DNA from: Peribacillus simplex NBRC 15720 = DSM 1321
GTDB taxonomy: Bacteria > Bacillota > Bacilli > Bacillales > DSM-1321
Length of the DNA: 64,000 bases
Assembly: GCF_002243645.1 (NCBI RefSeq)
Contig: NZ_CP017704.1
Coordinates: forward strand, 2,085,501-2,149,500
Direction of reading: 5' to 3'
The notes under the pieces are model-generated. The model saw only the letters and a program-made list of their open reading frames with translations, ran no database searches and was not told where the DNA came from. This document shows, one piece after another, positions 1-64,000 of this stretch. The position numbers and the translations under genes are program-made. Position 1 is the first letter of the stretch. The number at the start of each line of letters is the position of its first letter.

Positions 1-592
1 ATGTTTCATGACCTGGACGGAAGTAGAAAATCCTCCCTTTGCCCCGCTGATACGTGCAACCGCTTCTGAATATCTCCCCACCTTCAAACCAACTGACGAA
101 AATTAATTGATCTGGTGCAGGAATATCAAAATGTTCCCCGTACATTTCTTCCTTCTCAAGCTCTATATATTCTCCGATTCCATCAACGATGGGATGACTG
201 GGATCGACAACCCAGAGCCGTTCTCTTTCATCCGCCACCCGCCATTTCAAATCGCAAGTCGTGCCCATTAATCGTTTGAAGATCTTTGAAAAATGACCAG
301 AATGGAGGACGATGAGACCCATTCCCTCGAGTACTCGCTTATGAACCCTTGCAATGATTTCATCCTGAACTTCATCGTGTGCAACATGCCCCCACCATAG
401 AAGTACATCGGTTCGTTTCAGTGCTTCTTCAGTTAACCCATGCTCTTCTTCATCGAGAGTGGCGGTCCTTACCTCGACCTGCTCACTTTGTAAAAAGCCG
501 GCAATTGCACCATGGATACCATCCGGATATACTCCGGCTACTTCAGGCTTTGATTTCTCGTGGCGAAACTCATTCCATACTAGGACTCTCAT
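1..592 (-). CDS. ThuA-like trehalose utilisation protein (3' end outside window)
   Basis: Minus-strand reading frame open from the ATG at 592 to the window edge, so the C-terminus is missing. The protein begins [12 protein letters not shown] and continues with [18 protein letters not shown] and [12 protein letters not shown], the pattern of the ThuA family (class I glutamine-amidotransferase-like fold), usually about 240 residues. A strong GGAGGAGG ribosome site precedes the ATG. ThuA proteins accompany sugar ABC importers and oxidise or process imported disaccharides; the exact reaction is not firmly established. It lies downstream of the LacI gene and transporter on the same strand, and a perfect LacI-type palindrome at 669-686 sits in its promoter region, so co-regulation with the importer is likely. 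Confidence 0.85.
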
Positions 593-668
593 GAACAACC
601 TCCTCCATTTCAAGATTCATTTCACGGCAACTTGCTTTGTATGTTTAACTATTACCTCTTTATTTCCT

Positions 669-686
669 AACGCAAACGTTTGCGTT
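669..686. promoter_or_regulatory. LacI-type operator upstream of thuA-like gene
   Basis: Perfect 18-bp palindrome AACGCAAACGTTTGCGTT with the AAACGTTT core typical of LacI/GalR operators. It lies 77 bp upstream of the thuA-like start and close behind the LacI gene, so the local regulator at 822-1862 is the likely ligand. A CcpA cre site is a possible alternative reading of the same core. Confidence 0.7.
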
Positions 687-821
687 TGGCCTGATCAAAA
701 TATAAGAACATACTTATCGACTCCAGAAAGTATGAATTTTCAAAAATAATAGTGATAATCTATATTGTAAATTTATGTTAGCAAAAATCAAGCTTTAATT
801 AGTAAAACATTTCTACATTTT

Positions 822-1862
822 TCATTTAATTTCCTTTTCAGCAACAAAATGCGACTCCCGCTTTATGATTTTGGTAGGAATCATGATACTCTTTTCCATC
901 ATTTCCGGATTTGCAATTAAATCGAACACGCATTTTGCCGCCTCATACCCTAACTGATACGTATGGATGTCAACCGTTGTCAGCGGCGTACTTAAAAATT
1001 CTATGAATTCTGAGTGATTAAAACAGACGACGCTTATTTGCTGTGGTACTTTCAAGTTCTTTTCAGCTAACACTCCCAGCAAGAGAACACCCAATAAAAG
1101 ATCCATAACCAAAAAAGCGGTTGGAGCCTCTTTCAATTCCAGCAATTCGTCAATGGCGTTAATTCCATCCGTTCGATTTAAAGGAATCAATTTGATATAT
1201 TCCTGTGGCACATCCAACCCGGCCTGTTCCATCGCTTGTTGAAAGCCTGTCAAGCGGTCTTGAATCACCTCAAACTCGGGACTGCCCCCTAAGAAGACGA
1301 TTCGCTCATGTCCAAGACTGAGTACAAACTCCGATACTTCCCTGGCCGCTTGAACATTATCATTATCAATGAATGTGATACCGCTCATGTTCGTACTGGG
1401 CTTCCCAATCAAAACAAACGGGAAGCCCTGCTTTAATAAATACGGCACCACTTTATCTTCCTTTTTAGAGTACAAAACAATCATGCCATCCACTCTTCTG
1501 CCCTGAACCATTTTCACTACATCCTCAAAGATGGCATCCTCCGTCTCGCCGGTTGTCAGAGAAAGACTGTACCCTTCTTTATTACAGAAATCCCCGATGC
1601 CTCGGATCACTTCTGGAAAAAAGGGATTGTAAAGTGATTCCCTTGCCGAACTTTTCATAACGATCCCAATGGCCTTAGTTGACTTCGTGACTAAGTTCCG
1701 GGCATTTTCATTCATATGATAGCCCATTTCCTTTAATACCTTGCGTACTTTACGCTTTGTCTTTTCACTGATTGTTGGACTGTTATGGATTACACGCGAT
1801 ACCGTTGATGGAGCGACATTCGCTTTTTTGGCAACGTCTTTTATAGTAACAGACAAATTCAT
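822..1862 (-). CDS. LacI/GalR family transcriptional regulator
   Basis: A 346-residue protein with an N-terminal LacI helix-turn-helix (TIKDVAKKANVAPSTVSRVI, residues 6-25) and a periplasmic-binding-like effector domain (GIVMKSSARES, GHERIVFLGG, LTTVDIHTYQLGYEAA). Length is normal for the family. The start at 1862 is chosen because GGGGAG precedes it; an in-frame ATG 24 bases upstream lacks a ribosome site. It follows the two permease genes on the same strand and should repress the sugar-transport cluster, with operators at 669-686, 5092-5107 and 5188-5204. The sugar is not identifiable from sequence; trehalose or a related disaccharide is suggested only by the ThuA neighbour. Confidence 0.93.
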   Translation of the reverse strand: MNLSVTIKDVAKKANVAPSTVSRVIHNSPTISEKTKRKVRKVLKEMGYHMNENARNLVTKSTKAIGIVMKSSARESLYNPFFPEVIRGIGDFCNKEGYSLSLTTGETEDAIFEDVVKMVQGRRVDGMIVLYSKKEDKVVPYLLKQGFPFVLIGKPSTNMSGITFIDNDNVQAAREVSEFVLSLGHERIVFLGGSPEFEVIQDRLTGFQQAMEQAGLDVPQEYIKLIPLNRTDGINAIDELLELKEAPTAFLVMDLLLGVLLLGVLAEKNLKVPQQISVVCFNHSEFIEFLSTPLTTVDIHTYQLGYEAAKCVFDLIANPEMMEKSIMIPTKIIKRESHFVAEKEIK

Positions 1863-1913
1863 CAACACTCCCCGTTCACCGCACATGGTTTAATATTCCC
1901 TATATTTAAATAG

Positions 1914-2732
1914 TTATTTAACGGCTCCATCTGCAATTCCTTTGATAATTTGCCTCTGAGCAAAAAAGTACGCAATGATGACTGGAATGATGGATAAAGT
2001 AAGTCCAGCCAAGGCGAGATGCCATTGCTTCGTATATTGACCGAAAAAGAAGAATAATTTAAGTGGTATGGTCTCAGATCCTGCGCCGCCAATAACAAGG
2101 GATGGCAACAAATAGTCATTCCATATCCAAATTACATTTAAGATCCCAACTGTAATGGACATCGGTTTTAATAATGGAAATATGATATACCAAAATACTT
2201 GAAACCGGTTAGCACCATCAATCTTTGCTGCCTCATCAAGTGAGATGGGAATCCCTTTTAAGGTACCATGATATAGGAATATGGAAAGACTGCAGCCAAA
2301 ACCTAAATACATGAAAATCAGTCCGGCCTTGTTCAACATCCCAAGCTGTCCGAATTGGGCAACGAGCGGTATCATCACAGACTGAAACGGGATCAGCATA
2401 GCTGCTACAAACACAAAGAAAAGCAGGGAACTTATTTTACTTTTGTTTCGGGAAAGAGCGTATGCTGCCATCGCAGAAAAAATGATGATGATGACTACAC
2501 TGACGCCCGATATCAATAAAGAATTGAATAAAGTCCGGAGGAAATCCAATTGCTCGAAAGCTTGAATGAAGTTTTCGAATGTCCAGGTTTCAGGCAGTCC
2601 CAGTGTGTCGGCAAATATATCCCGTTTCATTTTAAAGGCATTGACAATCATTAAATAAAACGGAGTGAGCCATAATATGGCCAAAATGAATCCGATGAAT
2701 CCAATCAGCCACAATTTCCATTTTCCCCTCAT
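1914..2732 (-). CDS. Sugar ABC transporter permease, MalG type
   Basis: A 272-residue integral membrane protein with about six hydrophobic segments and the EAA cytoplasmic-loop motif (EAAKIDGANRFQVFWYIIFP) that docks onto the ATPase. MalG-family carbohydrate permeases have this size. The ATG overlaps the stop of the upstream MalF-type gene by one base (TAATG), showing translational coupling; GGGAGG precedes it. The cluster holds two permeases and a binding protein but no ATP-binding subunit. In Bacillus a shared ATPase (MsmX type) commonly energises such importers, so one encoded elsewhere is expected. Confidence 0.93.
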   Translation of the reverse strand: MRGKWKLWLIGFIGFILAILWLTPFYLMIVNAFKMKRDIFADTLGLPETWTFENFIQAFEQLDFLRTLFNSLLISGVSVVIIIIFSAMAAYALSRNKSKISSLLFFVFVAAMLIPFQSVMIPLVAQFGQLGMLNKAGLIFMYLGFGCSLSIFLYHGTLKGIPISLDEAAKIDGANRFQVFWYIIFPLLKPMSITVGILNVIWIWNDYLLPSLVIGGAGSETIPLKLFFFFGQYTKQWHLALAGLTLSIIPVIIAYFFAQRQIIKGIADGAVK

Positions 2733-3592
2733 TACAGCTCAACCTCCCGTTTTTTATTGAAATAGACTTGTGTCAACGAAACGACCGCCACGATTACGAA
2801 AAAGATAACGGCTTTTGCTTGTGCATATGCCATATCGTTTTCGGTGAAGGCGGATTTTACAATGTTCATCGCAACCATTTCAGTTGAATTATAGGGAGCT
2901 CCATTCGTCAAAGAAAGATTTTGATCATAGATCTTGAACGAGTGGGAAAGCGTCAAAAACAAACTGACGGTAAAAGCAGGTGCCACTAGTGGAAAAGTTA
3001 TATGACGAAAACGCTGGAAGCTGTTAGCTCCATCAATTTTTGCCGCTTCGATCAAGTCTTCAGGAACAGCCTGCAGATAGGCAATATAAATGATCATGAT
3101 ATATCCGGCCATTTGCCAAGACGTTAAAATGATCAATCCCCAAAAACCTGTATCAGTCGTTGATAACCATCCATTAAATGCTTCGATCCCAGTCAAATCA
3201 CCAATCGCACCGAAGACCTTAATAAAAATGAACTGCCAAATAAAGCCGAGAATCAAGCCGCCAATTAAATTGGGCATAAAGAAAACTGTCCGCAGTATGT
3301 TGCTTGATTTAATTTTCGAAGTCACGATGAGAGCCAAACTTAATCCGATGACATTGATTACCACAATTGCGGCTACGGAAAATTTAATGGTGAACCAAAA
3401 TGTATCAAGGAACCCTTTATCCGTAAACAAGTCTATATAATTCTTAAGACCGATGAAATCCGGCGTCCCTAAACCGTTCCAATTCGTAAAGGAATAATAA
3501 AATCCGTAGATGAGTGGCACGATCACAACCAAAATGAGTGCAGCAAGAACAGGTGTCAAAAACAGCCAATATGCGGCATCCCGATTTCTCAA
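2732..3592 (-). CDS. Sugar ABC transporter permease, MalF type
   Basis: A 286-residue membrane protein of the MalF/UgpA permease family: N-terminal transmembrane segment (YWLFLTPVLAALILVVIVPL), several further segments and the EAA loop (EAAKIDGANSFQRFRHITFP). The start is a TTG at 3592 behind a strong AAGGAGG; no ATG fits. It lies between the binding-protein gene and the MalG-type partner and is coupled to the latter. Together they form the heterodimeric channel of a carbohydrate importer. Confidence 0.92.
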   Translation of the reverse strand: MRNRDAAYWLFLTPVLAALILVVIVPLIYGFYYSFTNWNGLGTPDFIGLKNYIDLFTDKGFLDTFWFTIKFSVAAIVVINVIGLSLALIVTSKIKSSNILRTVFFMPNLIGGLILGFIWQFIFIKVFGAIGDLTGIEAFNGWLSTTDTGFWGLIILTSWQMAGYIMIIYIAYLQAVPEDLIEAAKIDGANSFQRFRHITFPLVAPAFTVSLFLTLSHSFKIYDQNLSLTNGAPYNSTEMVAMNIVKSAFTENDMAYAQAKAVIFFVIVAVVSLTQVYFNKKREVEL

Positions 3593-3757
3593 CGAAACCG
3601 ACCTCCTTAAAATGATTTAATAGTTAATGGGTTTTAGATCATGACTGGGTTATTTGCTGAATCCCTTGTTGAGGCATCCCTAATTGACTTTTCTATATCA
3701 AGGAACAACCAATCGACACACTTTTCATGCCGATTGGTCACTTACATTTCCCAATAC

Positions 3758-5047
3758 TTATTTGCTATGAATCTTCTCCCAATTTTCAATGTTCTGTTGG
3801 ACAAGTTCCTCCCAAGTCAATTTACCAGTTACGTATTTTTGGACACTTGCTCCAAGATCATCATTCCAACCAACCGGATATCCGTTAAACACCCACCCAA
3901 TCGTGTTTCCTTCTTGGGAGTATTTATAAATTTCTTTTGAAATTGGATCGGCAATTTTTTCTACATCATATCCTTCATATGCAGGAATGAATTTAAAATC
4001 TTCCAAAACGGCTTTTTTCCCTTCTTCGGATGTATACAGCCAGTCGAGGAACTTCTTCGCTGCTTCCTGTACCTTTTCATCCGATTTCTTGTTCACTGCC
4101 CAATAGTTCGGTACGCCGACCGGCATGCCTGCAGAGTCTCCATTTGGAATCGGGATGATGCCAATTCCCTTTTCAGCTAACTCAGGGTCCATATCATACA
4201 CCGTGTTATACACCCAGTTACCTTGCTGAATGATCGCAACCTTTTCAAGTGAGAACAGCTCTTCCACTTGTTGGGAGTAATCGAGGCTCGCTGTCGGCTG
4301 GACGGAATATTTATTTTGGATATCGACCAGTTGTTTAAACTTGTCACCATCCGTGAATTTAACCGTTGGAGCCTTGCTAGCTTCTAACACATTCCCATCA
4401 AACTCCGGTGCTAAAAATACATTGGATAAATGGTTTCCTGTCACCCACTTCTCTTTGACCGGATAAGCGAAAACTGCATCGATTTTCAATTTGTCTTTTT
4501 GTGAATCCATTTTCTTAACTGCCGCCTCTAAGGCTGTATAACTTGTAATTTCATCAGGATTAATTCCGGCTTCTTTAAATATCCGTTTGTTATAAATCAA
4601 GCCGTATCCTTCCTGGTTAAATGGAAGTCCAAGGACCTGCCCGTCCTCTTCCACGCCATCCAAAGTACCGTCAAGTGCTGCAGCAGCAGCCTTCGTGTCC
4701 TTTAAATCTGTTAATCTATCTTTATATTGTTCGACATCTACCGGGCCGCCAATGTTAAAAACCGCTGGTTCCTCACCTGAAGCGAACTTTGCCGTAATGG
4801 CTGATTTATAATCATTTCCGCCGCCAACTGTCGATACCTTGATCTTCACATCTGGGTTTTCTTTTTCATATTGTTTTGCCAATGTCTCGAATTGCGACTT
4901 GAATTCTACCTTGAATTGAAATATATCCAGCGTCACGACATCCTTTGAGTCGCTGTTTCCACCAGTTGAAGAAGAGCATCCAGCCAAAATCACACTAAAA
5001 ATTAATAAAACAGTAAAGATTCCCCCGTACCATTTTTTACGTTTCAT
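3758..5047 (-). CDS. Extracellular sugar-binding lipoprotein of the ABC importer
   Basis: A 429-residue family 1 solute-binding protein. The start at 5047 (MKRKKWYGG) has AGGGAG upstream; an in-frame ATG 13 codons earlier is less well placed. A signal peptide ends in the lipobox LAGC, followed by a Ser/Thr/Gly linker, so the protein should be lipid-anchored outside the membrane. The mature part carries family 1 features such as VTLDIFQFKVEF, KFASGEEPAVFNIGG and the C-terminal QQNIENWEKI. It is the first gene of the importer operon, with two LacI-type operators in its upstream region. Confidence 0.93.
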   Translation of the reverse strand: MKRKKWYGGIFTVLLIFSVILAGCSSSTGGNSDSKDVVTLDIFQFKVEFKSQFETLAKQYEKENPDVKIKVSTVGGGNDYKSAITAKFASGEEPAVFNIGGPVDVEQYKDRLTDLKDTKAAAAALDGTLDGVEEDGQVLGLPFNQEGYGLIYNKRIFKEAGINPDEITSYTALEAAVKKMDSQKDKLKIDAVFAYPVKEKWVTGNHLSNVFLAPEFDGNVLEASKAPTVKFTDGDKFKQLVDIQNKYSVQPTASLDYSQQVEELFSLEKVAIIQQGNWVYNTVYDMDPELAEKGIGIIPIPNGDSAGMPVGVPNYWAVNKKSDEKVQEAAKKFLDWLYTSEEGKKAVLEDFKFIPAYEGYDVEKIADPISKEIYKYSQEGNTIGWVFNGYPVGWNDDLGASVQKYVTGKLTWEELVQQNIENWEKIHSK

Positions 5048-5091
5048 GCCTACCGACTCTCCCTTTTTCTCATAATATTCATGCAATTTTA

Positions 5092-5107
5092 AGAAAACGT
5101 TTGCATA
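5092..5107. promoter_or_regulatory. LacI-type operator, promoter-proximal copy
   Basis: AGAAAACGTTTGCATA carries the AAACGTTT core, imperfectly palindromic, 45-60 bases upstream of the binding-protein start. Its centre lies about 98 bp from that of the second site at 5188-5204, a spacing compatible with DNA looping by a tetrameric or bridged repressor. Confidence 0.5.
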
Positions 5108-5187
5108 AAATAGTAAAATAAAAGCCTTTCATTCTACAAAACTCGTAATCTATCGTGCTTCTTTTACATCACCTCCTCACAAAACTC

Positions 5188-5204
5188 CTTGCAAACGTTT
5201 ACAT
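5188..5204. promoter_or_regulatory. LacI-type operator (or cre), distal copy
   Basis: CTTGCAAACGTTTACAT has the symmetric core TGCAAACGTTTACA, matching LacI-family operators and also acceptable as a CcpA cre site. It sits about 140 bp upstream of the importer operon. The rest of the 360-bp gap (5048-5407) is AT-rich with no other recognisable gene. Confidence 0.6.
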
Positions 5205-5407
5205 TTATGGGCTTTATATTACCACCAAATTCCATACTTTACAATAAAATTGTAGTATATTGTAAAAAAAGGATGTTAAGAACCTTCTTAACTTAATTAT
5301 ATGATTCAGAAACCTTTGATTATTCCTTTATCCGGTTATTTATTGTACGGGCCATTTTCATTCCTGGCATTACACGAAAAAAGGGAAACCCGTCGGTCCC
5401 CCTCTTT

Positions 5408-5593
5408 TCACTTCAATATCATCTTCACATTGGATGAACCGTATTCATCCTTCAATTCATAATATTTATCGCTTGCTTGTCCAAATTCTTTAAACACACC
5501 ACTAATGATCAATTCATTCGTTTCCTTATCAACGACACTGTACTTGATATTGCTTTTCCCAAACTTTCTGTCATCCACTTTTAAAAGGATCAT
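5408..5593 (-). CDS. Small hypothetical protein, 61 residues
   Basis: Short reading frame beginning MILLKVDDRKFG with a good GGAGGT six bases before the ATG at 5593; an upstream in-frame GTG is poorly placed. The protein is charged, with no membrane segment or signal peptide, and contains YSVVDKETNELI and a lysine-rich end. I do not recognise the family. It sits alone between the sugar importer and the YitT gene and reads like a small single-domain cytoplasmic protein. Confidence 0.6.
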   Translation of the reverse strand: MILLKVDDRKFGKSNIKYSVVDKETNELIISGVFKEFGQASDKYYELKDEYGSSNVKMILK

Positions 5594-5701
5594 CTTAGAC
5601 ACCTCCACATTTAATGGCTGCACTCCTCAGGGTGTGTGGTTTCTTACTTACATAATATAACAAATTATTCGGAATTTACAGATTTTTTGCATTGCAAAAT
5701 A

Positions 5702-5722
5702 AAAAGGCCTATTAGGCCTTTT
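5702..5722 (-). terminator. Rho-independent terminator of the yitT-like gene
   Basis: Nine-base stem AAAAGGCCT / AGGCCTTTT with a three-base loop, followed on the minus strand by a T-rich run, 40 bases after the yitT-like stop. Confidence 0.8.
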
Positions 5723-5761
5723 CATTTCGCTTATACCATATCCGCCTCCCGAGAATTCGCA

Positions 5762-6601
5762 TCAGGACTTTGAAATATCCAGGAATCCTTCACCAAATAC
5801 GTCCCGAACATCATGTATGGCAATAAAAGCATTGCTATCCGTTGACTTCACTATTCTCTTTAACTTTAGTACCTCTTGCTTACTTATAACGATATATAAA
5901 ATATCCTTGGATGCTTTTGTATAGTATCCATGACCGCTAAAAACAGTGACCCCCCGGTCCATCAATTCGGTTACTTGTTTTGCAATCAGGTCCGCTTCTT
6001 TTGAAATGATGGTAATCGCTTTTTTCGGATTCAATCCCTCAATGATGAATTCCATCGTTTTTGTTCCAATATAAAGCATAAGGATAGTAAGCATCAGACC
6101 CTCTGCACCAATGATGAAATAAGATGAGAACGCAACGATTAAATCGAAAAACAGAAGTCCATAGCTTAAGCTCCATCCCAAATACTTATTCGTAATTCGG
6201 GCTAGTATCGTCGTACCGGCAGTAGTACCTCCAACACGAATGATCATGCCTATTCCTGCACCGGCAAAAACCCCGCCAAATATCGCATTGATGACCAATT
6301 CATCTGAAGATATCGTCCAACTTTCGGTTAAATGAAGGAAAAGTGAATTAAATGCAACGGCTATGATTGTATATACCGTTGTTAATTTCGACAAATATTT
6401 ATAACCGACAATGAGCAGGAAAGCGTTAATAATCAAACTTAACAGCCCCGGTGACCATTCAAAAAGATAAAATAAAATGATGGTTATCCCCGTGACTCCT
6501 CCCTCACCAAGTTCATTAGGAATGACGAAAAGATTTATTGCCAAAGCGAAAATAAAAGCTCCTATTAGTATAAAGAAAACATCTAAAGAAATCTTTTTCA
6601 T
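5762..6601 (-). CDS. YitT family membrane protein (DUF161 + DUF2179)
   Basis: A 279-residue protein with five or six N-terminal membrane segments (FFILIGAFIFALAINLFVIP, VGGTTAGTTILARI) and a soluble C-terminal DUF2179 region containing KKAITIISKEAD, GRGVTVF-like DRGVTVFSGHGYYT and KQEVLKLKRIV. This is the full-length YitT architecture found in several paralogues in Bacilli; molecular function is unknown. The ATG at 6601 follows GGAAGGG. A terminator lies directly downstream, so it is probably monocistronic. A shorter paralogue without DUF2179 is at 55582-56172. Confidence 0.9.
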   Translation of the reverse strand: MKKISLDVFFILIGAFIFALAINLFVIPNELGEGGVTGITIILFYLFEWSPGLLSLIINAFLLIVGYKYLSKLTTVYTIIAVAFNSLFLHLTESWTISSDELVINAIFGGVFAGAGIGMIIRVGGTTAGTTILARITNKYLGWSLSYGLLFFDLIVAFSSYFIIGAEGLMLTILMLYIGTKTMEFIIEGLNPKKAITIISKEADLIAKQVTELMDRGVTVFSGHGYYTKASKDILYIVISKQEVLKLKRIVKSTDSNAFIAIHDVRDVFGEGFLDISKS

Positions 6602-6989
6602 ATTTATTACCCTTCCTTTATGTAATGGTTAATGTGAATCTGTTAAATTCACTGCTCTATAGTAACATGGAATTTCATTTAATCCTTCAAAGATTTGAAG
6701 GTTTAACAAAAAGACTACCTTGGAAGTTAGATTATCTTCAATGAACGAGCTTAATACATGCAAAGGTACTAATTTTCAATAAGCTCTTTTATACATTAGC
6801 TTAACAAAGCCACTATTCAATGAAAGTATCATTAATCCTTCTTCTCATTAACCTATTTTTATGCTAGTTTCATGCTCCTCGACTTGGTTCAAATAACCAA
6901 TCAGCACGCTTATGATAAGTGTCTTTTTTCACCCCTTGATTTCTCCTAGTTTAATGGATAATCAATTTTATCATGTTCCTTTTCAAAGC
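6602..6989. other. Intergenic region between divergent yitT-like gene and bio operon
   Basis: AT-rich, no open frame with a ribosome site on either strand. The only structure I see is an 18-bp palindrome at 6684-6701 (CCTTCAAA GA TTTGAAGG) in the yitT-like upstream region, possibly a hairpin or operator of unknown meaning. Confidence 0.5.
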
Positions 6990-7019
6990 TTGACAGTTTC
7001 ATTGAGTCATGATTAGAAT
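6990..7019 (+). promoter_or_regulatory. Sigma-A promoter of the bio operon
   Basis: TTGACA at 6990-6995 and TAGAAT at 7014-7019 with an 18-base spacer. Transcription would begin at about 7026, inside the BirA-type inverted repeat, which fits repression by biotin-bound BirA. Confidence 0.65.
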
Positions 7020-7020
7020 G

Positions 7021-7062
7021 TTTTATATGTTAACCTATATTATTTTTAGTTAACATATAAAA
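7021..7062. promoter_or_regulatory. BirA operator (biotin repressor box)
   Basis: Two perfect 14-base arms, TTTTATATGTTAAC at 7021-7034 and its complement at 7049-7062, separated by 14 bases. The GTTAAC(C)-N14-GTTAAC layout matches the bipartite BirA operator of Bacilli, and it lies between the promoter and the ribosome site of bioF. Biotin-loaded BirA should repress bioFHC here. Confidence 0.85.
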
Positions 7063-7074
7063 AGGAGAATGGCC

Positions 7075-8274
7075 ATGCACAGTGAAAAACAATTACCTAG
7101 TTGGGAAGAAAAAATTAAGACAGAACTGGCTTATCTAGAAGAGATATCGCAAAAACGTGAACTCGTTTCAACGGAATTCGCCGAGCAGCCATGGCTTATG
7201 ATCAACGGGTGCAGGATGCTAAATCTAGCTTCTAATAACTATTTAGGATATGCAGGAGATGAGCGGCTGAAAAAGGCTATGGTAGATGCAGTACATACAT
7301 ATGGTGCAGGAGCAACGGCTTCACGTTTAATTATTGGCAATCATCCTCTTTACGAGCAGGCGGAACAAGCTCTTGTCAATTGGAAGAAAGCCGAAGCAGG
7401 ACTCATTATTAACAGTGGATATAACGCGAACCTTGGAATTATCTCCACTCTGCTGTCCCGTAACGATATTATTTATAGCGATAAGTTGAATCATGCAAGC
7501 ATTGTCGATGGAGCTCTTTTAAGCCGTGCAAAGCATCTGCGCTATCGTCATAATGATTTAGATCATTTAGAAGCATTATTGAAAAAATCATCGATGGAAG
7601 CACGTAAATTAATCGTGACGGATACGGTCTTCAGCATGGACGGTGACTTTGCTTATCTTGAAGACCTTGTTCGGTTAAAAGAACGTTATAACGCAATGTT
7701 AATGACTGATGAAGCACACGGAAGCGGCATCTACGGGAAAAATGGTGAAGGTTATGCCGGTCATCTCCATCTTCAAAATAAAATAGATATCCAAATGGGA
7801 ACATTCAGTAAAGCGCTCGGTTCATTCGGGGCCTATGTCGTCGGGAAAAAATGGCTCATCGACTATTTAAAAAATCGCATGCGCGGATTCATATATTCAA
7901 CTGCACTCCCCCCGGCCATACTCGGTGCTATAAAAACAGCGATAGAAATTGTACAGCAAGAACCAGAACGCCGCTCACTGCTCCAAACACATTCAGAACA
8001 CTTTAGAGAAGAACTCACATATTACGGGTTTAATATTTGCGGAAGTCGATCACAAATTGTTCCTATCGTCATCGGGGAAAACGAAAAAGCGATGGAATTT
8101 GCCACACGTTTGCAGAAAGAAGGAATTGCGGCTATTGCTGTCAGGCCGCCGACCGTTCCGGAAAATGAGGCGAGAATCCGTTTTACCGTAACAGCTCTCC
8201 ACGATAAAAAAGATCTTGATTGGGCAGTTGAAAAAGTTTCGATCATTGGAAAAGAAATGGGTGTTATTAAATGA
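7075..8274 (+). CDS. bioF: 8-amino-7-oxononanoate synthase
   Basis: A 399-residue PLP enzyme condensing pimeloyl-ACP (or -CoA) with L-alanine to KAPA. Visible family features: LASNNYLGYAGDERL near residue 51, GAGATASRLIIGNH (78-90), TDTVFSMDGDFAYL (182-195), the cofactor-binding DEAHGSG (212-218) and GTFSKALGSFG with the Schiff-base lysine at 246. The ATG at 7075 is preferred because AAAGGAG ends seven bases upstream; an ATG at 7069 is too close. Overlap with bioH (ATGA) couples the genes. BirA-regulated first gene of bioF-bioH-bioC. Confidence 0.96.
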   Translation: MHSEKQLPSWEEKIKTELAYLEEISQKRELVSTEFAEQPWLMINGCRMLNLASNNYLGYAGDERLKKAMVDAVHTYGAGATASRLIIGNHPLYEQAEQALVNWKKAEAGLIINSGYNANLGIISTLLSRNDIIYSDKLNHASIVDGALLSRAKHLRYRHNDLDHLEALLKKSSMEARKLIVTDTVFSMDGDFAYLEDLVRLKERYNAMLMTDEAHGSGIYGKNGEGYAGHLHLQNKIDIQMGTFSKALGSFGAYVVGKKWLIDYLKNRMRGFIYSTALPPAILGAIKTAIEIVQQEPERRSLLQTHSEHFREELTYYGFNICGSRSQIVPIVIGENEKAMEFATRLQKEGIAAIAVRPPTVPENEARIRFTVTALHDKKDLDWAVEKVSIIGKEMGVIK

Positions 8275-9020
8275 AACAGCCGAATTTAGTCATGCTTCCT
8301 GGATGGGGAATGGAAAAAGATGCGTTTCAACCGTTAATCAAACCACTGTCAGAAGTATTTCACCTCTCATTTATAGAATGGAAAGATATGAAAACACTAA
8401 ATGACTTTGAAGAACGAGTCATAGAAACAATCGCTTCCATCGATGGTCCTGTTTATATACTGAGCTGGTCTTTAGGAACAATAGTATCACTTGAACTTTC
8501 AAGTTCGTATCGAGAAAAAATAAAAGGTTTTATCCTTTTTGGTGCAACAAGTCGCTTTACCACAGGAGAAAATTATTCATTTGGCTGGGATCCACGAATG
8601 GTCGAGCGCATGAAGAAACAGCTGCAGCACAATAAAGAGAAGACTTTGATTTCTTTCTATGAAGCAATGTTTTCCGAAGCTGAAAAAGAAGAAGGTTTTT
8701 ATCATCAATTCATCACGACAATTCAACGAGAGTTTCATGGTGATGATGTGTTTTCGCTTCTTATTGGTTTGGATTATCTAATTCAGAAAGATGCTAGAGC
8801 AGGACTCGACCGGATTGAAGCCCCCTTTATATTGATTCATGGGAGAGAAGACAAAATTTGTCCACTCGAAGCCTCATCCTTCATTAAAGAAAATCTGGGT
8901 GGGAAAGCCGAGGTTCATATTATTGAAGGCGCTGGTCATATTCCATTTTTTACAAAACCACAGGAATGTATGGAGCATATAAAAACATTTATTCAAAAGG
9001 AGTACATTCATGATAGATAA
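8271..9020 (+). CDS. bioH: Pimeloyl-ACP methyl ester esterase, BioH type
   Basis: A 249-residue alpha/beta hydrolase. The nucleophile elbow is SWSLG with Ser67; the acid lies in LIHGREDKICP (about 199-209) and the histidine in EGAGHIPFF (about residue 229). The N-terminus MLPGWGMEKDAF matches BioH oxyanion-loop sequences. BioH hydrolyses the methyl ester of pimeloyl-ACP made through BioC. Its position between bioF and bioC, overlapping both (4 and 11 bases), supports this role over a generic hydrolase. Confidence 0.9.
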   Translation: MKQPNLVMLPGWGMEKDAFQPLIKPLSEVFHLSFIEWKDMKTLNDFEERVIETIASIDGPVYILSWSLGTIVSLELSSSYREKIKGFILFGATSRFTTGENYSFGWDPRMVERMKKQLQHNKEKTLISFYEAMFSEAEKEEGFYHQFITTIQREFHGDDVFSLLIGLDYLIQKDARAGLDRIEAPFILIHGREDKICPLEASSFIKENLGGKAEVHIIEGAGHIPFFTKPQECMEHIKTFIQKEYIHDR

Positions 9021-9831
9021 ACAATTGTTAAGTAAGCGGTTCAGTGAACACGCGAAAACATATGATGCGTATGCCAATGTTCAAAAAAACATGGCAAAAC
9101 AATTAGTGGATTTGCTTCCTAAAAAAAACGCCAATCATAGAATCAATATACTTGAAATTGGCTGCGGCACGGGTTACTTAACGAGGTTACTCGTCAAAAC
9201 ATTCCCTAATGCTGCTATTACGGCTGTTGATTTGGCCCCAGGAATGGTTGAAGTGGCGAAAGGAATGACAAAAGAAGACCGTGTTACATTTTTATGTACT
9301 GATATCGAAGAAATGGCGCCTAATGAAAATTACGACTTGATTATTTCTAATGCAACATTTCAATGGCTGAATAATCTTCCTGCAACCCTTGAAAAATTGA
9401 TTGCACGATTAACGGCTGAAGGAAGCCTGATATTTTCAACGTTCGGAAATGATACCTTTCAAGAGCTTCATAGGTCATATGAACATGCGAAAGAAAAGCT
9501 TCAACTTTCCATTGATAGTTCACCAGGCCAAATGTTTTACACACTAGAAGAATTATCCCAAGTTTGTGAAGAAGCGCTCCCCTTTTCATCAGCATCTCCA
9601 ATCGAGATAACAAAAATGGAAAAGCTTGAACTAGAGTACTTTCAGACAGTACGTGAATTTTTCACTTCAATTAAAAAGATTGGTGCAGCTAACAGCAACA
9701 AAGAAAACTACTGCCAGCGCCCTTCCCTTTTTCGAGAGTTAATCAACATATACGACACAGAATACCGAGATGAATCAGGTGTAAAAGCAACCTATCATTG
9801 TTTGTTCTTTAAAATGAAAAAACATGATTAA
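9010..9831 (+). CDS. bioC: Malonyl-ACP O-methyltransferase
   Basis: A 273-residue SAM-dependent methyltransferase that primes pimelate synthesis by methylating malonyl-ACP. The N-terminus KRFSEHAKTYDAYANVQ is typical of BioC; motif I is ILEIGCGTGYL (47-57), followed by ITAVDLAPGM and NATFQWLNN. AAAGGAG precedes the ATG. It ends the biotin cluster: the late genes (bioA, bioD, bioB) are absent here, so this operon supplies only the early steps to KAPA. Confidence 0.94.
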   Translation: MIDKQLLSKRFSEHAKTYDAYANVQKNMAKQLVDLLPKKNANHRINILEIGCGTGYLTRLLVKTFPNAAITAVDLAPGMVEVAKGMTKEDRVTFLCTDIEEMAPNENYDLIISNATFQWLNNLPATLEKLIARLTAEGSLIFSTFGNDTFQELHRSYEHAKEKLQLSIDSSPGQMFYTLEELSQVCEEALPFSSASPIEITKMEKLELEYFQTVREFFTSIKKIGAANSNKENYCQRPSLFRELINIYDTEYRDESGVKATYHCLFFKMKKHD

Positions 9832-9945
9832 TCCGAAGATGAACATCTGGGATCTAAGCAAAATATGATACATAATTGCAGGCCGTTTATATAAAGTAAC
9901 GACTAGTATTTCAGCTGCTTACTGACGATTACTAGGTTCCAATTC

Positions 9946-10009
9946 AAGCGATAAATAGGCCGCCGCCTCTCCTAATTCCTTTGGAGAAACGGTGGCCTAT
10001 TTATCGCTT
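9946..10009. repeat. Long hairpin with 16-bp perfect arms between convergent genes
   Basis: AAGCGATAAATAGGCC (9946-9961) is repeated in inverted orientation at 9994-10009; an inner TCTCC/GGAGA pair extends the stem. It lies between bioC and the convergent ABC gene. No T-run follows on either strand, so it is not a classical terminator, though it may still stop or stabilise transcripts. Confidence 0.75.
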
Positions 10010-10035
10010 ATTGAGAGTGTGTTTTACGTATAACT

Positions 10036-10713
10036 TCATCCAAATACCTTGCCATCTGTAATATTGACCACTCGATCACATAAATCTAACATTCTTTCAT
10101 CGTGCGTTACCATTATGGCCGCTTTATTTCTTGATTTCACCTCATGTGCAAGCATTTCAACAACATCCCTGCCTCTTTTGGAATCAAGACTTGCGGTTGG
10201 TTCATCCGCTAAAATGATTTCTGGATCATTCATCAGTGAACGGGCGATGGCTACACGCTGCCGCTCACCACCCGACAGTGCTTCCGGCAAGTGACCTGCC
10301 CGATGTCCAAGTCCAAGGTGGCTAAGCAATTCGTCCGCTTTTTTCATAGTCTTTTTATCTCGCTTGCCATTCAGTTCAGAAAGTAGCAGAAGCTGATCTC
10401 GTACGGTTAGATATGGCACAAGATTCGACGATTGGAATACAAACCCGATCTTTTCAAGACGCACTCGAGTCAATTCCTTTGAAGATAGTGATGTAATATC
10501 CTCATTATTCAAAAGTAAACGACCTTTACTCGGGGAAAGTAACGCACCTGCTATGGAAAGAAAAGTACTTTTTCCTGAGCCTGATGGACCCACGATGGCG
10601 ACGAATTCCCCCGCTCTCACATTCAGGGAAATATTATCAAGGGCTGTCACCTTATTATCGCCTTCCCCATAAATCTTACTGACGTTTTCAAATAATAGTT
10701 TATCCCCCATCAT
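10036..10713 (-). CDS. ABC transporter ATP-binding protein (MacB/LolD type)
   Basis: A 225-residue ATPase with Walker A GPSGSGKST (42-50), signature LSGGERQRVAIARS near residue 145, Walker B IILADEPT and the H-loop MVTHDERML. The start of the protein (LFENVSKIYGEGDNKVTALD) is that of the MacB/LolD/FtsE group. It overlaps the permease gene by four bases. Downstream of a dedicated two-component system, such pairs often export or sense cell-envelope compounds. Confidence 0.93.
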   Translation of the reverse strand: MMGDKLLFENVSKIYGEGDNKVTALDNISLNVRAGEFVAIVGPSGSGKSTFLSIAGALLSPSKGRLLLNNEDITSLSSKELTRVRLEKIGFVFQSSNLVPYLTVRDQLLLLSELNGKRDKKTMKKADELLSHLGLGHRAGHLPEALSGGERQRVAIARSLMNDPEIILADEPTASLDSKRGRDVVEMLAHEVKSRNKAAIMVTHDERMLDLCDRVVNITDGKVFG

Positions 10714-11816
10714 GATACCCTCCCTATTGCTTCAATCGCATCTATCTTCGCTACTCGATATAGTGATAGCAGTGAACCCAATACGGATACAACCAAAAGT
10801 AACACGGAATATTTAATAACCAAGTTGGTACTCAATTCAAATGGCATTCCTTCTGGCATAATTAAAGTGACGCCATATGTCAGTGCAACACTAATGGCTA
10901 TGCATGCCACGGCAAGCAGCATTACCTGACCAACGATACTTTTTGCCAGGTAACCCGTATTGGCCCCGAGTGCCTTAAGGACACCAAATTGATTCGTCTT
11001 CTGCAAGGTAATCACATAAAAGAATACAGCCAAAACGAATGCTGCTATGACAAACAAGAAGGCGATCATCATCGTCAATGTACCCTGTTCCTCTTTGAAC
11101 CCTGGTATACTCTGAAGTGATTCATCTTTCGAAATGAGCGTTAGGTCTTCAGGCAATGATTCACGTACATTTTCTTCTGCCTTCGAATCCATTTGCACGG
11201 CTATTGTGCTGATTGAATCTTTCTCTTGATTTTTCAATGCAGGATTAATCTCCCGCCACCCCTTAACATTCATGTAAACTACCGGTGAATGGCTGTAAGA
11301 TTGCTTTTCAGTAAAACCAACAATGGTGAAAACCTTACCTGATAGGTCATCTTTAAGTGAATCACCCAATTTATAACCCACTTCTTTTAAAGAACGATCT
11401 GCAACGACTTCACCTTGTTTCTTATTGTCATAGTTCGTTCCTTCTATGACCTTCGGTGCTAAAATCCCACTGGCATCGGTCGCAAATATAGTGACATCCG
11501 TTTTCTCCGATGATCCGATTTTATTCAATGTGATCATCATTTGCCCAAGACCTTCGGCTGCTTTAACATCCGATGAAGCCCGGATTTCATCTAGCTTTTC
11601 CATGGATATGATCGATCGGTTCAATTTATTTTTAGAGTCATGCTCCATAACGAAATAGTCGGCCTTCATATTTTGTATGGATGAAGCATTATCTGAAGAA
11701 AGTCCATTAGCTAATCCTGAAATGATAAAGACAAGCAAAGCGACCAATACCATAATCAGTCCAATCAGCAGATAACGTAACTTTGAATGCTTTAGTTCAC
11801 GTATTGCTAAAAACAT
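10710..11816 (-). CDS. FtsX/MacB-like ABC transporter permease
   Basis: A 368-residue protein with one N-terminal membrane helix (YLLIGLIMVLVALLVFIISG), a large extracytoplasmic domain of about 230 residues, and three C-terminal helices with the FtsX signature (KTNQFGVLKALGANTGYLAK). This is the DevC/MacB-type mechanotransmission permease. GGGAG precedes the ATG at 11816; an ATG 15 bases upstream is worse placed. Partner of the ATPase it overlaps; the substrate is not evident. Confidence 0.9.
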   Translation of the reverse strand: MFLAIRELKHSKLRYLLIGLIMVLVALLVFIISGLANGLSSDNASSIQNMKADYFVMEHDSKNKLNRSIISMEKLDEIRASSDVKAAEGLGQMMITLNKIGSSEKTDVTIFATDASGILAPKVIEGTNYDNKKQGEVVADRSLKEVGYKLGDSLKDDLSGKVFTIVGFTEKQSYSHSPVVYMNVKGWREINPALKNQEKDSISTIAVQMDSKAEENVRESLPEDLTLISKDESLQSIPGFKEEQGTLTMMIAFLFVIAAFVLAVFFYVITLQKTNQFGVLKALGANTGYLAKSIVGQVMLLAVACIAISVALTYGVTLIMPEGMPFELSTNLVIKYSVLLLVVSVLGSLLSLYRVAKIDAIEAIGRVS

Positions 11817-11914
11817 TATTTCATCTCCCATTCCTTTTGTTACCGATCCAGATGTACTTCAACCGGTATGAATTGATTGTAATCAATCAATATGAATGGA
11901 AGATGAACGAATGA

Positions 11915-13294
11915 TTACATTAGGGGCAACCGGATATAAAAAGTGGTCCCTTTGCCAAGATCGCTTTGAACCTCAATCGTTCCGCCATGTAGTTCAATCA
12001 GCTTCTTCGTTATCGAAAGTCCTAAGCCACTGCCTGTTTCACTGCGATTTCTCACTTTATCAACTTTATAAAAGCGATCAAGGATATAAGGGAGGTCTTC
12101 TTCTGGAATTCCCATACCCGTGTCCGCAATCTTCACTTCTACAAAGCCATCTATTTTCTTGATTTGAATAACAATCGAACTACCGATATCAGAGTACTTA
12201 ATACTGTTGGTTATCAAATTGGTCCATACTTGATTTAAAAGTTTCTCATCTGCAAAAATGACGGTTGAAGGCAAATCCATTTCGATCACCATATCTTTTT
12301 CCCGCCAATTCCATTCCAGCATAAACATCACTTGCCTTATTTGTTGTGCTAAATCAAAACTAGACCGTTGCAGCGGGTCATCCTCTTTATCCAACGAAGC
12401 AAGCATGAGCAGCTGTTTGCTTAACAACGACATGCGCCTGCTTTCTTTTTCAATAATGGACAAGTACTGATTTCTTTGTTCTTTTGTTAATTCCTCCGAT
12501 TGGAGGGTTTGAGAAAAACCTTGGATGGATGCAAGCGGAGATTGAATTTCATGAGATACATTCGATACGAACTCCTGTCTCATTTCATCTAACCGCTGTA
12601 TGCTTTGAGTCATTTTCGAGAAATGCTGTGCCAAATCCCCTATCTCATCGCTTCGGGTGACATTCAATTCACTACTATAATCCCCATCAGCGATTCTCTT
12701 TGTTGCTTCCGTTAATTTCGTAATTGGCTTAACAATGAAACGCGTGTTAATAATAACAAATAAAAAACTGAGTAGGAGCGTAAGTACGAGCAAAACAGCA
12801 AGGAAAAAGCGGAACTCTCCAAACTGCAGTTCTATATTCGGCCTTACAAACAAGGCATATTTCTCGCCATCCACATTAATTGGGACCCCAACGCTATTGA
12901 TTAATACATCCTCAAAAAACCCCGTAATAAACAGCCCATTATTATAATTAGCAATCCCTTGATAGGTTTTCCCGTTCAAAACTCCTGAAATCGTGTCTGA
13001 ATCCAAAGCTGTTTCTCGAAACGGCTCCCCATATAAAGTCCCTTCACCCTGCTCATTAAATAAATACATTTGATAGTGCAATCCTGCTATATGATTTAAA
13101 AACGCATCAATATCCTGACCTGGATTTTCTTCATATAAGGAGACGATATCAGCAGCAACTTTGCTTATCTTCTCGCCATTGTGTGGTTTCTGAACCTTAT
13201 GATAATAGACATTGGAAATTAAAAAAGCGATGACACTGGCAAGCACCATGATCAAAATGGTTTGAATAACAATCCTGAAATAAAGTGTTTTCAC
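11915..13294 (-). CDS. Sensor histidine kinase
   Basis: A 459-residue membrane kinase: helix at about 9-29, an extracytoplasmic domain of roughly 130 residues, a second helix (FFLAVLLVLTLLLSFLFVII), HAMP (KPITKLTEATKRIADGDY), dimerisation/phospho-acceptor segment FVSNVSHEIQSPLASIQGF and an ATPase domain with ITNSIKYS, DTGMGIPEED and GSGLGLSI. It overlaps the response-regulator gene by four bases and lies about 100 bases before the ABC genes, so it probably controls them. Confidence 0.94.
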   Translation of the reverse strand: MKTLYFRIVIQTILIMVLASVIAFLISNVYYHKVQKPHNGEKISKVAADIVSLYEENPGQDIDAFLNHIAGLHYQMYLFNEQGEGTLYGEPFRETALDSDTISGVLNGKTYQGIANYNNGLFITGFFEDVLINSVGVPINVDGEKYALFVRPNIELQFGEFRFFLAVLLVLTLLLSFLFVIINTRFIVKPITKLTEATKRIADGDYSSELNVTRSDEIGDLAQHFSKMTQSIQRLDEMRQEFVSNVSHEIQSPLASIQGFSQTLQSEELTKEQRNQYLSIIEKESRRMSLLSKQLLMLASLDKEDDPLQRSSFDLAQQIRQVMFMLEWNWREKDMVIEMDLPSTVIFADEKLLNQVWTNLITNSIKYSDIGSSIVIQIKKIDGFVEVKIADTGMGIPEEDLPYILDRFYKVDKVRNRSETGSGLGLSITKKLIELHGGTIEVQSDLGKGTTFYIRLPLM

Positions 13295-13968
13295 TTTTTA
13301 TTGACCTCCAGTTTATAACCTAAGCCACGGACAGTCGTTATCATAAAATCATCGGTACGCCCGGTAAAACGTTCCCTTAACCGTTTAATATGGACATCAA
13401 CCGTCCGATCATCCCCTTCAAAATCAGCACCCCACACCAGTTCAATTAGCTGCTCACGTGTAAAGACCTGATCAGGAAAACTCCCCAGCTGAGCTAAAAG
13501 CTCAAATTCCTTGAGCGGCAGGAGCAACGTATTCCCCTTTATTCGCACTTCATAACTTTTACGGTCAATAACCGTTTGATTCAATGATATGGATTCAGAA
13601 TTCACCATACGGTACCTTCGCAATAGCGCTTTTATCCGAAATAGAAGTTCCCGTGGCTCAAATGGCTTTACGAGATAATCATCCGTACCCGCAAAGTACC
13701 CCTTTTCCTTATCGATAAGCTGATCTTTAGCTGTCAATAAAATGACCGGCAGATCATATTGATCCCGGATTTCCTTACAAAGATCCAGTCCGTTTTTAAA
13801 CGGCATCATAATATCAACAACCGCTAGATGGATCCGTTCCTTCTCCAGTATCAAGGAAGCTTCATTCCCGTCCTTCGCTTCTGAGACCATGTACCCTTCC
13901 TTTTCCAAGTGAAATTTAAGCAACTCCCGAATATGCCGATCATCATCCGCAATTAATATATGTATCAA
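13291..13968 (-). CDS. OmpR/PhoP-family response regulator
   Basis: A 225-residue regulator: receiver domain with DDDRH near the start and the phospho-acceptor aspartate in VVDIMMPFKNG, conserved LLTAKD and VKPFEPREL, then a winged-helix DNA-binding domain ending in VRGLGYKLE. The frame stays open upstream, but the receiver begins at IHILIADDD. A TTG at 13968 preceded by GGAGAGGTGG is the likely start. Cognate partner of the overlapping kinase. Confidence 0.93.
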   Translation of the reverse strand: MIHILIADDDRHIRELLKFHLEKEGYMVSEAKDGNEASLILEKERIHLAVVDIMMPFKNGLDLCKEIRDQYDLPVILLTAKDQLIDKEKGYFAGTDDYLVKPFEPRELLFRIKALLRRYRMVNSESISLNQTVIDRKSYEVRIKGNTLLLPLKEFELLAQLGSFPDQVFTREQLIELVWGADFEGDDRTVDVHIKRLRERFTGRTDDFMITTVRGLGYKLEVNKK

Positions 13969-14301
13969 AGAAACCACCTCTCCACTTCTTTTATAACACT
14001 GGCTAAACATACAATAGCAATAATTAATCCTGTAAAACAACAAAATACTATTTCCTACTCTAGAAAACCTGTAACTACTTTCCATAAAATTAGTATGCCA
14101 ATAATTTGCACCCCTCTTATTTTTCAAAAAAAAGAAAAAGGATAAAAGTGAACAGAATATCTAAAACCTATCCGCTTTTTCTTTGTTAACCATCATATTC
14201 ATACTATTTCAGCGCTAGAGAATTACAGTTCAAAAAAAAGGTTTCAAATATTCTGAATATAAACTATAATTGATTTATTTTAAAACATCTAGGAGGTCAC
14301 T
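13969..14301. other. Divergent promoter region
   Basis: Intergenic between the response regulator (minus) and the YocS-type transporter (plus). AT-rich, with a ribosome site AGGAGG before 14302. No conserved RNA element or gene is visible. Confidence 0.5.
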
Positions 14302-15279
14302 ATGGGTTTAGTAGAGAAAATCAGCGGATTTGCTGGTAAAACGTTTACCTTATGGGTCATTATATTTGCAGTTATTGCGTATATCTCACCTAATCATTTT
14401 ATATGGATAGGAGACTATATTGTTCCATTATTAGGAATTGTCATGTTTGGCATGGGACTTACTTTATCAGCAGCGGATTTTAAAGAAGTTTTCCGACGTC
14501 CGAAAGAAGTTGCATTAGGGGTAGCAGGACATTTCATCATTATGCCATTATTGGCATTTGTATTAGCAATAGGGTTCGATTTGCCCAAAGAAGTGGCTGT
14601 TGGTGTTATTTTGGTAGGGTGTTGCCCTAGTGGAACAGCTTCAAATGTCATGGTGTTTCTTGCGAGAGGGAATGTTGCGCTTGCAGTTGCCATTGCTTCT
14701 GTTTCCACTATTCTAGCGCCTATCGTAACTCCCCTGCTTATTCTGCTCTTGGCAAGTAAATGGGTCAATATCAGTATTGGGTCTTTATTCATTTCCATAA
14801 TTCAAGTGGTGATTATCCCACTGATGCTTGGATTCATTGTTAAAAAGTTTTTTGGTAAACAGGCAGAGGCTGGTGCAAAGGCTTTACCTCTAGTATCTGT
14901 CATTTCTATCGTTCTGATCGTATCAGCCGTAGTAGCTGGCAGCCAAGCTCAGCTGGCTAAAACAGGCTTGCTTATTTTTGCAGTAGTCGTTCTTCATAAT
15001 GTTCTTGGTTTTTTACTCGGCTTTTTCTTTGCTCGTTTATGCGGGATGGATTTAGCAAAACAGAAAGCTGTTGCAATGGAGGTTGGTATGCAGAACTCTG
15101 GTTTAGGTGTAGCTATAGCAACAGCACATTTCTCACCTTTAGCCGCTGTACCTAGTGCCATTTTCAGTGTTTGGCATAATATATCAGGTTCCGTTCTAGC
15201 CTATATCTTCAGTCGTATGAAAGATAAGAAAAATGTAGGGACCGTTAAAAATAATACTATAAAAACAGACGCATCATAA
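14302..15279 (+). CDS. Bile acid:sodium symporter family transporter, YocS type
   Basis: A 325-residue membrane protein of the BASS family with about ten helices. Characteristic stretches are LGIVMFGMGLTLS, GCCPSGTASNVMVFLARGNVA (conserved substrate/sodium region; shortened here as GCCPSGTASNV) and EVGMQNSGLGVAIA. Relatives include Bacillus YocS and the pantothenate/pantoate transporter PanS; the substrate here is undetermined. AGGAGG precedes the ATG. Monocistronic, with a strong terminator after it. Confidence 0.9.
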   Translation: MGLVEKISGFAGKTFTLWVIIFAVIAYISPNHFIWIGDYIVPLLGIVMFGMGLTLSAADFKEVFRRPKEVALGVAGHFIIMPLLAFVLAIGFDLPKEVAVGVILVGCCPSGTASNVMVFLARGNVALAVAIASVSTILAPIVTPLLILLLASKWVNISIGSLFISIIQVVIIPLMLGFIVKKFFGKQAEAGAKALPLVSVISIVLIVSAVVAGSQAQLAKTGLLIFAVVVLHNVLGFLLGFFFARLCGMDLAKQKAVAMEVGMQNSGLGVAIATAHFSPLAAVPSAIFSVWHNISGSVLAYIFSRMKDKKNVGTVKNNTIKTDAS

Positions 15280-15323
15280 TATGTTGGAGATGAACCAAAA
15301 ACTCTTTTCATTAAATGAATAAA

Positions 15324-15355
15324 AAAAAGCCGATTGATTAAATCGGCTTTTTTTT
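15324..15355 (+). terminator. Terminator of the YocS-type gene
   Basis: AAAGCCGATT / AATCGGCTTT hairpin followed by a run of T residues, 45 bases after the stop. Confidence 0.85.
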
Positions 15356-15574
15356 ATTGTGAATCAACCATCCGCATCTTTGAAATTCAAAGGAAAATAT
15401 CAATGATTGTGGTCTTAATAAGTGATTTTCCCATTCCCCAATAAATGAACTTACTGCCTTTGTTGGGAGTATTTTTTTGAACTACCTGCTATACTACTAG
15501 ATAAAGTAAAACATTAAACAAATAGATGATTCGTTAATAGTAACTGAATTTCATTTTAAGGATGAGAGAATATA

Positions 15575-16831
15575 ATGTCACCAAAAATAAAATCGTCAAG
15601 AAAAATAGCTAGATATTCACTAATTATCATGGGGGCGGGTTATATTGCAACCACTCCATTTCAAGGTTCATTGCCGCTAGATTTATTACATGGAGGGTTT
15701 GAAGCTGGTTTAGTTGGCGGGTTGGCAGATTGGTTTGCAGTCACTGCATTATTCCGCCATCCGCTTGGATTACCAATCCCCCATACAGCGCTTTTGCCCA
15801 ACAATCGTAAAAGAATGACAAATGCACTTGTTTCGATGTTAAAAAACGACTGGCTTTCTAAGGAAAGTATTCAGGACAAAGTAAAACATATTCCTTTTAC
15901 TGAAAAATTGATCCCTATTTTATTAAAAGAGATACAAAGTGATACTTTTAGAAAAGTCCTGATTAAACTTATCAAGCAAATGATTGGTTATATAGATATT
16001 GAAAAGATTACACCTTTCGTTGCAAAAAAAATTAAAGCATCACTTTCTAACATAGACATGAGTAAAATTCTACATTTAGTAAGTTCACAGTTACTTAACG
16101 AAGAGTTTGATAAGAAGGCTTTGGATCATGTTTTGAAAAAAGCTGAAGATTGGTTAAGAAAAAAACAAACCAGTCACCGACTTGGCACGGTTTCCATGGA
16201 TGTACTCAGTAAGATTGAACTGGAAGGTATGCTTCAGTTTGCCGTTAAATCCATTCAAAGCCTACTTAACGAAGATAAACTTGGGAATATCATACAAAAC
16301 CTGTTATTAAGTGTCGTAAATAATTTACAAAACGAGAACGAACCGAATAGAGAAGCTTTAATCTTATATATCAGGAAAGAGATACAAGGCATTAACCATA
16401 ACCGGGAACTGTTAGAAGGAGTTGAAAAATGGAAAAAACAACTTCTAACAAAATGGGAACCTGAGGCGACAATAACGGGAAGTCTAAAACAAATTCAACA
16501 AGAAGCATTGGATTTCGTCGAAAATGAACATTTCATGGATACTTATCTGAATCCAATGATTCATCACATACTAGACAATATTAAAGAAAATAGCACCCAC
16601 ATCGATCATTGGATACAGAAACAAATTACTGTTCTCATTGAAAATAATCATACGCAGATCGGCAATCTTGTACAAGAAAATTTAGATAAGCTAGACAATG
16701 AAACGCTGATTGATATGATGGAAAATGGTGTAGGAAAAGACTTACAATGGATTCGTGTGAACGGAGCGGTCTGTGGTTTTATAATAGGGCTTATCCTAAC
16801 AGGTGCACAGGCTCTGCTTAAGCTGTTATAA
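15575..16831 (+). CDS. DUF445 family membrane protein
   Basis: A 418-residue protein with an N-terminal hydrophobic segment and the conserved GGFEAGLVGGLADWFAVTAL region typical of DUF445, a long helical middle with many charged residues, and a C-terminal helix (VNGAVCGFIIGLILTGAQAL). The two ends are thus membrane-embedded around a cytoplasmic or extracytoplasmic helical body. Function is unknown. The weak AAGGATGAG precedes the ATG. It is flanked by terminators and appears to be transcribed alone. Confidence 0.9.
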   Translation: MSPKIKSSRKIARYSLIIMGAGYIATTPFQGSLPLDLLHGGFEAGLVGGLADWFAVTALFRHPLGLPIPHTALLPNNRKRMTNALVSMLKNDWLSKESIQDKVKHIPFTEKLIPILLKEIQSDTFRKVLIKLIKQMIGYIDIEKITPFVAKKIKASLSNIDMSKILHLVSSQLLNEEFDKKALDHVLKKAEDWLRKKQTSHRLGTVSMDVLSKIELEGMLQFAVKSIQSLLNEDKLGNIIQNLLLSVVNNLQNENEPNREALILYIRKEIQGINHNRELLEGVEKWKKQLLTKWEPEATITGSLKQIQQEALDFVENEHFMDTYLNPMIHHILDNIKENSTHIDHWIQKQITVLIENNHTQIGNLVQENLDKLDNETLIDMMENGVGKDLQWIRVNGAVCGFIIGLILTGAQALLKLL

Positions 16832-16921
16832 TTCAGGCACCTTTGCCGACATTGTAACGGAAGAATACTGCATTACTAAATAACTGGGGCTGATTCGTTG
16901 CCTTTAGTTTATGCCCCTCAT

Positions 16922-16951
16922 AAAAAAGGCCCTTAACCTCAAGGGCTTTTT
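16922..16951. terminator. Bidirectional terminator
   Basis: AAAAGGCCCTT / AAGGGCTTTT hairpin with A- and T-rich flanks, between the DUF445 gene (plus) and the immunity-like array (minus); it can serve both strands. Confidence 0.8.
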
Positions 16952-16961
16952 AACGGGGAAA

Positions 16962-17348
16962 TTAATCTAACGAATAGGGCTTCCTTTCTTCGATTATCTC
17001 CACTTCATCCCATTCCACATATTTGGAGTACATATATTTATCTGTTCTTTCAAACCCCATCTTTTTGGCAAGTTCAGTGTTGGTGGTATCCAACAGCACT
17101 TTACCTGTTTTTCCATCTTCAGATGCAGAAAATAACTCTCCCTTATATTTTGCCTTTGAATTTATCTTAAATAAATTTTCTACCTCTTCTACAGAAACAT
17201 TTTTTATATAGATATTTTCATCTAAATGTTTGAAGCCTTGAGATAAATCAGCATGTTTATTACTTATTAACCTTATAGACTTATCTTTCAGTAGACTAAA
17301 ACTATACTCGCTACCATTATGTATTGCATACTTTCCTTTTCTTATCAT
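16962..17348 (-). CDS. Immunity-like protein, family A copy 1
   Basis: A 128-residue soluble protein beginning MIRKGKYAIHNGSEYSF; GGAGG five or six bases before the ATG at 17348 fixes this start over an upstream ATG. It is clearly paralogous to the equally long 19400-19786 product (shared IRKG-Y-IYNG-EY, NIY-K--S--EVE-LF, AKYKGELF, KRTDKY-YSK, DEVEIIEERK--SLD) and more distantly to 17951-18436. I do not recognise a named family. Location at the end of an AT-rich gene array downstream of an LXG toxin suggests an orphan immunity protein. Confidence 0.75.
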   Translation of the reverse strand: MIRKGKYAIHNGSEYSFSLLKDKSIRLISNKHADLSQGFKHLDENIYIKNVSVEEVENLFKINSKAKYKGELFSASEDGKTGKVLLDTTNTELAKKMGFERTDKYMYSKYVEWDEVEIIEERKPYSLD

Positions 17349-17468
17349 AGGTTCCTCCATTTTGAGGTAGTAATTATCATCAAAATTTAATTGCATTTCA
17401 TTCATCTGGAAACAATCATTTCAACTTATGTTAAAGTCTTTTATTAGCGGGAAATACTCTTGATAAAA

Positions 17469-17798
17469 TTAAATGTCCCTTTTAAATTCTTTTAATAAAA
17501 TATCTTTTATTCCATCTAATTCATTATTAGCAACGATTCTCTTGTCATAGTTATCATCCCAAATAAAATAATCAGATAAACCCACTCTAGGTTTATCTAT
17601 CTCACGATAGATGCTACTCAATTCCATCATAGTTTTACGATATTGCTCTGCTGATTCACAATCCAATAAGCATATTTCAATCAACTCAATTGAGGCTTTA
17701 GCTTGTCGTATTATATGTTCTAAATCTTTTTTTTCTTTTGTTAATATTTTCACCAAACGAACATAAGCATCTTTAATAACTAATAATGTTTGCTCCAA
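17469..17798 (-). CDS. Hypothetical helical protein in the immunity array
   Basis: About 109 residues, nearly all helical and charged (LLVIKDAYVRLVKILTKEKK, YRKTMMELSSIYREIDKP, DGIKDILLKEFKRDI). The frame has an ATG at 17822 without a ribosome site; a TTG at 17798 follows GGGGGA at good spacing and is preferred. No signal peptide or membrane segment. No family recognised; an immunity or adaptor role is inferred only from neighbours. Confidence 0.6.
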   Translation of the reverse strand: MEQTLLVIKDAYVRLVKILTKEKKDLEHIIRQAKASIELIEICLLDCESAEQYRKTMMELSSIYREIDKPRVGLSDYFIWDDNYDKRIVANNELDGIKDILLKEFKRDI

Positions 17799-17950
17799 GT
17801 TTATCCCCCATAATACAGTCATTTTATTGGAACTTCATCCACCACTTTTAAATACTTACTTCCCAAGGTTCCGACACAAAAATTTGATTCTCTCCACCTG
17901 AATAGATTCCAGCTTGATAAGCCCGCTAGACCCTTATTTATATTAGTTCT

Positions 17951-18436
17951 TTAGGAATTTCCATTGTATAAACTATCCAGCTTCATTATAAAGTCTCTAG
18001 TTTCTCCCCTTGGTATAACCTTCCTACTTTCAGGTAAATCTTCAAATATTAATATTGGTTTTTTCATCTCAATAATCGCTTCTATGTCGTCAAGAGGCAC
18101 GTCCTTTTTAAAAACAAATTGCTCTTGCTTTTCGAATCCATAGCAGTCTACATCATTACTATCCATACTAAATAACGAAATCTCATTTTCATCCAAGATA
18201 TGCCTGCCCAATGAATATGGCTCAAACTCTTTACCTTTGTAAGCTACCAAAAACTTTAGTTCATAAACTAAATCAACTTCCTCTTTAGTCACATCCTTGA
18301 TAAACAGATTTGTCATATTCCCTGTTTGATCAACCAGTTCACGAAATCCTTGTTCAGGTTCATGGGTTCTTAGTCTTAACCTGTCGTTACGGATATTCAA
18401 GAGGTAATCCTTATGATTATATATGGCATATTTCAT
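17951..18436 (-). CDS. Immunity-like protein, family A copy 2 (diverged)
   Basis: A 161-residue protein starting MKYAIYNHKDYLL at 18436, behind GAGGTG. It shares with copies at 16962-17348 and 19400-19786 the order YAIYN-K-Y, EQGFREL, LFIKDVTKEEVD, AYKGKEF, a GFEKQEQFVFKK segment and DDIEAIIEMKKP, but has an extra C-terminal tail (KPILIFEDLPESRKVIPRG). The family is unnamed to me. Divergent paralogues side by side are typical of orphan immunity arrays that protect against toxin variants. Confidence 0.7.
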   Translation of the reverse strand: MKYAIYNHKDYLLNIRNDRLRLRTHEPEQGFRELVDQTGNMTNLFIKDVTKEEVDLVYELKFLVAYKGKEFEPYSLGRHILDENEISLFSMDSNDVDCYGFEKQEQFVFKKDVPLDDIEAIIEMKKPILIFEDLPESRKVIPRGETRDFIMKLDSLYNGNS

Positions 18437-18495
18437 CTTTAGCTTCACCTCGTCTAACTTGTTCTTATTTAATATCTTGTATTGAAAAATGAATA

Positions 18496-18723
18496 TTAAT
18501 TCAGAAGTTCCAAAACTGTTTTATAAAAATATTCACATGCTTCATCTTCTGTATCAAATTTCTTTAAATGTGATTTCAACCCACGTTCACTATAATAGAC
18601 TTCCAAAATATTATCTCTTTTATTTAAGCAAAGTACCTCATTAGGTAGTCCACCATTAAGGCTATATAGATTTTTTGGAACATTATCTTTAATTAATAAT
18701 TTCTCCAATTCCAACTTTTTCAA
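18496..18723 (-). CDS. Small immunity-like protein, 75 residues
   Basis: Begins at a TTG (18723) with AAGGGAA upstream. The sequence contains LPNEVLCLNKRDN, LEVYYSERGLKSHLKKF and DTEDEACEYFYKTVLELL. The block of aromatic strand, acidic/arginine turn and a final helix with acidic and aromatic residues resembles small immunity proteins, including the 85-residue product at 22517-22774. Homology to that protein is suggestive, not demonstrated. Confidence 0.6.
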   Translation of the reverse strand: MKKLELEKLLIKDNVPKNLYSLNGGLPNEVLCLNKRDNILEVYYSERGLKSHLKKFDTEDEACEYFYKTVLELLN

Positions 18724-18834
18724 ATTAATTCCCTTCCCCTCTAATTATGTTCATTTTCTTTTATATGCTTCACCTCAAGAAATATAAAATCTGAGTTATC
18801 TTTTTACACGATTCAGATATACACCTTTTTCTTT

Positions 18835-19254
18835 TTATCTTTGAAAATATAGTATGCTGATTCCTACATCACATGACCTTGGATCATACCATTGTGTAAT
18901 CTTACCCCATTCAAATACATTTTCAGACAATATACCATCTGGATACCCAATTTGCTCTGTAAGCCATTCACCATGCTGAGATAGTTTTTCTTCATAGTCC
19001 CATTGGTTAATGGATGGATCATTTACTTTCAAATTAATTCCCGATATTAAATTATTTTCAAATGATAATCGGACATTAAAATATTTGCTACCTAATTTAG
19101 GTGCCTTTAAAAACCTTAAAGATTTATTATGACTATCAAGGGTTATAGATTTAAACATACTTGAAGATTCTTTTGTTTTTATATCATCTAATTTACAGTT
19201 AGGAAAAATAAAAACACCTTCTATTTCTAACTCTCCCTTTTTCAGATTACTCAT
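18835..19254 (-). CDS. Immunity-like protein, family B copy 1
   Basis: A 139-residue protein starting MSNLKKGELEIEG with AGGGG at good distance. It aligns by eye with the 21734-22168 product: a beta-rich N-terminal half (KSITLDSHNKSLRFLKAP, RLSFENNLISGINL) then W-DYEEKLSQHGEWLTEQIG-PD followed by WGKITQWYDPRS and a strand ending in ISILYFQR. No named domain recognised. Cytoplasmic, no signal peptide. Confidence 0.7.
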   Translation of the reverse strand: MSNLKKGELEIEGVFIFPNCKLDDIKTKESSSMFKSITLDSHNKSLRFLKAPKLGSKYFNVRLSFENNLISGINLKVNDPSINQWDYEEKLSQHGEWLTEQIGYPDGILSENVFEWGKITQWYDPRSCDVGISILYFQR

Positions 19255-19399
19255 CCCTTAATCCCCTCCGTTTCTTTCCAAAAAATTCACGATTTTTTTG
19301 ATCTGTAATCTTTTTCTTAAGTTAATTTAAATTTTTCATTTAGATAACACTTGTATCCTGTATCTCTTCGTAAGTCTTACTGATTGTTACGATTTATAT

Positions 19400-19786
19400 T
19401 TAATCTAACGAGAAGAGTTTTCGCTCTTCTATTATTTCAACTTCATCTAAATTTACCTTTTTAGAATAAAGATATTTATCTGTACGTTTAAAGCCATATC
19501 TTTCAGCTAGTTTTAAATGAGGAGTTGATAGAAGAATTTTTCCATTTCCACCATTAGAAGCTCCAAATAATTCTCCTTTATATTTTGCAAAAGAATGAAT
19601 TAAAAATAGCTTTTCTACTTCATTTAAGGAAATAACTTTTGTATAAATATTATCTTTATAATGGATAAATCCATAGTTCATGTCTTCCTTGTTATTGCTT
19701 ATTAGTTCTATAAATCCTTTGCTTTTAGATTCTATGAATCTATACTCTTTCCCATTATAGATCGTATACTCACCTTTTCTTATCAT
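19400..19786 (-). CDS. Immunity-like protein, family A copy 3
   Basis: A 128-residue paralogue of 16962-17348, same length and layout: MIRKGEYTIYNGKEY, YGFIHYKDNIYTK, AKYKGELFGASNG, FKRTDKYLYSKK and EVEIIEERKLFSLD. GGAG precedes the ATG. The two copies differ throughout, so the duplication is not recent. An orphan immunity function is inferred from context. Confidence 0.72.
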   Translation of the reverse strand: MIRKGEYTIYNGKEYRFIESKSKGFIELISNNKEDMNYGFIHYKDNIYTKVISLNEVEKLFLIHSFAKYKGELFGASNGGNGKILLSTPHLKLAERYGFKRTDKYLYSKKVNLDEVEIIEERKLFSLD

Positions 19787-19876
19787 TTCTCCACTCCATT
19801 ATTTAATTTTTCTATCACCCAAATTCAAACTACTTCGCTTCCCGTTTAACATAGCATATACTGGATTCTGGACATA

Positions 19877-19910
19877 AAAAACCCCTATAAAAGTCTTTTA
19901 TAGGGGTTTT
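19877..19910 (-). terminator. Terminator of the ADP-ribosylglycohydrolase gene
   Basis: Fifteen-base stem AAAACCCCTATAAAA / TTTTATAGGGGTTTT with a three-base loop; the minus strand continues with T residues 25-60 bases after the gene's stop. Confidence 0.85.
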
Positions 19911-19936
19911 TTTATATTTAATATGGGTGATTTACA

Positions 19937-20959
19937 TCAATCTCCATACTCTTCTTTAATTGCTTTATCTGCACAAAAACTAAGGAATTTCTCGATTAAT
20001 TTATCAATATCTTCTTTTCTGGTGATTTTCTCAAGCCATTCTTTAGGAATGTCGTCCATTTTATAGTACATACCTGCCAATGTTCCCGTAATGGCACCTA
20101 CTGTATCCGTATCATCCCCTAGATTCACTGCTTTTAAAACGGCATCGCTAAACGAATCTGAATTTCCTAAGCACCAAATGGCTGCTTCCAACGTATGAAC
20201 GACATAACCATCTGACTGAATTTCTTCTTGTGGTAATGAAAAGAAATCTTCTTCAAAAATTCTTGAATAGGATTGTAGCTCTTTTTGGTATATATGATCT
20301 TTATCAAAATTCTCATCAAAAAGTTTTTTTGTTTGTCTTATTGCATCTTCAGGAGAATTATTATAATAAAGTCTAAGTAAAAACTCGACATGAATAATGG
20401 AACCTACCACAGAACGCGGATGTGCATGGGTTACTTCCGTATACTTTTTAATGGTTTGGATTTTTCCAATGAAATTAAAGTTATTAATAAGGATAAATGC
20501 TACTGGAGCGATCCTCATCAACGCCCCATTCCCATTATCAAACATTGCATTTCCTCCACATTCTGGCGCTGGCGTTCCACTTTTAAACTTGGTTATGGCT
20601 TCACTGGTCGTTCTGCCAATATCGAACATTTCATGATGTGGTGTCCAATAACCAGATTCCATATACTGAACGAATTTTTGTATTAGCTCCGCTGAATCGC
20701 TTTTTTCAATTAAGTTTTCAATTAAACATAAAGTTAACGAAGTATCATCCGACCAAGTGCCTGGTGGCTGATTATACGTTCCATATCCCGTTATATCATC
20801 AATAGTAAACGTCCCTCTTTTTTTAAATTCAACTGGGACACCAAGCATGTCTCCAATAATACCGCCATACAGACTCGGTAATACTCTTTTCTTAATAGCT
20901 AAACTCATAAAAATCTTGTTATCGTCTTCCCATCTGTCTACCATTCTTCTGCCTGCCAT
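19937..20959 (-). CDS. ADP-ribosylglycohydrolase family protein (DraG type)
   Basis: A 340-residue protein with the complete metal-site set of the DraG/ARH fold: GGIIGDMLGVPVEF near residue 33, GTWSDDTSLTLCL near 67, THAHPRSVVG in the middle and LGDDTDTVGAITGTLAGMYY near 290. Such enzymes hydrolyse ADP-ribose from modified proteins, nucleic acids or small molecules. AGGTG precedes the ATG. It lies inside an array of immunity-like genes downstream of an NADase-type toxin, so a role in reversing toxin-made ADP-ribosylation is possible but not shown. Confidence 0.88.
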   Translation of the reverse strand: MAGRRMVDRWEDDNKIFMSLAIKKRVLPSLYGGIIGDMLGVPVEFKKRGTFTIDDITGYGTYNQPPGTWSDDTSLTLCLIENLIEKSDSAELIQKFVQYMESGYWTPHHEMFDIGRTTSEAITKFKSGTPAPECGGNAMFDNGNGALMRIAPVAFILINNFNFIGKIQTIKKYTEVTHAHPRSVVGSIIHVEFLLRLYYNNSPEDAIRQTKKLFDENFDKDHIYQKELQSYSRIFEEDFFSLPQEEIQSDGYVVHTLEAAIWCLGNSDSFSDAVLKAVNLGDDTDTVGAITGTLAGMYYKMDDIPKEWLEKITRKEDIDKLIEKFLSFCADKAIKEEYGD

Positions 20960-21344
20960 TCATTACACCTACTTTTTGTTTAAGTACCATTGTACCCTTG
21001 CTTAACAAATGCCCTACTGATTGATTAAATTCATACTTTGTTTTTATGTATGCTAACACCTATACTACAACCACTATAATATCTTTCCATTTAAATACAA
21101 GAGCAGAATCAGTTCGTATTTCCAAATTACCTGCTAACCATCATAGGTATCATACAAAGATTTAAAACTGTCCATTTTATTAAAAAACCTTGAATGGCTT
21201 TAGCCACTCAAGGTTTCATTTTATTCTAGTGAAATACGGATTTCTTTTTCGATAATCTTAACTATATTACCAAGGCATGCAATGGTTTTGGTGCTTTGGA
21301 TAAGTAGTCTGATTTTCAAATCAAATGGATTATCTCCAATAATT
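20960..21344. other. Gap within the immunity array with a repeated terminator and a gene scrap
   Basis: Holds a terminator-bearing repeat (21178-21239) whose near copy lies at 21664-21724. Directly downstream of the 21345-21584 gene, minus-strand 21223-21341 reads as an unstarted frame (RIIGDNPFDLKIRLL ... KIIEKEIRISLE), which could be a C-terminal remnant of an immunity gene. Confidence 0.4.
21185..21216 (-). terminator. Terminator, repeat copy 1
   Basis: AAACCTTGA-TGGCT / AGCCA-TCAAGGTTT hairpin with A/T flanks. About 60 bp around it (21178-21239) is nearly identical to 21664-21724. Confidence 0.75.
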
Positions 21345-21584
21345 CTACTTCCCTATTTTCCCCATCGTTATCATATATAAAAATTTAAAAATTGGATCCT
21401 CATTATCCTTTTCGATAATTGAAAAATTTTGTCTTTCATCCACATCATACAAAATCCAATTTCCATCTTCAAAGTAACAACCTGTTGAAATTGGTACATT
21501 AGTTTTTCTTCCAATAACAATATTAAATTCTTGCAAATTTATACCTAACTCTTTTATCTTATTTTCATATTCATTTCGTGTCAT
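21345..21584 (-). CDS. Small immunity-like protein, Imm59-like
   Basis: A 79-residue protein (MTRNEYENKIKELGIN ...) with TGCYFEDGNWILYDVDERQ and an acidic segment before a final helix. The W-LYDVDER block matches the W-VYTNDER block of the 85-residue product at 22517-22774, suggesting a diverged paralogue. GGAGG precedes the ATG. The C-terminus is shorter, and a frame remnant just downstream may be its lost end. Confidence 0.65.
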   Translation of the reverse strand: MTRNEYENKIKELGINLQEFNIVIGRKTNVPISTGCYFEDGNWILYDVDERQNFSIIEKDNEDPIFKFLYMITMGKIGK

Positions 21585-21669
21585 TTTACCAACCTCCTTT
21601 AATTAAGTAATATCCCTGATATCCTCCAGGGCTTTCACTTTAATTGGAGTATTATTTCAATTCATTAAA

Positions 21670-21701
21670 AAACCTTGAATGGCTTTGGCCACTCAAGGTT
21701 T
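21670..21701 (-). terminator. Terminator, repeat copy 2
   Basis: Same hairpin as 21185-21216 with TTGGCC in place of TTAGCC; it follows the 21734-22168 gene and has a T-rich 3' side on the minus strand only weakly, but A-rich upstream bases supply it. Confidence 0.7.
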
Positions 21702-21733
21702 TATTTTATTATAGCTAGATTCGGTTTTCTCTG

Positions 21734-22168
21734 TCATTTTTTATAACTGATCCAGATCTCTACTTGTCCACTTTTCTTATCTTCAAATGAAGTGACTTCT
21801 CCCCAAGTTCTATTATAAATTAAAGAGTCTCCTTTTTTAATATCTGGTTTTCCTAATATCTCTTCTACCCATTTATCATGTATCTCTTTCTTTTTTTTAG
21901 CTTTATAATTAGACCAATTATTGTAAGTATTTTTCAAATTTTCATCAGCATTGTCGAGTTCAATACGAGAAACTTTACCATTCTGAAAGTTAACTACAAT
22001 CCAAAAATAAATTTCATCTAACATAATTGCGTCCTTAAAAACAAACATATTATTCGATATATCGCTTGATAGAAGTTCATTTTGAAAATTTATACAAAAA
22101 GCCTGTTTATTTGTATTTCCATTAAGTATGTTTCCTTTCACTAAAATATCACCTGTTAATGCATTCAA
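21734..22168 (-). CDS. Immunity-like protein, family B copy 2
   Basis: A 144-residue protein; start is a TTG at 22168 with GAGG eight bases upstream. Paralogous to 18835-19254: beta-rich N-terminus, NNWSNYKAKKKKEIHDKWVE, ILGKPDIKKGDSL, RTWGEVTSFEDKKSGQ and a final strand VEIWISYKK. No signal peptide. No named family recognised; immunity role inferred from its place after the toxin. Confidence 0.7.
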   Translation of the reverse strand: MNALTGDILVKGNILNGNTNKQAFCINFQNELLSSDISNNMFVFKDAIMLDEIYFWIVVNFQNGKVSRIELDNADENLKNTYNNWSNYKAKKKKEIHDKWVEEILGKPDIKKGDSLIYNRTWGEVTSFEDKKSGQVEIWISYKK

Positions 22169-22516
22169 ATTAAAAACCTCATTTTCATTTAATAGTAGAT
22201 TTCAGAATTATAGTTTCCCTTTAGGTGAGAAAGCTTATTTTTTCTTTGCAGGTTTAAAAAGGGTACGGGGTTCAAGCTCACAATATTTTAATATGGAGAG
22301 CATAGGTGAATAAATGTTCCCACACGAATCTATCTATGATTAGCCAGGTTTTATAGTCACGATTCTGAATTGCCATAATCGAATTTAGTACAACTCCTTA
22401 GTATTTTTGAACAGACGAAGGGTGGACCAACATCTACTGTAAGCCCACCCTGTCTATTTCTAATGCTTCTTCATTTAGTTTGACAGCACTAATTCCTTAT
22501 GAATATCTTTTCATAT
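22169..22516. other. Intergenic region in the immunity array
   Basis: No supported gene. A weak hairpin AGGGTGG / CCACCCT lies at 22419-22452 downstream of the 22517-22774 gene and may be its terminator, though no clear T-run follows. Confidence 0.35.
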
Positions 22517-22774
22517 CTACAATAAACTTTTAAAGTACATTCTCATTGCTTTGTCTCCTCTGATCCTCTCGATAAAATCATGTAAAGCTTCACTTTCTTC
22601 TTTGTATATTTTCTCCCCTGTTTTTGTTGCTCTCTCGTCGTTTGTGTATACCTTCCACTCATAACCATCTTTTTCAATAACTACTTCACCTTCATTGGAA
22701 GTCTCCTTACAAAAAAAACAATAATTTTCTAATTCTTCATTTTGAATTATTTTCTTAGCATCATCTATATTCAT
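22517..22774 (-). CDS. Probable cognate immunity protein (Imm59-like)
   Basis: An 85-residue protein starting 15 bases after the toxin stop, with AGGAGG overlapping the toxin 3' end. Sequence: DDAKKIIQNEELENYCFFC, EVVIEKDGYEWKVYTNDERA and EESEALHDFIERIRGDKAM. This pattern resembles what I recall of the Imm59 family of small immunity proteins, a match I cannot verify here. Immediate downstream position and size are those expected for the antidote that neutralises the NADase domain inside the producing cell. Confidence 0.8.
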   Translation of the reverse strand: MNIDDAKKIIQNEELENYCFFCKETSNEGEVVIEKDGYEWKVYTNDERATKTGEKIYKEESEALHDFIERIRGDKAMRMYFKSLL

Positions 22775-22789
22775 ACTATTCCTCCTAAG

Positions 22790-24946
22790 TCAGAACAAAA
22801 GTTTTATCATACCCAAATCTTCTAAAAGCTTTGCTGGTAACGGCAATTGATATTGAATACCTCCACCTACAGATCCAAAACCTGGAGCGATATCCCCTTT
22901 CTGAATAACTAAATCATCAAATTTTAAGGAATATTTTTTCATGTAACCCTCAATCGCAGCTTTTAATCCTTTGTTAGGACAATTATTTATATAAGACTCC
23001 ATCTTACTAAAGTCGCCCGTAATCTTGTATTGATGATATTTTGATGTATCTTCGAGATATGGTAATGAACGCTGTTCATATGAATATGGCTTTCCATCAA
23101 TAACCGGTGAAGTAAATCTCCCCTCCGCAGGGCCATATCTATCAATTACTTCTCCAATTTTTGAAATATATGGATCTTTAATTGGATTTCCTGCTGCATC
23201 AAGTCTAAATCCATCATTTGGCACCTGTGACCAATCTATTTTGCCATCAGGCATTAATACACTAGGATCTTTAGGTATTTGAATCTCTCTAGGCCATTTT
23301 TCTGTTTTTAAGTATTCACCTGCTAATTTTTCATCAATATTTTTCAGGTAATCATGCAAATCTGCTTTGGTACATTTTGTATTTCTAATATCTGTTGCCC
23401 CACTAGCTGACTTAACACCTTTGTCCGTACCCTTAGAAATACTCTCCCCTGAAACACCCTCTACTTTTCTATCCTTCACCGTAAATTTCTGATAGGCTTC
23501 CTTAATTGTCTGCTTTTCCATCATAACTTGGCGAAGGGTTGGTCCTCCTGCGAGGTAGATTTGTTCCATACTTATCCGTTTAGGAATTTCTTTTTTGCCT
23601 AGTTCTTCACCTATATTTTTTAACGTGGTTTTTCCTGATCTCGCTATATCTGTTATTGTGGCTTGAACCTTCTGAACCTGCTTTTGCGCAAATTCCTTGC
23701 TGTAAGGGACGAACTTTGTACCACTTGCTACTTTATCAGCGACTTTAGCCGCACCTGCCACACCGCCAATTCCAAGAGCCATTAACAGCCCGTTCTGGCG
23801 CTGTTCCTCGGTTAGCTGGTTGCCGAACATGTCTTTGCCGGTGGCCGCTTCACCGAGGCCGTTGGCTGCGAGGAGGCCGTATATCCCGTATTCGGTTTTC
23901 TGAAGGAGGCTAAAGCCTTTTGTCGTTTTATAGGCATCGAGCGCGTGGTTCGCTGCGTTGAGTCCTTTGGCCGTTTTGTATATGGCGCTGCCGCCTTTGA
24001 TGGCCCGACCGGCCCAGCCGACGACGGGGATGAATCCAGCGGCTGCCATGGCGCCTGCGGCGATTCTTTCGGCATCGGACAGCTTGCGGCCCGTTACTGG
24101 ATCGACTCCGGTTGAGGCCCTGATTGAATCATAATATCCCGTGAATTCCCCTGTAAAGGTTTTTGTCGTATCCCAGGCTTTTTCATACCATGGACGATTT
24201 TCGAGTTCTTCCATTTCCTGTTCGATTTTCCGGGCTTCTGCTTGATCCTTTTTGAAGGTCTGATAGTCTTTCATCTGACCGGCGACTTCATCCTTCACTT
24301 GATAGACGTCACTATTCTTGAATGCCGATTGATTAAATGTCATCGGCGAAACGTGGCCGTCCTGTTTGGTGGCATCAAGCAAGGCGCGGAAGAGGCCAAC
24401 GGCCACGTTTTCCTGCCCAACGGACACATCATATTCCTCGACCAATTGCCGGTCGACATTCTCGACCTTTGTCCCGGTGTCATCCAGCCTTTGTCCGGCC
24501 AGTGTGATTTTTTCATTAAAGTTCTTTTGGTCGAACATATCAAGAGGCAGGATATCGTCAATGCTGTTCAGGATCCTTTGAAGATCGTTCGCTTGTTCAT
24601 CGACAAGCGACTTCGCTTGGTTGATGCCGTTCGAGACTTCACCATCTAAAAAGGGAACCTCGACCACCGTATTTCCGGAGAGGTCCGCCTCTTCCAGGGT
24701 GGCCGGTATGCCTTCCAAAAAACTGATTTGGGTCGTGAATAGTTCCATCCAGGCATCCGCCACCTCGATTTGCGCTTCATAGAAGCTTTTGATGGCAGTA
24801 GCACCGGCTCCCTGAAACTCGTTATCCAGGCCGACGATGCCCTGAAATTCCTTTTTCAGGGCTGTGACTTCCTTCTTTAGTTCTTCATATTGCTTGGCGC
24901 GCGACTTGGTTGCGGCCGTCAATGTCTCGGCTTCATATATCTTCAT
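22790..24946 (-). CDS. LXG-domain type VII secreted toxin with C-terminal TNT NADase domain
   Basis: A 718-residue polymorphic toxin. Residues 1 to about 210 form a helical LXG domain (KIYEAETLTAATKSRAKQYE); a pre-toxin TG-like segment follows (GVDPVTGRKLSDAERIAAGA, GFIPVVGWAGRAIKGG, about 280-320). The C-terminus (about 577-718) matches TNT NAD glycohydrolases: VIDRYGPAEGRF near 600, EQRSLPY near 627, YHQYKI near 638 and GFGSVGGGIQYQLP near 690, supplying the Arg, His and Gln expected of the NADase site. It overlaps the upstream partner gene by four bases. The 5' half is visibly GC-richer than the 3' half, a sign of swapped toxin tips. Confidence 0.9.
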   Translation of the reverse strand: MKIYEAETLTAATKSRAKQYEELKKEVTALKKEFQGIVGLDNEFQGAGATAIKSFYEAQIEVADAWMELFTTQISFLEGIPATLEEADLSGNTVVEVPFLDGEVSNGINQAKSLVDEQANDLQRILNSIDDILPLDMFDQKNFNEKITLAGQRLDDTGTKVENVDRQLVEEYDVSVGQENVAVGLFRALLDATKQDGHVSPMTFNQSAFKNSDVYQVKDEVAGQMKDYQTFKKDQAEARKIEQEMEELENRPWYEKAWDTTKTFTGEFTGYYDSIRASTGVDPVTGRKLSDAERIAAGAMAAAGFIPVVGWAGRAIKGGSAIYKTAKGLNAANHALDAYKTTKGFSLLQKTEYGIYGLLAANGLGEAATGKDMFGNQLTEEQRQNGLLMALGIGGVAGAAKVADKVASGTKFVPYSKEFAQKQVQKVQATITDIARSGKTTLKNIGEELGKKEIPKRISMEQIYLAGGPTLRQVMMEKQTIKEAYQKFTVKDRKVEGVSGESISKGTDKGVKSASGATDIRNTKCTKADLHDYLKNIDEKLAGEYLKTEKWPREIQIPKDPSVLMPDGKIDWSQVPNDGFRLDAAGNPIKDPYISKIGEVIDRYGPAEGRFTSPVIDGKPYSYEQRSLPYLEDTSKYHQYKITGDFSKMESYINNCPNKGLKAAIEGYMKKYSLKFDDLVIQKGDIAPGFGSVGGGIQYQLPLPAKLLEDLGMIKLLF

Positions 24947-25230
24947 CGCTGATACCCATGTGAAGACGTATGGGCGATGGCTTCATCCTGTTCTTTTAAT
25001 AAGTCAATGTTGGCACGGGTATCTTCCACATTTTTCTGGACGATTTTGATATATTGCTCGAAGACCTTCTCCAGGTTCGTTTCGCGGTCGATCCATTTCG
25101 AGGTGAATTCCAATTTATTATTGCCAAGCTCGCCCGCCGGCAAATTTCCAAGCGTGACTGTACCAAGTGCCGTCTTCACCTGATCGACTTGCTTCGTTAC
25201 GGCAGGATGATTCAGTTTGATTGTCGTCAT
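24943..25230 (-). CDS. Small LXG-partner protein (YwqI/TIGR04197-like)
   Basis: A 95-residue helical protein (MTTIKLNHPAVTKQVDQVKT ... EQYIKIVQKNVEDTRANIDL). Such WXG-like helpers bind LXG domains and guide them to the type VII secretion apparatus. ATG at 25230 overlaps the stop of the upstream gene (TAATG) and GGGTGG precedes it. Its own stop overlaps the toxin ATG, so all three products are translationally coupled. Confidence 0.82.
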   Translation of the reverse strand: MTTIKLNHPAVTKQVDQVKTALGTVTLGNLPAGELGNNKLEFTSKWIDRETNLEKVFEQYIKIVQKNVEDTRANIDLLKEQDEAIAHTSSHGYQR

Positions 25231-25655
25231 TAAAACAACCACCCTTTTAAATATGATATTTTGCTTTCCAATTGATCTATGACGGCTTCTCCTTTGCCTA
25301 AAAGAACATCCGCTTCATGTGCTATCGTACCTGCTGCACTCAGAGCCTTTTTCTCTATATTAAGCATCATGATTTTACCGTCGATTTTCTCTTGATAGTC
25401 GTCATAATCATCATGAATGATCGTTGACATTGCCTTGTATGCATCACTGCGGGCATCTTGAAAGTCTTCTGCACGGTTTCCCGTCCAGCTTTTTGCCAAG
25501 TCCGGATTTTTAATTTTAGCTATTTCCCCAAGACAAGCATTCTGTTCTTCTTTGATTTGTCTTTTTGCCTGCTCCAAACGATTGATTTTTTCATTCACAT
25601 CGGATGTTTTACAAAAGAGGGCAGAGTGAATTTCACTCAATGAATTTGCATACAC
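25230..25655 (-). CDS. DUF5082-like LXG accessory protein (YwqH-like)
   Basis: A 141-residue, almost fully helical protein: NEKINRLEQAKRQIKEEQNA, then SWTGNRAEDFQDARSDAY (a WXG-type turn), then a long second helical hairpin. Start is a GTG at 25655, eight bases after GAGGTG. First gene of the toxin operon. DUF5082 proteins are stable partners of LXG toxins. Confidence 0.82.
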   Translation of the reverse strand: MYANSLSEIHSALFCKTSDVNEKINRLEQAKRQIKEEQNACLGEIAKIKNPDLAKSWTGNRAEDFQDARSDAYKAMSTIIHDDYDDYQEKIDGKIMMLNIEKKALSAAGTIAHEADVLLGKGEAVIDQLESKISYLKGWLF

Positions 25656-25855
25656 CTAAAAAATCACCTCAAACATACTATTCTCATTATGTAGACTGTC
25701 ATATTTTTCATAATTTTTATTATAAGGATTATAGTCTTAGAGTTAAATAGGGATAAATAAGCTATTTATGCTACGGAATTAGGAAATTCAGCCCGCACGC
25801 TTCAATTCCAGATTAGACTTTTTACCCCTACATCTCCATTTTTAGACATAAAGAA

Positions 25856-25874
25856 AGGGTGCAGGCTGCACCCT
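25856..25874 (-). terminator. Terminator of the M28 peptidase gene
   Basis: AGGGTGCA-GGC-TGCACCCT hairpin followed by TTTCTTT on the minus strand, 17 bases after the stop. Confidence 0.8.
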
Positions 25875-25890
25875 CTGAATATTTACTGCA

Positions 25891-27294
25891 TTATTTGAAT
25901 TCCTTTTCGCCAAATAAATGCGGAACTTTCACCTTTTTCCCTTTTTTATGATTGAAATCAGGTTTTTTAGTTTCGATTTTAGCTTGGTCATATACAGCGG
26001 TGCCGACAATTTCAGCAACATCTTGAAGCTTTTCTTTTGAGATTTTATCAATGGTATCATCAGGAGTATGATACCAAGGTTCTGATGGACTATGGATGAA
26101 TAAAGCAGCGGGTATTCCAGCCTCAGCAAAAGATACATGGTCACTTCTCCCGCCTTGTCCATATGGAGTCGGCTCACCATTCAGTCTTGTGCTTGATGCT
26201 TGGGCCAGCTCGGTTACAAGGTTCATTTCTCCATCATTAGTCAAAATGACCAAATCTCCGGCATCCCTGCTTCCCACCATATCCAGATTGAAGTCGGCAA
26301 TGGTCCGCTTGATATCATCATCAGGGAGATTGTCCACATAATGCTGTGAACCTAGCAATCCATTTTCCTCTGCCCCAAAGGTGACGAAGCGAATTTCCGT
26401 ATCTGTAGGAAGATTCTTCAAAACACGTGCAAGTTCAAGGGTGACGGATGTTCCTGATGCATCATCATTCGCTCCGGGTGCCCCCGCGACGGAATCATGA
26501 TGTCCAGTAATATAAATAATATCGCTCTTTTTTGCTTTATTATTCTTTGTTGCTTTTTTCGTTGCCACTACATTATAAGAGGTTTTTTCTCCGGAATAAG
26601 CTCCTTCTATTTTTAATGATGCAGTCAATTTGACTCCTGCATTCAATTTTTCAAGAAGGGCTTCTCCATCCTTTTTGGTGATCGTGACGGATGGAATATA
26701 CTTGTCATTATCCTCCCCAAGTGTCCCGTTTAATTCCCCATCTGCATTATTGAATAGGATGACTCCAGATGCCCCTTTTTCTGCTGCATTCAATACTTTC
26801 TCTGCAAAAGTGAGGCTCCCTCTTTGTATAAGGGCAATCTTCCCTGAAACGTCGGTTTCCTCTAGCTCTTCTTTCGTTCCTAAACCGGCATATACAACTT
26901 CACCGGATAGGTCCCCATTAACTGAATAGGTTAAATGGTTCGCTTGGATTTCCCCATCAATTCCGGCAACGGACAGTTCGACCAGATTTGGGTCTGTATA
27001 AGATAAAAAATTGAACTCTTCGATATCGGCCTTATAGCCATAAGATTTGAATTGCTTTTTGATGTATTGGACGGCTTTATACTCAGAATCCGTACCGGCC
27101 ACCCGAGGTGTTTGTGAGAGGTATTCAATATTATTGTAGATTTTATCGGCATCGATTCTTTTAATGACTTGCTTGTCCGTGGATGGCGCAGATAGCACCG
27201 GCGATGAGTGTGGCGTTGCTAAAGCGGCGGATGTCCCGGCTGTCCCGAGTGTCAATGCCGCGATTAAGGTTACCGATAGAAATTGTTTTTTCAT
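25891..27294 (-). CDS. Secreted M28 family aminopeptidase with PA domain (YwaD-like)
   Basis: A 467-residue protein with a signal peptide (KKQFLSVTLIAALTLGTAGT), a protease-associated insert (VVYAGLGTKEEL, GVILFNNADGEL) and the M28 zinc centre: ITGHHDSVAGAPGANDDASG, FVTFGAEENGLLGS, FNLDMVGSRD and RSDHVSFAEAGIP, giving His, Asp, Glu, Asp and His ligands. Length and layout match Bacillus YwaD, which releases N-terminal residues from extracellular peptides. Transcribed alone. Confidence 0.92.
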   Translation of the reverse strand: MKKQFLSVTLIAALTLGTAGTSAALATPHSSPVLSAPSTDKQVIKRIDADKIYNNIEYLSQTPRVAGTDSEYKAVQYIKKQFKSYGYKADIEEFNFLSYTDPNLVELSVAGIDGEIQANHLTYSVNGDLSGEVVYAGLGTKEELEETDVSGKIALIQRGSLTFAEKVLNAAEKGASGVILFNNADGELNGTLGEDNDKYIPSVTITKKDGEALLEKLNAGVKLTASLKIEGAYSGEKTSYNVVATKKATKNNKAKKSDIIYITGHHDSVAGAPGANDDASGTSVTLELARVLKNLPTDTEIRFVTFGAEENGLLGSQHYVDNLPDDDIKRTIADFNLDMVGSRDAGDLVILTNDGEMNLVTELAQASSTRLNGEPTPYGQGGRSDHVSFAEAGIPAALFIHSPSEPWYHTPDDTIDKISKEKLQDVAEIVGTAVYDQAKIETKKPDFNHKKGKKVKVPHLFGEKEFK

Positions 27295-27425
27295 AAATTG
27301 CCTCCCAGTTTAATAGATTCCACCATAATTTTACAATATATAGAGAATACTAACTAGGTAGGTTTATCCCTATTCATACATGTCTAAAGTAACGAATTTA
27401 CAAATTAAAGAAATTAATAGGATAT

Positions 27426-27453
27426 TTGACTTGTGCCAAAAGTTCTCTATCAT
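27426..27453 (+). promoter_or_regulatory. Possible sigma-A promoter for the Fe-ADH operon
   Basis: TTGACT and TATCAT separated by 16 bases, 113 bases upstream of the alcohol dehydrogenase start. No sigma-54 element was found upstream of this operon, in contrast to the convergent adhP-like gene. Confidence 0.4.
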
Positions 27454-27565
27454 TCGATAATTTGTCATATTATATAAAAATACCTGCAATCCAAACAGGA
27501 TTTTCGCTCTTTTTCGGGAAAATAATACAGAAGAGATAGAATTTTTACAGGGAGAAGGCGCAAAG

Positions 27566-28714
27566 ATGTCGATAACTAAATTCGTGATGCCGGAAGTGAT
27601 TTTTGGAAAAGGTTCAATTGAACAAGCTGGCGAGGCCTGCTTGCGGCTGGGTGCCAAAAAGGCCTTGATAGTCAGCGACTCCGGGGTGGCCAATGCTGGC
27701 TGGTTAGATAAAGTCATTAAATCCTGCCAAGATGCAGGCCTTGCTTTTGCTACCTTCATTGAAATGACGACCAATCCGAAGGACAGGGAGATCGAAGCCG
27801 GCTGTTTGGAATTTAAAGAACAAGAATGTGATGCCATCATTGGTTTGGGTGGAGGCAGTGCTTTGGATGTCGCCAAAGGGGTAGCCCTTTTAGTAACGAA
27901 TGGCGGCATCATCAGTGATTATGAAGGTGTTGATAAAGTCCACTCTCCCCTCCCACCCATGGTGATGATCATGACCACTGCAGGATCGGGTTCGGAAGTA
28001 TCTCAGTTTTCGGTGATCGTCGATTCATTCCGCGAGAAAAAAATGACGATCATTTCAAAATCACTCGTCCCCGATATTGCAATCGTCGATCCTGGTACCT
28101 TAACAACATTGGGACCGGATTTGACCGCAGCTACGGGAATGGATGTTTTAACCCACGCCATTGAATCCTATGTTTCAATCGCTGCGACACCTTTGACAGA
28201 TGTACAAGCTAAAAACGCGCTTTCCATCGTTTCCCGCCACTTACGCCCCTCTGTTGCATCCAGGCATAATGATGAAGCCAAAAAAGCGATGGCGATGGCG
28301 AGCCTGCAGGCTGGACTAGCTTTTTCCAATGCAATTTTGGGAGCTGCCCATGCCATTTCACATGCCATAGGCGGCAAGTACCTCCTTCCGCATGGAGAAA
28401 TCAATGCGATACTCCTTCCACATGTCATGGATTTCAATCGAATTGCCTCACCAAGGCGATTCAGCGAGATTGCAGACATCATGGGCATCGATACACGGAC
28501 ATTGACCGAGCAGCAAGCAGGAATGGCAGCCATTCACTTCGTAAGGGAATTATCCCAGGATATAGGGGCTCCCAAGAGTTTAAGTGATGTCGGCATTACA
28601 AAGGAAATGATAGATCCCATAGGGATGACCGCTCTTGAGGATGCCTGTATGATCACAAATCCTCGTGATATGTCATTAGAACAGATTAGCCAGCTGCTTC
28701 TTACAGCCCTATAA
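27566..28714 (+). CDS. Iron-containing (group III) alcohol dehydrogenase, ErcA-like
   Basis: A 382-residue enzyme of the Fe-ADH family: KFVMPEVIFGKGSIEQAG at the start, NAD-binding IGLGGGSALDVAKG near residue 93, metal-binding DVLTHAIESY, then AISHAIGG and LPHGEINAILLPHVM that provide the remaining histidines. Such enzymes interconvert alcohols and aldehydes. GGGAGAAGG precedes the ATG. It is followed after 12 bases by a histidine kinase and sigma-54 regulator, a pairing reminiscent of ErcA with its regulatory kinase in pseudomonads. Confidence 0.92.
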   Translation: MSITKFVMPEVIFGKGSIEQAGEACLRLGAKKALIVSDSGVANAGWLDKVIKSCQDAGLAFATFIEMTTNPKDREIEAGCLEFKEQECDAIIGLGGGSALDVAKGVALLVTNGGIISDYEGVDKVHSPLPPMVMIMTTAGSGSEVSQFSVIVDSFREKKMTIISKSLVPDIAIVDPGTLTTLGPDLTAATGMDVLTHAIESYVSIAATPLTDVQAKNALSIVSRHLRPSVASRHNDEAKKAMAMASLQAGLAFSNAILGAAHAISHAIGGKYLLPHGEINAILLPHVMDFNRIASPRRFSEIADIMGIDTRTLTEQQAGMAAIHFVRELSQDIGAPKSLSDVGITKEMIDPIGMTALEDACMITNPRDMSLEQISQLLLTAL

Positions 28715-28726
28715 GAGGTGATAAGC

Positions 28727-30340
28727 ATGAACAAACTTGAATTGATAGATTTAATGACGGGTGTGAAATCTTCAAAGAAAACGTATTACACGGAACTTAA
28801 GAAAACCGTGGATCAGCTGAAGAAGAAGAATATGCAGCTTGAAATTATGAATGACATCACTAAAAATATGAATATGGACATCGACATCCAAGAGATTCTC
28901 CGAAATGTTATTACAAAACTTAAGCAGCTCATTACCTTCGATGACAGTCATTTTGTCATATTGTATGAGGAAGAACCTGCCCTGCTTCACATCTGCCCCA
29001 ATGGTCACTGCGAACTTGAAATGGATTCTAAAAACTTGTTACACCCTTTTCAGGGTTTCTCGTCTGCCTTGAAAGACAAGCAGCCCATTCAGGTGGAAGT
29101 TAAACGGTTACCGGACTTCCCAGAAAAGGAACGTCTATTATCCCTTGAGATTGAATCACTTCTATTAGTTCCTTTATACGGAAAAAGTAAAAAAATCGGA
29201 ATTTGGACTTTCGGCAGGAAGAAAAAGAAAACATGGCATAAAGATGAACTCGAATTTCTTGAGCAACTTTCCAATCAGCTTGCGTTAACTTTGGAGAATG
29301 CCCAGCTTTATAAGGAAGTTCTTCATTCCAAACAGGAGTGGGAGGATACATTCAAGGCAGTTGAAGATATGATCATCGTCTTTGATCACAAAGGAACGGT
29401 CTATCAATCCAATGATTCAGCCAGGGACTTTTCCGACCTTGTTCCTTTAATTGAGAAATCCCAAAATCTGATTCAAGATACCTTTTCATTCAATAAGCCA
29501 GGATTTCAGGAAATACTCCTTCAGCATGATACCATCTTGGAAATGCATGCTTACCCGATTCAAAATAAGGAGCATCAAGTCTATGGGGTCATTGCTTATT
29601 ATAAAAACGTCACCGAAAGAAGACAGATGGAAGTCCAGCTATTACATGCCGGTAAACTTGGGGCTATTGGTGAAATGGCAGCTGGGGTTGCCCATGAATT
29701 GAATAGCCCATTAACGGCCATTCTTGGTAACTCGCAAATTTTATTACGGAAAACTCCACAGGACAATCCGGATTATATGCTATTGAACGATATTAAGATT
29801 TGCGGAGACCGATGCAGGCAAATAGTGAAAAGCCTGCTTACCTTTTCAAGGCAGGATGAGTATAGATTCCACTATTACTCTATTAACGAAACCATTCACC
29901 AGGTTTTGAACCTTTTGAAGTTCCAACTTGGGAAGAAGCAGATTTCCCTCCATCTTACACTTCAGGAAGACCTTCCTTTCATAAAGGGCAGCCAGCCGCA
30001 GATAGAACAGATCATCATCAACTTGCTATTGAATGCCAAGGACGCATTGGATGAGTCCACTCAGAAGGAAAAATCGATTGCGATCACTACCTATTCAGAA
30101 AACAAGTTCATGGTGGTTCAGGTGACTGATAACGGAACGGGGATTGAAAAAGAACGCCTGCCCTTCATATTCCATCCCTTTCATACGACTAAAGACCGTG
30201 AAAAAGGTACAGGTTTAGGGCTGTCTGTAAGCCTTGGCATCGCTAAAGACCATGGCGGAAAGATCGACGTTTTGAGCACACCAGGACAAGGAAGCACTTT
30301 TTTTCTGAGGCTTCCCATACAAGGAGAGGAAAGGGGATGA
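28727..30340 (+). CDS. Soluble GAF/PAS sensor histidine kinase
   Basis: A 537-residue cytoplasmic kinase with no membrane segment: short N-terminal coiled coil (YYTELKKTVDQLKKKN), a GAF-like domain (about 35-185), a PAS-like domain (EDMIIVFDHKGTVYQSND) then LGAIGEMAAGVAHELNSPL with the phospho-acceptor His, and an ATPase domain (LLLNAKDALD, DNGTGIEKERLPF, GTGLGLSV). ATG at 28727 follows GAGGTG; a GTG nine bases earlier overlaps it. Lies between the Fe-ADH and the sigma-54 regulator, so it likely senses alcohol or redox state. Confidence 0.92.
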   Translation: MNKLELIDLMTGVKSSKKTYYTELKKTVDQLKKKNMQLEIMNDITKNMNMDIDIQEILRNVITKLKQLITFDDSHFVILYEEEPALLHICPNGHCELEMDSKNLLHPFQGFSSALKDKQPIQVEVKRLPDFPEKERLLSLEIESLLLVPLYGKSKKIGIWTFGRKKKKTWHKDELEFLEQLSNQLALTLENAQLYKEVLHSKQEWEDTFKAVEDMIIVFDHKGTVYQSNDSARDFSDLVPLIEKSQNLIQDTFSFNKPGFQEILLQHDTILEMHAYPIQNKEHQVYGVIAYYKNVTERRQMEVQLLHAGKLGAIGEMAAGVAHELNSPLTAILGNSQILLRKTPQDNPDYMLLNDIKICGDRCRQIVKSLLTFSRQDEYRFHYYSINETIHQVLNLLKFQLGKKQISLHLTLQEDLPFIKGSQPQIEQIIINLLLNAKDALDESTQKEKSIAITTYSENKFMVVQVTDNGTGIEKERLPFIFHPFHTTKDREKGTGLGLSVSLGIAKDHGGKIDVLSTPGQGSTFFLRLPIQGEERG

Positions 30341-30344
30341 TAAG

Positions 30345-31775
30345 GTGATTCATTTACTTGTGGTAGACGATGAGAAAGAGGTTGGGACTTTTCTATCCCG
30401 CCTTTTTACGATGAAAGGTTACCTCGTACAAGTTGTGAATAGCGGGAAGGAGTTTCATGAGATCGACTGGAATCAGCAGCGTTTTGATGTCGCAATGATA
30501 GATTTGAAGCTTCCGGATTGCGATGGACTTTCCCTCCTGCAGCATCTAAAACAACAGCAGCCGCGTTGCAAGGTACTGATCATGACCGGATACAGCACCG
30601 TCAAGATCGCTGTTGATGCCATGAAACTCGGCGCGAGTGATTACATGGAAAAACCCTTCGTGGATATTGAAGTACTGGAAAGGCAGATTGACAACCTATT
30701 GAATGAAAATGAAGCTTTGAACCAGCATTTCATCCATAAGCTAGCCGAGGATTCAGGACTCATTGTCGGTGAAAGTCCTTTAATGAAGAATTTGATTGAA
30801 ATGGCTTTCAAGGTGGCCCAAAAATCCGTCAATGTATTAATCGAAGGAGAAACCGGAAGCGGTAAAGAAGTGCTTTCCCGCTTCATCCACATAGCCAGCC
30901 CCCGAAACCATGAACCTTTTATCGGCATCAATTGTGGAGCGATCTCTGAATCCTTGCTTGAAAGCGAATTATTCGGTCATGAAAAGGGGGCTTTCACAGG
31001 AGCTACCCAGTTGCGAAAGGGTTTTTTCGAAATTGCAGGGAACGGGACGCTTTTCCTTGATGAAATCGCGGACGCAAGTCCCGCCATTCAAGTCAAATTG
31101 CTTCGAGTTTTGGAAACGCGTGAATTCATGCGGGTCGGCAGCAGCGGGACATTACGGACGAACGCCCGGTTAGTGGCAGCATCCAATGAAAACCTGCAGC
31201 AGGCAGTGGATAAGAATAAATTCCGGGAAGACCTATTTTACCGACTGAACGTCGTGACTCTGGATATCCCGCCTTTGCGCAACCGAAAAGAAGATATTCC
31301 CTTGCTTGTCCGTCACTTGATGGAGAGAAATGGTCATGGAGATATCTCTTTTTCCAATGAAGCCATTGAAAAATTACAGCAATACAACTGGCCGGGCAAC
31401 ATACGCGAACTATCTAATGTGGTCATGCGCACGCTAACTCTTGCAGACCATAAGTCGGTAATAACCGCCGATGATATCTCTCTATCTAACGGCCAGATCA
31501 CCCCTGACAAAAACGTGTCCCCTAATGAGATTCAGTCAACTGAAAACCTTCTTGAAGAGTGGCGAAAAAGGCTAGTGGCTGACTTTAATGAGAAGGATGA
31601 ACTGATGCTTGAAGAAATCCTTACGGAAATCAAACAGCTTCAATCCACAATTGGAAAGGAGCTCGTCATGCAGGCATTGCAAAAAACCTACGGCAACCGG
31701 AATGAAGCAGCCAAACGCTTGCAAATATCCATAAGGAAATTACGATATATATTAAATGAGAAGAGCCAGACATAA
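30345..31775 (+). CDS. NtrC-family sigma-54-dependent response regulator
   Basis: A 476-residue regulator: receiver with VVDDEKE and acceptor Asp53 in MIDLKLPD, AAA+ domain with Walker A GETGSGKE (168-175), the intact sigma-54 contact loop GAFTGA (215-220), GTLFLDEIADASP and the arginine-finger region FREDLFYRLNVV, and a Fis-type helix-turn-helix end (YGNRNEAAKRLQISIRKL). GTG start with AAAGGGGA upstream, five bases after the kinase stop. It should activate SigL-dependent promoters, and a good candidate lies at 32943-32961. Confidence 0.94.
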   Translation: MIHLLVVDDEKEVGTFLSRLFTMKGYLVQVVNSGKEFHEIDWNQQRFDVAMIDLKLPDCDGLSLLQHLKQQQPRCKVLIMTGYSTVKIAVDAMKLGASDYMEKPFVDIEVLERQIDNLLNENEALNQHFIHKLAEDSGLIVGESPLMKNLIEMAFKVAQKSVNVLIEGETGSGKEVLSRFIHIASPRNHEPFIGINCGAISESLLESELFGHEKGAFTGATQLRKGFFEIAGNGTLFLDEIADASPAIQVKLLRVLETREFMRVGSSGTLRTNARLVAASNENLQQAVDKNKFREDLFYRLNVVTLDIPPLRNRKEDIPLLVRHLMERNGHGDISFSNEAIEKLQQYNWPGNIRELSNVVMRTLTLADHKSVITADDISLSNGQITPDKNVSPNEIQSTENLLEEWRKRLVADFNEKDELMLEEILTEIKQLQSTIGKELVMQALQKTYGNRNEAAKRLQISIRKLRYILNEKSQT

Positions 31776-31780
31776 TAAAT

Positions 31781-31811
31781 AGGAGGATGCCCCGTTCCAG
31801 GGCATCCTCCT
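31781..31811. terminator. Hairpin between convergent regulator and adhP-like genes
   Basis: Twelve-base perfect stem AGGAGGATGCCC / GGGCATCCTCCT with a seven-base loop; placed six bases after the regulator stop and before the convergent gene's stop, likely bidirectional although T-runs are weak. Confidence 0.75.
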
Positions 31812-31817
31812 CTGTTA

Positions 31818-32885
31818 CTATTCTAGCGTCAATACGATGCGTCCGTTGATTTCTCCCTTTTCCATCATTGAAAACACATCATTGATTTCATCAAGTTTCC
31901 TCGTCTCTATATTCGTTCTGACTTTACCCTCAGCTGCAAATTGAACAGCTTCCTGTAAATCTTTTCTCGTCCCGACGATTGACCCTTTTACAGTTACCCC
32001 ATTTAACACTGTATCAAAAATCGGGATTGGAAGTTCATCATTCGGCAATCCCACTACGACAAGTGTCCCGCCCCTCTTGACTGAACTGTAAGCCTGTTCG
32101 AATGCTTTTTTCGTAACCGCTACAGAAATGGATGCCTGTACACCGCCAACTTTATCCTTTATGGCCTGTACAGGATCGGTCTTAAGCCCATTAACCGTGT
32201 AATCCGCCCCCAATTCCGTTGCCAGATCAAGCTTATCATCTTGAATATCGACAGCAATGACATTAAAGCCCATCGCTTTTGCGTATTGCAGGGCAACATG
32301 TCCCAATCCGCCAATTCCATAAACCGCTACCCAATCACCAGGTTTTGCTTCTGATACCTTAAGCGCTTTATAAGTCGTTACACCTGCACAGAAAATCGGT
32401 GAAACCTCCGCAAAGTCAAGCCCTTCAGGAACCTTCACCACATATTTGGCGGGTGCTTTACAATATTCCGCATACCCCCCGTCCACGGAATAGCCTGCAT
32501 TCAATTGATCCAAGCAAAGCGTTTCCCTTCCAGTCAGACAATATTCACAATCGCCACAAGCAGAATAAAGCCATGGGATCCCAACACGGTCACCTACTTT
32601 CAAGGAAGTTACGCCTTCTGCCACCTTTTCTATAATGCCCACACCCTCATGTCCAGGGATAAGCGGAAGCTTGGGTTTTACCGGCCAATCACCATGTACC
32701 GCATGCAAATCGGTATGACACACGCCACAGGCTTTAATTTTCACTAATATCTCACCATATTCCAATTCTGGGATTGGTACTTCTTTAATCTCAAGTTTTT
32801 GGTTAAATTCATTGACGACCGCTGCTTTCATTGTCTTGACCTGCTGTTTTGCATTTACAGTGCTAGCCCCTTGTTTTACATTCAT
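31818..32885 (-). CDS. adhP: Zinc-dependent alcohol dehydrogenase (AdhP type)
   Basis: A 355-residue medium-chain dehydrogenase. Catalytic zinc residues lie in CGVCHTDLH (53-61) and GHEGVG (78-83); the structural zinc lobe is [15 protein letters not shown] (about 110-124); the NAD-binding turn is [13 protein letters not shown] near 195. It carries about 18 extra N-terminal residues before MKAAVV, but the GGGAGG-supported ATG at 32885 includes them. Propanol-preferring AdhP enzymes have this length. A near-consensus sigma-54 promoter lies 58-76 bases upstream, so the regulator encoded next door probably activates it. Confidence 0.95.
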
Positions 32886-32942
32886 GATACATATTCCTCC
32901 CTTAATCTAATGGATATTATTTCTTACTACTACTTAAACTAG

Positions 32943-32961
32943 ATGCAAGTGCCATGCCACT
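32943..32961 (-). promoter_or_regulatory. Sigma-54 (SigL) promoter of the adhP-like gene
   Basis: Minus strand reads AGTGGCATGGCACTTGCAT: TGGCATG-N4-TTGCA against the consensus TGGCACG-N4-TTGCW, with the GG and GC doublets at correct spacing. Predicted start is around 32934, leaving a leader of about 50 bases. Confidence 0.85.
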
Positions 32962-33000
32962 GCAAACAGGCCAAGACGACAGCATTCACTTAAAAATAGT

Positions 33001-33049
33001 GCCGAAAAATCGGCCCATTTGGACGAATTAACGGCTCAAGTTGGACGAA
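33001..33049. promoter_or_regulatory. Candidate enhancer (UAS) for the sigma-54 regulator
   Basis: A palindrome GCCGA-AAAA-TCGGC (33001-33014) is followed by two direct repeats of TTGGACGAA (33019-33027 and 33041-33049), each preceded by a CGGC(C/T)CA block. The 22-bp period is two helical turns. They lie about 40-105 bp upstream of the sigma-54 promoter, where NtrC-type activators bind. Confidence 0.5.
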
Positions 33050-33108
33050 ATCCGGTTTGTATATTGCAGAAAAAATAGCTCACCCTATAAATAGGAGGTG
33101 TCCAAAAC

Positions 33109-33405
33109 ATGGACCAATTTGAAAAAGCCTATGAATCATATAAAAAGCAGGGAACACCGCAAGCAAACCAACTTGATGCAGCAGGAAAAGAAGAAATCAT
33201 CGCCGTAAGGAAAAATGAGGAGGACAATATTATCGCCATCAAGACGAACTCCGGCCGCGAACTCGACTACCCCACTGCCCTTTCGGAAGCCAAAGCAGGC
33301 ATCCTGGCCAATGTTGATGTCTTTCATAAATATGGACGTGACATATTGCGGAGTGAGCCCGATGGAATAAAAGAAAATAACCTGGATCAACTGCCGGAGT
33401 TTTGA
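33109..33405 (+). CDS. DUF3892 family protein
   Basis: A 98-residue protein with the DUF3892 core EEIIAVRKNEEDNIIAIKTN followed by GRELDYPTALSEAKAG and a C-terminal YGRDILRSEPDG. These short proteins are common in Bacilli and of unknown function. A strong AGGAGGTG precedes the ATG and a terminator follows. Confidence 0.88.
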   Translation: MDQFEKAYESYKKQGTPQANQLDAAGKEEIIAVRKNEEDNIIAIKTNSGRELDYPTALSEAKAGILANVDVFHKYGRDILRSEPDGIKENNLDQLPEF

Positions 33406-33417
33406 GTTTTCGGGGAG

Positions 33418-33442
33418 ACTGCCTGATTTGGGCAGTTTTTTT
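33418..33442 (+). terminator. Terminator of the DUF3892 gene
   Basis: ACTGCC / GGCAGT stem followed by seven T residues, a few bases after the stop. Confidence 0.8.
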
Positions 33443-33487
33443 CTGTCAGGATGCGCAAAAAAGGAACCAGCATGATTAGCCGGATCC

Positions 33488-34300
33488 TTATTTTTCATAC
33501 TGATAGGATTCAGAGATTTCGAGCAGTCGTCCACAAGACTCGACAACCTCGATGATTTCCATCCAGGACATGTCCAGACCCAGTTCATTAGCATGGGAAA
33601 TCTTATCCCGTAATTTCCGGATGGCATTCGCATCCTTCTTCCCTTTACTTTTCGAAGGGATTTGGAAGAAACACATCAATTCTTTATCTTTATGTATGAT
33701 ATCGAATTTATCACTGATTTGCAGGCACTCTATTATATTAATATCCTCATTTTTATCGATTCTCCTCTTATATAATTCGGTTGCCTTTTCTAAACGGTCT
33801 TCGCTGATCATTGGATACCAGCTGCCATCGCCGAATCTATCCAGGATGATATCGCTCATCCTCATTTCCAATAAGGTAATATACCCGAATATCAGCATTC
33901 TGATCGGAGGCTTTTGAAGGTCGGCATGGGTAATCAACTTTTTAATTGAATTATTCTCTAATACGAACACCCTTGTTTTATTCTTGAAAATATGGAGAAG
34001 CTGGATCAAAGGCGTTGAATCCGAAACCATTTCCCTTGGTGAAAAATTTCTCAAATATTCAGATATACTTCCTTCACCTAGTTCTTCCCTTTCGATATAC
34101 CCGATGATTTCCCCTCGATCTTGGACGGCCAATATATCAAAATTCTTTTTTTCCAATGCTTTCTGGATATCTACCGCCAGATCGTTTTTATGGCAAAACT
34201 CAAGCTCCTGGGCAATGCTCTTAACCGTTATATTTTCTTCATAAAGAGTTTTAAGACTAAGATAGCTGCTATTGCTTTTTCTATGGCTTCCATTTAACAT
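33488..34300 (-). CDS. CBS-domain protein of unknown function
   Basis: A 270-residue soluble protein. The first half is built of two CBS-like repeats (DLAVDIQKALEKKNFDILAV, EIIGYIEREEL; SDSTPLIQLLHIFKNKTRVF, IKKLITHADLQKPP), the second half is helical (RMSDIILDRFGDGSWYPMI, ANAIRKLRDKISHANELGLD). GGAGG fixes the ATG at 34300. Homologues occur as single genes in Bacilli; ligand (adenosyl compounds for CBS folds generally) and target are unknown. Confidence 0.75.
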   Translation of the reverse strand: MLNGSHRKSNSSYLSLKTLYEENITVKSIAQELEFCHKNDLAVDIQKALEKKNFDILAVQDRGEIIGYIEREELGEGSISEYLRNFSPREMVSDSTPLIQLLHIFKNKTRVFVLENNSIKKLITHADLQKPPIRMLIFGYITLLEMRMSDIILDRFGDGSWYPMISEDRLEKATELYKRRIDKNEDINIIECLQISDKFDIIHKDKELMCFFQIPSKSKGKKDANAIRKLRDKISHANELGLDMSWMEIIEVVESCGRLLEISESYQYEK

Positions 34301-34443
34301 CTTTAACCTCCGCTCAAGAACACTTTCTGCCCGATTTTCCACTTTAATAATAGACCGATAAAATGCATGCGGTCCCCACAAATAAAGTCCAGCCTAGTGG
34401 ACTCAATCTCATTCATGTGAATCTTTTTGGCACCATTAATTAA

Positions 34444-34965
34444 TCAAAAGCCATCAACTGCATTGCCTACCGCCGTTTCCTCATTCCCCTTTTCTTCCCA
34501 ACCCTTACAAACATCCACCCAATCCTTCGCACCTGAATATTCAAATAATTCAGTGAGTGTAAGTTCTATTGCAGAGTTCGAACTGCCGCATGCCGGGAAC
34601 AATGAATCAAAGCGCTTCATCGATACATCAAGAAAAACAGCTAAATCGTTTGCCAGACCAAACGGGCAAACTCCTCCGATTGCATGGCCGGTCTGTGCAA
34701 GCACTTCTTCAGGTGAAAGCATTCGTGCCTTGAAACCGAACGTCTGACGAAATTTCTTATTATCCACTTTCGCGTCCCCAGCGGCAACAACCAAAATTGC
34801 ATTTTCACCTTCCCCCTTAAAGGAAAGAGTCTTAGCAATCCGCGCTGGGATAACACCGATGGTTTCCGCTGCTTCAATCACCGTAGCACTCGATGTTTCG
34901 AACTCCATTACATCGCCTTCCCGATTCCATTGTTTAAAATGGCTTTTGACACTCTCGATCGACAT
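34444..34965 (-). CDS. YbaK/EbsC-family aminoacyl-tRNA deacylase-like protein
   Basis: A 173-residue protein with the prolyl-tRNA editing (YbaK/ProX) fold: SSATVIEAAETIGVIPARIA, TLSFKGEGENAILVVAAGDA, KVDNKKFRQTFG, and TGHAIGGVCPFGLA with the conserved GGV-PF. AAAGGAG supports the ATG at 34965 over an upstream ATG. Such free-standing proteins clear mischarged tRNA; the amino-acid specificity cannot be told here. Confidence 0.9.
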   Translation of the reverse strand: MSIESVKSHFKQWNREGDVMEFETSSATVIEAAETIGVIPARIAKTLSFKGEGENAILVVAAGDAKVDNKKFRQTFGFKARMLSPEEVLAQTGHAIGGVCPFGLANDLAVFLDVSMKRFDSLFPACGSSNSAIELTLTELFEYSGAKDWVDVCKGWEEKGNEETAVGNAVDGF

Positions 34966-35138
34966 AAAATATTCACTCCTTTGAAGTACATATTGAAATA
35001 ATATCATCCTTCATTGCAATAAATCAAAATCCTATTGGGCTACTTCTGCTGCTTGGAAACTTATAAATTAAAACCATTCTTTACAAATTGACGAAACAAG
35101 CTTACATGGGATACTATTAATCTTCGGATAAACGCCTA

Positions 35139-35180
35139 AACGTGGTTCGTAACCATCCCACGATAAAAAACTAGGGAGAG
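35139..35180 (+). promoter_or_regulatory. preQ1-I riboswitch
   Basis: CGTGG (35141-35145) pairs with CCACG (35158-35162) around a 12-base loop, followed by the A-rich tail ATAAAAAACTAGGG, the hallmark of preQ1-I aptamers that fold into an H-type pseudoknot. The tail merges with the ribosome site AGGGAGAG of queT, so preQ1 binding should block translation. Confidence 0.88.
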
Positions 35181-35186
35181 AGTAAA

Positions 35187-35672
35187 ATGAATGTTCGTAC
35201 ACTCGTGATAAACGGGTTATTGGCTGCCTTATATGTGGCGGTCTCATTGGTGTTTAAACCAATAGCTTTTGAGATGTTCCAATTTCGTGTACCGGAAATG
35301 TTGAACCATCTGATTGTATTCAATAAAAAGTATATCTACGGTATCGTCGGCGGAGTCTTCATATCGAATCTGCTCTTTTCTCCGATGGTTCCATATGATT
35401 TGATTTTTGGGGTGGGGCAATCTCTGCTCGCCTTATTGCTCGTAATTTTTGTTTCGCGGTTCATAAAAAGCATTAAAGGACGGATGATTGCCACGATTAT
35501 CTTTTTCACGTTCACAATGTTTTTAATTGCAATTGAACTGAACCTTGCCTTTGGCTTGCCATTCTGGCTAAGCTGGATGACTACGGCTGTCGGTGAGTTC
35601 GTTGTCCTCCTGATTGGTGCGCCAATCATTTATGGAATGAACAAAAGAATTCAGTTTGAAAAGTGGCTTTAA
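35187..35672 (+). CDS. queT: QueT family queuosine precursor transporter
   Basis: A 161-residue membrane protein with five or six helices. The start VINGLLAALYVAVSLVFKP and FQFRVPEMLNHLIVF are typical of QueT, the substrate-binding subunit of an energy-coupling-factor importer for preQ1 or related precursors. The preQ1 riboswitch over its ribosome site strongly supports the assignment. Energising ECF subunits would come from elsewhere. Confidence 0.93.
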   Translation: MNVRTLVINGLLAALYVAVSLVFKPIAFEMFQFRVPEMLNHLIVFNKKYIYGIVGGVFISNLLFSPMVPYDLIFGVGQSLLALLLVIFVSRFIKSIKGRMIATIIFFTFTMFLIAIELNLAFGLPFWLSWMTTAVGEFVVLLIGAPIIYGMNKRIQFEKWL

Positions 35673-35704
35673 AGGAATCTTCGCGTCGTTAACCCACTAT
35701 AATG

Positions 35705-35744
35705 GAAAAGAGCTGTCTGCATGATGCGGCAGCTCTTTTTTTTC
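35705..35744 (+). terminator. Terminator of queT
   Basis: AAAGAGCTG / CAGCTCTTT hairpin followed by a T-run, about 35 bases after the stop. Confidence 0.85.
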
Positions 35745-35794
35745 ACCAATGAACTCGAAAATGATAAACTATTAGTAAGAATGGTGGTGGCCCT

Positions 35795-36451
35795 TTGAAA
35801 AAAGTCCTGACCATAATTGGTCTACTGGTAATCGCAATATTTATTTACTCTAATGCAGAGTTGTTCACTTTGGTTTGGAAAAGTGATCTGGATTCTGTCA
35901 TTGGCATATTGAAGGAAAACCTTTTGCTTACATTTATTGTGACATTCGTATTGATGTTTGTACAAAATTCTTTTACAATCATCCCCTTAATTTTACTCCT
36001 GACTATCAATGTCACGATATTCGGATTCATATATGGCTATCTATGGAGTTGGTTTACAAGTGTTGTTGCCTCAGGATTCATTTTTTATGCAGTAAGAAAC
36101 TGGTTTCAGGAGCTTCTCTTAAAGAAGATTGGCGAAAAATGGCAAGAAACTGTTGTGGAGCATGGTTTCATGTACGTTTTTACAGGCAGGATTTTCCCGC
36201 TTATCCCAACAAGCTTAATTAACTTGGCAGCTGGAGTCAGCACCGTCACTTTCAAGGATTTTTTATTAGCGACGGCGCTAGGCAACCTTATATACTTTTT
36301 CTTCCTATCGCTAATCCCATATGGACTCCTTTCTGTTGAAATGAACCAATATACCCTAGTTGCTCTCGCACTCCTCACCTTACTATTCTTCATTATCTAT
36401 AAGCGTGCAAAAAAGAAGAAGAAACTAACCTTCTTCAGAAAAAACAGGTGA
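35795..36451 (+). CDS. TVP38/TMEM64 family membrane protein (VTT domain)
   Basis: A 218-residue protein with about five membrane segments and VTT-domain features: NSFTIIPLILLLTINVTIFG, FTGRIFPLIPTSLINLAAG and FLLATALGNLIYF. The start is a TTG at 35795 with GGTGGTGG upstream; no ATG is available. Ends in a basic tail (KRAKKKKKLTFFRKNR). Family members of the DedA/VTT superfamily act in lipid scrambling or envelope homeostasis; role here unknown. Confidence 0.88.
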   Translation: MKKVLTIIGLLVIAIFIYSNAELFTLVWKSDLDSVIGILKENLLLTFIVTFVLMFVQNSFTIIPLILLLTINVTIFGFIYGYLWSWFTSVVASGFIFYAVRNWFQELLLKKIGEKWQETVVEHGFMYVFTGRIFPLIPTSLINLAAGVSTVTFKDFLLATALGNLIYFFFLSLIPYGLLSVEMNQYTLVALALLTLLFFIIYKRAKKKKKLTFFRKNR

Positions 36452-36477
36452 CCTCATTGGCCCCTGTTTTTTTATTT
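36441..36477 (+). terminator. Terminator overlapping the TVP38-like stop
   Basis: AAAACAGG / CCTGTTTT hairpin followed by T residues; its left arm includes the last codons of the gene. Confidence 0.8.
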
Positions 36478-36566
36478 AGGATTCTGCATATATTTTTTTT
36501 CGATAGTTTGTTAAAATGTGTATGTAATTTTACCTTCGAAATGTCTTAAAATCAGGGAGAATCTCC

Positions 36567-38198
36567 ATGTCCAAACGCTCCATCTTAGCAATATATATCC
36601 TTTCCGGGATTATTACACTAGTCGTGTTCGACTATTTTTTAACTACAAATATCCAAAACAAAGAGGTCTTCATTCAACTTCAAAGAGCGGAAGGCTTTAT
36701 TTTCCTTTTATCAATAGGCTTGATCTTATATCTTTATTTAGCTAAAAGGGAAGAATTCAAACAATTAAAAGAAGCGGAACAACGTCGGCGTACACTCATC
36801 AATTCAATGGTGGATTTCGTTAACTTCAAGGATGGTGACGGCCGATGGCTTGAATCCAATACCTTCGGGCTGCAATTATTCCAATTGGAGCATGTAGATT
36901 ATAAGGGAAAAAGAGACAGTGAGCTCGCAGAATACTCCGAATTTTATAAAGAGTCGTTGATCTACTGTGAAGTTTCCGATGAAGAAACGTGGGTAAAAGG
37001 GGAAATCACAAGGTGTGAAGAAATCGTCCCTCTTCCTGATGGCAATCACAAGACCTTTGATACGATTAAAGTTCCCCTGTTCAATGAGGATGGTTCACGA
37101 AAAGGCTTAGTCGTCATTGGCAGGGATATTTCTGAAAGGGTTGTCGCGGAGAATCAATTATTCGATAGTGAACAACGCTATAAATCATTGTTTGAACACA
37201 ACCCTTATCCGATGCTGATGCTTGATTTAAACGGAATGATCACAACCGTAAATCCAAGGTTCGAAACAGTAACAGGCTTTCAGCAGGAAGAAGTACATGG
37301 TGCCTCATTCATTAATTTGAACTTTTCAGCAGAAGACGCGGAATTGATCCGTACATCTTGCCAATATGTCATGGAAAACCAAAAGGGGATCAAAAAAGGG
37401 AAAGATATAGAATTCCTGACGAAGTACGGGAAGTCCATCTTACTTTCTTGTACGTTTGTCCCAATGATGGTTGGCGAGGATTTGGTCGGAATCATAACTT
37501 ATGCTAAAGAAGTCACTCAAATTCGAGAAACCGAAGCACGCTTAAGAAGAACCGAAAAATTGTCGATAGTCGGCGAACTTGCCGCAAGTGTAGCCCACGA
37601 GGTACGAAACCCGCTGACTTCTTTAAAAGGTTTCGTCCAACTGCTTAAAAAGAGCGACCATCCCTATGAACAATACTACACGATCATGTTAAGTGAATTG
37701 GACCGGATCAATCTAATTGTAAGCGAGTTACTCGTTCTGGCAAAACCACAGGAACTTCCATTCAGCAAACATCAAATCATCGACCTGATAAATGATGTCA
37801 AAACCTTGTTGAAACCAGAGGCGGACTCGTACCCCACACAAATATCTATATCTGTTAAAAACGAAATACCGCTTCTATTATGTGAGGGAAACCAATTAAA
37901 ACAAGTATTCATAAATATGCTCAAGAATTCAATGGAGGCATCCGCCGATCACATTTGGGTTGATTTAGAACGCATGAACAATAACCTTTCCATCACCATC
38001 AAAGATAATGGAAGCGGAATTGAAAAAAACCGGATAAAGCATCTTGGAGAGCCTTTCTATTCTTCTAAAGAAAAAGGAACCGGATTAGGACTGACAATCA
38101 GTTGCCGAATCATTGAGGCGCACCGGGGAAAGGTCCGCTTTAACAGTGAACTAAATCATGGAACCGAGGTCCAAATCATTTTGCCCATAAAAATATAA
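36567..38198 (+). CDS. Membrane PAS-domain histidine kinase (sporulation-kinase type)
   Basis: A 543-residue kinase: two N-terminal helices (IYILSGIITLVVFDYFL and FIFLLSIGLILYLYL), two PAS domains (about 75-195 and 205-325, containing DGDGRWLESN and DLNGMITTVNPRF), phospho-acceptor LAASVAHEVRNPLTSLKGFV and an ATPase domain with NMLKNSMEAS, DNGSGIEKNR and GTGLGLTIS. The NPLTSLKGFVQ signature is that of KinA-KinE sporulation kinases. No response regulator is adjacent, as expected for kinases that feed the Spo0F phosphorelay. AGGGAG precedes the ATG. Confidence 0.92.
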   Translation: MSKRSILAIYILSGIITLVVFDYFLTTNIQNKEVFIQLQRAEGFIFLLSIGLILYLYLAKREEFKQLKEAEQRRRTLINSMVDFVNFKDGDGRWLESNTFGLQLFQLEHVDYKGKRDSELAEYSEFYKESLIYCEVSDEETWVKGEITRCEEIVPLPDGNHKTFDTIKVPLFNEDGSRKGLVVIGRDISERVVAENQLFDSEQRYKSLFEHNPYPMLMLDLNGMITTVNPRFETVTGFQQEEVHGASFINLNFSAEDAELIRTSCQYVMENQKGIKKGKDIEFLTKYGKSILLSCTFVPMMVGEDLVGIITYAKEVTQIRETEARLRRTEKLSIVGELAASVAHEVRNPLTSLKGFVQLLKKSDHPYEQYYTIMLSELDRINLIVSELLVLAKPQELPFSKHQIIDLINDVKTLLKPEADSYPTQISISVKNEIPLLLCEGNQLKQVFINMLKNSMEASADHIWVDLERMNNNLSITIKDNGSGIEKNRIKHLGEPFYSSKEKGTGLGLTISCRIIEAHRGKVRFNSELNHGTEVQIILPIKI

Positions 38199-38203
38199 AT
38201 CCG

Positions 38204-38233
38204 AGGACAAGCCTAAACCTTGTCCTTTTTTTG
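38204..38233 (+). terminator. Terminator of the PAS kinase gene
   Basis: AGGACAAG / CTTGTCCT hairpin with a T-run, five bases after the stop. Confidence 0.85.
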
Positions 38234-38251
38234 CATGATTCAGAACCATCA

Positions 38252-39739
38252 CTATTTAAACAGGGAGGTGAAGAAATCCTTTATATTCCCAAAGAATGAC
38301 ACGGTCTCAACAGGCTGTTTCCCATTAACCTGCCCTCCCGCATTATTGGATGTATTACTCTCCATCTTGCCAGCTGTACTCATTTGCGTTGCCTCAACTT
38401 CCGCCTCTTTTGTTTTGACATCATCCACGGTTTCTTCTTCATCCATTTCCACATCCATATCCTTTTCGAAAACAAGGACGTAAGTACGGCGCTCCCCATC
38501 CTTTGAAACGGTAACGGAAATGGCCGTCTTCGCTTTATCCTTGATCTTCACTTTTTCACTGCTCTCACCGTCATATTCAATCGTCGCTCCGCTGGCATTT
38601 GTCGTTGCATACATTTCGATTGAAGACACATCATTATCGACCTCGATATGATAGGTATGCTCATTAGAATCAAAAGATTTGTTCCATACTCCGGATGATA
38701 CAGTCAGATTGTTCAACACTGGTGCAATATTGCCTTCCTCGCCTAAAGAATCTGCTGACGCTACCTTCACTATAGAATCCGTTTTGGGTTCTTGTGTTGA
38801 AATACTTTCAAGTTGCTGTGTTTTCGGTTCTTGTGTTGAAATACTTTCAAATTGCTGTGCTTTCGGTACTTGGCTGACACCACTGGTTGGTTTTAGATTA
38901 TTGGAGGATTCGGCTGATGTTAAAGATGATTTATTCCCATTATCGGATGAAGGTTGAGCTTTACTTGTTCCTGTTGAAGGCTCCTTTTGTACTTCACCCT
39001 CTTTAGGGGCATCTTTCGATTCGGTTTCCTTGACAGCTGTCCGTGTAATCGTAAGCGTATATGTTTTTTCATCTCCATTTTCTGCTGTAACAATAATCTT
39101 CACTGTTGTCTTACCGACTGGAAGGGTAACCTTTACACCGGCACTGGTTGCATCCTTTCCATTCACCTTTACAATTGCGGTACTGTCACTCAATGCCGGT
39201 GTTACCGTAACGGACTGAACTTCATTTTCAACAGAAGCATTATAAGCTGTCACTTTAGAATCGAATGTTAATGAGCCTTTTGATAATCCAATCGATGTTA
39301 AAAGGTTATCATCACTTTCAAGTTTTTCGACCTTGAGAGTATAGGCAACCGTTTCATTTTCCCCATCGCTGACGGTGATTTCAAACGTATTCATGCCAGT
39401 TTGAAGAGTTAAATCCTTCACTTTACTATCTGTCATTTTGACACCATTCACGTATATGGCTGCAGTCTCACTAGGGCTATCTGCAAGCAAGGTGATCTTT
39501 TCCACATCTTTTCCCACTGCTGCACTATAGTCGTGTACATCCTCTGAAAATTTTTGATCCAGTGCTACACCCTCTATTTCTAGCCTTGAAAGACTATTTA
39601 CCGTTTGTGCCTCTTCCTGAATTACAGAAGTGCCTTCCGCTGCCCCTACCACGGGCATGTAAGTGGATGTTCCCATCCCCACAAGTGTACCAACCAAGAT
39701 CACCTTCACGCTTTTTTCTTTTAATCCCTTCTTCAGCAA
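38252..39739 (-). CDS. Secreted cadherin-like beta-sandwich repeat protein
   Basis: A 495-residue protein with a signal peptide (VKVILVGTLVGMGTSTYMPV), two cadherin-like (PF12733-type) domains in the N-terminal half (LSRLEIEGVALDQKF, SIGLSKGSLTFDSKVTAYNA), a long Ser/Gln/Thr-rich linker (about 245-330) carrying a short tandem repeat, a third sandwich domain (PVLNNLTVSSGVW) and a C-terminal tail ending in FFTSLFK. No sorting signal or catalytic motif is seen, so it is probably a surface or matrix structural protein. The opposite-strand frame across it is a shadow. Confidence 0.85.
   Translation of the reverse strand: MLKKGLKEKSVKVILVGTLVGMGTSTYMPVVGAAEGTSVIQEEAQTVNSLSRLEIEGVALDQKFSEDVHDYSAAVGKDVEKITLLADSPSETAAIYVNGVKMTDSKVKDLTLQTGMNTFEITVSDGENETVAYTLKVEKLESDDNLLTSIGLSKGSLTFDSKVTAYNASVENEVQSVTVTPALSDSTAIVKVNGKDATSAGVKVTLPVGKTTVKIIVTAENGDEKTYTLTITRTAVKETESKDAPKEGEVQKEPSTGTSKAQPSSDNGNKSSLTSAESSNNLKPTSGVSQVPKAQQFESISTQEPKTQQLESISTQEPKTDSIVKVASADSLGEEGNIAPVLNNLTVSSGVWNKSFDSNEHTYHIEVDNDVSSIEMYATTNASGATIEYDGESSEKVKIKDKAKTAISVTVSKDGERRTYVLVFEKDMDVEMDEEETVDDVKTKEAEVEATQMSTAGKMESNTSNNAGGQVNGKQPVETVSFFGNIKDFFTSLFK
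38787..38864. repeat. Two tandem 39-bp repeats in the cadherin-like gene
   Basis: Copies at 38787-38825 and 38826-38864 encode the 13-residue unit LESISTQEPKTQQ, nearly identical in DNA (one or two changes). In-frame repeats in a linker can expand or contract by slippage. Confidence 0.85.
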
Positions 39740-40056
39740 AGCCTATCCCTCCTATATTTCCTGCAAACATGATAGGGCCAGGTTACCAAAGGAACCTTAA
39801 TTATTTCTTAATGGAGTTTATACCAACAGGAGGATACCTATTGATTCCTTCGGAAACAACTTTGTGCAACGTGGAATTCCAAACCAATATTTATGGCTAT
39901 AATGGAGGTAGGAAGACAAATTTAACCTATTGTTATCACTTTTCTAGCGAACCTCTCAAACTGCCTTTAGATAACTAATTTATTTTCACTGTTTTTTCAC
40001 ATTTTCCTTTTATAATGAGCTTACATAATCTGATGAAAGGATGATGGCACACCAAG
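39740..40056. other. Divergent promoter region of cadherin-like gene and ycnJ
   Basis: No gene supported. A TATAAT at 40012-40017 fits a -10 for ycnJ. I see no clear copper-responsive operator. Confidence 0.45.
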
Positions 40057-41691
40057 ATGAAAAAATATTTATGGCTGGTAGTCAGCCTGTTCAGTTTGCT
40101 TTTATGCCCGGCAATGGCTTTTGGTCATGCTACAGTAATAAGCTCTAATCCTAGCCCGAATGAAGCGTTGGATACTCTTCCTGAAAAAATCAGCATTCAA
40201 TTCAGCGAGAATATACAACCAGCTTTCCATTCGCTTGAGGTATTCAGCCAAGATGGGGACAAAATTCAAATTCAAGACAGTACAATCTCGGAACAAAGTG
40301 AAAAAATACTGGAAGCTAAGTGGAAGGGTACTATCAATGAAGGGATTTACTACATTAAATGGAGAGTGGTTTCGAGTGATGGCCATCCCATTGAAGGAAC
40401 CATCCCCTTTCAATTCGGAGATTCATCTGGCCTTCCAGACCAAGACAATTCCGAAGTGAATGCAAGTTTTCCAAATTCCATCAATGTTATCCTGCAAAGT
40501 CTTCAATACATATGCTTTGCTGCCCTAACCGGAATCCTTTTTTTTAGATTATCGTTAATGAAGGACTCTCGACTTTTTGAAGCCAGCAGAAGAACCCGTC
40601 TATACCTTTGGCTTTCATATGCAGGTTTAGCATTTTCCATCTTCTGCAGTCTGCCTTTAAAAGTTACGATTGATGCTGGCGTAGGTTGGACTGATGCATT
40701 TAAAGTGAGTTATATAAAAGAAGTATTGAATGCTACAAACTTTGGAACGGTCTGGATCATTGAAATTCTAATATTGCTCCTTCTATTTTTAGTGATTTAT
40801 TTCATGCTCGAGAACTCCTTAAATAAATCACTGCCTTACCTTTCTTTCATCATAATAGCCAGCTTGATGATTTGTAAGGCTTTCACTGGACATACAGCAG
40901 CCGTTCCTAATCAGGTTCTGGCCGTTTTGATGGATTTCCTTCATTTATTGTCCATGGCTTTATGGCTCGGCGGCCTTATGGCCTTATTGGTGATTTTGCC
41001 TGGGCTTGCTGATCGGCAGGCAGTCCAAGAAGATAAGAAAACATTTTACTGGTCGATCATTCAAAGGTTTTCCAAATGGGCATTTCTGTTTGTAATCTTA
41101 CTGATTGTTAGCGGGATATATAGCAGTATACAGCATGTACCGACTATCCATTCATTGTTTAACACAACATATGGCCAATTGTTACTAGCGAAAATCGGTC
41201 TCATGTTAATCATGATCGTTTTAGGAGGCTTTCATTTTCTCAGAGGGAAAAAGCAAACGAAAAAACTTGGTTATAGTGTGGGAATGGAGTTTGGTTTAGG
41301 AATCGTCATACTTCTCGTTGCAGCTCTATTGACAAATGTCCAAACTGCCATGTCTTCTCCCGGGCCCATTGAAAAGACATTACGGACTGAAGAAAATAAT
41401 GAGGTTACATTAATGGTGACTCCCAATGAAGTAGGGGATAACCTAATTCAAGTAAATCTTTCCAATGAAGGCAAGCCAATTGCTGAAATAGAGCAGCTTA
41501 CAATCACTATGCAGCCATTAGATTCACCACGCGGTGAAATAAAGCTGCAGATGACGGAGAAAAACACAGGTACATTTTCATCAAAGTCTATATTAACCAT
41601 GCCAGGAAAGTGGAATATCCATATTCACGGATTAACTGAAAGCCTGGATTCAATCAATGCTGATTTTATAATTTTCATAGGGAATTCATAA
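40057..41691 (+). CDS. ycnJ: CopC/CopD fusion copper protein, YcnJ-like
   Basis: A 544-residue protein: signal peptide ending at FGHATV, so the mature N-terminus exposes the copper-binding His typical of CopC; CopC domain to about residue 125 with WRVVSSDGHPIEGTIPF; then about eight membrane helices of CopD (LDFLHLLSMALWLGGLMALL, GHTAAVPNQVLAVLMD) and a C-terminal extracytoplasmic domain. Bacillus YcnJ has this architecture and takes up copper. Followed after 18 bases by ycnI; the repressor gene ycnK is not adjacent. Confidence 0.92.
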   Translation: MKKYLWLVVSLFSLLLCPAMAFGHATVISSNPSPNEALDTLPEKISIQFSENIQPAFHSLEVFSQDGDKIQIQDSTISEQSEKILEAKWKGTINEGIYYIKWRVVSSDGHPIEGTIPFQFGDSSGLPDQDNSEVNASFPNSINVILQSLQYICFAALTGILFFRLSLMKDSRLFEASRRTRLYLWLSYAGLAFSIFCSLPLKVTIDAGVGWTDAFKVSYIKEVLNATNFGTVWIIEILILLLLFLVIYFMLENSLNKSLPYLSFIIIASLMICKAFTGHTAAVPNQVLAVLMDFLHLLSMALWLGGLMALLVILPGLADRQAVQEDKKTFYWSIIQRFSKWAFLFVILLIVSGIYSSIQHVPTIHSLFNTTYGQLLLAKIGLMLIMIVLGGFHFLRGKKQTKKLGYSVGMEFGLGIVILLVAALLTNVQTAMSSPGPIEKTLRTEENNEVTLMVTPNEVGDNLIQVNLSNEGKPIAEIEQLTITMQPLDSPRGEIKLQMTEKNTGTFSSKSILTMPGKWNIHIHGLTESLDSINADFIIFIGNS

Positions 41692-41709
41692 CAGGAGGGA
41701 TTTATACTA

Positions 41710-42372
41710 ATGAAAAACATTTCAAAACTACTTATTTTTACATTTGCAGCATTATTCATTTTTTCCGGTTCAGCATATGCTCACGTTACAGTCAAGCCTA
41801 GTTCATCTGCACCTGAGGCGTGGGAAACTTATACACTCAAAGTACCTGTAGAAAAAGAAACTGCCACTACAAAGGTGACTTTAAAAGTACCTGAAGGGGT
41901 TACTTTTGAAAGCTATCAGCCTGTACCGGGATGGAAAGTAACAACGGAAGGTGACAAAGATGGCCATGTAAAAACGGTAACTTGGGCAGCAACTGATGAA
42001 GGAATAGCTGCTGGACAATTCCAGCAATTCTCTTTCGTAGCACAAAATCCTAAAGAAGAAACGAAAGTTGCCTGGGATGCATTTCAATATTACGAAGATG
42101 GTGAAATCGTTGAATGGAGCGGTGATGAAGGCTCAGACCTACCGCATTCTGTAACTGAAATTACGGTTGCTCCCAAGGCTGATGCAGAACCTGCGGACCA
42201 TGGTCACAAAGATGAAGCTGACACTAATGATTCCATGACAACTGACAATTCAAAGGATTCAGCAACAACAGAAGGTGATAGCAATCAAACGCTGATCATC
42301 ACTCTGGCTGTCATTTCACTAATTCTGTCCATTGTAGCGCTTTTTGCAGCTATAAGGAAAACTAAAAAATAA
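41710..42372 (+). CDS. ycnI: YcnI-like copper-binding protein (DUF1775)
   Basis: A 220-residue protein with a signal peptide cleaved before HVTVKPSSSAPEAWETYTL, giving the N-terminal His and Trp used by YcnI to bind Cu(II). The DUF1775 domain spans about 25-150 (VPEGVTFESYQPVPGWKV, DEGSDLPHSVTEIT). A His/Asp/Thr-rich linker leads to a C-terminal membrane anchor (IITLAVISLILSIVALFAAI). Probable copper chaperone for the adjacent YcnJ. AGGAGG precedes the ATG. Confidence 0.92.
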   Translation: MKNISKLLIFTFAALFIFSGSAYAHVTVKPSSSAPEAWETYTLKVPVEKETATTKVTLKVPEGVTFESYQPVPGWKVTTEGDKDGHVKTVTWAATDEGIAAGQFQQFSFVAQNPKEETKVAWDAFQYYEDGEIVEWSGDEGSDLPHSVTEITVAPKADAEPADHGHKDEADTNDSMTTDNSKDSATTEGDSNQTLIITLAVISLILSIVALFAAIRKTKK

Positions 42373-42382
42373 TCATTATGGA

Positions 42383-42416
42383 AGGTGCCTCAAAATTACT
42401 TGAGGCACCTTTTTTT
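42383..42416 (+). terminator. Terminator of ycnJI
   Basis: AGGTGCCTCA / TGAGGCACCT perfect stem and a T-run, 10 bases after the ycnI stop. Confidence 0.9.
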
Positions 42417-42421
42417 CTCTT

Positions 42422-43420
42422 CTAATATTCCATGACCACTGATTTACTCGGTAGCTGAAGGTTTTCTGATTCTATGGTAATCTTAATCGATTTTTCAACT
42501 CTTTGTTCCGCTATCGTTAAGTTAAGCAGTCCATTTCCCTGTGCTTTTTTGCTTATTCCCAGATCTTCCGTACTTTTCACCAGCTGAGCATATAGTTCCG
42601 CTTCAGTTAAATTGCGGTCAAATTCCTTTTCAGCAATCACTTTCAAGAGAGCTGCTGCACCGCTTACATGAGGCGTAGCCATTGACGTTCCGCTCAACCT
42701 GGCATATTTATTTCCTGGATACGTAGAGAGAATATCAACCCCTGGCGCCACCAAGTCAATTTCATCATTTGTATTTGAAAAATCCGCTAAATTTCTGCTT
42801 AAATCCACAGCTCCGACTTCCACTACCTCGGGATATGCTCCTGGATAATCCAATTCATCCGTTTCATGACGCCCATCACCACTATTTCCAGCTGCGCAAA
42901 CAACAAGGATATCGTTCTGAAGGGCCTTTTGAATGAGTTTGTGTTCAGCCTCATCCGGAGGTCCGCCAAGTGAAAGTGAAATAACCGAAACCTTTTCTTC
43001 ATTAGGTCCCCGCCAATTGATTGCATACTCTAGAGCTCCATTAATCCAATCTATATCGCCTTGTCCTTGACCATTTAGGGCCTTTAATGCTAATATGCTT
43101 GCTTTCGGAGCCACTCCCACTACACCTGCATTATTAACGGCAGCCACAATCGTACCGCTGACATGTGTCCCATGTCCGTTATCATCTTGAAAATCCCCGG
43201 TATTGGTAAAATCCTTCCCACCAATGATTCTTTCCTTTAGGTCTGGATGTCCCTTGTCAATGCCTGTATCGATGACGGCAACTACCACGCCCTCACCATA
43301 ATTGCTTTTTTCCCAAATTGCCGGTGCTTTCACAAGCTCGACACCCTCAGGAATCTTCTCTTTCACCGTTTCCATTACTTCAAGAACCTTGTAAGGTATT
43401 AATCTTTTTTCTCTTGTCAT
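42422..43420 (-). CDS. Intracellular subtilisin-like serine protease (IspA type)
   Basis: A 332-residue S8 protease without signal peptide. Catalytic triad: Asp51 in VAVIDTGIDKGHPDL, His85 in NGHGTHVSGT and Ser246 in GTSMATPHVSGA. The short N-terminal extension with LIPYKVLEV matches the LIPY inhibitory propeptide of intracellular serine proteases such as IspA. AGGGG fixes the ATG at 43420 rather than one 24 bases upstream. Bacillus ISPs degrade cytoplasmic protein in stationary phase. A possible SOS box lies in its upstream region. Confidence 0.92.
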   Translation of the reverse strand: MTREKRLIPYKVLEVMETVKEKIPEGVELVKAPAIWEKSNYGEGVVVAVIDTGIDKGHPDLKERIIGGKDFTNTGDFQDDNGHGTHVSGTIVAAVNNAGVVGVAPKASILALKALNGQGQGDIDWINGALEYAINWRGPNEEKVSVISLSLGGPPDEAEHKLIQKALQNDILVVCAAGNSGDGRHETDELDYPGAYPEVVEVGAVDLSRNLADFSNTNDEIDLVAPGVDILSTYPGNKYARLSGTSMATPHVSGAAALLKVIAEKEFDRNLTEAELYAQLVKSTEDLGISKKAQGNGLLNLTIAEQRVEKSIKITIESENLQLPSKSVVMEY

Positions 43421-43639
43421 TTGATTACCCCTTCCTTCGTTCATAAGTTAAACTGCCATCAGTGTGGGGATTTTCATCCCGTCTGGTTGCCGTCTACCGT
43501 TGAAAGAGATGAGATCAAAAAACTCTTCTCTCTTATATATACCAGATTTATGAAAATAAAAAAGAAGTTTTCAGAAAATTCCATCTAAATAACTACTTTT
43601 TATTTCTTTTTGTGTTATTATCTGGTACTCTTATTATAG

Positions 43640-43653
43640 AACAAACGTTCGTT
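43640..43653 (-). promoter_or_regulatory. Candidate LexA/SOS box over a promoter
   Basis: Minus strand CGAACGTTTGTTCT (the Gram-positive SOS consensus is CGAACRNRYGTTYC) is directly followed by TATAAT. It lies about 215 bases upstream of the IspA-like start, with no other gene between. The rest of 43421-43749 shows only an A/T-rich leader with a second TATATAA. Two consensus positions mismatch, and a LacI or TetR operator could look the same. Confidence 0.4.
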
Positions 43654-43749
43654 AAATGCTACGTTTTTTTAGTCATTACTCAATTTTTTTCAAGCAATTT
43701 TTCGTATATAAAAAAGAAGCGACTCCGAATCGAGTCAGCTTCCAAGATG

Positions 43750-44256
43750 TTAAGCTGCGCCGCAGCATTTTTTGTATTTTTTCCCGCTTCCGCATGGACA
43801 AGGTTCATTTCTGCCAATGACCGGTTCTGTATGAACATGCGGCATTTTAGCTGCCTTTGCACTTTCCATGATAATTTGCGTACCTTTTTCCTTCATTTGC
43901 AGATACCGCTGTTTAAATAACTCCATTACATCTTTACTGTACTTTAACGTATCTTCCGCGATATCCATCGCCTTTTGTTTGGAAATATTATAATCCTCAA
44001 GGACAAATTGATTATCCCCGAAGGAAACCCTCACTCCAAAATGCTGTCCTGCCTGTTTATTGCCTTTAAGCTCCTCAACGAACTCAAGGTATACTTCCTG
44101 GCAATCACAAGTCTGATGCATGCAATAATAATCATATATCCAATACGATTTATCTTCGTACTTACTCTTTAAAGCAATTCCATCATCAACGCCAAAAACA
44201 TCCAAATATTTCATCGCTTTTCCATCGAGTATCTCAAATGGATCAATCGTTCTCAT
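43750..44256 (-). CDS. SEC-C zinc-binding domain protein
   Basis: A 168-residue protein whose C-terminus is a SEC-C motif ([19 protein letters not shown]) like that at the end of SecA. The N-terminal part contains clustered cysteines and histidines ([17 protein letters not shown]) and a helical stretch ([15 protein letters not shown]). Free SEC-C proteins are common in Bacilli; function unknown, possibly ribosome or translocon association as for SecA tails. Confidence 0.85.
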
Positions 44257-44393
44257 CTATAGACACATCCTAATTCATCAAAATTTATTCTTCCTATGTA
44301 TTGTACAACCTAATTCATCAATCGTCACTTGAAACGAAGCCTGACGAAGCCAAATCCCTTACATTAAAATCCCAATTGAAGGCAATAAAAAAA

Positions 44394-44425
44394 AGCTGCA
44401 GCAGTGTGTATGCACTGATGCAGCT
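44394..44425 (-). terminator. Terminator of the nitroreductase operon
   Basis: AGCTGCA-CAGTG / CACTG-TGCAGCT hairpin followed by eight T residues on the minus strand. Confidence 0.85.
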
Positions 44426-44438
44426 ACCCCTCAATCCA

Positions 44439-45008
44439 TCATCCGATCCATGTAGTCAATTCATCGATCGGTGTTTTCTTAGCAGGTTTCGGCTCCATGT
44501 CAGGATAACCCAAGTATATGAAAGCCAATACTTCTCCCTTAGAGGATAAATTGAAAAATTCACGGACCTTGTCATGATATGTTATTTTTCCCGTTCTCCA
44601 TACTGCTCCCAGACCTAGAGAATGTGCTGCAAGAAGCATGTTTTGAATGGCACTGTTCACTGCCGCATATTCTTCTGCCACAAGGACATTATTCTTATCA
44701 CTAGGCTCTATGCCCACTGCGATGATGACTGGAGCCCTTAATGGATTCTTTTTTTGCCTTTCGAGCTTGCTGATTAAACTTTCAGGGGTATCATCAGCAT
44801 TTTCAATTCTTGTGATTTCTTCGAATACCTGCCCAAGTTTATTTCTTCCTTCTCCTGTCAATACAAAAAAACGCCAAGGCTCCGTCCGATGGTGATTGGG
44901 TGCATACGTTCCAGCTTCAATGATTTGCTCGATCATTTCCTTAGGTACCGGATCTTGCTTAACGATTCCAATGCTTCTTCTCGTTTTTATAGCCTCGATA
45001 GTTTCCAT
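44439..45008 (-). CDS. Nitroreductase family protein (YdjA/TdxA-like)
   Basis: A 189-residue FMN-dependent oxidoreductase: IKTRRSIGIVKQDPVPKE, APNHHRTEPWRFFVL (FMN-binding), AVNSAIQNMLLAAHSLGLGA and FIYLGYPDMEPKP. The compact length matches the YdjA branch. AAGGGGAG precedes the ATG. It follows telA by 11 bases, so it may be co-transcribed with xpaC-telA, sharing the downstream terminator. Physiological substrate unknown. Confidence 0.9.
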   Translation of the reverse strand: METIEAIKTRRSIGIVKQDPVPKEMIEQIIEAGTYAPNHHRTEPWRFFVLTGEGRNKLGQVFEEITRIENADDTPESLISKLERQKKNPLRAPVIIAVGIEPSDKNNVLVAEEYAAVNSAIQNMLLAAHSLGLGAVWRTGKITYHDKVREFFNLSSKGEVLAFIYLGYPDMEPKPAKKTPIDELTTWIG

Positions 45009-45019
45009 GTTATCTCCCC

Positions 45020-46192
45020 TTATCCCTTTATCTCTAATAGTTTCTGCTTCAGTTCATTTTCCATTGACGCCAATTCCTGCTCTGCTTGACGGCGTTTATG
45101 CCTGCCTTCTTCTTGAATCCGCATGGTTTCCTCAAGCGTGGTTATCAAGTTAGCTTGAGTTTTCTTTAATGTTTCAATATCGACAAGTCCGCGCTCATTT
45201 TCTTTAGCGGTTTCAATGGTATTTGTTTTCAGCATCTCGGAGTTCTTCAATAACAAGTCATTTGTAGTCTTGGAAACCTGTTTTTGCGCTTCTACAGCAT
45301 GCCTCTGCCTGATTAGGGTCAATGCGATCGCAACCTGATTTTTCCAAAGTGGAATGGCTGTCATGATCGAAGATTGTATTTTCTCTACTAGCGCCTGATT
45401 CGTGTTTTGGATCAGCCTGATTTGCGGTGCGCTTTGAATCGTGATTTCCCGACTCAATTTCAAATCATGAAGCCTTTTATCCAACCGTTCAGCAAATTGC
45501 AGCATATCATTGACTTCTTGAAACTTCATTTGATCATTGCTTGATTCAGCGGACTTCCTTAGCTCCGGAATCGTTTTCTCATGGATTTCTTCGAGTTTAA
45601 TTTCCCCAGCTGCAATATAGACATTCAATGCCTGGAAGTAATCCTTATTCGTTTCATATAGCTTTTCAAGGATTACGATATCCGATAACAGGATATTCTT
45701 GCTCCGATCGAGTTTCACACTGATTCGATCAATTTGGGCTCCAGTTTTTTGATATTTGGATAGCACCTCCTGGACAGATCCCGAGAGCTTCCCGAACATA
45801 CGCGCAAAGAATGAGGGCTTATCCGGTTTTAACTCATCCGGGCTCAGCTCGTTTAACTTTTTCATTAAATCACTGATAATGTTGCCCACTTCACCTACAT
45901 CTTTTTTCTGAACATGCTCAAGCATGGAATTAGAAAAGGTCAGGAGCTTTGATTGGGCCGGTGTACCATAGGATATCATCGCCTGATGATTCGTAGGGTC
46001 GATTTGTTCGGCAAGCTGATAAGCCTTTGCCCTGTTCTCTTCAGGAATGACATCAATCAGTTTAACCGGTTTCGCTTCCTGGGAAGATACCTTCTCAAGC
46101 TCCTGCCCCCCATCAAATGGATTGGCTAAAAGGTCATCAATCAAACTGGCATTATTCGTTTTATTCAACAGGTTTGGATCATTGTTATTCAT
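45020..46192 (-). CDS. TelA-like toxic-anion resistance protein (YaaN)
   Basis: A 390-residue helical protein of the TelA family: [52 protein letters not shown] and [20 protein letters not shown]. Coiled-coil rich to the end. TelA proteins are linked to tellurite and cell-wall antimicrobial tolerance. Its ATG overlaps the xpaC stop by four bases, the conserved xpaC-yaaN pairing of Bacillus. Confidence 0.92.
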
Positions 46193-46851
46193 TTTAACCT
46201 CCTGCTTTCATCAATTACTTGTGACTCTTTTCTAGTTTTAATGGATTGCTTAGCAACATCCAATTCGAAGTTAAGGTTATCGATATCATCGGCAATCACT
46301 TTATATAAATCCTTTTCTATCGTATTAGTGAGTTCCTTTAAGGTTTTACGAGTCTCTGTTAAGGAAAGTTCGAGTTCCCTATTCTTTTTTGGCTGCTGTG
46401 CTAAAAAAACATATTTCTCCGCAAGCTCCATGGCGGAATCCAGATGCGAGTAATAAAATTGTTCCGCCTGGTAAAACCGCTTCGGTTCTTTTTTTGTCAG
46501 ACTATATATTTTCCTGATCATTTTAATCATATCTTTCCTCTGTTTAAAAGAAGAGATATGCCTGACCGAGATTAGTGCTTTTTGCACCCGCCATATCTTC
46601 GGTTTTGCTTCAATTAAATTTTTCTTTATATATTGATATTCTTTTCTCGTCAATTCATGTTTTTTGAGGTATCTTGATGAAAAATATACGGAACTTAGCC
46701 AGTATACAAGCACCCCTCCTGCTAAAGATATGACAACGGACAGGGCAAACGGTTGATTCAATGCAAAATAGCTAATCATCCACACCGGCAAAACCATTGG
46801 AAATGCAATCAATATCGGAACAAAATCAGCAAGAAATCGATTCATAATCAT
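46189..46851 (-). CDS. xpaC: XpaC-like membrane protein
   Basis: A 220-residue protein with two N-terminal helices ([20 protein letters not shown] and [18 protein letters not shown]) and a charged helical cytoplasmic part ([40 protein letters not shown]). It belongs to the 5-bromo-4-chloroindolyl phosphate hydrolysis (XpaC) family; a direct enzymatic role is doubtful. AGGAG lies four bases before the ATG used and ten before another at 46845. Coupled to telA. Confidence 0.9.
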
Positions 46852-47094
46852 TACACTCCTGACTTACACTCTTTTCTTTATATACGGATTATCCTTGGGA
46901 TTGGTTTCAAGATAGATAAAAGAATTTCTCCTATCCTAAACGATATAGGAACCTGATGGTTTCTGCAAATTTATTGAAATTTTTTCTGTAAATTACCTCT
47001 TCTTCCCACTCATATGGGCTAACGCCTAGTCACTTCACCGGAACTTACATAAGTTATAACGTATCCATCCCGATTTTAAAAAGGAGAGTTGACT

Positions 47095-47532
47095 ATGAAT
47101 TCATACGGATTTTATCCTTTTCCACAACAAAATGGAAATCATCAGTACTATCAGTCTAATTTTAACCCATATTTCCAACAGCCTGAACGATTTGATTATA
47201 TGCCACAGGAAGATTGGAACCTTCAGCAGGTACAAGAGAATCCATATAGCCAGGTGCCCGACCCATTCGATGTTGAAAGGCAGCCTCAACAACTTGAAAG
47301 AAGAGTCCGGGAACTTGAGCGTCAAAACGAGCGTCAAACGAGGGAACTCAATCGGCAGAACCAAGAAATCACGCGGATAAATCGTGAAGTGAACCGCATT
47401 AACCAGGAAATCTCCAGGCTAAGTCAAGCGGACCAGCGACATACGAATAGGTTAAACAGGCTAAATCAAAGACTTCGGGCAGTGGAAAGAAACCTAAACA
47501 TCCCCTTCACCGCAACAGATGATGGTTTTTAA
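47095..47532 (+). CDS. Gln/Asn/Arg-rich coiled-coil protein
   Basis: About 145 residues. The N-terminal 60 are rich in Tyr, Asn, Gln, Pro and Phe (YGFYPFPQQNGNHQYYQSNF), the rest is a continuous arginine-rich coiled coil with heptad repeats (RELERQNERQTRELNRQNQE). GGAGAG supports the ATG at 47095 rather than the TTG at 47089. The aromatic, low-complexity head plus coiled coil recalls Bacillus spore-coat proteins, but I recognise no named family. Confidence 0.75.
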   Translation: MNSYGFYPFPQQNGNHQYYQSNFNPYFQQPERFDYMPQEDWNLQQVQENPYSQVPDPFDVERQPQQLERRVRELERQNERQTRELNRQNQEITRINREVNRINQEISRLSQADQRHTNRLNRLNQRLRAVERNLNIPFTATDDGF

Positions 47533-47541
47533 TAAAGAAAT

Positions 47542-47576
47542 AGCAGGAGCTCATTATGGGCTCCCGCTTTTTTTAT
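47542..47576 (+). terminator. Terminator of the coiled-coil gene
   Basis: GC-GGAGC / GCTCC-GC hairpin with an eight-base loop and a T-run. Confidence 0.8.
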
Positions 47577-47617
47577 TTTCCCGATGCATTTTTTGAAGGC
47601 ATAGTCAGTACATGAGA

Positions 47618-47639
47618 TTTAATCAAACGATTGATTAAA
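47618..47639. promoter_or_regulatory. Operator-like palindrome, copy 1
   Basis: TTTAATCAAACGATTGATTAAA, a 22-bp palindrome with one mismatch. Its core is that of the perfect palindrome at 52110-52139 (TTAATCAAACG-TTGATTAA). TetR-type operators have this size and symmetry. No regulator or promoter is obvious beside it. Confidence 0.5.
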
Positions 47640-47670
47640 CCTTTAAAGGTCCACTAAACCCTTGTCAGCG

Positions 47671-47862
47671 TTACTTAAACTGATTAACCCATTTTGAAGA
47701 ACACCGATTCGGGTTACTGAACTTTCCGATTTCACTACTGCTGTATTTTTCGCTACCTTGAATGTGAACCCTGCCATCTTCTTTAAAAAAGTAGTTACCA
47801 ATTAATGATGCGCCCAATAAAAAAAATAGGAGTTGCCAAATTTCCGCTGCTGTTTTCCATTT
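47671..47862 (-). pseudogene. Small membrane protein lacking a start codon (remnant)
   Basis: A 63-codon frame open from just after a TGA (47863-47865) to TAA (47671). It reads KTAAEIWQLLFFLLGASLIG, NYFFKEDGRVHIQGSEKYSS and NPNRCSSKWVNQFK: one membrane helix and a short polar tail, clearly protein-like. No usable start with a ribosome site exists in frame. An ATG in another frame (ATGGAAAACA) would restore it if one base were removed, giving MKTAAEIW, so a frameshift at the start is likely. Lies downstream of the zinc-ribbon gene. Confidence 0.4.
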
Positions 47863-47900
47863 TCAGGAGTACTATTAAATAAAAAGCAACACACCCCCGC

Positions 47901-49751
47901 CTACAACTTATTAACCGAATCTTCATCTTCTAACTCATAATAACCATCATAACTATTGAACTGATATACATCTTCTGGCAAAAGTCCGTATTTAACGCCC
48001 AGCTCCATCAAATTCATTCTTACTTCTTCCTGAATGCGATACATTTCACCTTCAGGAATGTTCACTAAGTTTAGGCCCGCACCAGAATCAAGTTTCAAAT
48101 CCGGCATTTCCAGTTTGTCTTTTAGTTTCGTATTGGAGTCCAGCTTGAACGTGACCGTATCAGAGTCCAATTCATCTGCTAAACCAAGCTTTAATTCGAA
48201 TTTCGCTTTGGAATAGTCTTTCTTTAAGTTAATTTCACTCGTTTGTTTAATGGTTCCTTTAAAAGCGGACGGCCTATCAATAAATTCGCCAACAACTAAG
48301 TTAAGATTGAAATCTCTTCTGATTTTTTTCTTACCATCCGTTTCTCCGTCAATATCACTCTTCATCGAAAACTTGATTTCCTCAGACTCCCCATACTCTT
48401 CAATCTTAAAGGAGGCATTAAGATTCTCTTTCCGAGTAGCTTCTTTAATGACCACATCATTTGTAATCTGGAACAAAAGCTTTGATTCCTCATCATCTTC
48501 AGGAGAAAGTGCCACGCTAAATTCTTCGAATATCCGATTCAAGCCATATGGAACGTTTTTGCTTCTCAATTCCATGTTGAGTTGATTCGTACTGCCTCCA
48601 AAAGCCGTTGTTACCTTACGATCGATTATTTGCTCATCCTTATCAATTAGCAATGTAGAAGAAAATCCTTTAGAAAAATGGATACCTTTCATTTCTTTCC
48701 TTGCATCTTTTAGGCCGTCCACCAATTGCCGTTTCAATCCGTTTGCATCAGGACTTCCTATTTCTTTTGTCACTGCACCGGTTTTTGACACTTTTTGTGC
48801 CCTGGTGACTATCATGCTATGAAGCTTTTCATCTTTAATCAAATGGTCCATGAAATCATTTACTGGGTTTTTAGTTTCCGAAGAAGAAAGTTTAAGCGTC
48901 ACTTCCCTGACCTTGATCGTTTCTCCTTCATGTTCATACTCCACGCCCTTTTTCATCGTAAAGTTTTTATCTTCTAAATTCCCCAACAGGAATGCCCCAT
49001 ATCGTTTTTGGATGTATTCCTGTTCTTTCTCCGTTAAATTCAAGTCTTGCCATTCAAGATCGGATGCTTCCAAGGTTTCAGGGCCAGAATTTGATGGATC
49101 GATCATTTGCATGAACTCACCATATTCATCAAAATTTAAATAAAAGAATTTTTCATATAAAAACGGTACTTTCAAACCTAGTCGATCTTTGGCTTGGAAC
49201 ATTTCTACATCCATTGCCTTTTCCTTCTCGACATGCAGGGCTAAATTATAATAACTTTGATTGCTTATTGGATCCTGTTCAGTTTTTGCAGTAAGAGTTG
49301 CCTTGTTCAATAATTCTTGAAACATTTCTAATTTTGGATCAGTCGATAATGAATCCATTTCGATATTGCCGCTTAGAGTCAGCTCCGAACTTGAAGGTTT
49401 CTTCATCATTTTCTCTTGGAATTCCATCTTATCGCCATACTTATCAGCCCATCCTTCTTTGGATTTCTGGTATGTTTTATATTCGGAAAGAAGATAGAGC
49501 TCTTTCGGGGATTTATGAAGAATAATGGCAGCGGCTGCACTGGAAATCATGATAAAGGCCAATATTGCAGTAATGATTAATGTTCTTTTCTTATGCCTTT
49601 TGGCAAAAGTCTCCTCTACTTGTTCTTGTCTCATCTCAGAGGCAACTTCCTTTTCCGTTATTTGTTTTTCACCAACAATAGGGGCGCCACATGATGGGCA
49701 AATTCGAGAGTCCTCGTTCACAGAATTGCCGCATGATTTACAATGTCCCAT
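47901..49751 (-). CDS. Zinc-ribbon membrane-anchored protein (DUF6583-like)
   Basis: A 616-residue protein with an N-terminal zinc ribbon (CKSCGNSVNEDSRICPSCGAPI, shown here as CKSC and CPSC pairs in the first 24 residues), one membrane helix (LIITAILAFIMISSAAAAII, about 54-73) and a large extracytoplasmic domain of beta-rich sequence (SSELTLSGNIEMDSLSTDP, FEIKLGLADELDSDTVTFKL-like stretches). YvbJ-type zinc-ribbon proteins share this topology. Cytoplasmic zinc finger plus external domain suggests an envelope sensor or structural role; function unknown. Confidence 0.85.
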   Translation of the reverse strand: MGHCKSCGNSVNEDSRICPSCGAPIVGEKQITEKEVASEMRQEQVEETFAKRHKKRTLIITAILAFIMISSAAAAIILHKSPKELYLLSEYKTYQKSKEGWADKYGDKMEFQEKMMKKPSSSELTLSGNIEMDSLSTDPKLEMFQELLNKATLTAKTEQDPISNQSYYNLALHVEKEKAMDVEMFQAKDRLGLKVPFLYEKFFYLNFDEYGEFMQMIDPSNSGPETLEASDLEWQDLNLTEKEQEYIQKRYGAFLLGNLEDKNFTMKKGVEYEHEGETIKVREVTLKLSSSETKNPVNDFMDHLIKDEKLHSMIVTRAQKVSKTGAVTKEIGSPDANGLKRQLVDGLKDARKEMKGIHFSKGFSSTLLIDKDEQIIDRKVTTAFGGSTNQLNMELRSKNVPYGLNRIFEEFSVALSPEDDEESKLLFQITNDVVIKEATRKENLNASFKIEEYGESEEIKFSMKSDIDGETDGKKKIRRDFNLNLVVGEFIDRPSAFKGTIKQTSEINLKKDYSKAKFELKLGLADELDSDTVTFKLDSNTKLKDKLEMPDLKLDSGAGLNLVNIPEGEMYRIQEEVRMNLMELGVKYGLLPEDVYQFNSYDGYYELEDEDSVNKL

Positions 49752-49970
49752 TTTTTATGCCTCTCTCCCTTTTGTTCCTCCTTACACCTATAAGCCTATA
49801 TATTTAGTCCTTTCTCACCTCAATTCCTTTCATCGTTATCTATATAGATAGCACAAAGCGTAAGTTTCCTTTCGCCACTTGTATAAATATGTGAATAATT
49901 CATGAGATAGTATCACAAGTATCCCTTAAATCGTTTAAAAGAAGATATTCCATAATCAAAAGAACAAAAA

Positions 49971-50003
49971 AAGAACGGGAGTCATTCTTGCACTCCCGTT
50001 CTT
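49971..50003. terminator. Terminator downstream of 50010-50237
   Basis: Twelve-base stem AAGAACGGGAGT / ACTCCCGTTCTT with A-rich and T-rich flanks. Confidence 0.85.
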
Positions 50004-50009
50004 TCTCGT

Positions 50010-50237
50010 TTATAACATTATCTGGTTCAACTTTTCGTTTCTTGATTCCTGTTCCTCCTGGGTAGACAAGTCATACTTCTTCAATAGATGAAAAAGTTCA
50101 TTCAATGTTTCCTGCGAATTCCCTTTTTCCAGATATCGATCTAATGTTTGACTTATTTCGCTTGGTAAAAATCTCTTTTGACTTTCAAATTTCAGCCTGA
50201 CATCTTGCTGCGAATGATTAAGATTGCATGTACCCAT
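50010..50237 (-). CDS. Small hypothetical protein, 75 residues
   Basis: MGTCNLNHSQQDVRLKFESQ followed by a helical segment (SEISQTLDRYLEKGNSQETL, ELFHLLKKYDLSTQEEQE). No membrane segment. A GAGGTG lies upstream of the ATG and a strong terminator follows. It sits just after the amt gene on the same strand. I recognise no family. Confidence 0.65.
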   Translation of the reverse strand: MGTCNLNHSQQDVRLKFESQKRFLPSEISQTLDRYLEKGNSQETLNELFHLLKKYDLSTQEEQESRNEKLNQIML

Positions 50238-50285
50238 ATAAAATTCACCTCTTACTTATCTTGATTCTATCTTGTATTATAGTCA

Positions 50286-51563
50286 TTACCTTGTCAATTC
50301 TTCATCCTGCTTATAGTAGTCCTCGACCTTGATGAACTCCGGCGAGGTATGTGTGGCCATGATGCCATGATAACTGATATCCAATCCGAGTTCTTCTTCT
50401 TCTTCAGTGGATCTGATAGGCAGCCAAACATTTATAATTTTAAAAACGAACCATGTCAATGTAAAGCCCCAGATGCATAACACCACTAATCCTAATGTTT
50501 GAACTCCGAGCAAATGCCATCCCCCACCGGCGAACAATCCGTTTTCAGTGGAGAAAAGCCCTACCGCTATCGTACCCCACATCCCTGATGCCGCATGAAC
50601 AGGAAAGGCGCCAACCGGATCATCGATTTTTCGGGTTTCCAGCCAATTGGTCGCAGCTAACATCAACATTCCAGAAACTGCTCCAATCAACAATGCCGAA
50701 AGATCACTAACGAATGCACAGCCAGCCGTAATCCCGACAAGACCTGCAAGTGATCCATTGATGACGGAAGGTGCATCCGAGCGTCCATATCTAAAAAGTG
50801 TATAAAGCAAGGTCGCCGCTCCCCCTGATGCAGCTGAGAGCATCGTGACAATTGCAATATGGCCAATGCGTCCATCAGTAGCTTGCAAGGTGCTTCCAGC
50901 ATTAAACCCAAACCAGCCAAACCATAAAAGAAATGCCCCAACAGATGCCAGTGGGAGATTGCTCGGCAGTGAAATGGAGCTAGTCCCCCGTGAAGTGAAT
51001 TTTCCTGCTCTCGGCCCGATTACAATGGCGGCCGCAAGTGCAGAAAAACCGCCTAGTGCATGTATGACTGCTGACCCTGCGAAGTCCTGCATGCCCAACA
51101 CGCTTAACCAGCCACCACCCCATACCCAGTGACCGGCAATCGGATAGATGATTGCCGTCATCATTACTACAAAAATAAGATACGCCCGAAAATTGATCCT
51201 TTCTGCAACGGCTCCCGAAACGATGGAAACGACCGCGATGACGAATGCCCCTTGAAATAACCAAAATGCGTCGATGGAAATCGTAAGGTCTATATGCGAC
51301 AAATCACCTTTCAGCAGAAAGCCGCTTGCTCCAATAATTCCAAATACATCCGCTCCATACATTAAGCCAAAACCAACGACGAAATAGCAAAGCGTTCCGA
51401 TCGTAATATCAGCAAAAACCTTCATGATGATGTTCACATTATTCTTCGTACGGACGAACCCTGCCTCCAATAAAGCAAACCCGCCCTCCATCAATAGAAT
51501 CATGGCTGCTGTCAGAACCACCCAAATCGTATCCAAGCCAGCGTTTAACGTTTCTAGAGTCAT
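50286..51563 (-). CDS. amt: Ammonium transporter, Amt family
   Basis: A 425-residue, eleven-helix channel. Amt features: AAMILLMEGGFALLEAGFVR at the start, the AGSAVIHALGGFSALAAAIV block with a pore histidine, FGWFGFNAGSTLQATDGR and PVGAFPVHAASGMWGTIAVG with the second pore histidine. The C-terminal tail (GLDISYHGIMATHTS) is the regulatory type. Unlike most Bacillus amt genes, no PII (glnK) gene is adjacent; instead an unknown gene overlaps its start by four bases. A TnrA-like box lies upstream of that pair. Confidence 0.95.
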   Translation of the reverse strand: MTLETLNAGLDTIWVVLTAAMILLMEGGFALLEAGFVRTKNNVNIIMKVFADITIGTLCYFVVGFGLMYGADVFGIIGASGFLLKGDLSHIDLTISIDAFWLFQGAFVIAVVSIVSGAVAERINFRAYLIFVVMMTAIIYPIAGHWVWGGGWLSVLGMQDFAGSAVIHALGGFSALAAAIVIGPRAGKFTSRGTSSISLPSNLPLASVGAFLLWFGWFGFNAGSTLQATDGRIGHIAIVTMLSAASGGAATLLYTLFRYGRSDAPSVINGSLAGLVGITAGCAFVSDLSALLIGAVSGMLMLAATNWLETRKIDDPVGAFPVHAASGMWGTIAVGLFSTENGLFAGGGWHLLGVQTLGLVVLCIWGFTLTWFVFKIINVWLPIRSTEEEEELGLDISYHGIMATHTSPEFIKVEDYYKQDEELTR

Positions 51564-51916
51564 CTTGGGGTCCCCTCCGCTTTCTGCCAGGCCATTATTT
51601 CTTTAATGATGTCTGATGGTAAATTAATTTCCCGTTTTTCCGGTTCAGCTTCAAGTAAACCGATCATCTCATTTAAAAAAGCGACCTTCTGTTTTATTTT
51701 CTCGATTTGTTTATATCTATCTTTAACATTCACCAAATGCTCAACGGCCTGGTGATGACTTGGAGCACGCCCTGTAAAAAAACGTTTAAATGGTGATAGG
51801 GATTGATACCAAGCTTCCTCAGCTCTTCGTTTTTGCTCATATTTATGAATTTTACCTTTGATCGATTCAATTTCCGACTCCTGTTTGCTTTTATGGAATA
51901 GCAGTCCTTTTATCAC
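51560..51916 (-). CDS. Hypothetical coiled-coil protein coupled to amt
   Basis: A 118-residue charged helical protein (ESEIESIKGKIHKYEQKRRA, YKQIEKIKQKVAFLNEMIGL). Start appears to be a GTG at 51916 with only a weak GAAGAA; no ATG is available. Its stop overlaps the amt ATG by four bases, implying coupled translation and a joint role in ammonium uptake. No family recognised. It takes the place where a PII-type regulator might be expected but shows no PII features. Confidence 0.7.
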   Translation of the reverse strand: MIKGLLFHKSKQESEIESIKGKIHKYEQKRRAEEAWYQSLSPFKRFFTGRAPSHHQAVEHLVNVKDRYKQIEKIKQKVAFLNEMIGLLEAEPEKREINLPSDIIKEIMAWQKAEGTPR

Positions 51917-51972
51917 TTCTTCAGATGAAATTTCAAAAACAACTCTACTATATAAATCATCCCTAATATAAA

Positions 51973-51989
51973 TGTCATATCACCTCACG
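51973..51989. promoter_or_regulatory. Candidate TnrA box of the amt operon
   Basis: TGTCA-N7-TCACG against the TnrA consensus TGTNA-N7-TNACA, one mismatch. A TATAGT on the minus strand at about 51945-51950 would place the box 40-50 bases upstream of transcription start, the position used by TnrA to activate nrgAB in B. subtilis. Confidence 0.5.
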
Positions 51990-52109
51990 TAATCACGTTA
52001 TGTTTTCTATAATTATATTTATAATTCTGAATTCAGTCAATAATTAAACAATAAAAACGATTTGCACTACGAATAGATCCGATTTTAACAATGCTTCTGC
52101 CTGTTCCCT

Positions 52110-52139
52110 TTCCATTAATCAAACGTTTGATTAATGGAA
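52110..52139. promoter_or_regulatory. Perfect 30-bp palindrome, operator-like copy 2
   Basis: Fifteen-base perfect arms (TTCCATTAATCAAAC and complement) meeting at an AACGTT centre, 100 bases upstream of the spoVA-like operon and 190 bases from the divergent amt operon. Shares its core with 47618-47639. Long symmetric TTAATCAAACGTTTGATTAA is a plausible TetR-family operator. Confidence 0.6.
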
Positions 52140-52241
52140 TGAGCTAGTCACTTGATTCAATTCCTAGAGAAATTTGGAAGGTATAGATAATCATTTTTTC
52201 CTTACTCTAATAAGGCAGTTCCATACTAAGGAGGTTCATAT

Positions 52242-52445
52242 ATGACAGTAATAAACGATGTCAAAACAACTATAGCAGGGCTAAAAAGCGCTCAAGCGAG
52301 CTTTGAAACCTTCGCCCTTTCCACAGATAATGAGCAAGCCAAACAACTATACCAACAAGCTGCCCAACAAACACAAACGATTGTGGACAGCATCACTCCC
52401 CGCATTGAAGAGATTCAAAACGAGGAACCTCAATATAAACAATAA
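52242..52445 (+). CDS. DUF1657 protein, first gene of spoVA2mob-like operon
   Basis: A 67-residue helical protein (MTVINDVKTTIAGLKSAQAS, ending RIEEIQNEEPQYKQ). DUF1657 proteins flank SpoVA genes in many Bacilli and occur in the spoVA2mob operon linked to spore heat resistance. AAGGAGG precedes the ATG. A second copy is at 54475-54681 and a third, fused, lies at the end of the DUF421 protein. A terminator follows directly. Confidence 0.9.
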   Translation: MTVINDVKTTIAGLKSAQASFETFALSTDNEQAKQLYQQAAQQTQTIVDSITPRIEEIQNEEPQYKQ

Positions 52446-52456
52446 TCATTCATATA

Positions 52457-52489
52457 AAAAAGGTTGGTTAAAGCAACCAGCCTTTTTTA
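52457..52489 (+). terminator. Terminator after first DUF1657 gene
   Basis: AAGGTTG / CAACC-GCCTT hairpin followed by T residues, about 12 bases after the stop. It separates this gene from the rest of the decayed operon. Confidence 0.7.
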
Positions 52490-52599
52490 TATCTTTCAAT
52501 CCATAAGGAGAATAAAATTTTCATTCCTTTTTCTAAACGTTTTTCTAAACGTTTTTATGTAAGACAGGATTTTCGAGAGTCAGACGGCTATTATAAGGG

Positions 52600-52800
52600 A
52601 CTAGTCTTGAATATACCATAGGGTTACATACCAGCAATCCAATTGACCGAACTGCGGGCAATCAAGCCTAAAGCTAATGGAAAAGGACGAAGTCGCGGAT
52701 GTAAAAGCTATGAATTGCATACGCTTAAAAAACATCGAATTTGATTGACAGGAACTTTAAGAAAGACCTTAATAAAAGGATTTCAAAAGGATAAAGCCTT
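52600..52800 (+). pseudogene. Remnant in the YhcN/YlaJ lipoprotein position
   Basis: Between the first DUF1657 gene and spoVAC, where spoVA2mob operons carry a YhcN/YlaJ lipoprotein, no intact frame exists. Short protein-like scraps in different frames remain: EKDEVADVKAMN from 52680 and NLIDRNFKKDLNKRISKG from 52738, resembling the DEVA-VK and DRN-KDLKKRI segments of that family. AAGGAG at 52505-52510 has no start codon after it. A decayed yhcN-like gene is the best reading, not certain. Confidence 0.45.
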
Positions 52801-52829
52801 ATTGAATGAATGGAAGAAGTGATGCGAGG

Positions 52830-53282
52830 ATGTTAAATGATACAAAGAAAAAGCTGACTCCTATCCAACAGGAACATCAGCAAGTTCAAACTCAATTGGA
52901 AATTAAAATGTCAGTAATGACCGGCTGTATAATTTACACGATCGGACAAGTCATTCCCAATTTTCATATCCTTTACCATGACTTCACGGACCTGACAGCT
53001 GGAAACCCCATGGCAGGAATATTAATATTCATTGCTATGCACCGGATTTGGATGTATGACCGAATTGGCCGCTTTGTTCCGCTTACAGGTTTCGGCAATG
53101 CCGCTATATCCGCAGCCATAGAATACCGGGCAGAAGGTTTCGTTTTAGGAGATGGCTGTAATATATTCAAATTGGCTGAATCATTTATGTTATTCCTTGG
53201 TTTTATCACAACACTGGTAATGACTATACTCATACAATGGGGGGTTTATAATGCTTACGGGGCATCGCACATGGGTGTTTGA
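52830..53282 (+). CDS. spoVAC: SpoVAC-like protein with compensated indels, probably impaired
   Basis: An open frame of about 150 residues recognisable as SpoVAC (KKLTPIQQEHQQVQTQLEIK, LTAGNPMAGILIFIAM, VPLTGFGNAAISAAIE, YRAEGFVLGDGCNIFKLAES). Compared with the family it lacks part of the first helix (FLVGGLI-type), has frameshifted HRIWMYDRIG where LLTGFGVYDRIG is expected, lacks the AGAGS turn before VPLTGFGN, and has lost its usual stop: one base missing before TTTATAATG makes it read 32 bases into spoVAD. SpoVAC forms part of the dipicolinic-acid channel; this copy is doubtful. Confidence 0.75.
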   Translation: MLNDTKKKLTPIQQEHQQVQTQLEIKMSVMTGCIIYTIGQVIPNFHILYHDFTDLTAGNPMAGILIFIAMHRIWMYDRIGRFVPLTGFGNAAISAAIEYRAEGFVLGDGCNIFKLAESFMLFLGFITTLVMTILIQWGVYNAYGASHMGV

Positions 53283-54270
53283 TCAAAAGCCTGTCATCAT
53301 CTCCACAGGAACCGTTGGCGGTCCATTTGAAGCAGACGGTTTGCTTGCGGATGATTTCGATCTTCTCCATTCCGATTTATGGATAAATCAGGATACTTAT
53401 GAAAAAGCACATAAAGTCTTATTGGAAGAAGCAAGTACAAAAGCAATCGAAAAGGCGGGTCTTCAAAAGGAACAGATTCAATTTTTTCTTGGAGGCGACC
53501 TTATCAACCAAATAACACCTACGAGTTTTGCCTGCCGAACACTAGGAACACCTTATCTCGGCTTATTTGGTGCCTGCTCCACCTCCATGGAGGGACTGGC
53601 TCTTGGTGCATACCTTGTCAATACCAAAGGGGCAGAGTACTTATTGACAGGAGCATCAAGTCATAACGCCGCAGTAGAAAAGCAATTTCGCTACCCAACT
53701 GAATACGGAGGGCAAAAACCTCCAACAGCCCAATGGACCGTTACGGGGGCCGGCGTAGCTTTATTAAGCAGTGCCGGGGAAGGTCCAAGGGTCACATCAG
53801 CTACGATAGGCCGTGTCATTGACATGGGATTGACTGATCCTTTCAATATGGGAGGTGCAATGGCCCCGGCCGCTGTGGATACGATTGAAGCCCATTTAAG
53901 AGAACGGAACCTCGACCCATCCTATTATGATTTAATAGTGACCGGGGATTTAGGAAAAATTGGACATGAAGTGTCATTGGAATTATTTAAAAAACATAAT
54001 ACTCCGATTAAAGAAGAGCAATATAAAGATTGCGGTTTAATGATATACAGGGAAGGTCAACCGGTCCTGTCCGGGGCAAGTGGCCCTGGATGTTCCGCAA
54101 CCGTTGTTTATGGTCATTTGTTAAATCGCATGAAAAAGGGAGAGATTAAACGATTGCTCGTCGTGGCTACCGGTGCCTTGTTATCTCCCCTATCCTTTCA
54201 ACAAAGTGAGACGATTCCATGCATTGCCCATGCCGTATCGATCGAATATGGCGGTGAACCACAAACATGA
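53251..54270 (+). CDS. spoVAD: Stage V sporulation protein AD
   Basis: A 339-residue, thiolase-fold protein of normal length that binds dipicolinic acid. Conserved stretches are intact: GHRTWVFDQKPVIISTGTVG, GGDLINQITPTSFACRTLG, GLFGACSTSMEGLALGAYLV, KQFRYPTEYGGQKPPTAQW and GASGPGCSATVVYGHLLNRM. GGGGG-TTTATA precedes the ATG. It is the best preserved member of the decaying operon, which may mean retained function or recent onset of decay. Confidence 0.95.
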   Translation: MLTGHRTWVFDQKPVIISTGTVGGPFEADGLLADDFDLLHSDLWINQDTYEKAHKVLLEEASTKAIEKAGLQKEQIQFFLGGDLINQITPTSFACRTLGTPYLGLFGACSTSMEGLALGAYLVNTKGAEYLLTGASSHNAAVEKQFRYPTEYGGQKPPTAQWTVTGAGVALLSSAGEGPRVTSATIGRVIDMGLTDPFNMGGAMAPAAVDTIEAHLRERNLDPSYYDLIVTGDLGKIGHEVSLELFKKHNTPIKEEQYKDCGLMIYREGQPVLSGASGPGCSATVVYGHLLNRMKKGEIKRLLVVATGALLSPLSFQQSETIPCIAHAVSIEYGGEPQT

Positions 54271-54474
54271 TTTAATTGTGTAATCTGGCAGATGTTTGAT
54301 GTATTCAAACACACGCCTGCTCAGGATGAACATTCGTGGTTGCTGAGATTGTTTCCGTACCTTCGCGGATACGGAAACGCATGCTGGCATGTTTGAAGTA
54401 ACCAGTGCCAGAATAAACAGCCACGGGATGTTCCGGGAGATTATTTTTAGACCTAAGGATAAGGAGGATGCTAT
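54267..54474 (+). pseudogene. SpoVAEb remnant
   Basis: The expected SpoVAEb slot (normally about 350 bases) holds about 205. ATG at 54267 overlaps the spoVAD stop as in intact operons but meets TAA two codons later. Scraps persist: CVIWQMFDVFKHTPAQ (family: CVIGQ-FDVFKLTPAH) and, after a stop, MFEVTSARINS and IIFRPKD (family: MFEVTSAGIS and LIFKPK). Deletions and frameshifts inactivate it. Confidence 0.8.
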
Positions 54475-54681
54475 ATGACGATAGCTTCTAATGTAAAACA
54501 ATGTGTCTCTAGCCTGAAAGGAGTTGAAGCAGGCTTATCCAGCTTAGCACTCCGGACTCAAGATGAAGAATCTAAACGCATCTTGCATGAAACGATGCTG
54601 GTGGTGAATGAAGTTATGAAGGATGTACTGAAGCGCGTGGGGGAGTTAGAACGGGAAGAACCACAATATAAAGGTTTTTAA
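54475..54681 (+). CDS. DUF1657 protein, second copy
   Basis: A 68-residue paralogue of 52242-52445 (TIASNVKQCVSSLKGVEAGL, ending VGELEREEPQYKGF). AAGGAGG lies upstream of the ATG. Sits between the spoVAEb remnant and the DUF421 gene, the usual place in spoVA2mob-type operons. Function in spores unknown. Confidence 0.9.
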   Translation: MTIASNVKQCVSSLKGVEAGLSSLALRTQDEESKRILHETMLVVNEVMKDVLKRVGELEREEPQYKGF

Positions 54682-54711
54682 AAACAATGATCAAGCAGGA
54701 GGTGTTTGGTA

Positions 54712-55572
54712 ATGCCGGATTGGATAGAAATTCTTTTGCGTTCATTATTCTTTTTAATTGTTCTTTTTGTAATCACGAAAGTGTTAGGTAAAAAACAATT
54801 ATCCCAGCTCTCCTTTTTTGAATATGTAACGGGGATAACCATTGGTAATGTTGGGGCGGAATTAGCTACGAAGGTCGAAGGCAATATTATACATGGTGTA
54901 CTGTCCATCCTCGTCTTTGCCATAGCACCCTTCATTGCAGGTTCAATATCCTTAAAAAGTAAAACGTTCCGTGATCTTGTGGAAGGAAAAGCATCGGTTT
55001 TCATCAAAGATGGCAAGGTCATGGAAGACAATTTAAAAAAAGAGAAATATACCATCGATGAATTGTTGGCATTGCTCCGAAAAAAGGATGTCTTCGATAT
55101 CTCAGAAGTCGAGTTTGCCTTATTGGAAGCCAACGGGGATTTTTCCGTAATGTTAAAGAAGCAAAATCAACCTATAACAGCTAAAGACCTTAACCTGTCA
55201 GTGGCTGCAGTAAAGGAGCCACAAACCATCATTATGGACGGTAGCATACTCGATGAACCACTTTCAACGATTGGACTGAACCGAAATTGGCTTCATACTG
55301 AACTGGATAAGTTGGGGGTAATCCTCGAGAATGTTTTTCTTGCTCAAGCTAATTCTAACGGAGAATTAACTGTGGACCTTTTTGATGATAAACTTAAAGT
55401 TCCTTCTCCTCAAGAAAAACCTCTTATGCTCGCGACCTTGAAAAAATGTCAAGCAGACTTAGAGTTGTTTGCACTTGGAACGGAATCAAAGGAAGCTAAA
55501 GAGATGTTTAGCAAAAATAGCGAAAAGCTGCAAAAGGCAATAGATGGCGTAGCCCATATCTTAAGGAACTGA
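54712..55572 (+). CDS. DUF421 membrane protein with C-terminal DUF1657 domain
   Basis: A 286-residue protein: three N-terminal helices (ILLRSLFFLIVLFVITKVLG, GVLSILVFAIAPFIAGSISL), the DUF421 soluble domain (GKASVFIKDGKVMEDNLKKE, DELLALLRKKDVFDISEVEF) and, from about residue 230, a DUF1657-like helical end (MLATLKKCQADLELFALGTE). GGAGGTG supports the ATG at 54712 over a TTG six bases earlier. This fusion is characteristic of the last gene of spoVA2mob operons, implicated in spore heat resistance. Confidence 0.92.
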   Translation: MPDWIEILLRSLFFLIVLFVITKVLGKKQLSQLSFFEYVTGITIGNVGAELATKVEGNIIHGVLSILVFAIAPFIAGSISLKSKTFRDLVEGKASVFIKDGKVMEDNLKKEKYTIDELLALLRKKDVFDISEVEFALLEANGDFSVMLKKQNQPITAKDLNLSVAAVKEPQTIIMDGSILDEPLSTIGLNRNWLHTELDKLGVILENVFLAQANSNGELTVDLFDDKLKVPSPQEKPLMLATLKKCQADLELFALGTESKEAKEMFSKNSEKLQKAIDGVAHILRN

Positions 55573-55581
55573 TCACTATAT

Positions 55582-56172
55582 TCAATCCCTCACTTTCATA
55601 AGCGAAGTGATCAGTCCAATGATGATAATCGTCACACATGAAAAAAGAAAAATTTCAATACCTAAAGTGAATGCTGCAGCTGAAATGATTAGTGTATCTA
55701 TGACGATAATCGCAAATGCAATATCCATGGAGGTAGATTTTGCGATGATTTTGGCTAACATATCCGTTCCCCCGCTGCTTGTCTCATATCGAAGCATGAG
55801 TCCTATGCCCATCCCTATGATGGCACCGCCAATCAAAGAGCTTGTTAGTATCGAAATGGAAAAGACCTTTTTCAGTGGATTTAGCCAATCCATAAAAAGG
55901 GATGTCAAAAGCAATCCGTGAACGCTGCTATAGAAAAAAGGGCGTTCATAGTACCAAGCATATAAAAATATAGGAATACTAAGGATTAACATGGATAGCC
56001 CCGTTTGATAACCAAAGAAATAATGAAGGATGAGTGCAATCCCAATAACGCCGCCATCTATTAAATGATGAGGAACTAAAAAACCATTGATTCCAATACC
56101 CACCAAAAAGCTACCAACAATTACAGCCACCGCTTTTTGAAAATTAATAAAATCACCTTGCCTCCCAATCAT
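55582..56172 (-). CDS. YitT family membrane protein, short form
   Basis: About 196 residues, five or six helices (AVAVIVGSFLVGIGINGFLV, GGAIIGMGIGLMLRYETSSG, MDIAFAIIVIDTLIISAAAF) matching the membrane half of YitT; the C-terminal DUF2179 domain of 5762-6601 is absent. The frame also has an ATG at 56217; AAGGA close to 56172 favours the shorter form, not decisively. Its stop lies 10 bases from the convergent DUF421 stop, with a 10-bp inverted repeat ACTGATCACT at 55568-55577 and 55606-55615. Confidence 0.82.
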   Translation of the reverse strand: MIGRQGDFINFQKAVAVIVGSFLVGIGINGFLVPHHLIDGGVIGIALILHYFFGYQTGLSMLILSIPIFLYAWYYERPFFYSSVHGLLLTSLFMDWLNPLKKVFSISILTSSLIGGAIIGMGIGLMLRYETSSGGTDMLAKIIAKSTSMDIAFAIIVIDTLIISAAAFTLGIEIFLFSCVTIIIIGLITSLMKVRD

Positions 56173-56271
56173 ATATTCCTTAATATATGTCCAAGTCAGA
56201 GCGTCAAGAATATACATGCAAAAAAAAAACCCCTTCCCTTTACTTCAATTTAACTACGTGAAAAAGGCCCT

Positions 56272-56285
56272 GGTCATTTAGACCG
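56272..56285. repeat. Short hairpin repeat, copy 1
   Basis: GGTCATTTAGACCG occurs here and again at 56585-56598, each preceded by GGCCC. The second copy forms a stronger hairpin after rlmCD; this copy lies upstream of the YitT gene. Confidence 0.6.
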
Positions 56286-56412
56286 AAACCCACAGTTTGT
56301 AGACAGAAAACGTATCTTTCATCAAAATGATGTTCCCGAACCAACTGACCCAAAGCAACACCTTCAACTACTCAGGTATGGTTTCTATCTAAATGTTATA
56401 ACAAAGTTTATT

Positions 56413-56513
56413 GGAGGCGAGACTCCAGCGGGAAAAGCGCTACCAGGGAGAGCCCGCAGTAACAAGCAGAGGGCGGACGGCCCGTGGAAAGCGAGTGCCT
56501 GCAGTGGAAATCC
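56413..56513. repeat. Degenerate Bacillaceae dispersed repeat
   Basis: GGAGGCGAGACTCCAGCGGG followed by GAGAGCCCGCAGTAACAAGC and CCCGTGGAAAGCGAGTGCCT matches the order of a GC-rich intergenic repeat I know from many Bacillaceae chromosomes (GGAGGCGAGACTCCTGCGGG ... GGAAAGCGAGTGCCTGGAG). No coding capacity; the surrounding 393-bp gap shows no gene. Confidence 0.7.
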
Positions 56514-56534
56514 CATTGTACAAGCCATAAAAAA

Positions 56535-56574
56535 ACTGTAGGCAAACTCGATTTTCATCGGGTTTGACTACAGT
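56535..56574. repeat. Hairpin ACTGTAG...CTACAGT next to the dispersed repeat
   Basis: Arms ACTGTAGGCAAACTCGA and TCGGGTTTGACTACAGT pair with a few mismatches around TTTTCA. It joins the dispersed repeat and the following terminator in one composite block. Confidence 0.65.
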
Positions 56575-56578
56575 CTGA

Positions 56579-56603
56579 GGGCCCGGTCATTTAGACCGGG
56601 CCC
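56579..56603. terminator. Hairpin terminator downstream of rlmCD
   Basis: Ten-base perfect stem GGGCCCGGTC / GACCGGGCCC, five-base loop, seven bases after the rlmCD stop. No clear T-run follows on the minus strand. Confidence 0.65.
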
Positions 56604-56610
56604 CATTCCA

Positions 56611-57981
56611 TTATTTCAACTCTAATAACACTACATTTTCAACATGTGTCGTCATTGGGAACATATCGACAGGTTGGATATCAACTGCTTTATATCCGCC
56701 TTCTTCCAAGATATGAAGATCACGCGCTAGAGTGCCTGGGTTGCATGATACGTATACGACTTTGTTAGGTTTCATCTCGATGATCGTATTCAGAAGGGAT
56801 TCTTCACAACCTTTGCGAGGCGGATCCACAACGATGACATCCGCAGTGTTGCCCTTTTGATACCATTCAGCAATAACGTTACCTGCATCGCCAACCATGA
56901 ATTCTGCATTTGAGATTTCATTCAATTCAGCGTTGCGGCGTGCGTCTTCTATCGCTTCTTCGACCACTTCGACTCCGATTACTTTTTTCGCTTTTTTAGC
57001 TAAAAATAAAGAGATGGTTCCAATGCCGCAATAGGCATCTATCACAGTTTCTTCACCCGTCAGCCCAGCATAGTCAAGAGCTTTATCATATAGGACTTTC
57101 GTTTGATCTGGATTGATTTGGTAGAAGGATTTTGCTGAAATCGCAAATTTCACATCACCGATCATATCATGGATCACTTCGTCGCCCCATAGTAAAGTCA
57201 TTTTATCGCCTAAGATTACATTCGTTTTCTTGGAATTCACGTTTTGGACTATGGATTTAACTTGCGGAAGACGTTCAACGATTTCCTTCACGATGCTTTC
57301 TATGAAAGGGATACTATTCGTTCTTGTCACGAGAACAATCATTAATTCGTCTGTTTGCTTGCCATAACGGGCCATGATGTGCCGCAATACACCTTTATGT
57401 GACTCTTCATTGTAAGCAGGGATACCAAGTTTACTGAAAATCTCTTTAACGACTTGAACGGCTTCATTGATCACTTCATTTTGGATGATGCTTTCTTTCG
57501 TTTCAACAATTTCATGTGTCCGCGGTTTGAAGAACCCTGCTATTAGCTTGCCATCCTTTTCACCAACAGGAACTTGAGCTTTATTGCGATAATGGGTTGG
57601 ATTCTCCATCCCGATGATAGGGTGAACCTTCACATCCTCCAGTTTCCCGATGCGTGTCATCACTTCACGTACTTGCTTTCCCTTGAATTCCAACTGTCCT
57701 TCATAGCTCATGTGCTGCAGCTGACAACCACCATATTTATGGTAATCTTCGGTCGTGACCTCAACTCGGTATGGACTGTTTTCGATAATCTCGATCAAGC
57801 GTCCGAAGCCATAACCCTTATTAGCCTTCATCACTTTAATTTTTGCTTTTTCACCAGGAAGGGCGCTCTGAACAAAGATTGGGTAGCCATCTACTTTAGC
57901 GACGCCAGCCCCTTCATGTGTTAAATCTTCAAATAAAACCTCTATAATATCATTTTTAGCAACTGGTGCTGTTTTTTTCAT
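56611..57981 (-). CDS. rlmCD: 23S rRNA (uracil-5-)-methyltransferase RlmCD
   Basis: A 456-residue SAM-dependent methyltransferase: N-terminal TRAM domain ([20 protein letters not shown]), iron-sulphur region with [15 protein letters not shown] site [32 protein letters not shown] and the catalytic-cysteine motif [12 protein letters not shown]. Gram-positive enzymes of this family methylate U747 and U1939. The frame extends upstream, but [11 protein letters not shown] at 57981 is the usual N-terminus and has a purine-rich site before it. Confidence 0.94.
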
Positions 57982-58169
57982 ATCATCTTCTCTTTTCTTT
58001 TTTATGCTAGCCTGTATTTTACCACAATAGAGGCCTTGCCACAAAACCACTCACAAATTTACCCTGGTTTTCATAAAAATATAGTGAAGGAATTACGGAT
58101 TTTTCATAGTTCCATGAATAAAAATTCAATAAAAAAAGAAAAATAAGGAAAAACAGATGAGGTGAGAAA

Positions 58170-58388
58170 ATGGGTTTATTTAACTCTATATCAGCCTGGA
58201 ATGCTACAAGGTTAGAAAAACATCGAGCAAGTATGGAGCAAAAAGGACTCTGTCCGGATTGTTACGGACGCGGATACAGCTCCTTCGTACCTACGGAATA
58301 TCATTTTTCCGATATACACGACTGTCCCGGCTGTAATGGCTCCGGAGCTTACGCTGATTGGGCAGCCATGAATGGGCAGCAAATGTAA
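58170..58388 (+). CDS. Small CxxC zinc-finger protein, 72 residues
   Basis: MGLFNSISAWNATRLEKHRA, then CPDCYGRGYSS and CPGCNGSGAY: two CxxCxGxG motifs as in DnaJ-type zinc centres. GAGGTGAGAA precedes the ATG. Small proteins of this kind occur singly in Bacillus genomes; the role is unknown, perhaps chaperone-like or redox-sensing. Confidence 0.8.
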   Translation: MGLFNSISAWNATRLEKHRASMEQKGLCPDCYGRGYSSFVPTEYHFSDIHDCPGCNGSGAYADWAAMNGQQM

Positions 58389-58420
58389 TTGCATCCATCG
58401 CAAAATTTCAAATAACTAAA

Positions 58421-58449
58421 AAGGACCCCCTGTTAAACAGGAGGTTCTT
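58421..58449. terminator. Bidirectional terminator
   Basis: AAGGACC-CCTGTT / AACAGG-GGTTCTT hairpin between the small zinc-finger gene and the convergent GNAT gene. Confidence 0.75.
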
Positions 58450-59008
58450 CTATTTCTTTTACCATATAGCGAAATTCATGGCCGCTAATCGAAATGGTTT
58501 TCATTTCGATATATCCTAATCTGCTATAGAGACGATTCGCCCCTTCATTTTCATTTTCAACGACTAAAGAAACCCTTGGATACCCCTTATTTTTAGCGTA
58601 TCCCTCAACATATTGAATCAGTGCACTACCAATTCCTTTTCCTTGAAAATTCGGGTCAACGGATACTGTATCCAAATAAAAGTCTTTCATTTCCGCTTCC
58701 TTATCGAGTGTAACGCTCGGGTCTTTCATTTTCATCCTTAATTGTTTCACTATCGGTTCATCCAAGCTTTCGGCATCCTTGCCATGGTAAGCAATGATCA
58801 ATCCAGATACTTGTCCTTCATGTTCACTGACGAAGGTATTTTCATAGCTGATCCGATTTCCACTTTTCCTGAACAAATCGGCAAGAACGGAAAGTACTCT
58901 TTCTTCTTCCGTTTCACCTGTCAAAACCTCTGCAATTTCCTTAATCGCTAACCGGGTCAATATGGCTGACTTTTCCGCATCTTCCGGTGTCGCTTTCCTG
59001 ATATACAT
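58433..59008 (-). CDS. GNAT family N-acetyltransferase
   Basis: A 191-residue acetyltransferase with the N-terminal MYIRKATPEDAEKSAILTRL, strand and acetyl-CoA loop LDTVSVDPNFQGKGIGSALI, and YPRVSLVVENENEGANRLYS-RLGY. Best matches by eye are YkwB/YjbC-like acetyltransferases of unknown substrate. Between rlmCD and dagK; transcribed alone. Confidence 0.9.
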   Translation of the reverse strand: MYIRKATPEDAEKSAILTRLAIKEIAEVLTGETEEERVLSVLADLFRKSGNRISYENTFVSEHEGQVSGLIIAYHGKDAESLDEPIVKQLRMKMKDPSVTLDKEAEMKDFYLDTVSVDPNFQGKGIGSALIQYVEGYAKNKGYPRVSLVVENENEGANRLYSRLGYIEMKTISISGHEFRYMVKEIEEPPV

Positions 59009-59038
59009 GTTTGCAATTCCCCTTGCTTCATTAAACTG

Positions 59039-59066
59039 AAAAGGCCACCAGAATCAGTGGCCTTTT
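59039..59066 (-). terminator. Terminator of dagK
   Basis: AAAAGGCCAC / GTGGCCTTTT stem, eight-base loop, with T residues after it on the minus strand. Confidence 0.85.
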
Positions 59067-59070
59067 CACC

Positions 59071-59985
59071 CTATTTATTTGCCGGATCGTCCGGCAGTAT
59101 TCCTTGCGGGATGAATACATCAAAATGGCGGTACTGATTTACGAATTCAGCTGGGGCCATCCCGCCAAATTCCCCATCCAAGTTAAGCATCATGTCGTTT
59201 TTGGCCTGGACTTTAATTCGATTGGCTTTTTCATAAATGACGTTTTTATCATGGATATGTTCACCGCGCATTGCCAATGTTGCGACACGGACAATATCAG
59301 CGAGGTTGGCCTTTTTCAAAATAAGCAACGTGAACATACCATCATTCAGAGAGGCGTCAGGAGCCAGTTTCTCGAAGCCGCCAACCGAATTCGTGTTAGC
59401 CACCAAGAAAAGCATGATCTCTCCTTCAAAAAGCTTTCCATCATATTCAATAGAAACTTCCGTCGGTTTAATTGAAGGTAGCATTTCAATTCCTTTAATA
59501 TAATACGCTAGCTGACCAAGCATGGTTTTCAGCTTGATCGGCACGTCGTAGGTCAATTCGGTCAATCTGCCCCCGCCTGCAATATTGATGAAATACCTAT
59601 CGTTCATTTTCCCAATATCGATCGGCATCGTATGCCCACCGGCAATAATTTCGGCTGCCCCTTCGATTGACTTCGGTAAATGCAGCGCCCGCGCGAAATC
59701 ATTGGTCGTTCCCGTCGGAATGATTCCTAGTTTCGGACGTTTCTCTGCAGTGGCCAGTCCATTAACAACCTCATAAATCGTACCGTCGCCCCCTGCTGCA
59801 ATAACTATATCATAGCCGCGTTCAATCGCTATCTTAGCAGCGTTCGTCGCATCCCCAGCACCGGTCGTTGCATGTGCAGAAGCTTCATAACCAGCTTCTT
59901 CAAGTTTCGCTAGCACACCTGGCAGGCTCTTCTTAATGGCTTCCCGGCCCGAAGTCGGGTTGTAAATCAACCTTGCTCTTTTCAT
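59071..59985 (-). CDS. dagK: Diacylglycerol kinase
   Basis: A 304-residue soluble lipid kinase. Nucleotide-binding motifs: RLIYNPTSGREAIKKSLP at the start, VIAAGGDGTIYEVVNGL (GGDGT 65-69) and LGIIPTGTTNDFARALHLP; later NIAGGGRLTELTYDVPIKLK and NDMMLNLDGEFGG. Length and motifs match Bacillus DagK, which recycles diacylglycerol from lipoteichoic-acid synthesis. Its neighbours gatB and rlmCD are those found in Bacillus genomes. Confidence 0.95.
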   Translation of the reverse strand: MKRARLIYNPTSGREAIKKSLPGVLAKLEEAGYEASAHATTGAGDATNAAKIAIERGYDIVIAAGGDGTIYEVVNGLATAEKRPKLGIIPTGTTNDFARALHLPKSIEGAAEIIAGGHTMPIDIGKMNDRYFINIAGGGRLTELTYDVPIKLKTMLGQLAYYIKGIEMLPSIKPTEVSIEYDGKLFEGEIMLFLVANTNSVGGFEKLAPDASLNDGMFTLLILKKANLADIVRVATLAMRGEHIHDKNVIYEKANRIKVQAKNDMMLNLDGEFGGMAPAEFVNQYRHFDVFIPQGILPDDPANK

Positions 59986-60063
59986 TTCCCATCATCCTTA
60001 TACATATTGATTCCATAATTTACATCTTAATCCTTCGTTACATGAAAAGCAATATTCGAAAAA

Positions 60064-60090
60064 AAGAGGACCGTATTTCGGTCCATATCT
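60064..60090 (-). terminator. Terminator of the sigma-factor operon
   Basis: GGACCG / CGGTCC hairpin with flanking A/T pairs and a T-run on the minus strand, about 80 bases after the stop at 60166. Confidence 0.8.
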
Positions 60091-60165
60091 TTTGCATTTT
60101 ACTAGAAATCTTATCAGGGAAAATTATAATGCTTTTTACAATTTTATTCTAGTAAATGATTTCAA

Positions 60166-61092
60166 TCATGGATATTGAACATTCAAGTTAAATGCATCGG
60201 TAACCGTTAAAGTATGTTTCCCTTTTCCAATATTGAATATCCCATTCTTTTTAACAGCGCCTTCTTCACTTGTTTCTTCTTTCACTTCAGTCATCTTCCA
60301 GCCGTTCTCAGGTCCTTCAAGTTCCTCGACCCCTCTAGCATCTATCTTGATATCACTATTATCCTGAAGGAATACACTTAGATTTCCGCTGTCCTTCACA
60401 CTCCAGTCATTCAAGAGCTTTCTAGGCTTCAGAACAAGATCGGTACTTTTACCGTCTATCTCCACGGCCAACTCAGCAGGGATTATTAGAGTTGCCTTAA
60501 GATTCATTGTACCACTGTCCAAAAGTCCATTTTGAATCGGCAAATCCTTGAAGCTTATATAAAGCGTATCACCATTTCTCTCAACGAGTAAATAATCTTC
60601 CGCCTTGTTCAACAACGAATCCTCATCTTCCATTACCCGCTCACCATATGTTCCAAAAATGGAAACTTCCTCGCCCTTACCACTCTCAATTGTCAATGGG
60701 TATGGGCCAGGGTCCAGGACAACTCTCTGTATGCCTTTCCCTGCCTTTTGATTAAAACCAGGCAAATTGACCGTTTTCTCTTCACTATTCACGGCAGCCC
60801 TAACTTGATCCATCAATCCGCTTGATGTTAGCAGAATTAAAACTATCCCAGTCGTTCCAAGCAATCCCACGAAAAGAATGCTAAGAATATCATACTTTAC
60901 AAAAGAACTTTCTTTTCTGGAAAAATATATATAGAAAAGAATCTCTGCACCCAAGATAATGAATAGCAATGGCCACCATGATAGCAGAATCGTCGTCAAA
61001 TTCATATCCGCAATTTGAGAAACCAGTAAAACCAATCCCAAACCAACCAGGGAGATTCCCATTGAAATCGTTCCGACTCTCCATGTTCTCAT
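60166..61092 (-). CDS. Membrane protein with LiaF-like adhesin-type beta domain
   Basis: A 308-residue protein with three or four N-terminal helices (MGISLVGLGLVLLVSQIADM, LLSWWPLLFIILGAEILFYI, LFVGLLGTTGIVLILLTSSG) and a beta-helical soluble C-terminal half (RVVLDPGPYPLTIESGKGEE, VFLQDNSDIKIDARGVEELE). This DUF5668 plus LiaF/DUF4097-like layout is common in envelope-stress loci. Its ATG overlaps the upstream gene's stop (four bases). Last gene of the sigma operon. Confidence 0.8.
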   Translation of the reverse strand: MRTWRVGTISMGISLVGLGLVLLVSQIADMNLTTILLSWWPLLFIILGAEILFYIYFSRKESSFVKYDILSILFVGLLGTTGIVLILLTSSGLMDQVRAAVNSEEKTVNLPGFNQKAGKGIQRVVLDPGPYPLTIESGKGEEVSIFGTYGERVMEDEDSLLNKAEDYLLVERNGDTLYISFKDLPIQNGLLDSGTMNLKATLIIPAELAVEIDGKSTDLVLKPRKLLNDWSVKDSGNLSVFLQDNSDIKIDARGVEELEGPENGWKMTEVKEETSEEGAVKKNGIFNIGKGKHTLTVTDAFNLNVQYP

Positions 61093-62162
61093 TTTGTCTC
61101 CTCCTTGACTCTCCCTTTTTTACTTCCCGACAGCAATTTGATTCCCCCGCCTATAAGAAGGATGCATACCAGTCCTTTTTGAAAATAATCTCTAAACCAA
61201 TATTCTAAGTTTCTTCCAATCCATTCATCTAAATAAGGAGCAATGGCCGGGACGATTATATTACTAGCGAGGAAATAGATTCCAAGTCCCACTAACCCCA
61301 ATCCTACCCATTTTTGGTGATTGACCATCCCCGAAATGATGGGGACATCTTCAACTGGACCCTCTTCCATTTTCGAGGCCTTTTGCAATCCATCAAAAAA
61401 ACTATAAAACCAGATAATCGGAATAAGGAAAAAGAAGAAACCTAAACGGAGTAAATCCAGTATGTAAATGGCGAATAAAAAGCCGGCCATCAATTGAATC
61501 CCACGTTTTTGCAGCCCCAAATATAAGTGACCTGCACCAGGAAAAATAGCGAATAAAGTCGCGACCGATTTACTCTTCTTCCCGGATTCCCGTCTCTCCT
61601 CGAAATCTTCCAAAACGGTCCGATCGATAAGCTCCTCACCCCTTTGCTTTTTATTGAGCTGTTGAACAGAATCAAAAAAGCTGTAAATCCAAATAACAGG
61701 CAATAGTGCCATGAATATTAACAGACCTTCCATCTGTGTCATCACACTGATGAAAATCACCATGATGCCAAGGCCTAAAAAGCCGATGAGAAAAATGAGT
61801 CCCCGATTCATGAGGCCCAGCTGAAAGTGCCCTAACCCTGGAACGAATGAAAGGATGATTACATAAAATCTTTCCGCCTCCGGCTGCTGATCTGCCATTT
61901 CCTCCACACCCTCTTCACTTTTAGGCTTCCTCAGTGAGGTGACCACCAAATCAAATATACTGATGAAATAAAACACCATTCCAATAATGGAAAAAGCCAG
62001 AAACGCATCAGATTGACTGATCAACGAAAGAAAAAGACCTCCAAGCCCCAATCCAGCTGTGGCAAGAAAATAAAATAACCCTTTATATTTCCTTCCTAGG
62101 TAAAAATGTCCGAAACCTGGCAAAAATGATAATAAAAAGGCTAATACCGGACTTTTATTCAT
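61089..62162 (-). CDS. Multi-pass membrane protein with TM2-like repeats
   Basis: A 357-residue protein built of three similar units, each with a PGFGHFYLG/PGLGHFQLG/PGAGHLYLG motif followed by two helices and an F-DS/FDG-type turn (IFDLVVTSL, FFDSVQQL, FFDGLQKA). The AAGGAGGGG before 62162 sets the start. Repeated TM2-like units suggest internal triplication. Overlaps the anti-sigma gene by eight bases and the next gene by four; probably a membrane partner of the sigma system. Confidence 0.82.
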   Translation of the reverse strand: MNKSPVLAFLLSFLPGFGHFYLGRKYKGLFYFLATAGLGLGGLFLSLISQSDAFLAFSIIGMVFYFISIFDLVVTSLRKPKSEEGVEEMADQQPEAERFYVIILSFVPGLGHFQLGLMNRGLIFLIGFLGLGIMVIFISVMTQMEGLLIFMALLPVIWIYSFFDSVQQLNKKQRGEELIDRTVLEDFEERRESGKKSKSVATLFAIFPGAGHLYLGLQKRGIQLMAGFLFAIYILDLLRLGFFFFLIPIIWFYSFFDGLQKASKMEEGPVEDVPIISGMVNHQKWVGLGLVGLGIYFLASNIIVPAIAPYLDEWIGRNLEYWFRDYFQKGLVCILLIGGGIKLLSGSKKGRVKEETK

Positions 62163-62622
62163 TTCTAAACCCCTCCTTATTTTTCTTTTCGATAGAGTCC
62201 ATCCAATTAAATGTTTTATCAATAAGTCCATCGGTTAAGGACTGCGTTTCCTTTTCGCTGCTTGATTCGACAGAATCCACGTATTCTGTCAATGATTGAA
62301 ATACTCCGCCTGCCATTAATAAAATCGTAAAACCGGCCGCGATCAAGTAATGTTTTGTGATCGTACGAAGTGATTTCTCTTTTCTGTGTTGCTTAGCCTC
62401 TTCAACAGAGGCGCTTTTCAGTCGGCTAATCGATTCCATGACAGGACCTGCAATATCAAACCCTTCAATGTCCAGACTGTTTTCTTCTTTTTCCATCGCT
62501 TCCATATAGGCGGACAAACACTTGTCACAGGAGTATAGATGATTTTCATATTCAATTTTTAGAGCCTCTGGTATTTCATCTGCCAAATATACAACCCATT
62601 CTGCTTCAGGAACATGATTCAT
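62155..62622 (-). CDS. Anti-sigma factor (zinc-finger type)
   Basis: A 155-residue protein: N-terminal zinc-binding anti-sigma domain (YENHLYSCDKCLSAYMEAME, H-x3-C-x2-C), a charged linker and one membrane helix (YLIAAGFTILLMAGGVFQSL). GAGGAGG at good distance marks 62622; an ATG 36 bases upstream is in the sigma gene. It overlaps the sigma factor by four bases and should hold it inactive at the membrane. Confidence 0.88.
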   Translation of the reverse strand: MNHVPEAEWVVYLADEIPEALKIEYENHLYSCDKCLSAYMEAMEKEENSLDIEGFDIAGPVMESISRLKSASVEEAKQHRKEKSLRTITKHYLIAAGFTILLMAGGVFQSLTEYVDSVESSSEKETQSLTDGLIDKTFNWMDSIEKKNKEGFRNE

Positions 62623-63161
62623 GAAAAATCCTCCTCTTTCCAATGTTTTCTCATCCAATTTCTTGCCCGATATAGCTTTACCTCCACAGATTTCACTTGA
62701 ATCTGCTGTTCCTCTGCAATTTGCTTGAATGTCTTTTCCTTTATGTAATAGCCATATACAACGTCCCGGTATCCCTCTGGAAGGTCATTCAGCTTCCGTA
62801 ATACTTGCTTTCGCCTTTCATTCCGAAAAAATACTGCCTCGACATCATCAGTTAAACCCAAATTAGCTTCCGATGAATGTTCCTCCTGCAATTCTTCCTT
62901 TTGGCGTTCCCTCTTTCTCTTTAAATCGATTGCATGATTGACCGCAATTCTGGTAATCCAAGTTTTGAAACCTTGGTTCTTATATTGAGGAAGAGAAGTA
63001 TAGATTTTGATAAAGACTTCCTGGGTAACATCTTCAGCATCCTTTTGGTTCCGCAAGACGGAATAGACGGTTCTATAAATCGTCTGTTTATAATTTTCAA
63101 TCAACATTCGGAATGCATGATCATTCCCAGCCCTTACCTTCTCAACCAACTCATCCGTCAC
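62619..63161 (-). CDS. ECF-type RNA polymerase sigma factor
   Basis: A 180-residue sigma-70 family protein: region 2 with YSVLRNQKDAEDVTQEVFIK and GFKTWITRIAVNHAIDLKRK, region 4 with LPEGYRDVVYGYYIKEKTFK and IQVKSVEVKLYRARNWMRKH. GTG start with AAAGGAGGAAG. The genes for its zinc-finger anti-sigma factor and two membrane proteins follow in overlapping order. Which Bacillus ECF factor it equals is not clear. An autoregulatory promoter was looked for but not firmly found. Confidence 0.93.
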   Translation of the reverse strand: MTDELVEKVRAGNDHAFRMLIENYKQTIYRTVYSVLRNQKDAEDVTQEVFIKIYTSLPQYKNQGFKTWITRIAVNHAIDLKRKRERQKEELQEEHSSEANLGLTDDVEAVFFRNERRKQVLRKLNDLPEGYRDVVYGYYIKEKTFKQIAEEQQIQVKSVEVKLYRARNWMRKHWKEEDFS

Positions 63162-63212
63162 TTCTCTTCCTCCTTTCCTGTTAAACTTTCATGTAATAGA
63201 CGACACAAAAAG

Positions 63213-63234
63213 GAGTTACCCCTACAGATAACTC
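63213..63234 (-). terminator. Hairpin in the sigma-factor leader
   Basis: GAGTTATC / GGGTAACTC stem followed by CTTTTTG on the minus strand, upstream of the sigma start and beyond the gatB terminator: a second terminator or an attenuator. Confidence 0.5.
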
Positions 63235-63295
63235 AAAAAAAACAAAAATTATTTTCTCCTTTTTCACAGTAAACGCTTTTCTTAATCAAGAGAAA

Positions 63296-63322
63296 ACCGT
63301 ACCACTTTAAAAGTGATACGGT
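63296..63322 (-). terminator. Terminator of gatB
   Basis: ACCGTA-CACTTT / AAAGTG-TACGGT hairpin followed by TTTTCTCTTG on the minus strand, just after the gatB stop. Confidence 0.85.
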
Positions 63323-63327
63323 CAATA

Positions 63328-64000
63328 TTAACGTTTATTGATTTCTTCCACCAAAATTTTATTAACAAGCTGTGGATTGGCTTGTCCTTTTGTCGCTTTC
63401 ATGATCTGTCCGACAAGGAAGCCGATTGCCTTTTGTTTACCGGCTTTAAAATCTTCAATCGATTGCGGGTTATTATTCAATGCTTCTTCAACGGCTGTAC
63501 GCAATGCGCCTTCATCGGAAATTTGGACTAGTCCCTTCTCCTTGACGATCGTTTCAGCATTCCCGCCGTTTTCAATCAATTCTTTGAAAACTTTTTTGGC
63601 AATTTTAGAAGAAATCGTGCCATCTTCAATCAGCTTGATCATTCCAGCCAACGATTCAGCAGTCAATTTGACATCATGCAGCTCTTTACCTTCTGCATTC
63701 AAGAAAGCGGAAACCTCACCCATGATCCAGTTAGATGCTAGTTTTGCATCAGCGCCTGAAGCGACTGTCGCTTCAAAGAAATCAGCACTTTCTTTCGTTA
63801 CCGTTAAAACGGCTGCATCATATTCCGGTAAGCCAAATTCTTCGACATAGCGTTTTTTTCGTGCATCCGGAAGTTCCGGAATCTCGGCAGCAATACGCGC
63901 TTTCCATTCTTCATCGATATGGATTGTCAATAAGTCCGGTTCCGGGAAGTAACGGTAATCATCGGAGCCTTCCTTAATTCGCATTAGTACCGTTCTGCCT
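63328..64000 (-). CDS. gatB: Aspartyl/glutamyl-tRNA amidotransferase subunit B (3' part)
   Basis: C-terminal 224 or so residues of GatB; the frame runs off the window end with no start. It begins within [19 protein letters not shown], the conserved [10 protein letters not shown] of the kinase-like core, and continues through the YqeY/GatB tail ([47 protein letters not shown]). GatB binds tRNA and transfers ammonia for mischarged Gln/Asn tRNA. gatC and gatA would lie beyond the edge. Confidence 0.97.

Follow-up and report, generated by a model that had tools for sequence, protein, structure and literature searches.

How a single LXG toxin gene comes to be followed by ten immunity-type genes is the question raised by a slot in a Peribacillus chromosome, located within the 64,000-nucleotide stretch of DNA that we analysed (the window). 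A YwqH-like/DUF5344/LXG-PT_TG-TNT operon and the ten downstream genes all lie on the minus strand. We consider it probable, at roughly 85%, that this is a type VIIb secretion system (T7SSb) LXG slot of Peribacillus in which the head is constant, the tip and its antidote are swapped as a unit, and older antidotes are kept. The operon comprises three genes:

25230..25655, minus strand: YwqH-like WXG-type helper, 141 aa (PF16888, E=9.1e-9, 36.1 bits against a cut-off of 33.7)
24943..25242, minus strand: DUF5344 helper, 99 aa (PF17279, E=2.3e-21)
22790..24946, minus strand: LXG/PT-TG/TNT toxin, 718 aa, predicted to be secreted (PF04740, E=1.5e-37; PF14449, E=5.7e-21; PF14021, E=1.4e-15)

The toxin has the architecture of LXG polymorphic toxins, with an N-terminal LXG domain and small helper genes upstream. 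Its TNT domain spans residues 597–714 of 718 in the profile search, and its C-terminal 236 residues resemble the solved proteins 8r15, which has a TNT domain (E=6.9e-6), and 8r17, an NAD glycohydrolase (E=1.4e-5). The tip shares 38 residues with the TNT tip of a sibling toxin, L017 (alignment A6). The same genome encodes the T7SSb component YukC (PF10140, E=7.8e-120, in a search limited to YukC), and the toxin is presumably exported through this system. A previous reading made from the sequence alone (the sequence-only reading) had described three coupled genes, two WXG-like helpers and an LXG toxin with a TNT end; its coordinates and genes were correct, the YwqH-like match lies above its cut-off, and the TNT similarity of the C-terminus was recovered by profile search. 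Downstream, the following genes were found:

22517..22774, minus strand: I85, Imm59-like immunity gene of 85 aa, likely the cognate one, 15 nt behind the toxin (PF15597, 26.6 bits, under the curated cut-off of 26.9)
21734..22168, minus strand: B144, orphan open reading frame, 144 aa
21345..21584, minus strand: C79, Imm59-like orphan, 79 aa (weak cognate match; linked by hhalign to the I85 and C75 groups)
19937..20959, minus strand: ARG340, orphan ADP-ribosylglycohydrolase of the Tri1/DraG superfamily, 340 aa (PF03747, E=1.6e-71)
19400..19786, minus strand: A128, orphan, 128 aa (cognate match in L028 and L032)
18835..19254, minus strand: B139, orphan, 139 aa (cognate match in L019)
18496..18723, minus strand: C75, Imm59-like orphan, 75 aa (cognate match in L017)
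17951..18448, minus strand: A165, orphan, 165 aa (cognate matches), its final codons extending into the following toxin stub
17469..17822, minus strand: H117, orphan, 117 aa (weak cognate match in L045)
16962..17405, minus strand: A147, orphan, 147 aa, last in the array (cognate match in L035)

The sequence-only reading was right overall in describing an LXG-TNT toxin followed by an array of orphan immunity genes. That reading had counted at least seven more small genes after the Imm59-like gene; they are on the same strand, as it said, but number nine. It had also correctly called the array AT-rich (GC per kb of 0.27–0.37 over 17001–23000, against 0.43–0.51 over 23001–25000). The Imm59 likeness that it gave to the gene behind the toxin was recovered, but just below the cut-off, and I85 is labelled no more than Imm59-like. 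When the ten antidote-type genes were searched against Pfam and NCBIfam, the hydrolase alone exceeded a Pfam cut-off. The A antidotes and A tips found nothing better than E=0.27 among PDB profiles.

The repeated paralogy that had been noted among the small genes is supported by identity and by hhalign. In the A group, the 147-aa protein is 61% identical to the 128-aa and 34% to the 165-aa protein; the 144-aa and 139-aa proteins form the B group; and the 85-, 79- and 75-aa groups are linked by hhalign at 55–73%, with all other pairs among the seven groups compared at 1.3% or less. The best cognate match of A128 (66%) barely exceeds its likeness to A147. Three paralogous groups in the window, together with an ARG-A128 segment present twice in one sibling genome (G024), would suit an array in which a small number of immunity genes had multiplied through tandem duplication. 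Such an origin is nevertheless very improbable, as A147 and A165 are closer to cognate genes elsewhere (92% and 78%) than to each other (34%), and B139 and B144 are only 28% alike.

The relatives bear on where these genes came from. A search with the head matched 30 of 36 genomes of the genus (E<=0.001), and we analysed the 43 places whose head is 55–100% identical, broken ones included, setting aside a group at about 40%. In siblings, the slot is flanked by M28 peptidase and DUF445 genes and contains the same LXG head with differing tips. Genes in the relatives are open reading frames with conservation support rather than gene-finder calls. Such a frame lies at most 45 nt downstream of 38 of the 39 intact toxins, a count that omits toxins broken by stops or frameshifts (L039–L043, 5 of 44 loci); the window's own cognate gene trivially matches a frame of this kind as well. 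A homologue placed as a cognate antidote, next after an LXG tip, was found for eight of the nine window orphans (E<=1e-3, weakly for two), in seven of the eight cases at this very slot. A147 is 92% identical to a gene 6 nt behind a 641-aa LXG toxin in L035; B139, 92% to a gene overlapping the stop of a 708-aa toxin in L019; C75, 77% to the gene behind a 673-aa LXG-TNT toxin in L017; A165, 74–78% to the gene behind a 630-aa toxin in L021, L034 and L036, with blastn block boundaries; and A128, 66% to the immunity gene behind a 639-aa toxin in L028 and L032. The two weak matches are those of C79, 30% identical to the immunity gene that follows a 749-aa LXG toxin in L048, and H117, 37.5% identical over 80 aa to the gene behind a 649-aa toxin in L045, at a different locus. 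B144 has no homologue in the cognate position behind any of the 39 intact LXG toxins. Homologues of B144 and C79 occur in 5 and 9 of 43 family genomes, respectively, all of them Peribacillus. The tips matched to A165, A147/A128, B139, H117 and C79 reached no family cut-off, their best weak matches lying far below it (Rad33, E=0.073; TIGR04347, E=0.0025).

Given that eight of the nine orphans have homologues in the cognate position, seven of them at this slot, they are best read, on sequence comparison, as antidotes left from toxins once carried here. The sequence-only reading had taken the array for a defence against the toxins of competitors; the genes do appear to be antidotes, but they are better seen as leftovers than as genes only collected against foreign toxins. 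Its statement that matching toxins are lacking holds at most for this genome, since matches exist in sibling strains, mostly at the same slot. With toxin partners now assigned to several unnamed small genes (the A family, B139 and H117), their antidote role is directly testable.

The longest of the orphans is an enzyme, which had been overlooked in the sequence-only reading. The ADP-ribosylglycohydrolase family includes DraG enzymes too, and ARG340 scores 180 bits against the NCBIfam Tri1 model NF041672 (E=4.3e-53), well below its equivalog cut-off of 490. Its TWSDDT and GDDTDT motifs, which we take to be the two metal motifs of the family, align with similar motifs of 8za7 and 6dre. Homologues of 90–95% identity lie 9–16 nt behind the 717-aa LXG toxins of L026, L031 and L049 at this slot. 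The ADP-ribosyltransferase (ART) domain PF03496 was detected in the L031 toxin (E=7.6e-42) and in L010, on the same contig as L049 (E=3.2e-44), while the identity of the L026 tip is taken from its like sequence. This position directly behind ADP-ribosyltransferase tips in three strains argues for ARG340 as the proposed antidote to such tips. A hydrolase adjoining an ADP-ribosyltransferase toxin is also found in Sporolactobacillus (L011), though not within the window itself. A search of the window's own genome for ART domains gave no match, and neither did the control genomes, so this negative is no proof of absence. A hydrolase layer would strip ADP-ribose from the targets rather than block the toxin; if so, a single layer might counter many ART toxins together.

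If toxins once stood before these antidotes, their remains might be expected at the junctions, and the gaps of the window, searched with the tips, contain stubs but no headless toxin:

20969..20985, minus strand: 17-nt 3' stub of a lost ADP-ribosyltransferase toxin, upstream of ARG340 (alignments)
19812..19839, minus strand: toxin stub of about 28 nt upstream of A128, weaker (blastn block boundary in L028/L032)
19257..19399, minus strand: toxin stub of about 140 nt upstream of B139, with indels (76% to the L019 toxin 3' end)
17855..17974, minus strand: toxin stub preceding H117 and sharing bases with the A165 3' end (local alignment, tblastn and blastn)

The lengths of retained stubs are alignment extents and may overshoot at low score. 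Compared with 38 toxin ends and 300 shuffles, a single local alignment was distinctive for three of eight window orphans. For B139 it scored 116 against a shuffle maximum of 32, and for H117 39 against 27, both ranking first of 38, the latter with 70% tblastn identity over 20 aa. For ARG340, the L031 ART toxin ranked first of 38 with a score of 34, above all 300 shuffles; two other ART toxins ranked 4 and 13, and the unrelated L017 end scored 31. Against the same ends, the alignments of C75, A128, A165, A147 and C79 were not distinctive. In a second test, which uses one common anchor and scores the toxin part separately, four of the six testable window orphans passed (ARG340, A128, B139 and C75). 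A128 scored 19 against a control maximum of 10, with 9 contributed by the toxin part, and C75 scored 15 against 11. A165 and A147 failed in the window.

Across the genus, with unrelated exemplars as controls, the anchored test was passed by 51 of 77 downstream antidotes and by at least one in each of 13 families; the 77 include antidotes preceded by a headless toxin fragment, and one event accounts for several of them through inheritance. Four further antidotes were dropped because the exemplar start was not covered. Earlier versions of the test (58/81 with 12 random controls each, 61/81 with all unrelated exemplars), in which some scores included coding bases, were not used.

These data bear on whether the antidotes were instead gathered singly by horizontal transfer for stand-alone protection, with no toxin ever at this slot. 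In keeping with this, A165 and A147 have no window stub that beats the controls, B144 is without a toxin partner, and among the 26 genus-wide failures are 22 of the 49 antidotes at this slot. We nonetheless regard single gathering as unlikely, given that toxin 3' ends precede B139, H117 and ARG340 as well as the 51 antidotes genus-wide, that L036 keeps 174 nt of toxin end before A147, and that siblings carry toxins paired with these antidotes at the same slot.

The order of the layers is also conserved. Between other strains and the window, 157 of 169 orphan gene pairs agree in order, which none of 10,000 permutations equalled, a figure that is not a probability because the strains are related. 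Pairs that include a cognate-position gene were split 17 to 15. All 12 exceptions come from the duplicated array of G024 (12 of its 99 pairs), a genome in which the ten window genes all recur in the same order beneath additional modules and I85 is itself an orphan with 13 nt of toxin end upstream. Plain inheritance of a single ancestral array would conserve the order as well. Taken together with the stubs, the order suggests that new tip-antidote modules arrive at the toxin end, replacing the tip and leaving the old antidote.

The two helpers, the LXG and PT-TG domains and the linker form the constant head, which is retained while the tips are swapped; this, the cognate pairing in siblings, the stubs at several junctions and the order of the layers are what the comparison shows. 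Under the swapped-unit reading, an incoming tip and antidote would join this head through homology on its 5' side, a manner of joining that we infer, and would stop within the old toxin gene's 3' end or close to it; for this reason, the old tip would be lost while the old antidote would persist, one place farther from the head. Repeated rounds may thus have produced one live pair, the TNT tip with the Imm59-like gene, and nine older antidotes, which would protect the cell against kin still firing the old tips. There is about an even chance that the array is a time-ordered record that gains layers at the toxin end and nowhere else, much like an integron or the leader end of a CRISPR array. If this were true, toxin succession in a Gram-positive lineage would be readable from one locus.

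The dN/dS of the orphans is below 1 in every measured pair and low for ARG340, A147 and B139; values near 1, on few changes, were obtained against G024 for C79 (0.90) and H117 (0.92), and some orphan copies are truncated or have internal stops. This matters for the idea that the array serves mainly as a reserve of spare tip-antidote cassettes from which recombination could re-arm the toxin, and not for defence. Sibling arrays do contain headless toxin pieces that are homologous to the head in the linker, such as L036 5581–6259 (92%), whose tip matches an RNase A family (L007:8448-9380, same contig). The window has only stubs in its gaps, yet its antidotes show dN/dS below 1, and a primary role as spare cassettes appears rather unlikely.

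Both the displacement model, from the type VI secretion system (T6SS) of Vibrio cholerae, and orphan immunity genes, from the T7SSb of Listeria, are already published. In V. cholerae, T6SS immunity arrays arise by sequential effector displacement, in which a new effector-immunity pair displaces the old effector, the old immunity gene is kept and pushed downstream, and intermediates occur in other strains (Kirchberger et al. 2017, PMC5361080). The Peribacillus slot differs in being a T7SSb LXG locus in Bacillota rather than a Gram-negative T6SS, with an enzyme among its immunity families and control-tested stubs; it would extend the displacement model to LXG toxins of the T7SSb, where physical scars and a conserved layer order accompany it. 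The variable T7SSb regions of Listeria monocytogenes contain LXG toxins, cognate immunity genes and varying numbers of orphan immunity genes, and the antidote to one NADase-like tip there is carried by other strains as an orphan (PMC10327511); that is another genus and slot, and the available part of the account mentions neither layer order nor toxin stubs. The LXG locus of Enterococcus faecalis OG1RF has orphan toxin/immunity modules, in which a full LXG toxin is followed by antidotes and by headless toxin pieces that have full-length versions in other strains (PMC7790226), whereas the Peribacillus window has only antidotes with stubs. Heterogeneous polyimmunity loci with mixed immunity families per array, and the ADP-ribosylglycohydrolase Imm-ARG as enzymatic immunity to R-S-E ART toxins, appear in Zhang et al. 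2012 (PMC3482391); in contrast, the Peribacillus hydrolase stands as an orphan layer, and its likely toxin occurs in siblings at the same slot. In the literature, we found no published case of LXG displacement with an enzymatic layer.

A hairpin lies at 19876–19912, and the array also has these terminator-like ones:

21658..21705, minus strand: first copy of a shared hairpin repeat, terminator-like, downstream of B144 (-21.9 kcal/mol, z=-7.4)
21173..21222, minus strand: second copy of this repeat, in the gap from C79 to ARG340 (-22.3 kcal/mol, z=-7.7)
16929..16946, minus strand: terminator-like hairpin downstream of A147, the final gene (z=-1.2, not unusual by folding alone)

The gap repeat was considered as a promoter and rejected, as it folds as a terminator-like hairpin; loci at both slots have copies in their gaps as well. 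Terminator-like sites are in excess (12 against 4.9, sd 2.1), but promoter-like sites, at 43 against 34.6 (sd 6.1), are not.

The array lies on the minus strand of a one-contig genome of 5.65 Mb. It begins with a YwqH-like gene, a DUF5344 gene and an LXG/PT-TG/TNT toxin gene (718 aa), each overlapping the next; the Imm59-like gene, I85, starts 15 nt past the toxin gene, and nine more same-strand genes, here called orphans (antidotes without their toxin), extend beyond it to 16962. In order, these are B144, C79, ARG340, A128, B139, C75, A165, H117 and A147, the numbers being lengths in aa. The locus and its flanking hairpins are as follows:

25876-25854, terminator-like hairpin preceding the toxin operon
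25655-16962, minus strand, toxin operon and antidote array
16946-16929, terminator-like hairpin behind the last array gene

The biggest array gene, ARG340, encodes an ADP-ribosylglycohydrolase (PF03747, E=1.6e-71) containing TWSDDT and GDDTDT motifs. Its nearest PDB match was Listeria Lmo0067 (8za7, E=3.7e-96) and its second 6dre (E=5.7e-42), a Tri1 structure.

Searching with the toxin head, the constant part formed by the helpers, LXG, PT-TG and linker, matched 30 of 36 same-genus genomes (E<=0.001). For the main groups of matches, 43 surrounding stretches were fetched and compared with the window. Nineteen of these share the window's slot, the interval between an M28 peptidase and DUF445: 17 by DUF445 match and two (L025 and L035) by the M28 side, with L060 confirming the DUF445 side for L025. 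At a second, related slot, the YwqH shares about 60% identity with the window's own. Full-head identity was 91–98% in the main group and 55–60% in other fetched groups. The tips, or variable C-terminal parts, comprise TNT, ADP-ribosyltransferase and several without Pfam family at the window's slot, and nuclease and deaminase at the second slot; judged by eye, the ends of the 656-aa toxins of L037, L038 and L054, at the window's slot, resemble the L023 nuclease. The window's own genome carries a second LXG slot (L059/L016, ~5.577-5.592 Mb) with a 96% identical head, a different tip, headless toxin pieces and small genes downstream. A third LXG toxin of this genome, 600 aa long, lies at 3.706-3.722 Mb (L015) with several small genes behind it; in two of these, ankyrin-like repeats were recognised by eye.

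An ORF was present at most 45 nt downstream of 38 of 39 intact toxins, and these ORFs served as the comparison set for the window genes. ARG340 was 90–95% identical to genes behind the LXG-ART toxins of L026, L031 and L049, A147 92% to the antidote behind the L035 toxin, B139 92% (L019), A165 74–78% (L021, L034 and L036), C75 77% (the L017 TNT toxin), A128 66% (L028 and L032) and C79 30% (L048). H117 matched an antidote in L045, outside the window's slot (37.5% over 80 aa), and B144 matched none of these ORFs. Because the L035 and L036 tips that face A-type antidotes are related to each other (29% identity), the three A genes, A128, A165 and A147, seem to be directed against variants of a single, unnamed family of toxins. 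I85, C75 and C79, all Imm59-like, fall into one loose group; TNT tips are the partners of both I85 and C75, and a profile search gave no TNT match for the partner toxin of C79's relative. In a second genus, Sporolactobacillus laevolacticus (L011) links the ADP-ribosylglycohydrolase and A165-like types: an ART toxin without Pfam LXG match has an ADP-ribosylglycohydrolase (69% identical) immediately behind it and an A165-like gene (40%) farther downstream.

Remnants of toxin 3' ends (scars) lie upstream of several orphans. B139 keeps ~140 nt of its partner's end (76% identical, with indels), and ARG340 the final 17 nt of an ART toxin gene, in register. Upstream of H117 is a decayed toxin end entered by the A165 reading frame, so that remains of the toxin gene appear to encode the last residues of A165. 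In local alignments with 38 toxin ends, the partner ranked first and above all 300 shuffles for B139, H117 and ARG340, the last only with L031 (the remaining two ART toxins ranked 4 and 13); this did not hold for A128, C75, A165, A147 and C79. An anchored test, scoring each candidate stub against all unrelated exemplars, was passed in the window by ARG340 (24 versus a control of 10), B139 (72 versus 8), A128 (19 versus 10) and C75 (15 versus 11), and failed by A165 (12 versus 12) and A147. Counting every fetched locus, the test was passed by 51 of 77 antidotes (27/49 at the window's slot, 24/28 at other places), and each of 13 families contributed one or more passes.

Among the orphan pairs of other strains, 157 of 169 stood in the order seen in the window, a value equalled in 0 of 10000 permutations; the first antidote of L040, whose toxin is broken, was counted among the orphans. 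By hand count, all 12 disagreeing pairs fall in the G024 array (87/99 there, 70/70 elsewhere). This array (L025, L060), the longest seen at this slot, has ARG-A128 twice and other genes duplicated. Pairs including the cognate-position gene were mixed (17 agreeing, 15 disagreeing), as expected of newcomers. In G024, a live LXG616 pair and two headless toxin modules come first, and below them stand the window's ten genes, their order unchanged. I85, the live antidote in the window, is an orphan in G024 and keeps 13 nt of toxin end. At the opposite end of the series, the ARG340 homologue is still behind its toxin in L031, L026 and L049. Sequential displacement is favoured by the toxin-antidote pairing, by the layer order and by the three strong scars, a model in which an incoming tip and antidote replace the old tip and the old antidote stays one place further from the head.

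There is clear evidence for several layers, one of them enzymatic, in this Peribacillus array. Earlier papers describe orphan immunity arrays by sequential displacement in T6SS (PMC5361080), orphan immunity genes in Listeria T7SSb loci (PMC10327511), headless modules in Enterococcus (PMC7790226), and hydrolase immunity and heterogeneous polyimmunity loci (PMC3482391). In a library of open-access papers, we found none joining Peribacillus with LXG, and none combining ADP-ribosylhydrolase, immunity and type VII secretion.

On the head side, the head and linker supply long homology through which new modules may be joined. At A165/H117, a single join between divergent relatives with both partners visible, the two matches overlap by ~7 nt. 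Such an overlap would be compatible with homology-facilitated illegitimate recombination, the route put forward for Vibrio arrays (PMC5361080), but one join does not establish it. A terminator-like hairpin repeat, present in gaps of both slots, possibly marks cassette ends between antidote modules. Strong copies lie at 21658-21705 and 21173-21222 in the window and in gaps of L017, L025, L037, L041, L053, L059 and others.

We computed dN/dS against counterparts from other strains, using pairs that had no internal stop and shared at least 80% identity across 90% of the length. Eight of the nine ARG340 comparisons gave 0.15–0.29, and the near-identical G024 copy 0.57. Values were 0.11–0.25 for A147, 0.15–0.49 for A128, 0.14–0.23 for B139 and 0.18 for C75. 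Those for A165 (0.35–0.67), H117 (0.26–0.92), C79 (0.20–0.90) and B144 (0.67) reach higher, the high values being based on few changes; I85 gave 0.52–0.60 and the toxin head 0.06–0.13. Portions of the branches may predate orphaning, so these ratios suggest, rather than prove, current use of the orphans. Internal stops or truncations occur in other strains' copies of B144 (L017), C79 (L019), B139 (L036) and ARG340 (L019). In L017, L019, L021 and L040, the A-type gene after ARG340, at the A128 position, looks chimeric, A128-like in its 5' part and A147-like in its 3' part, suggesting gene conversion between layers.
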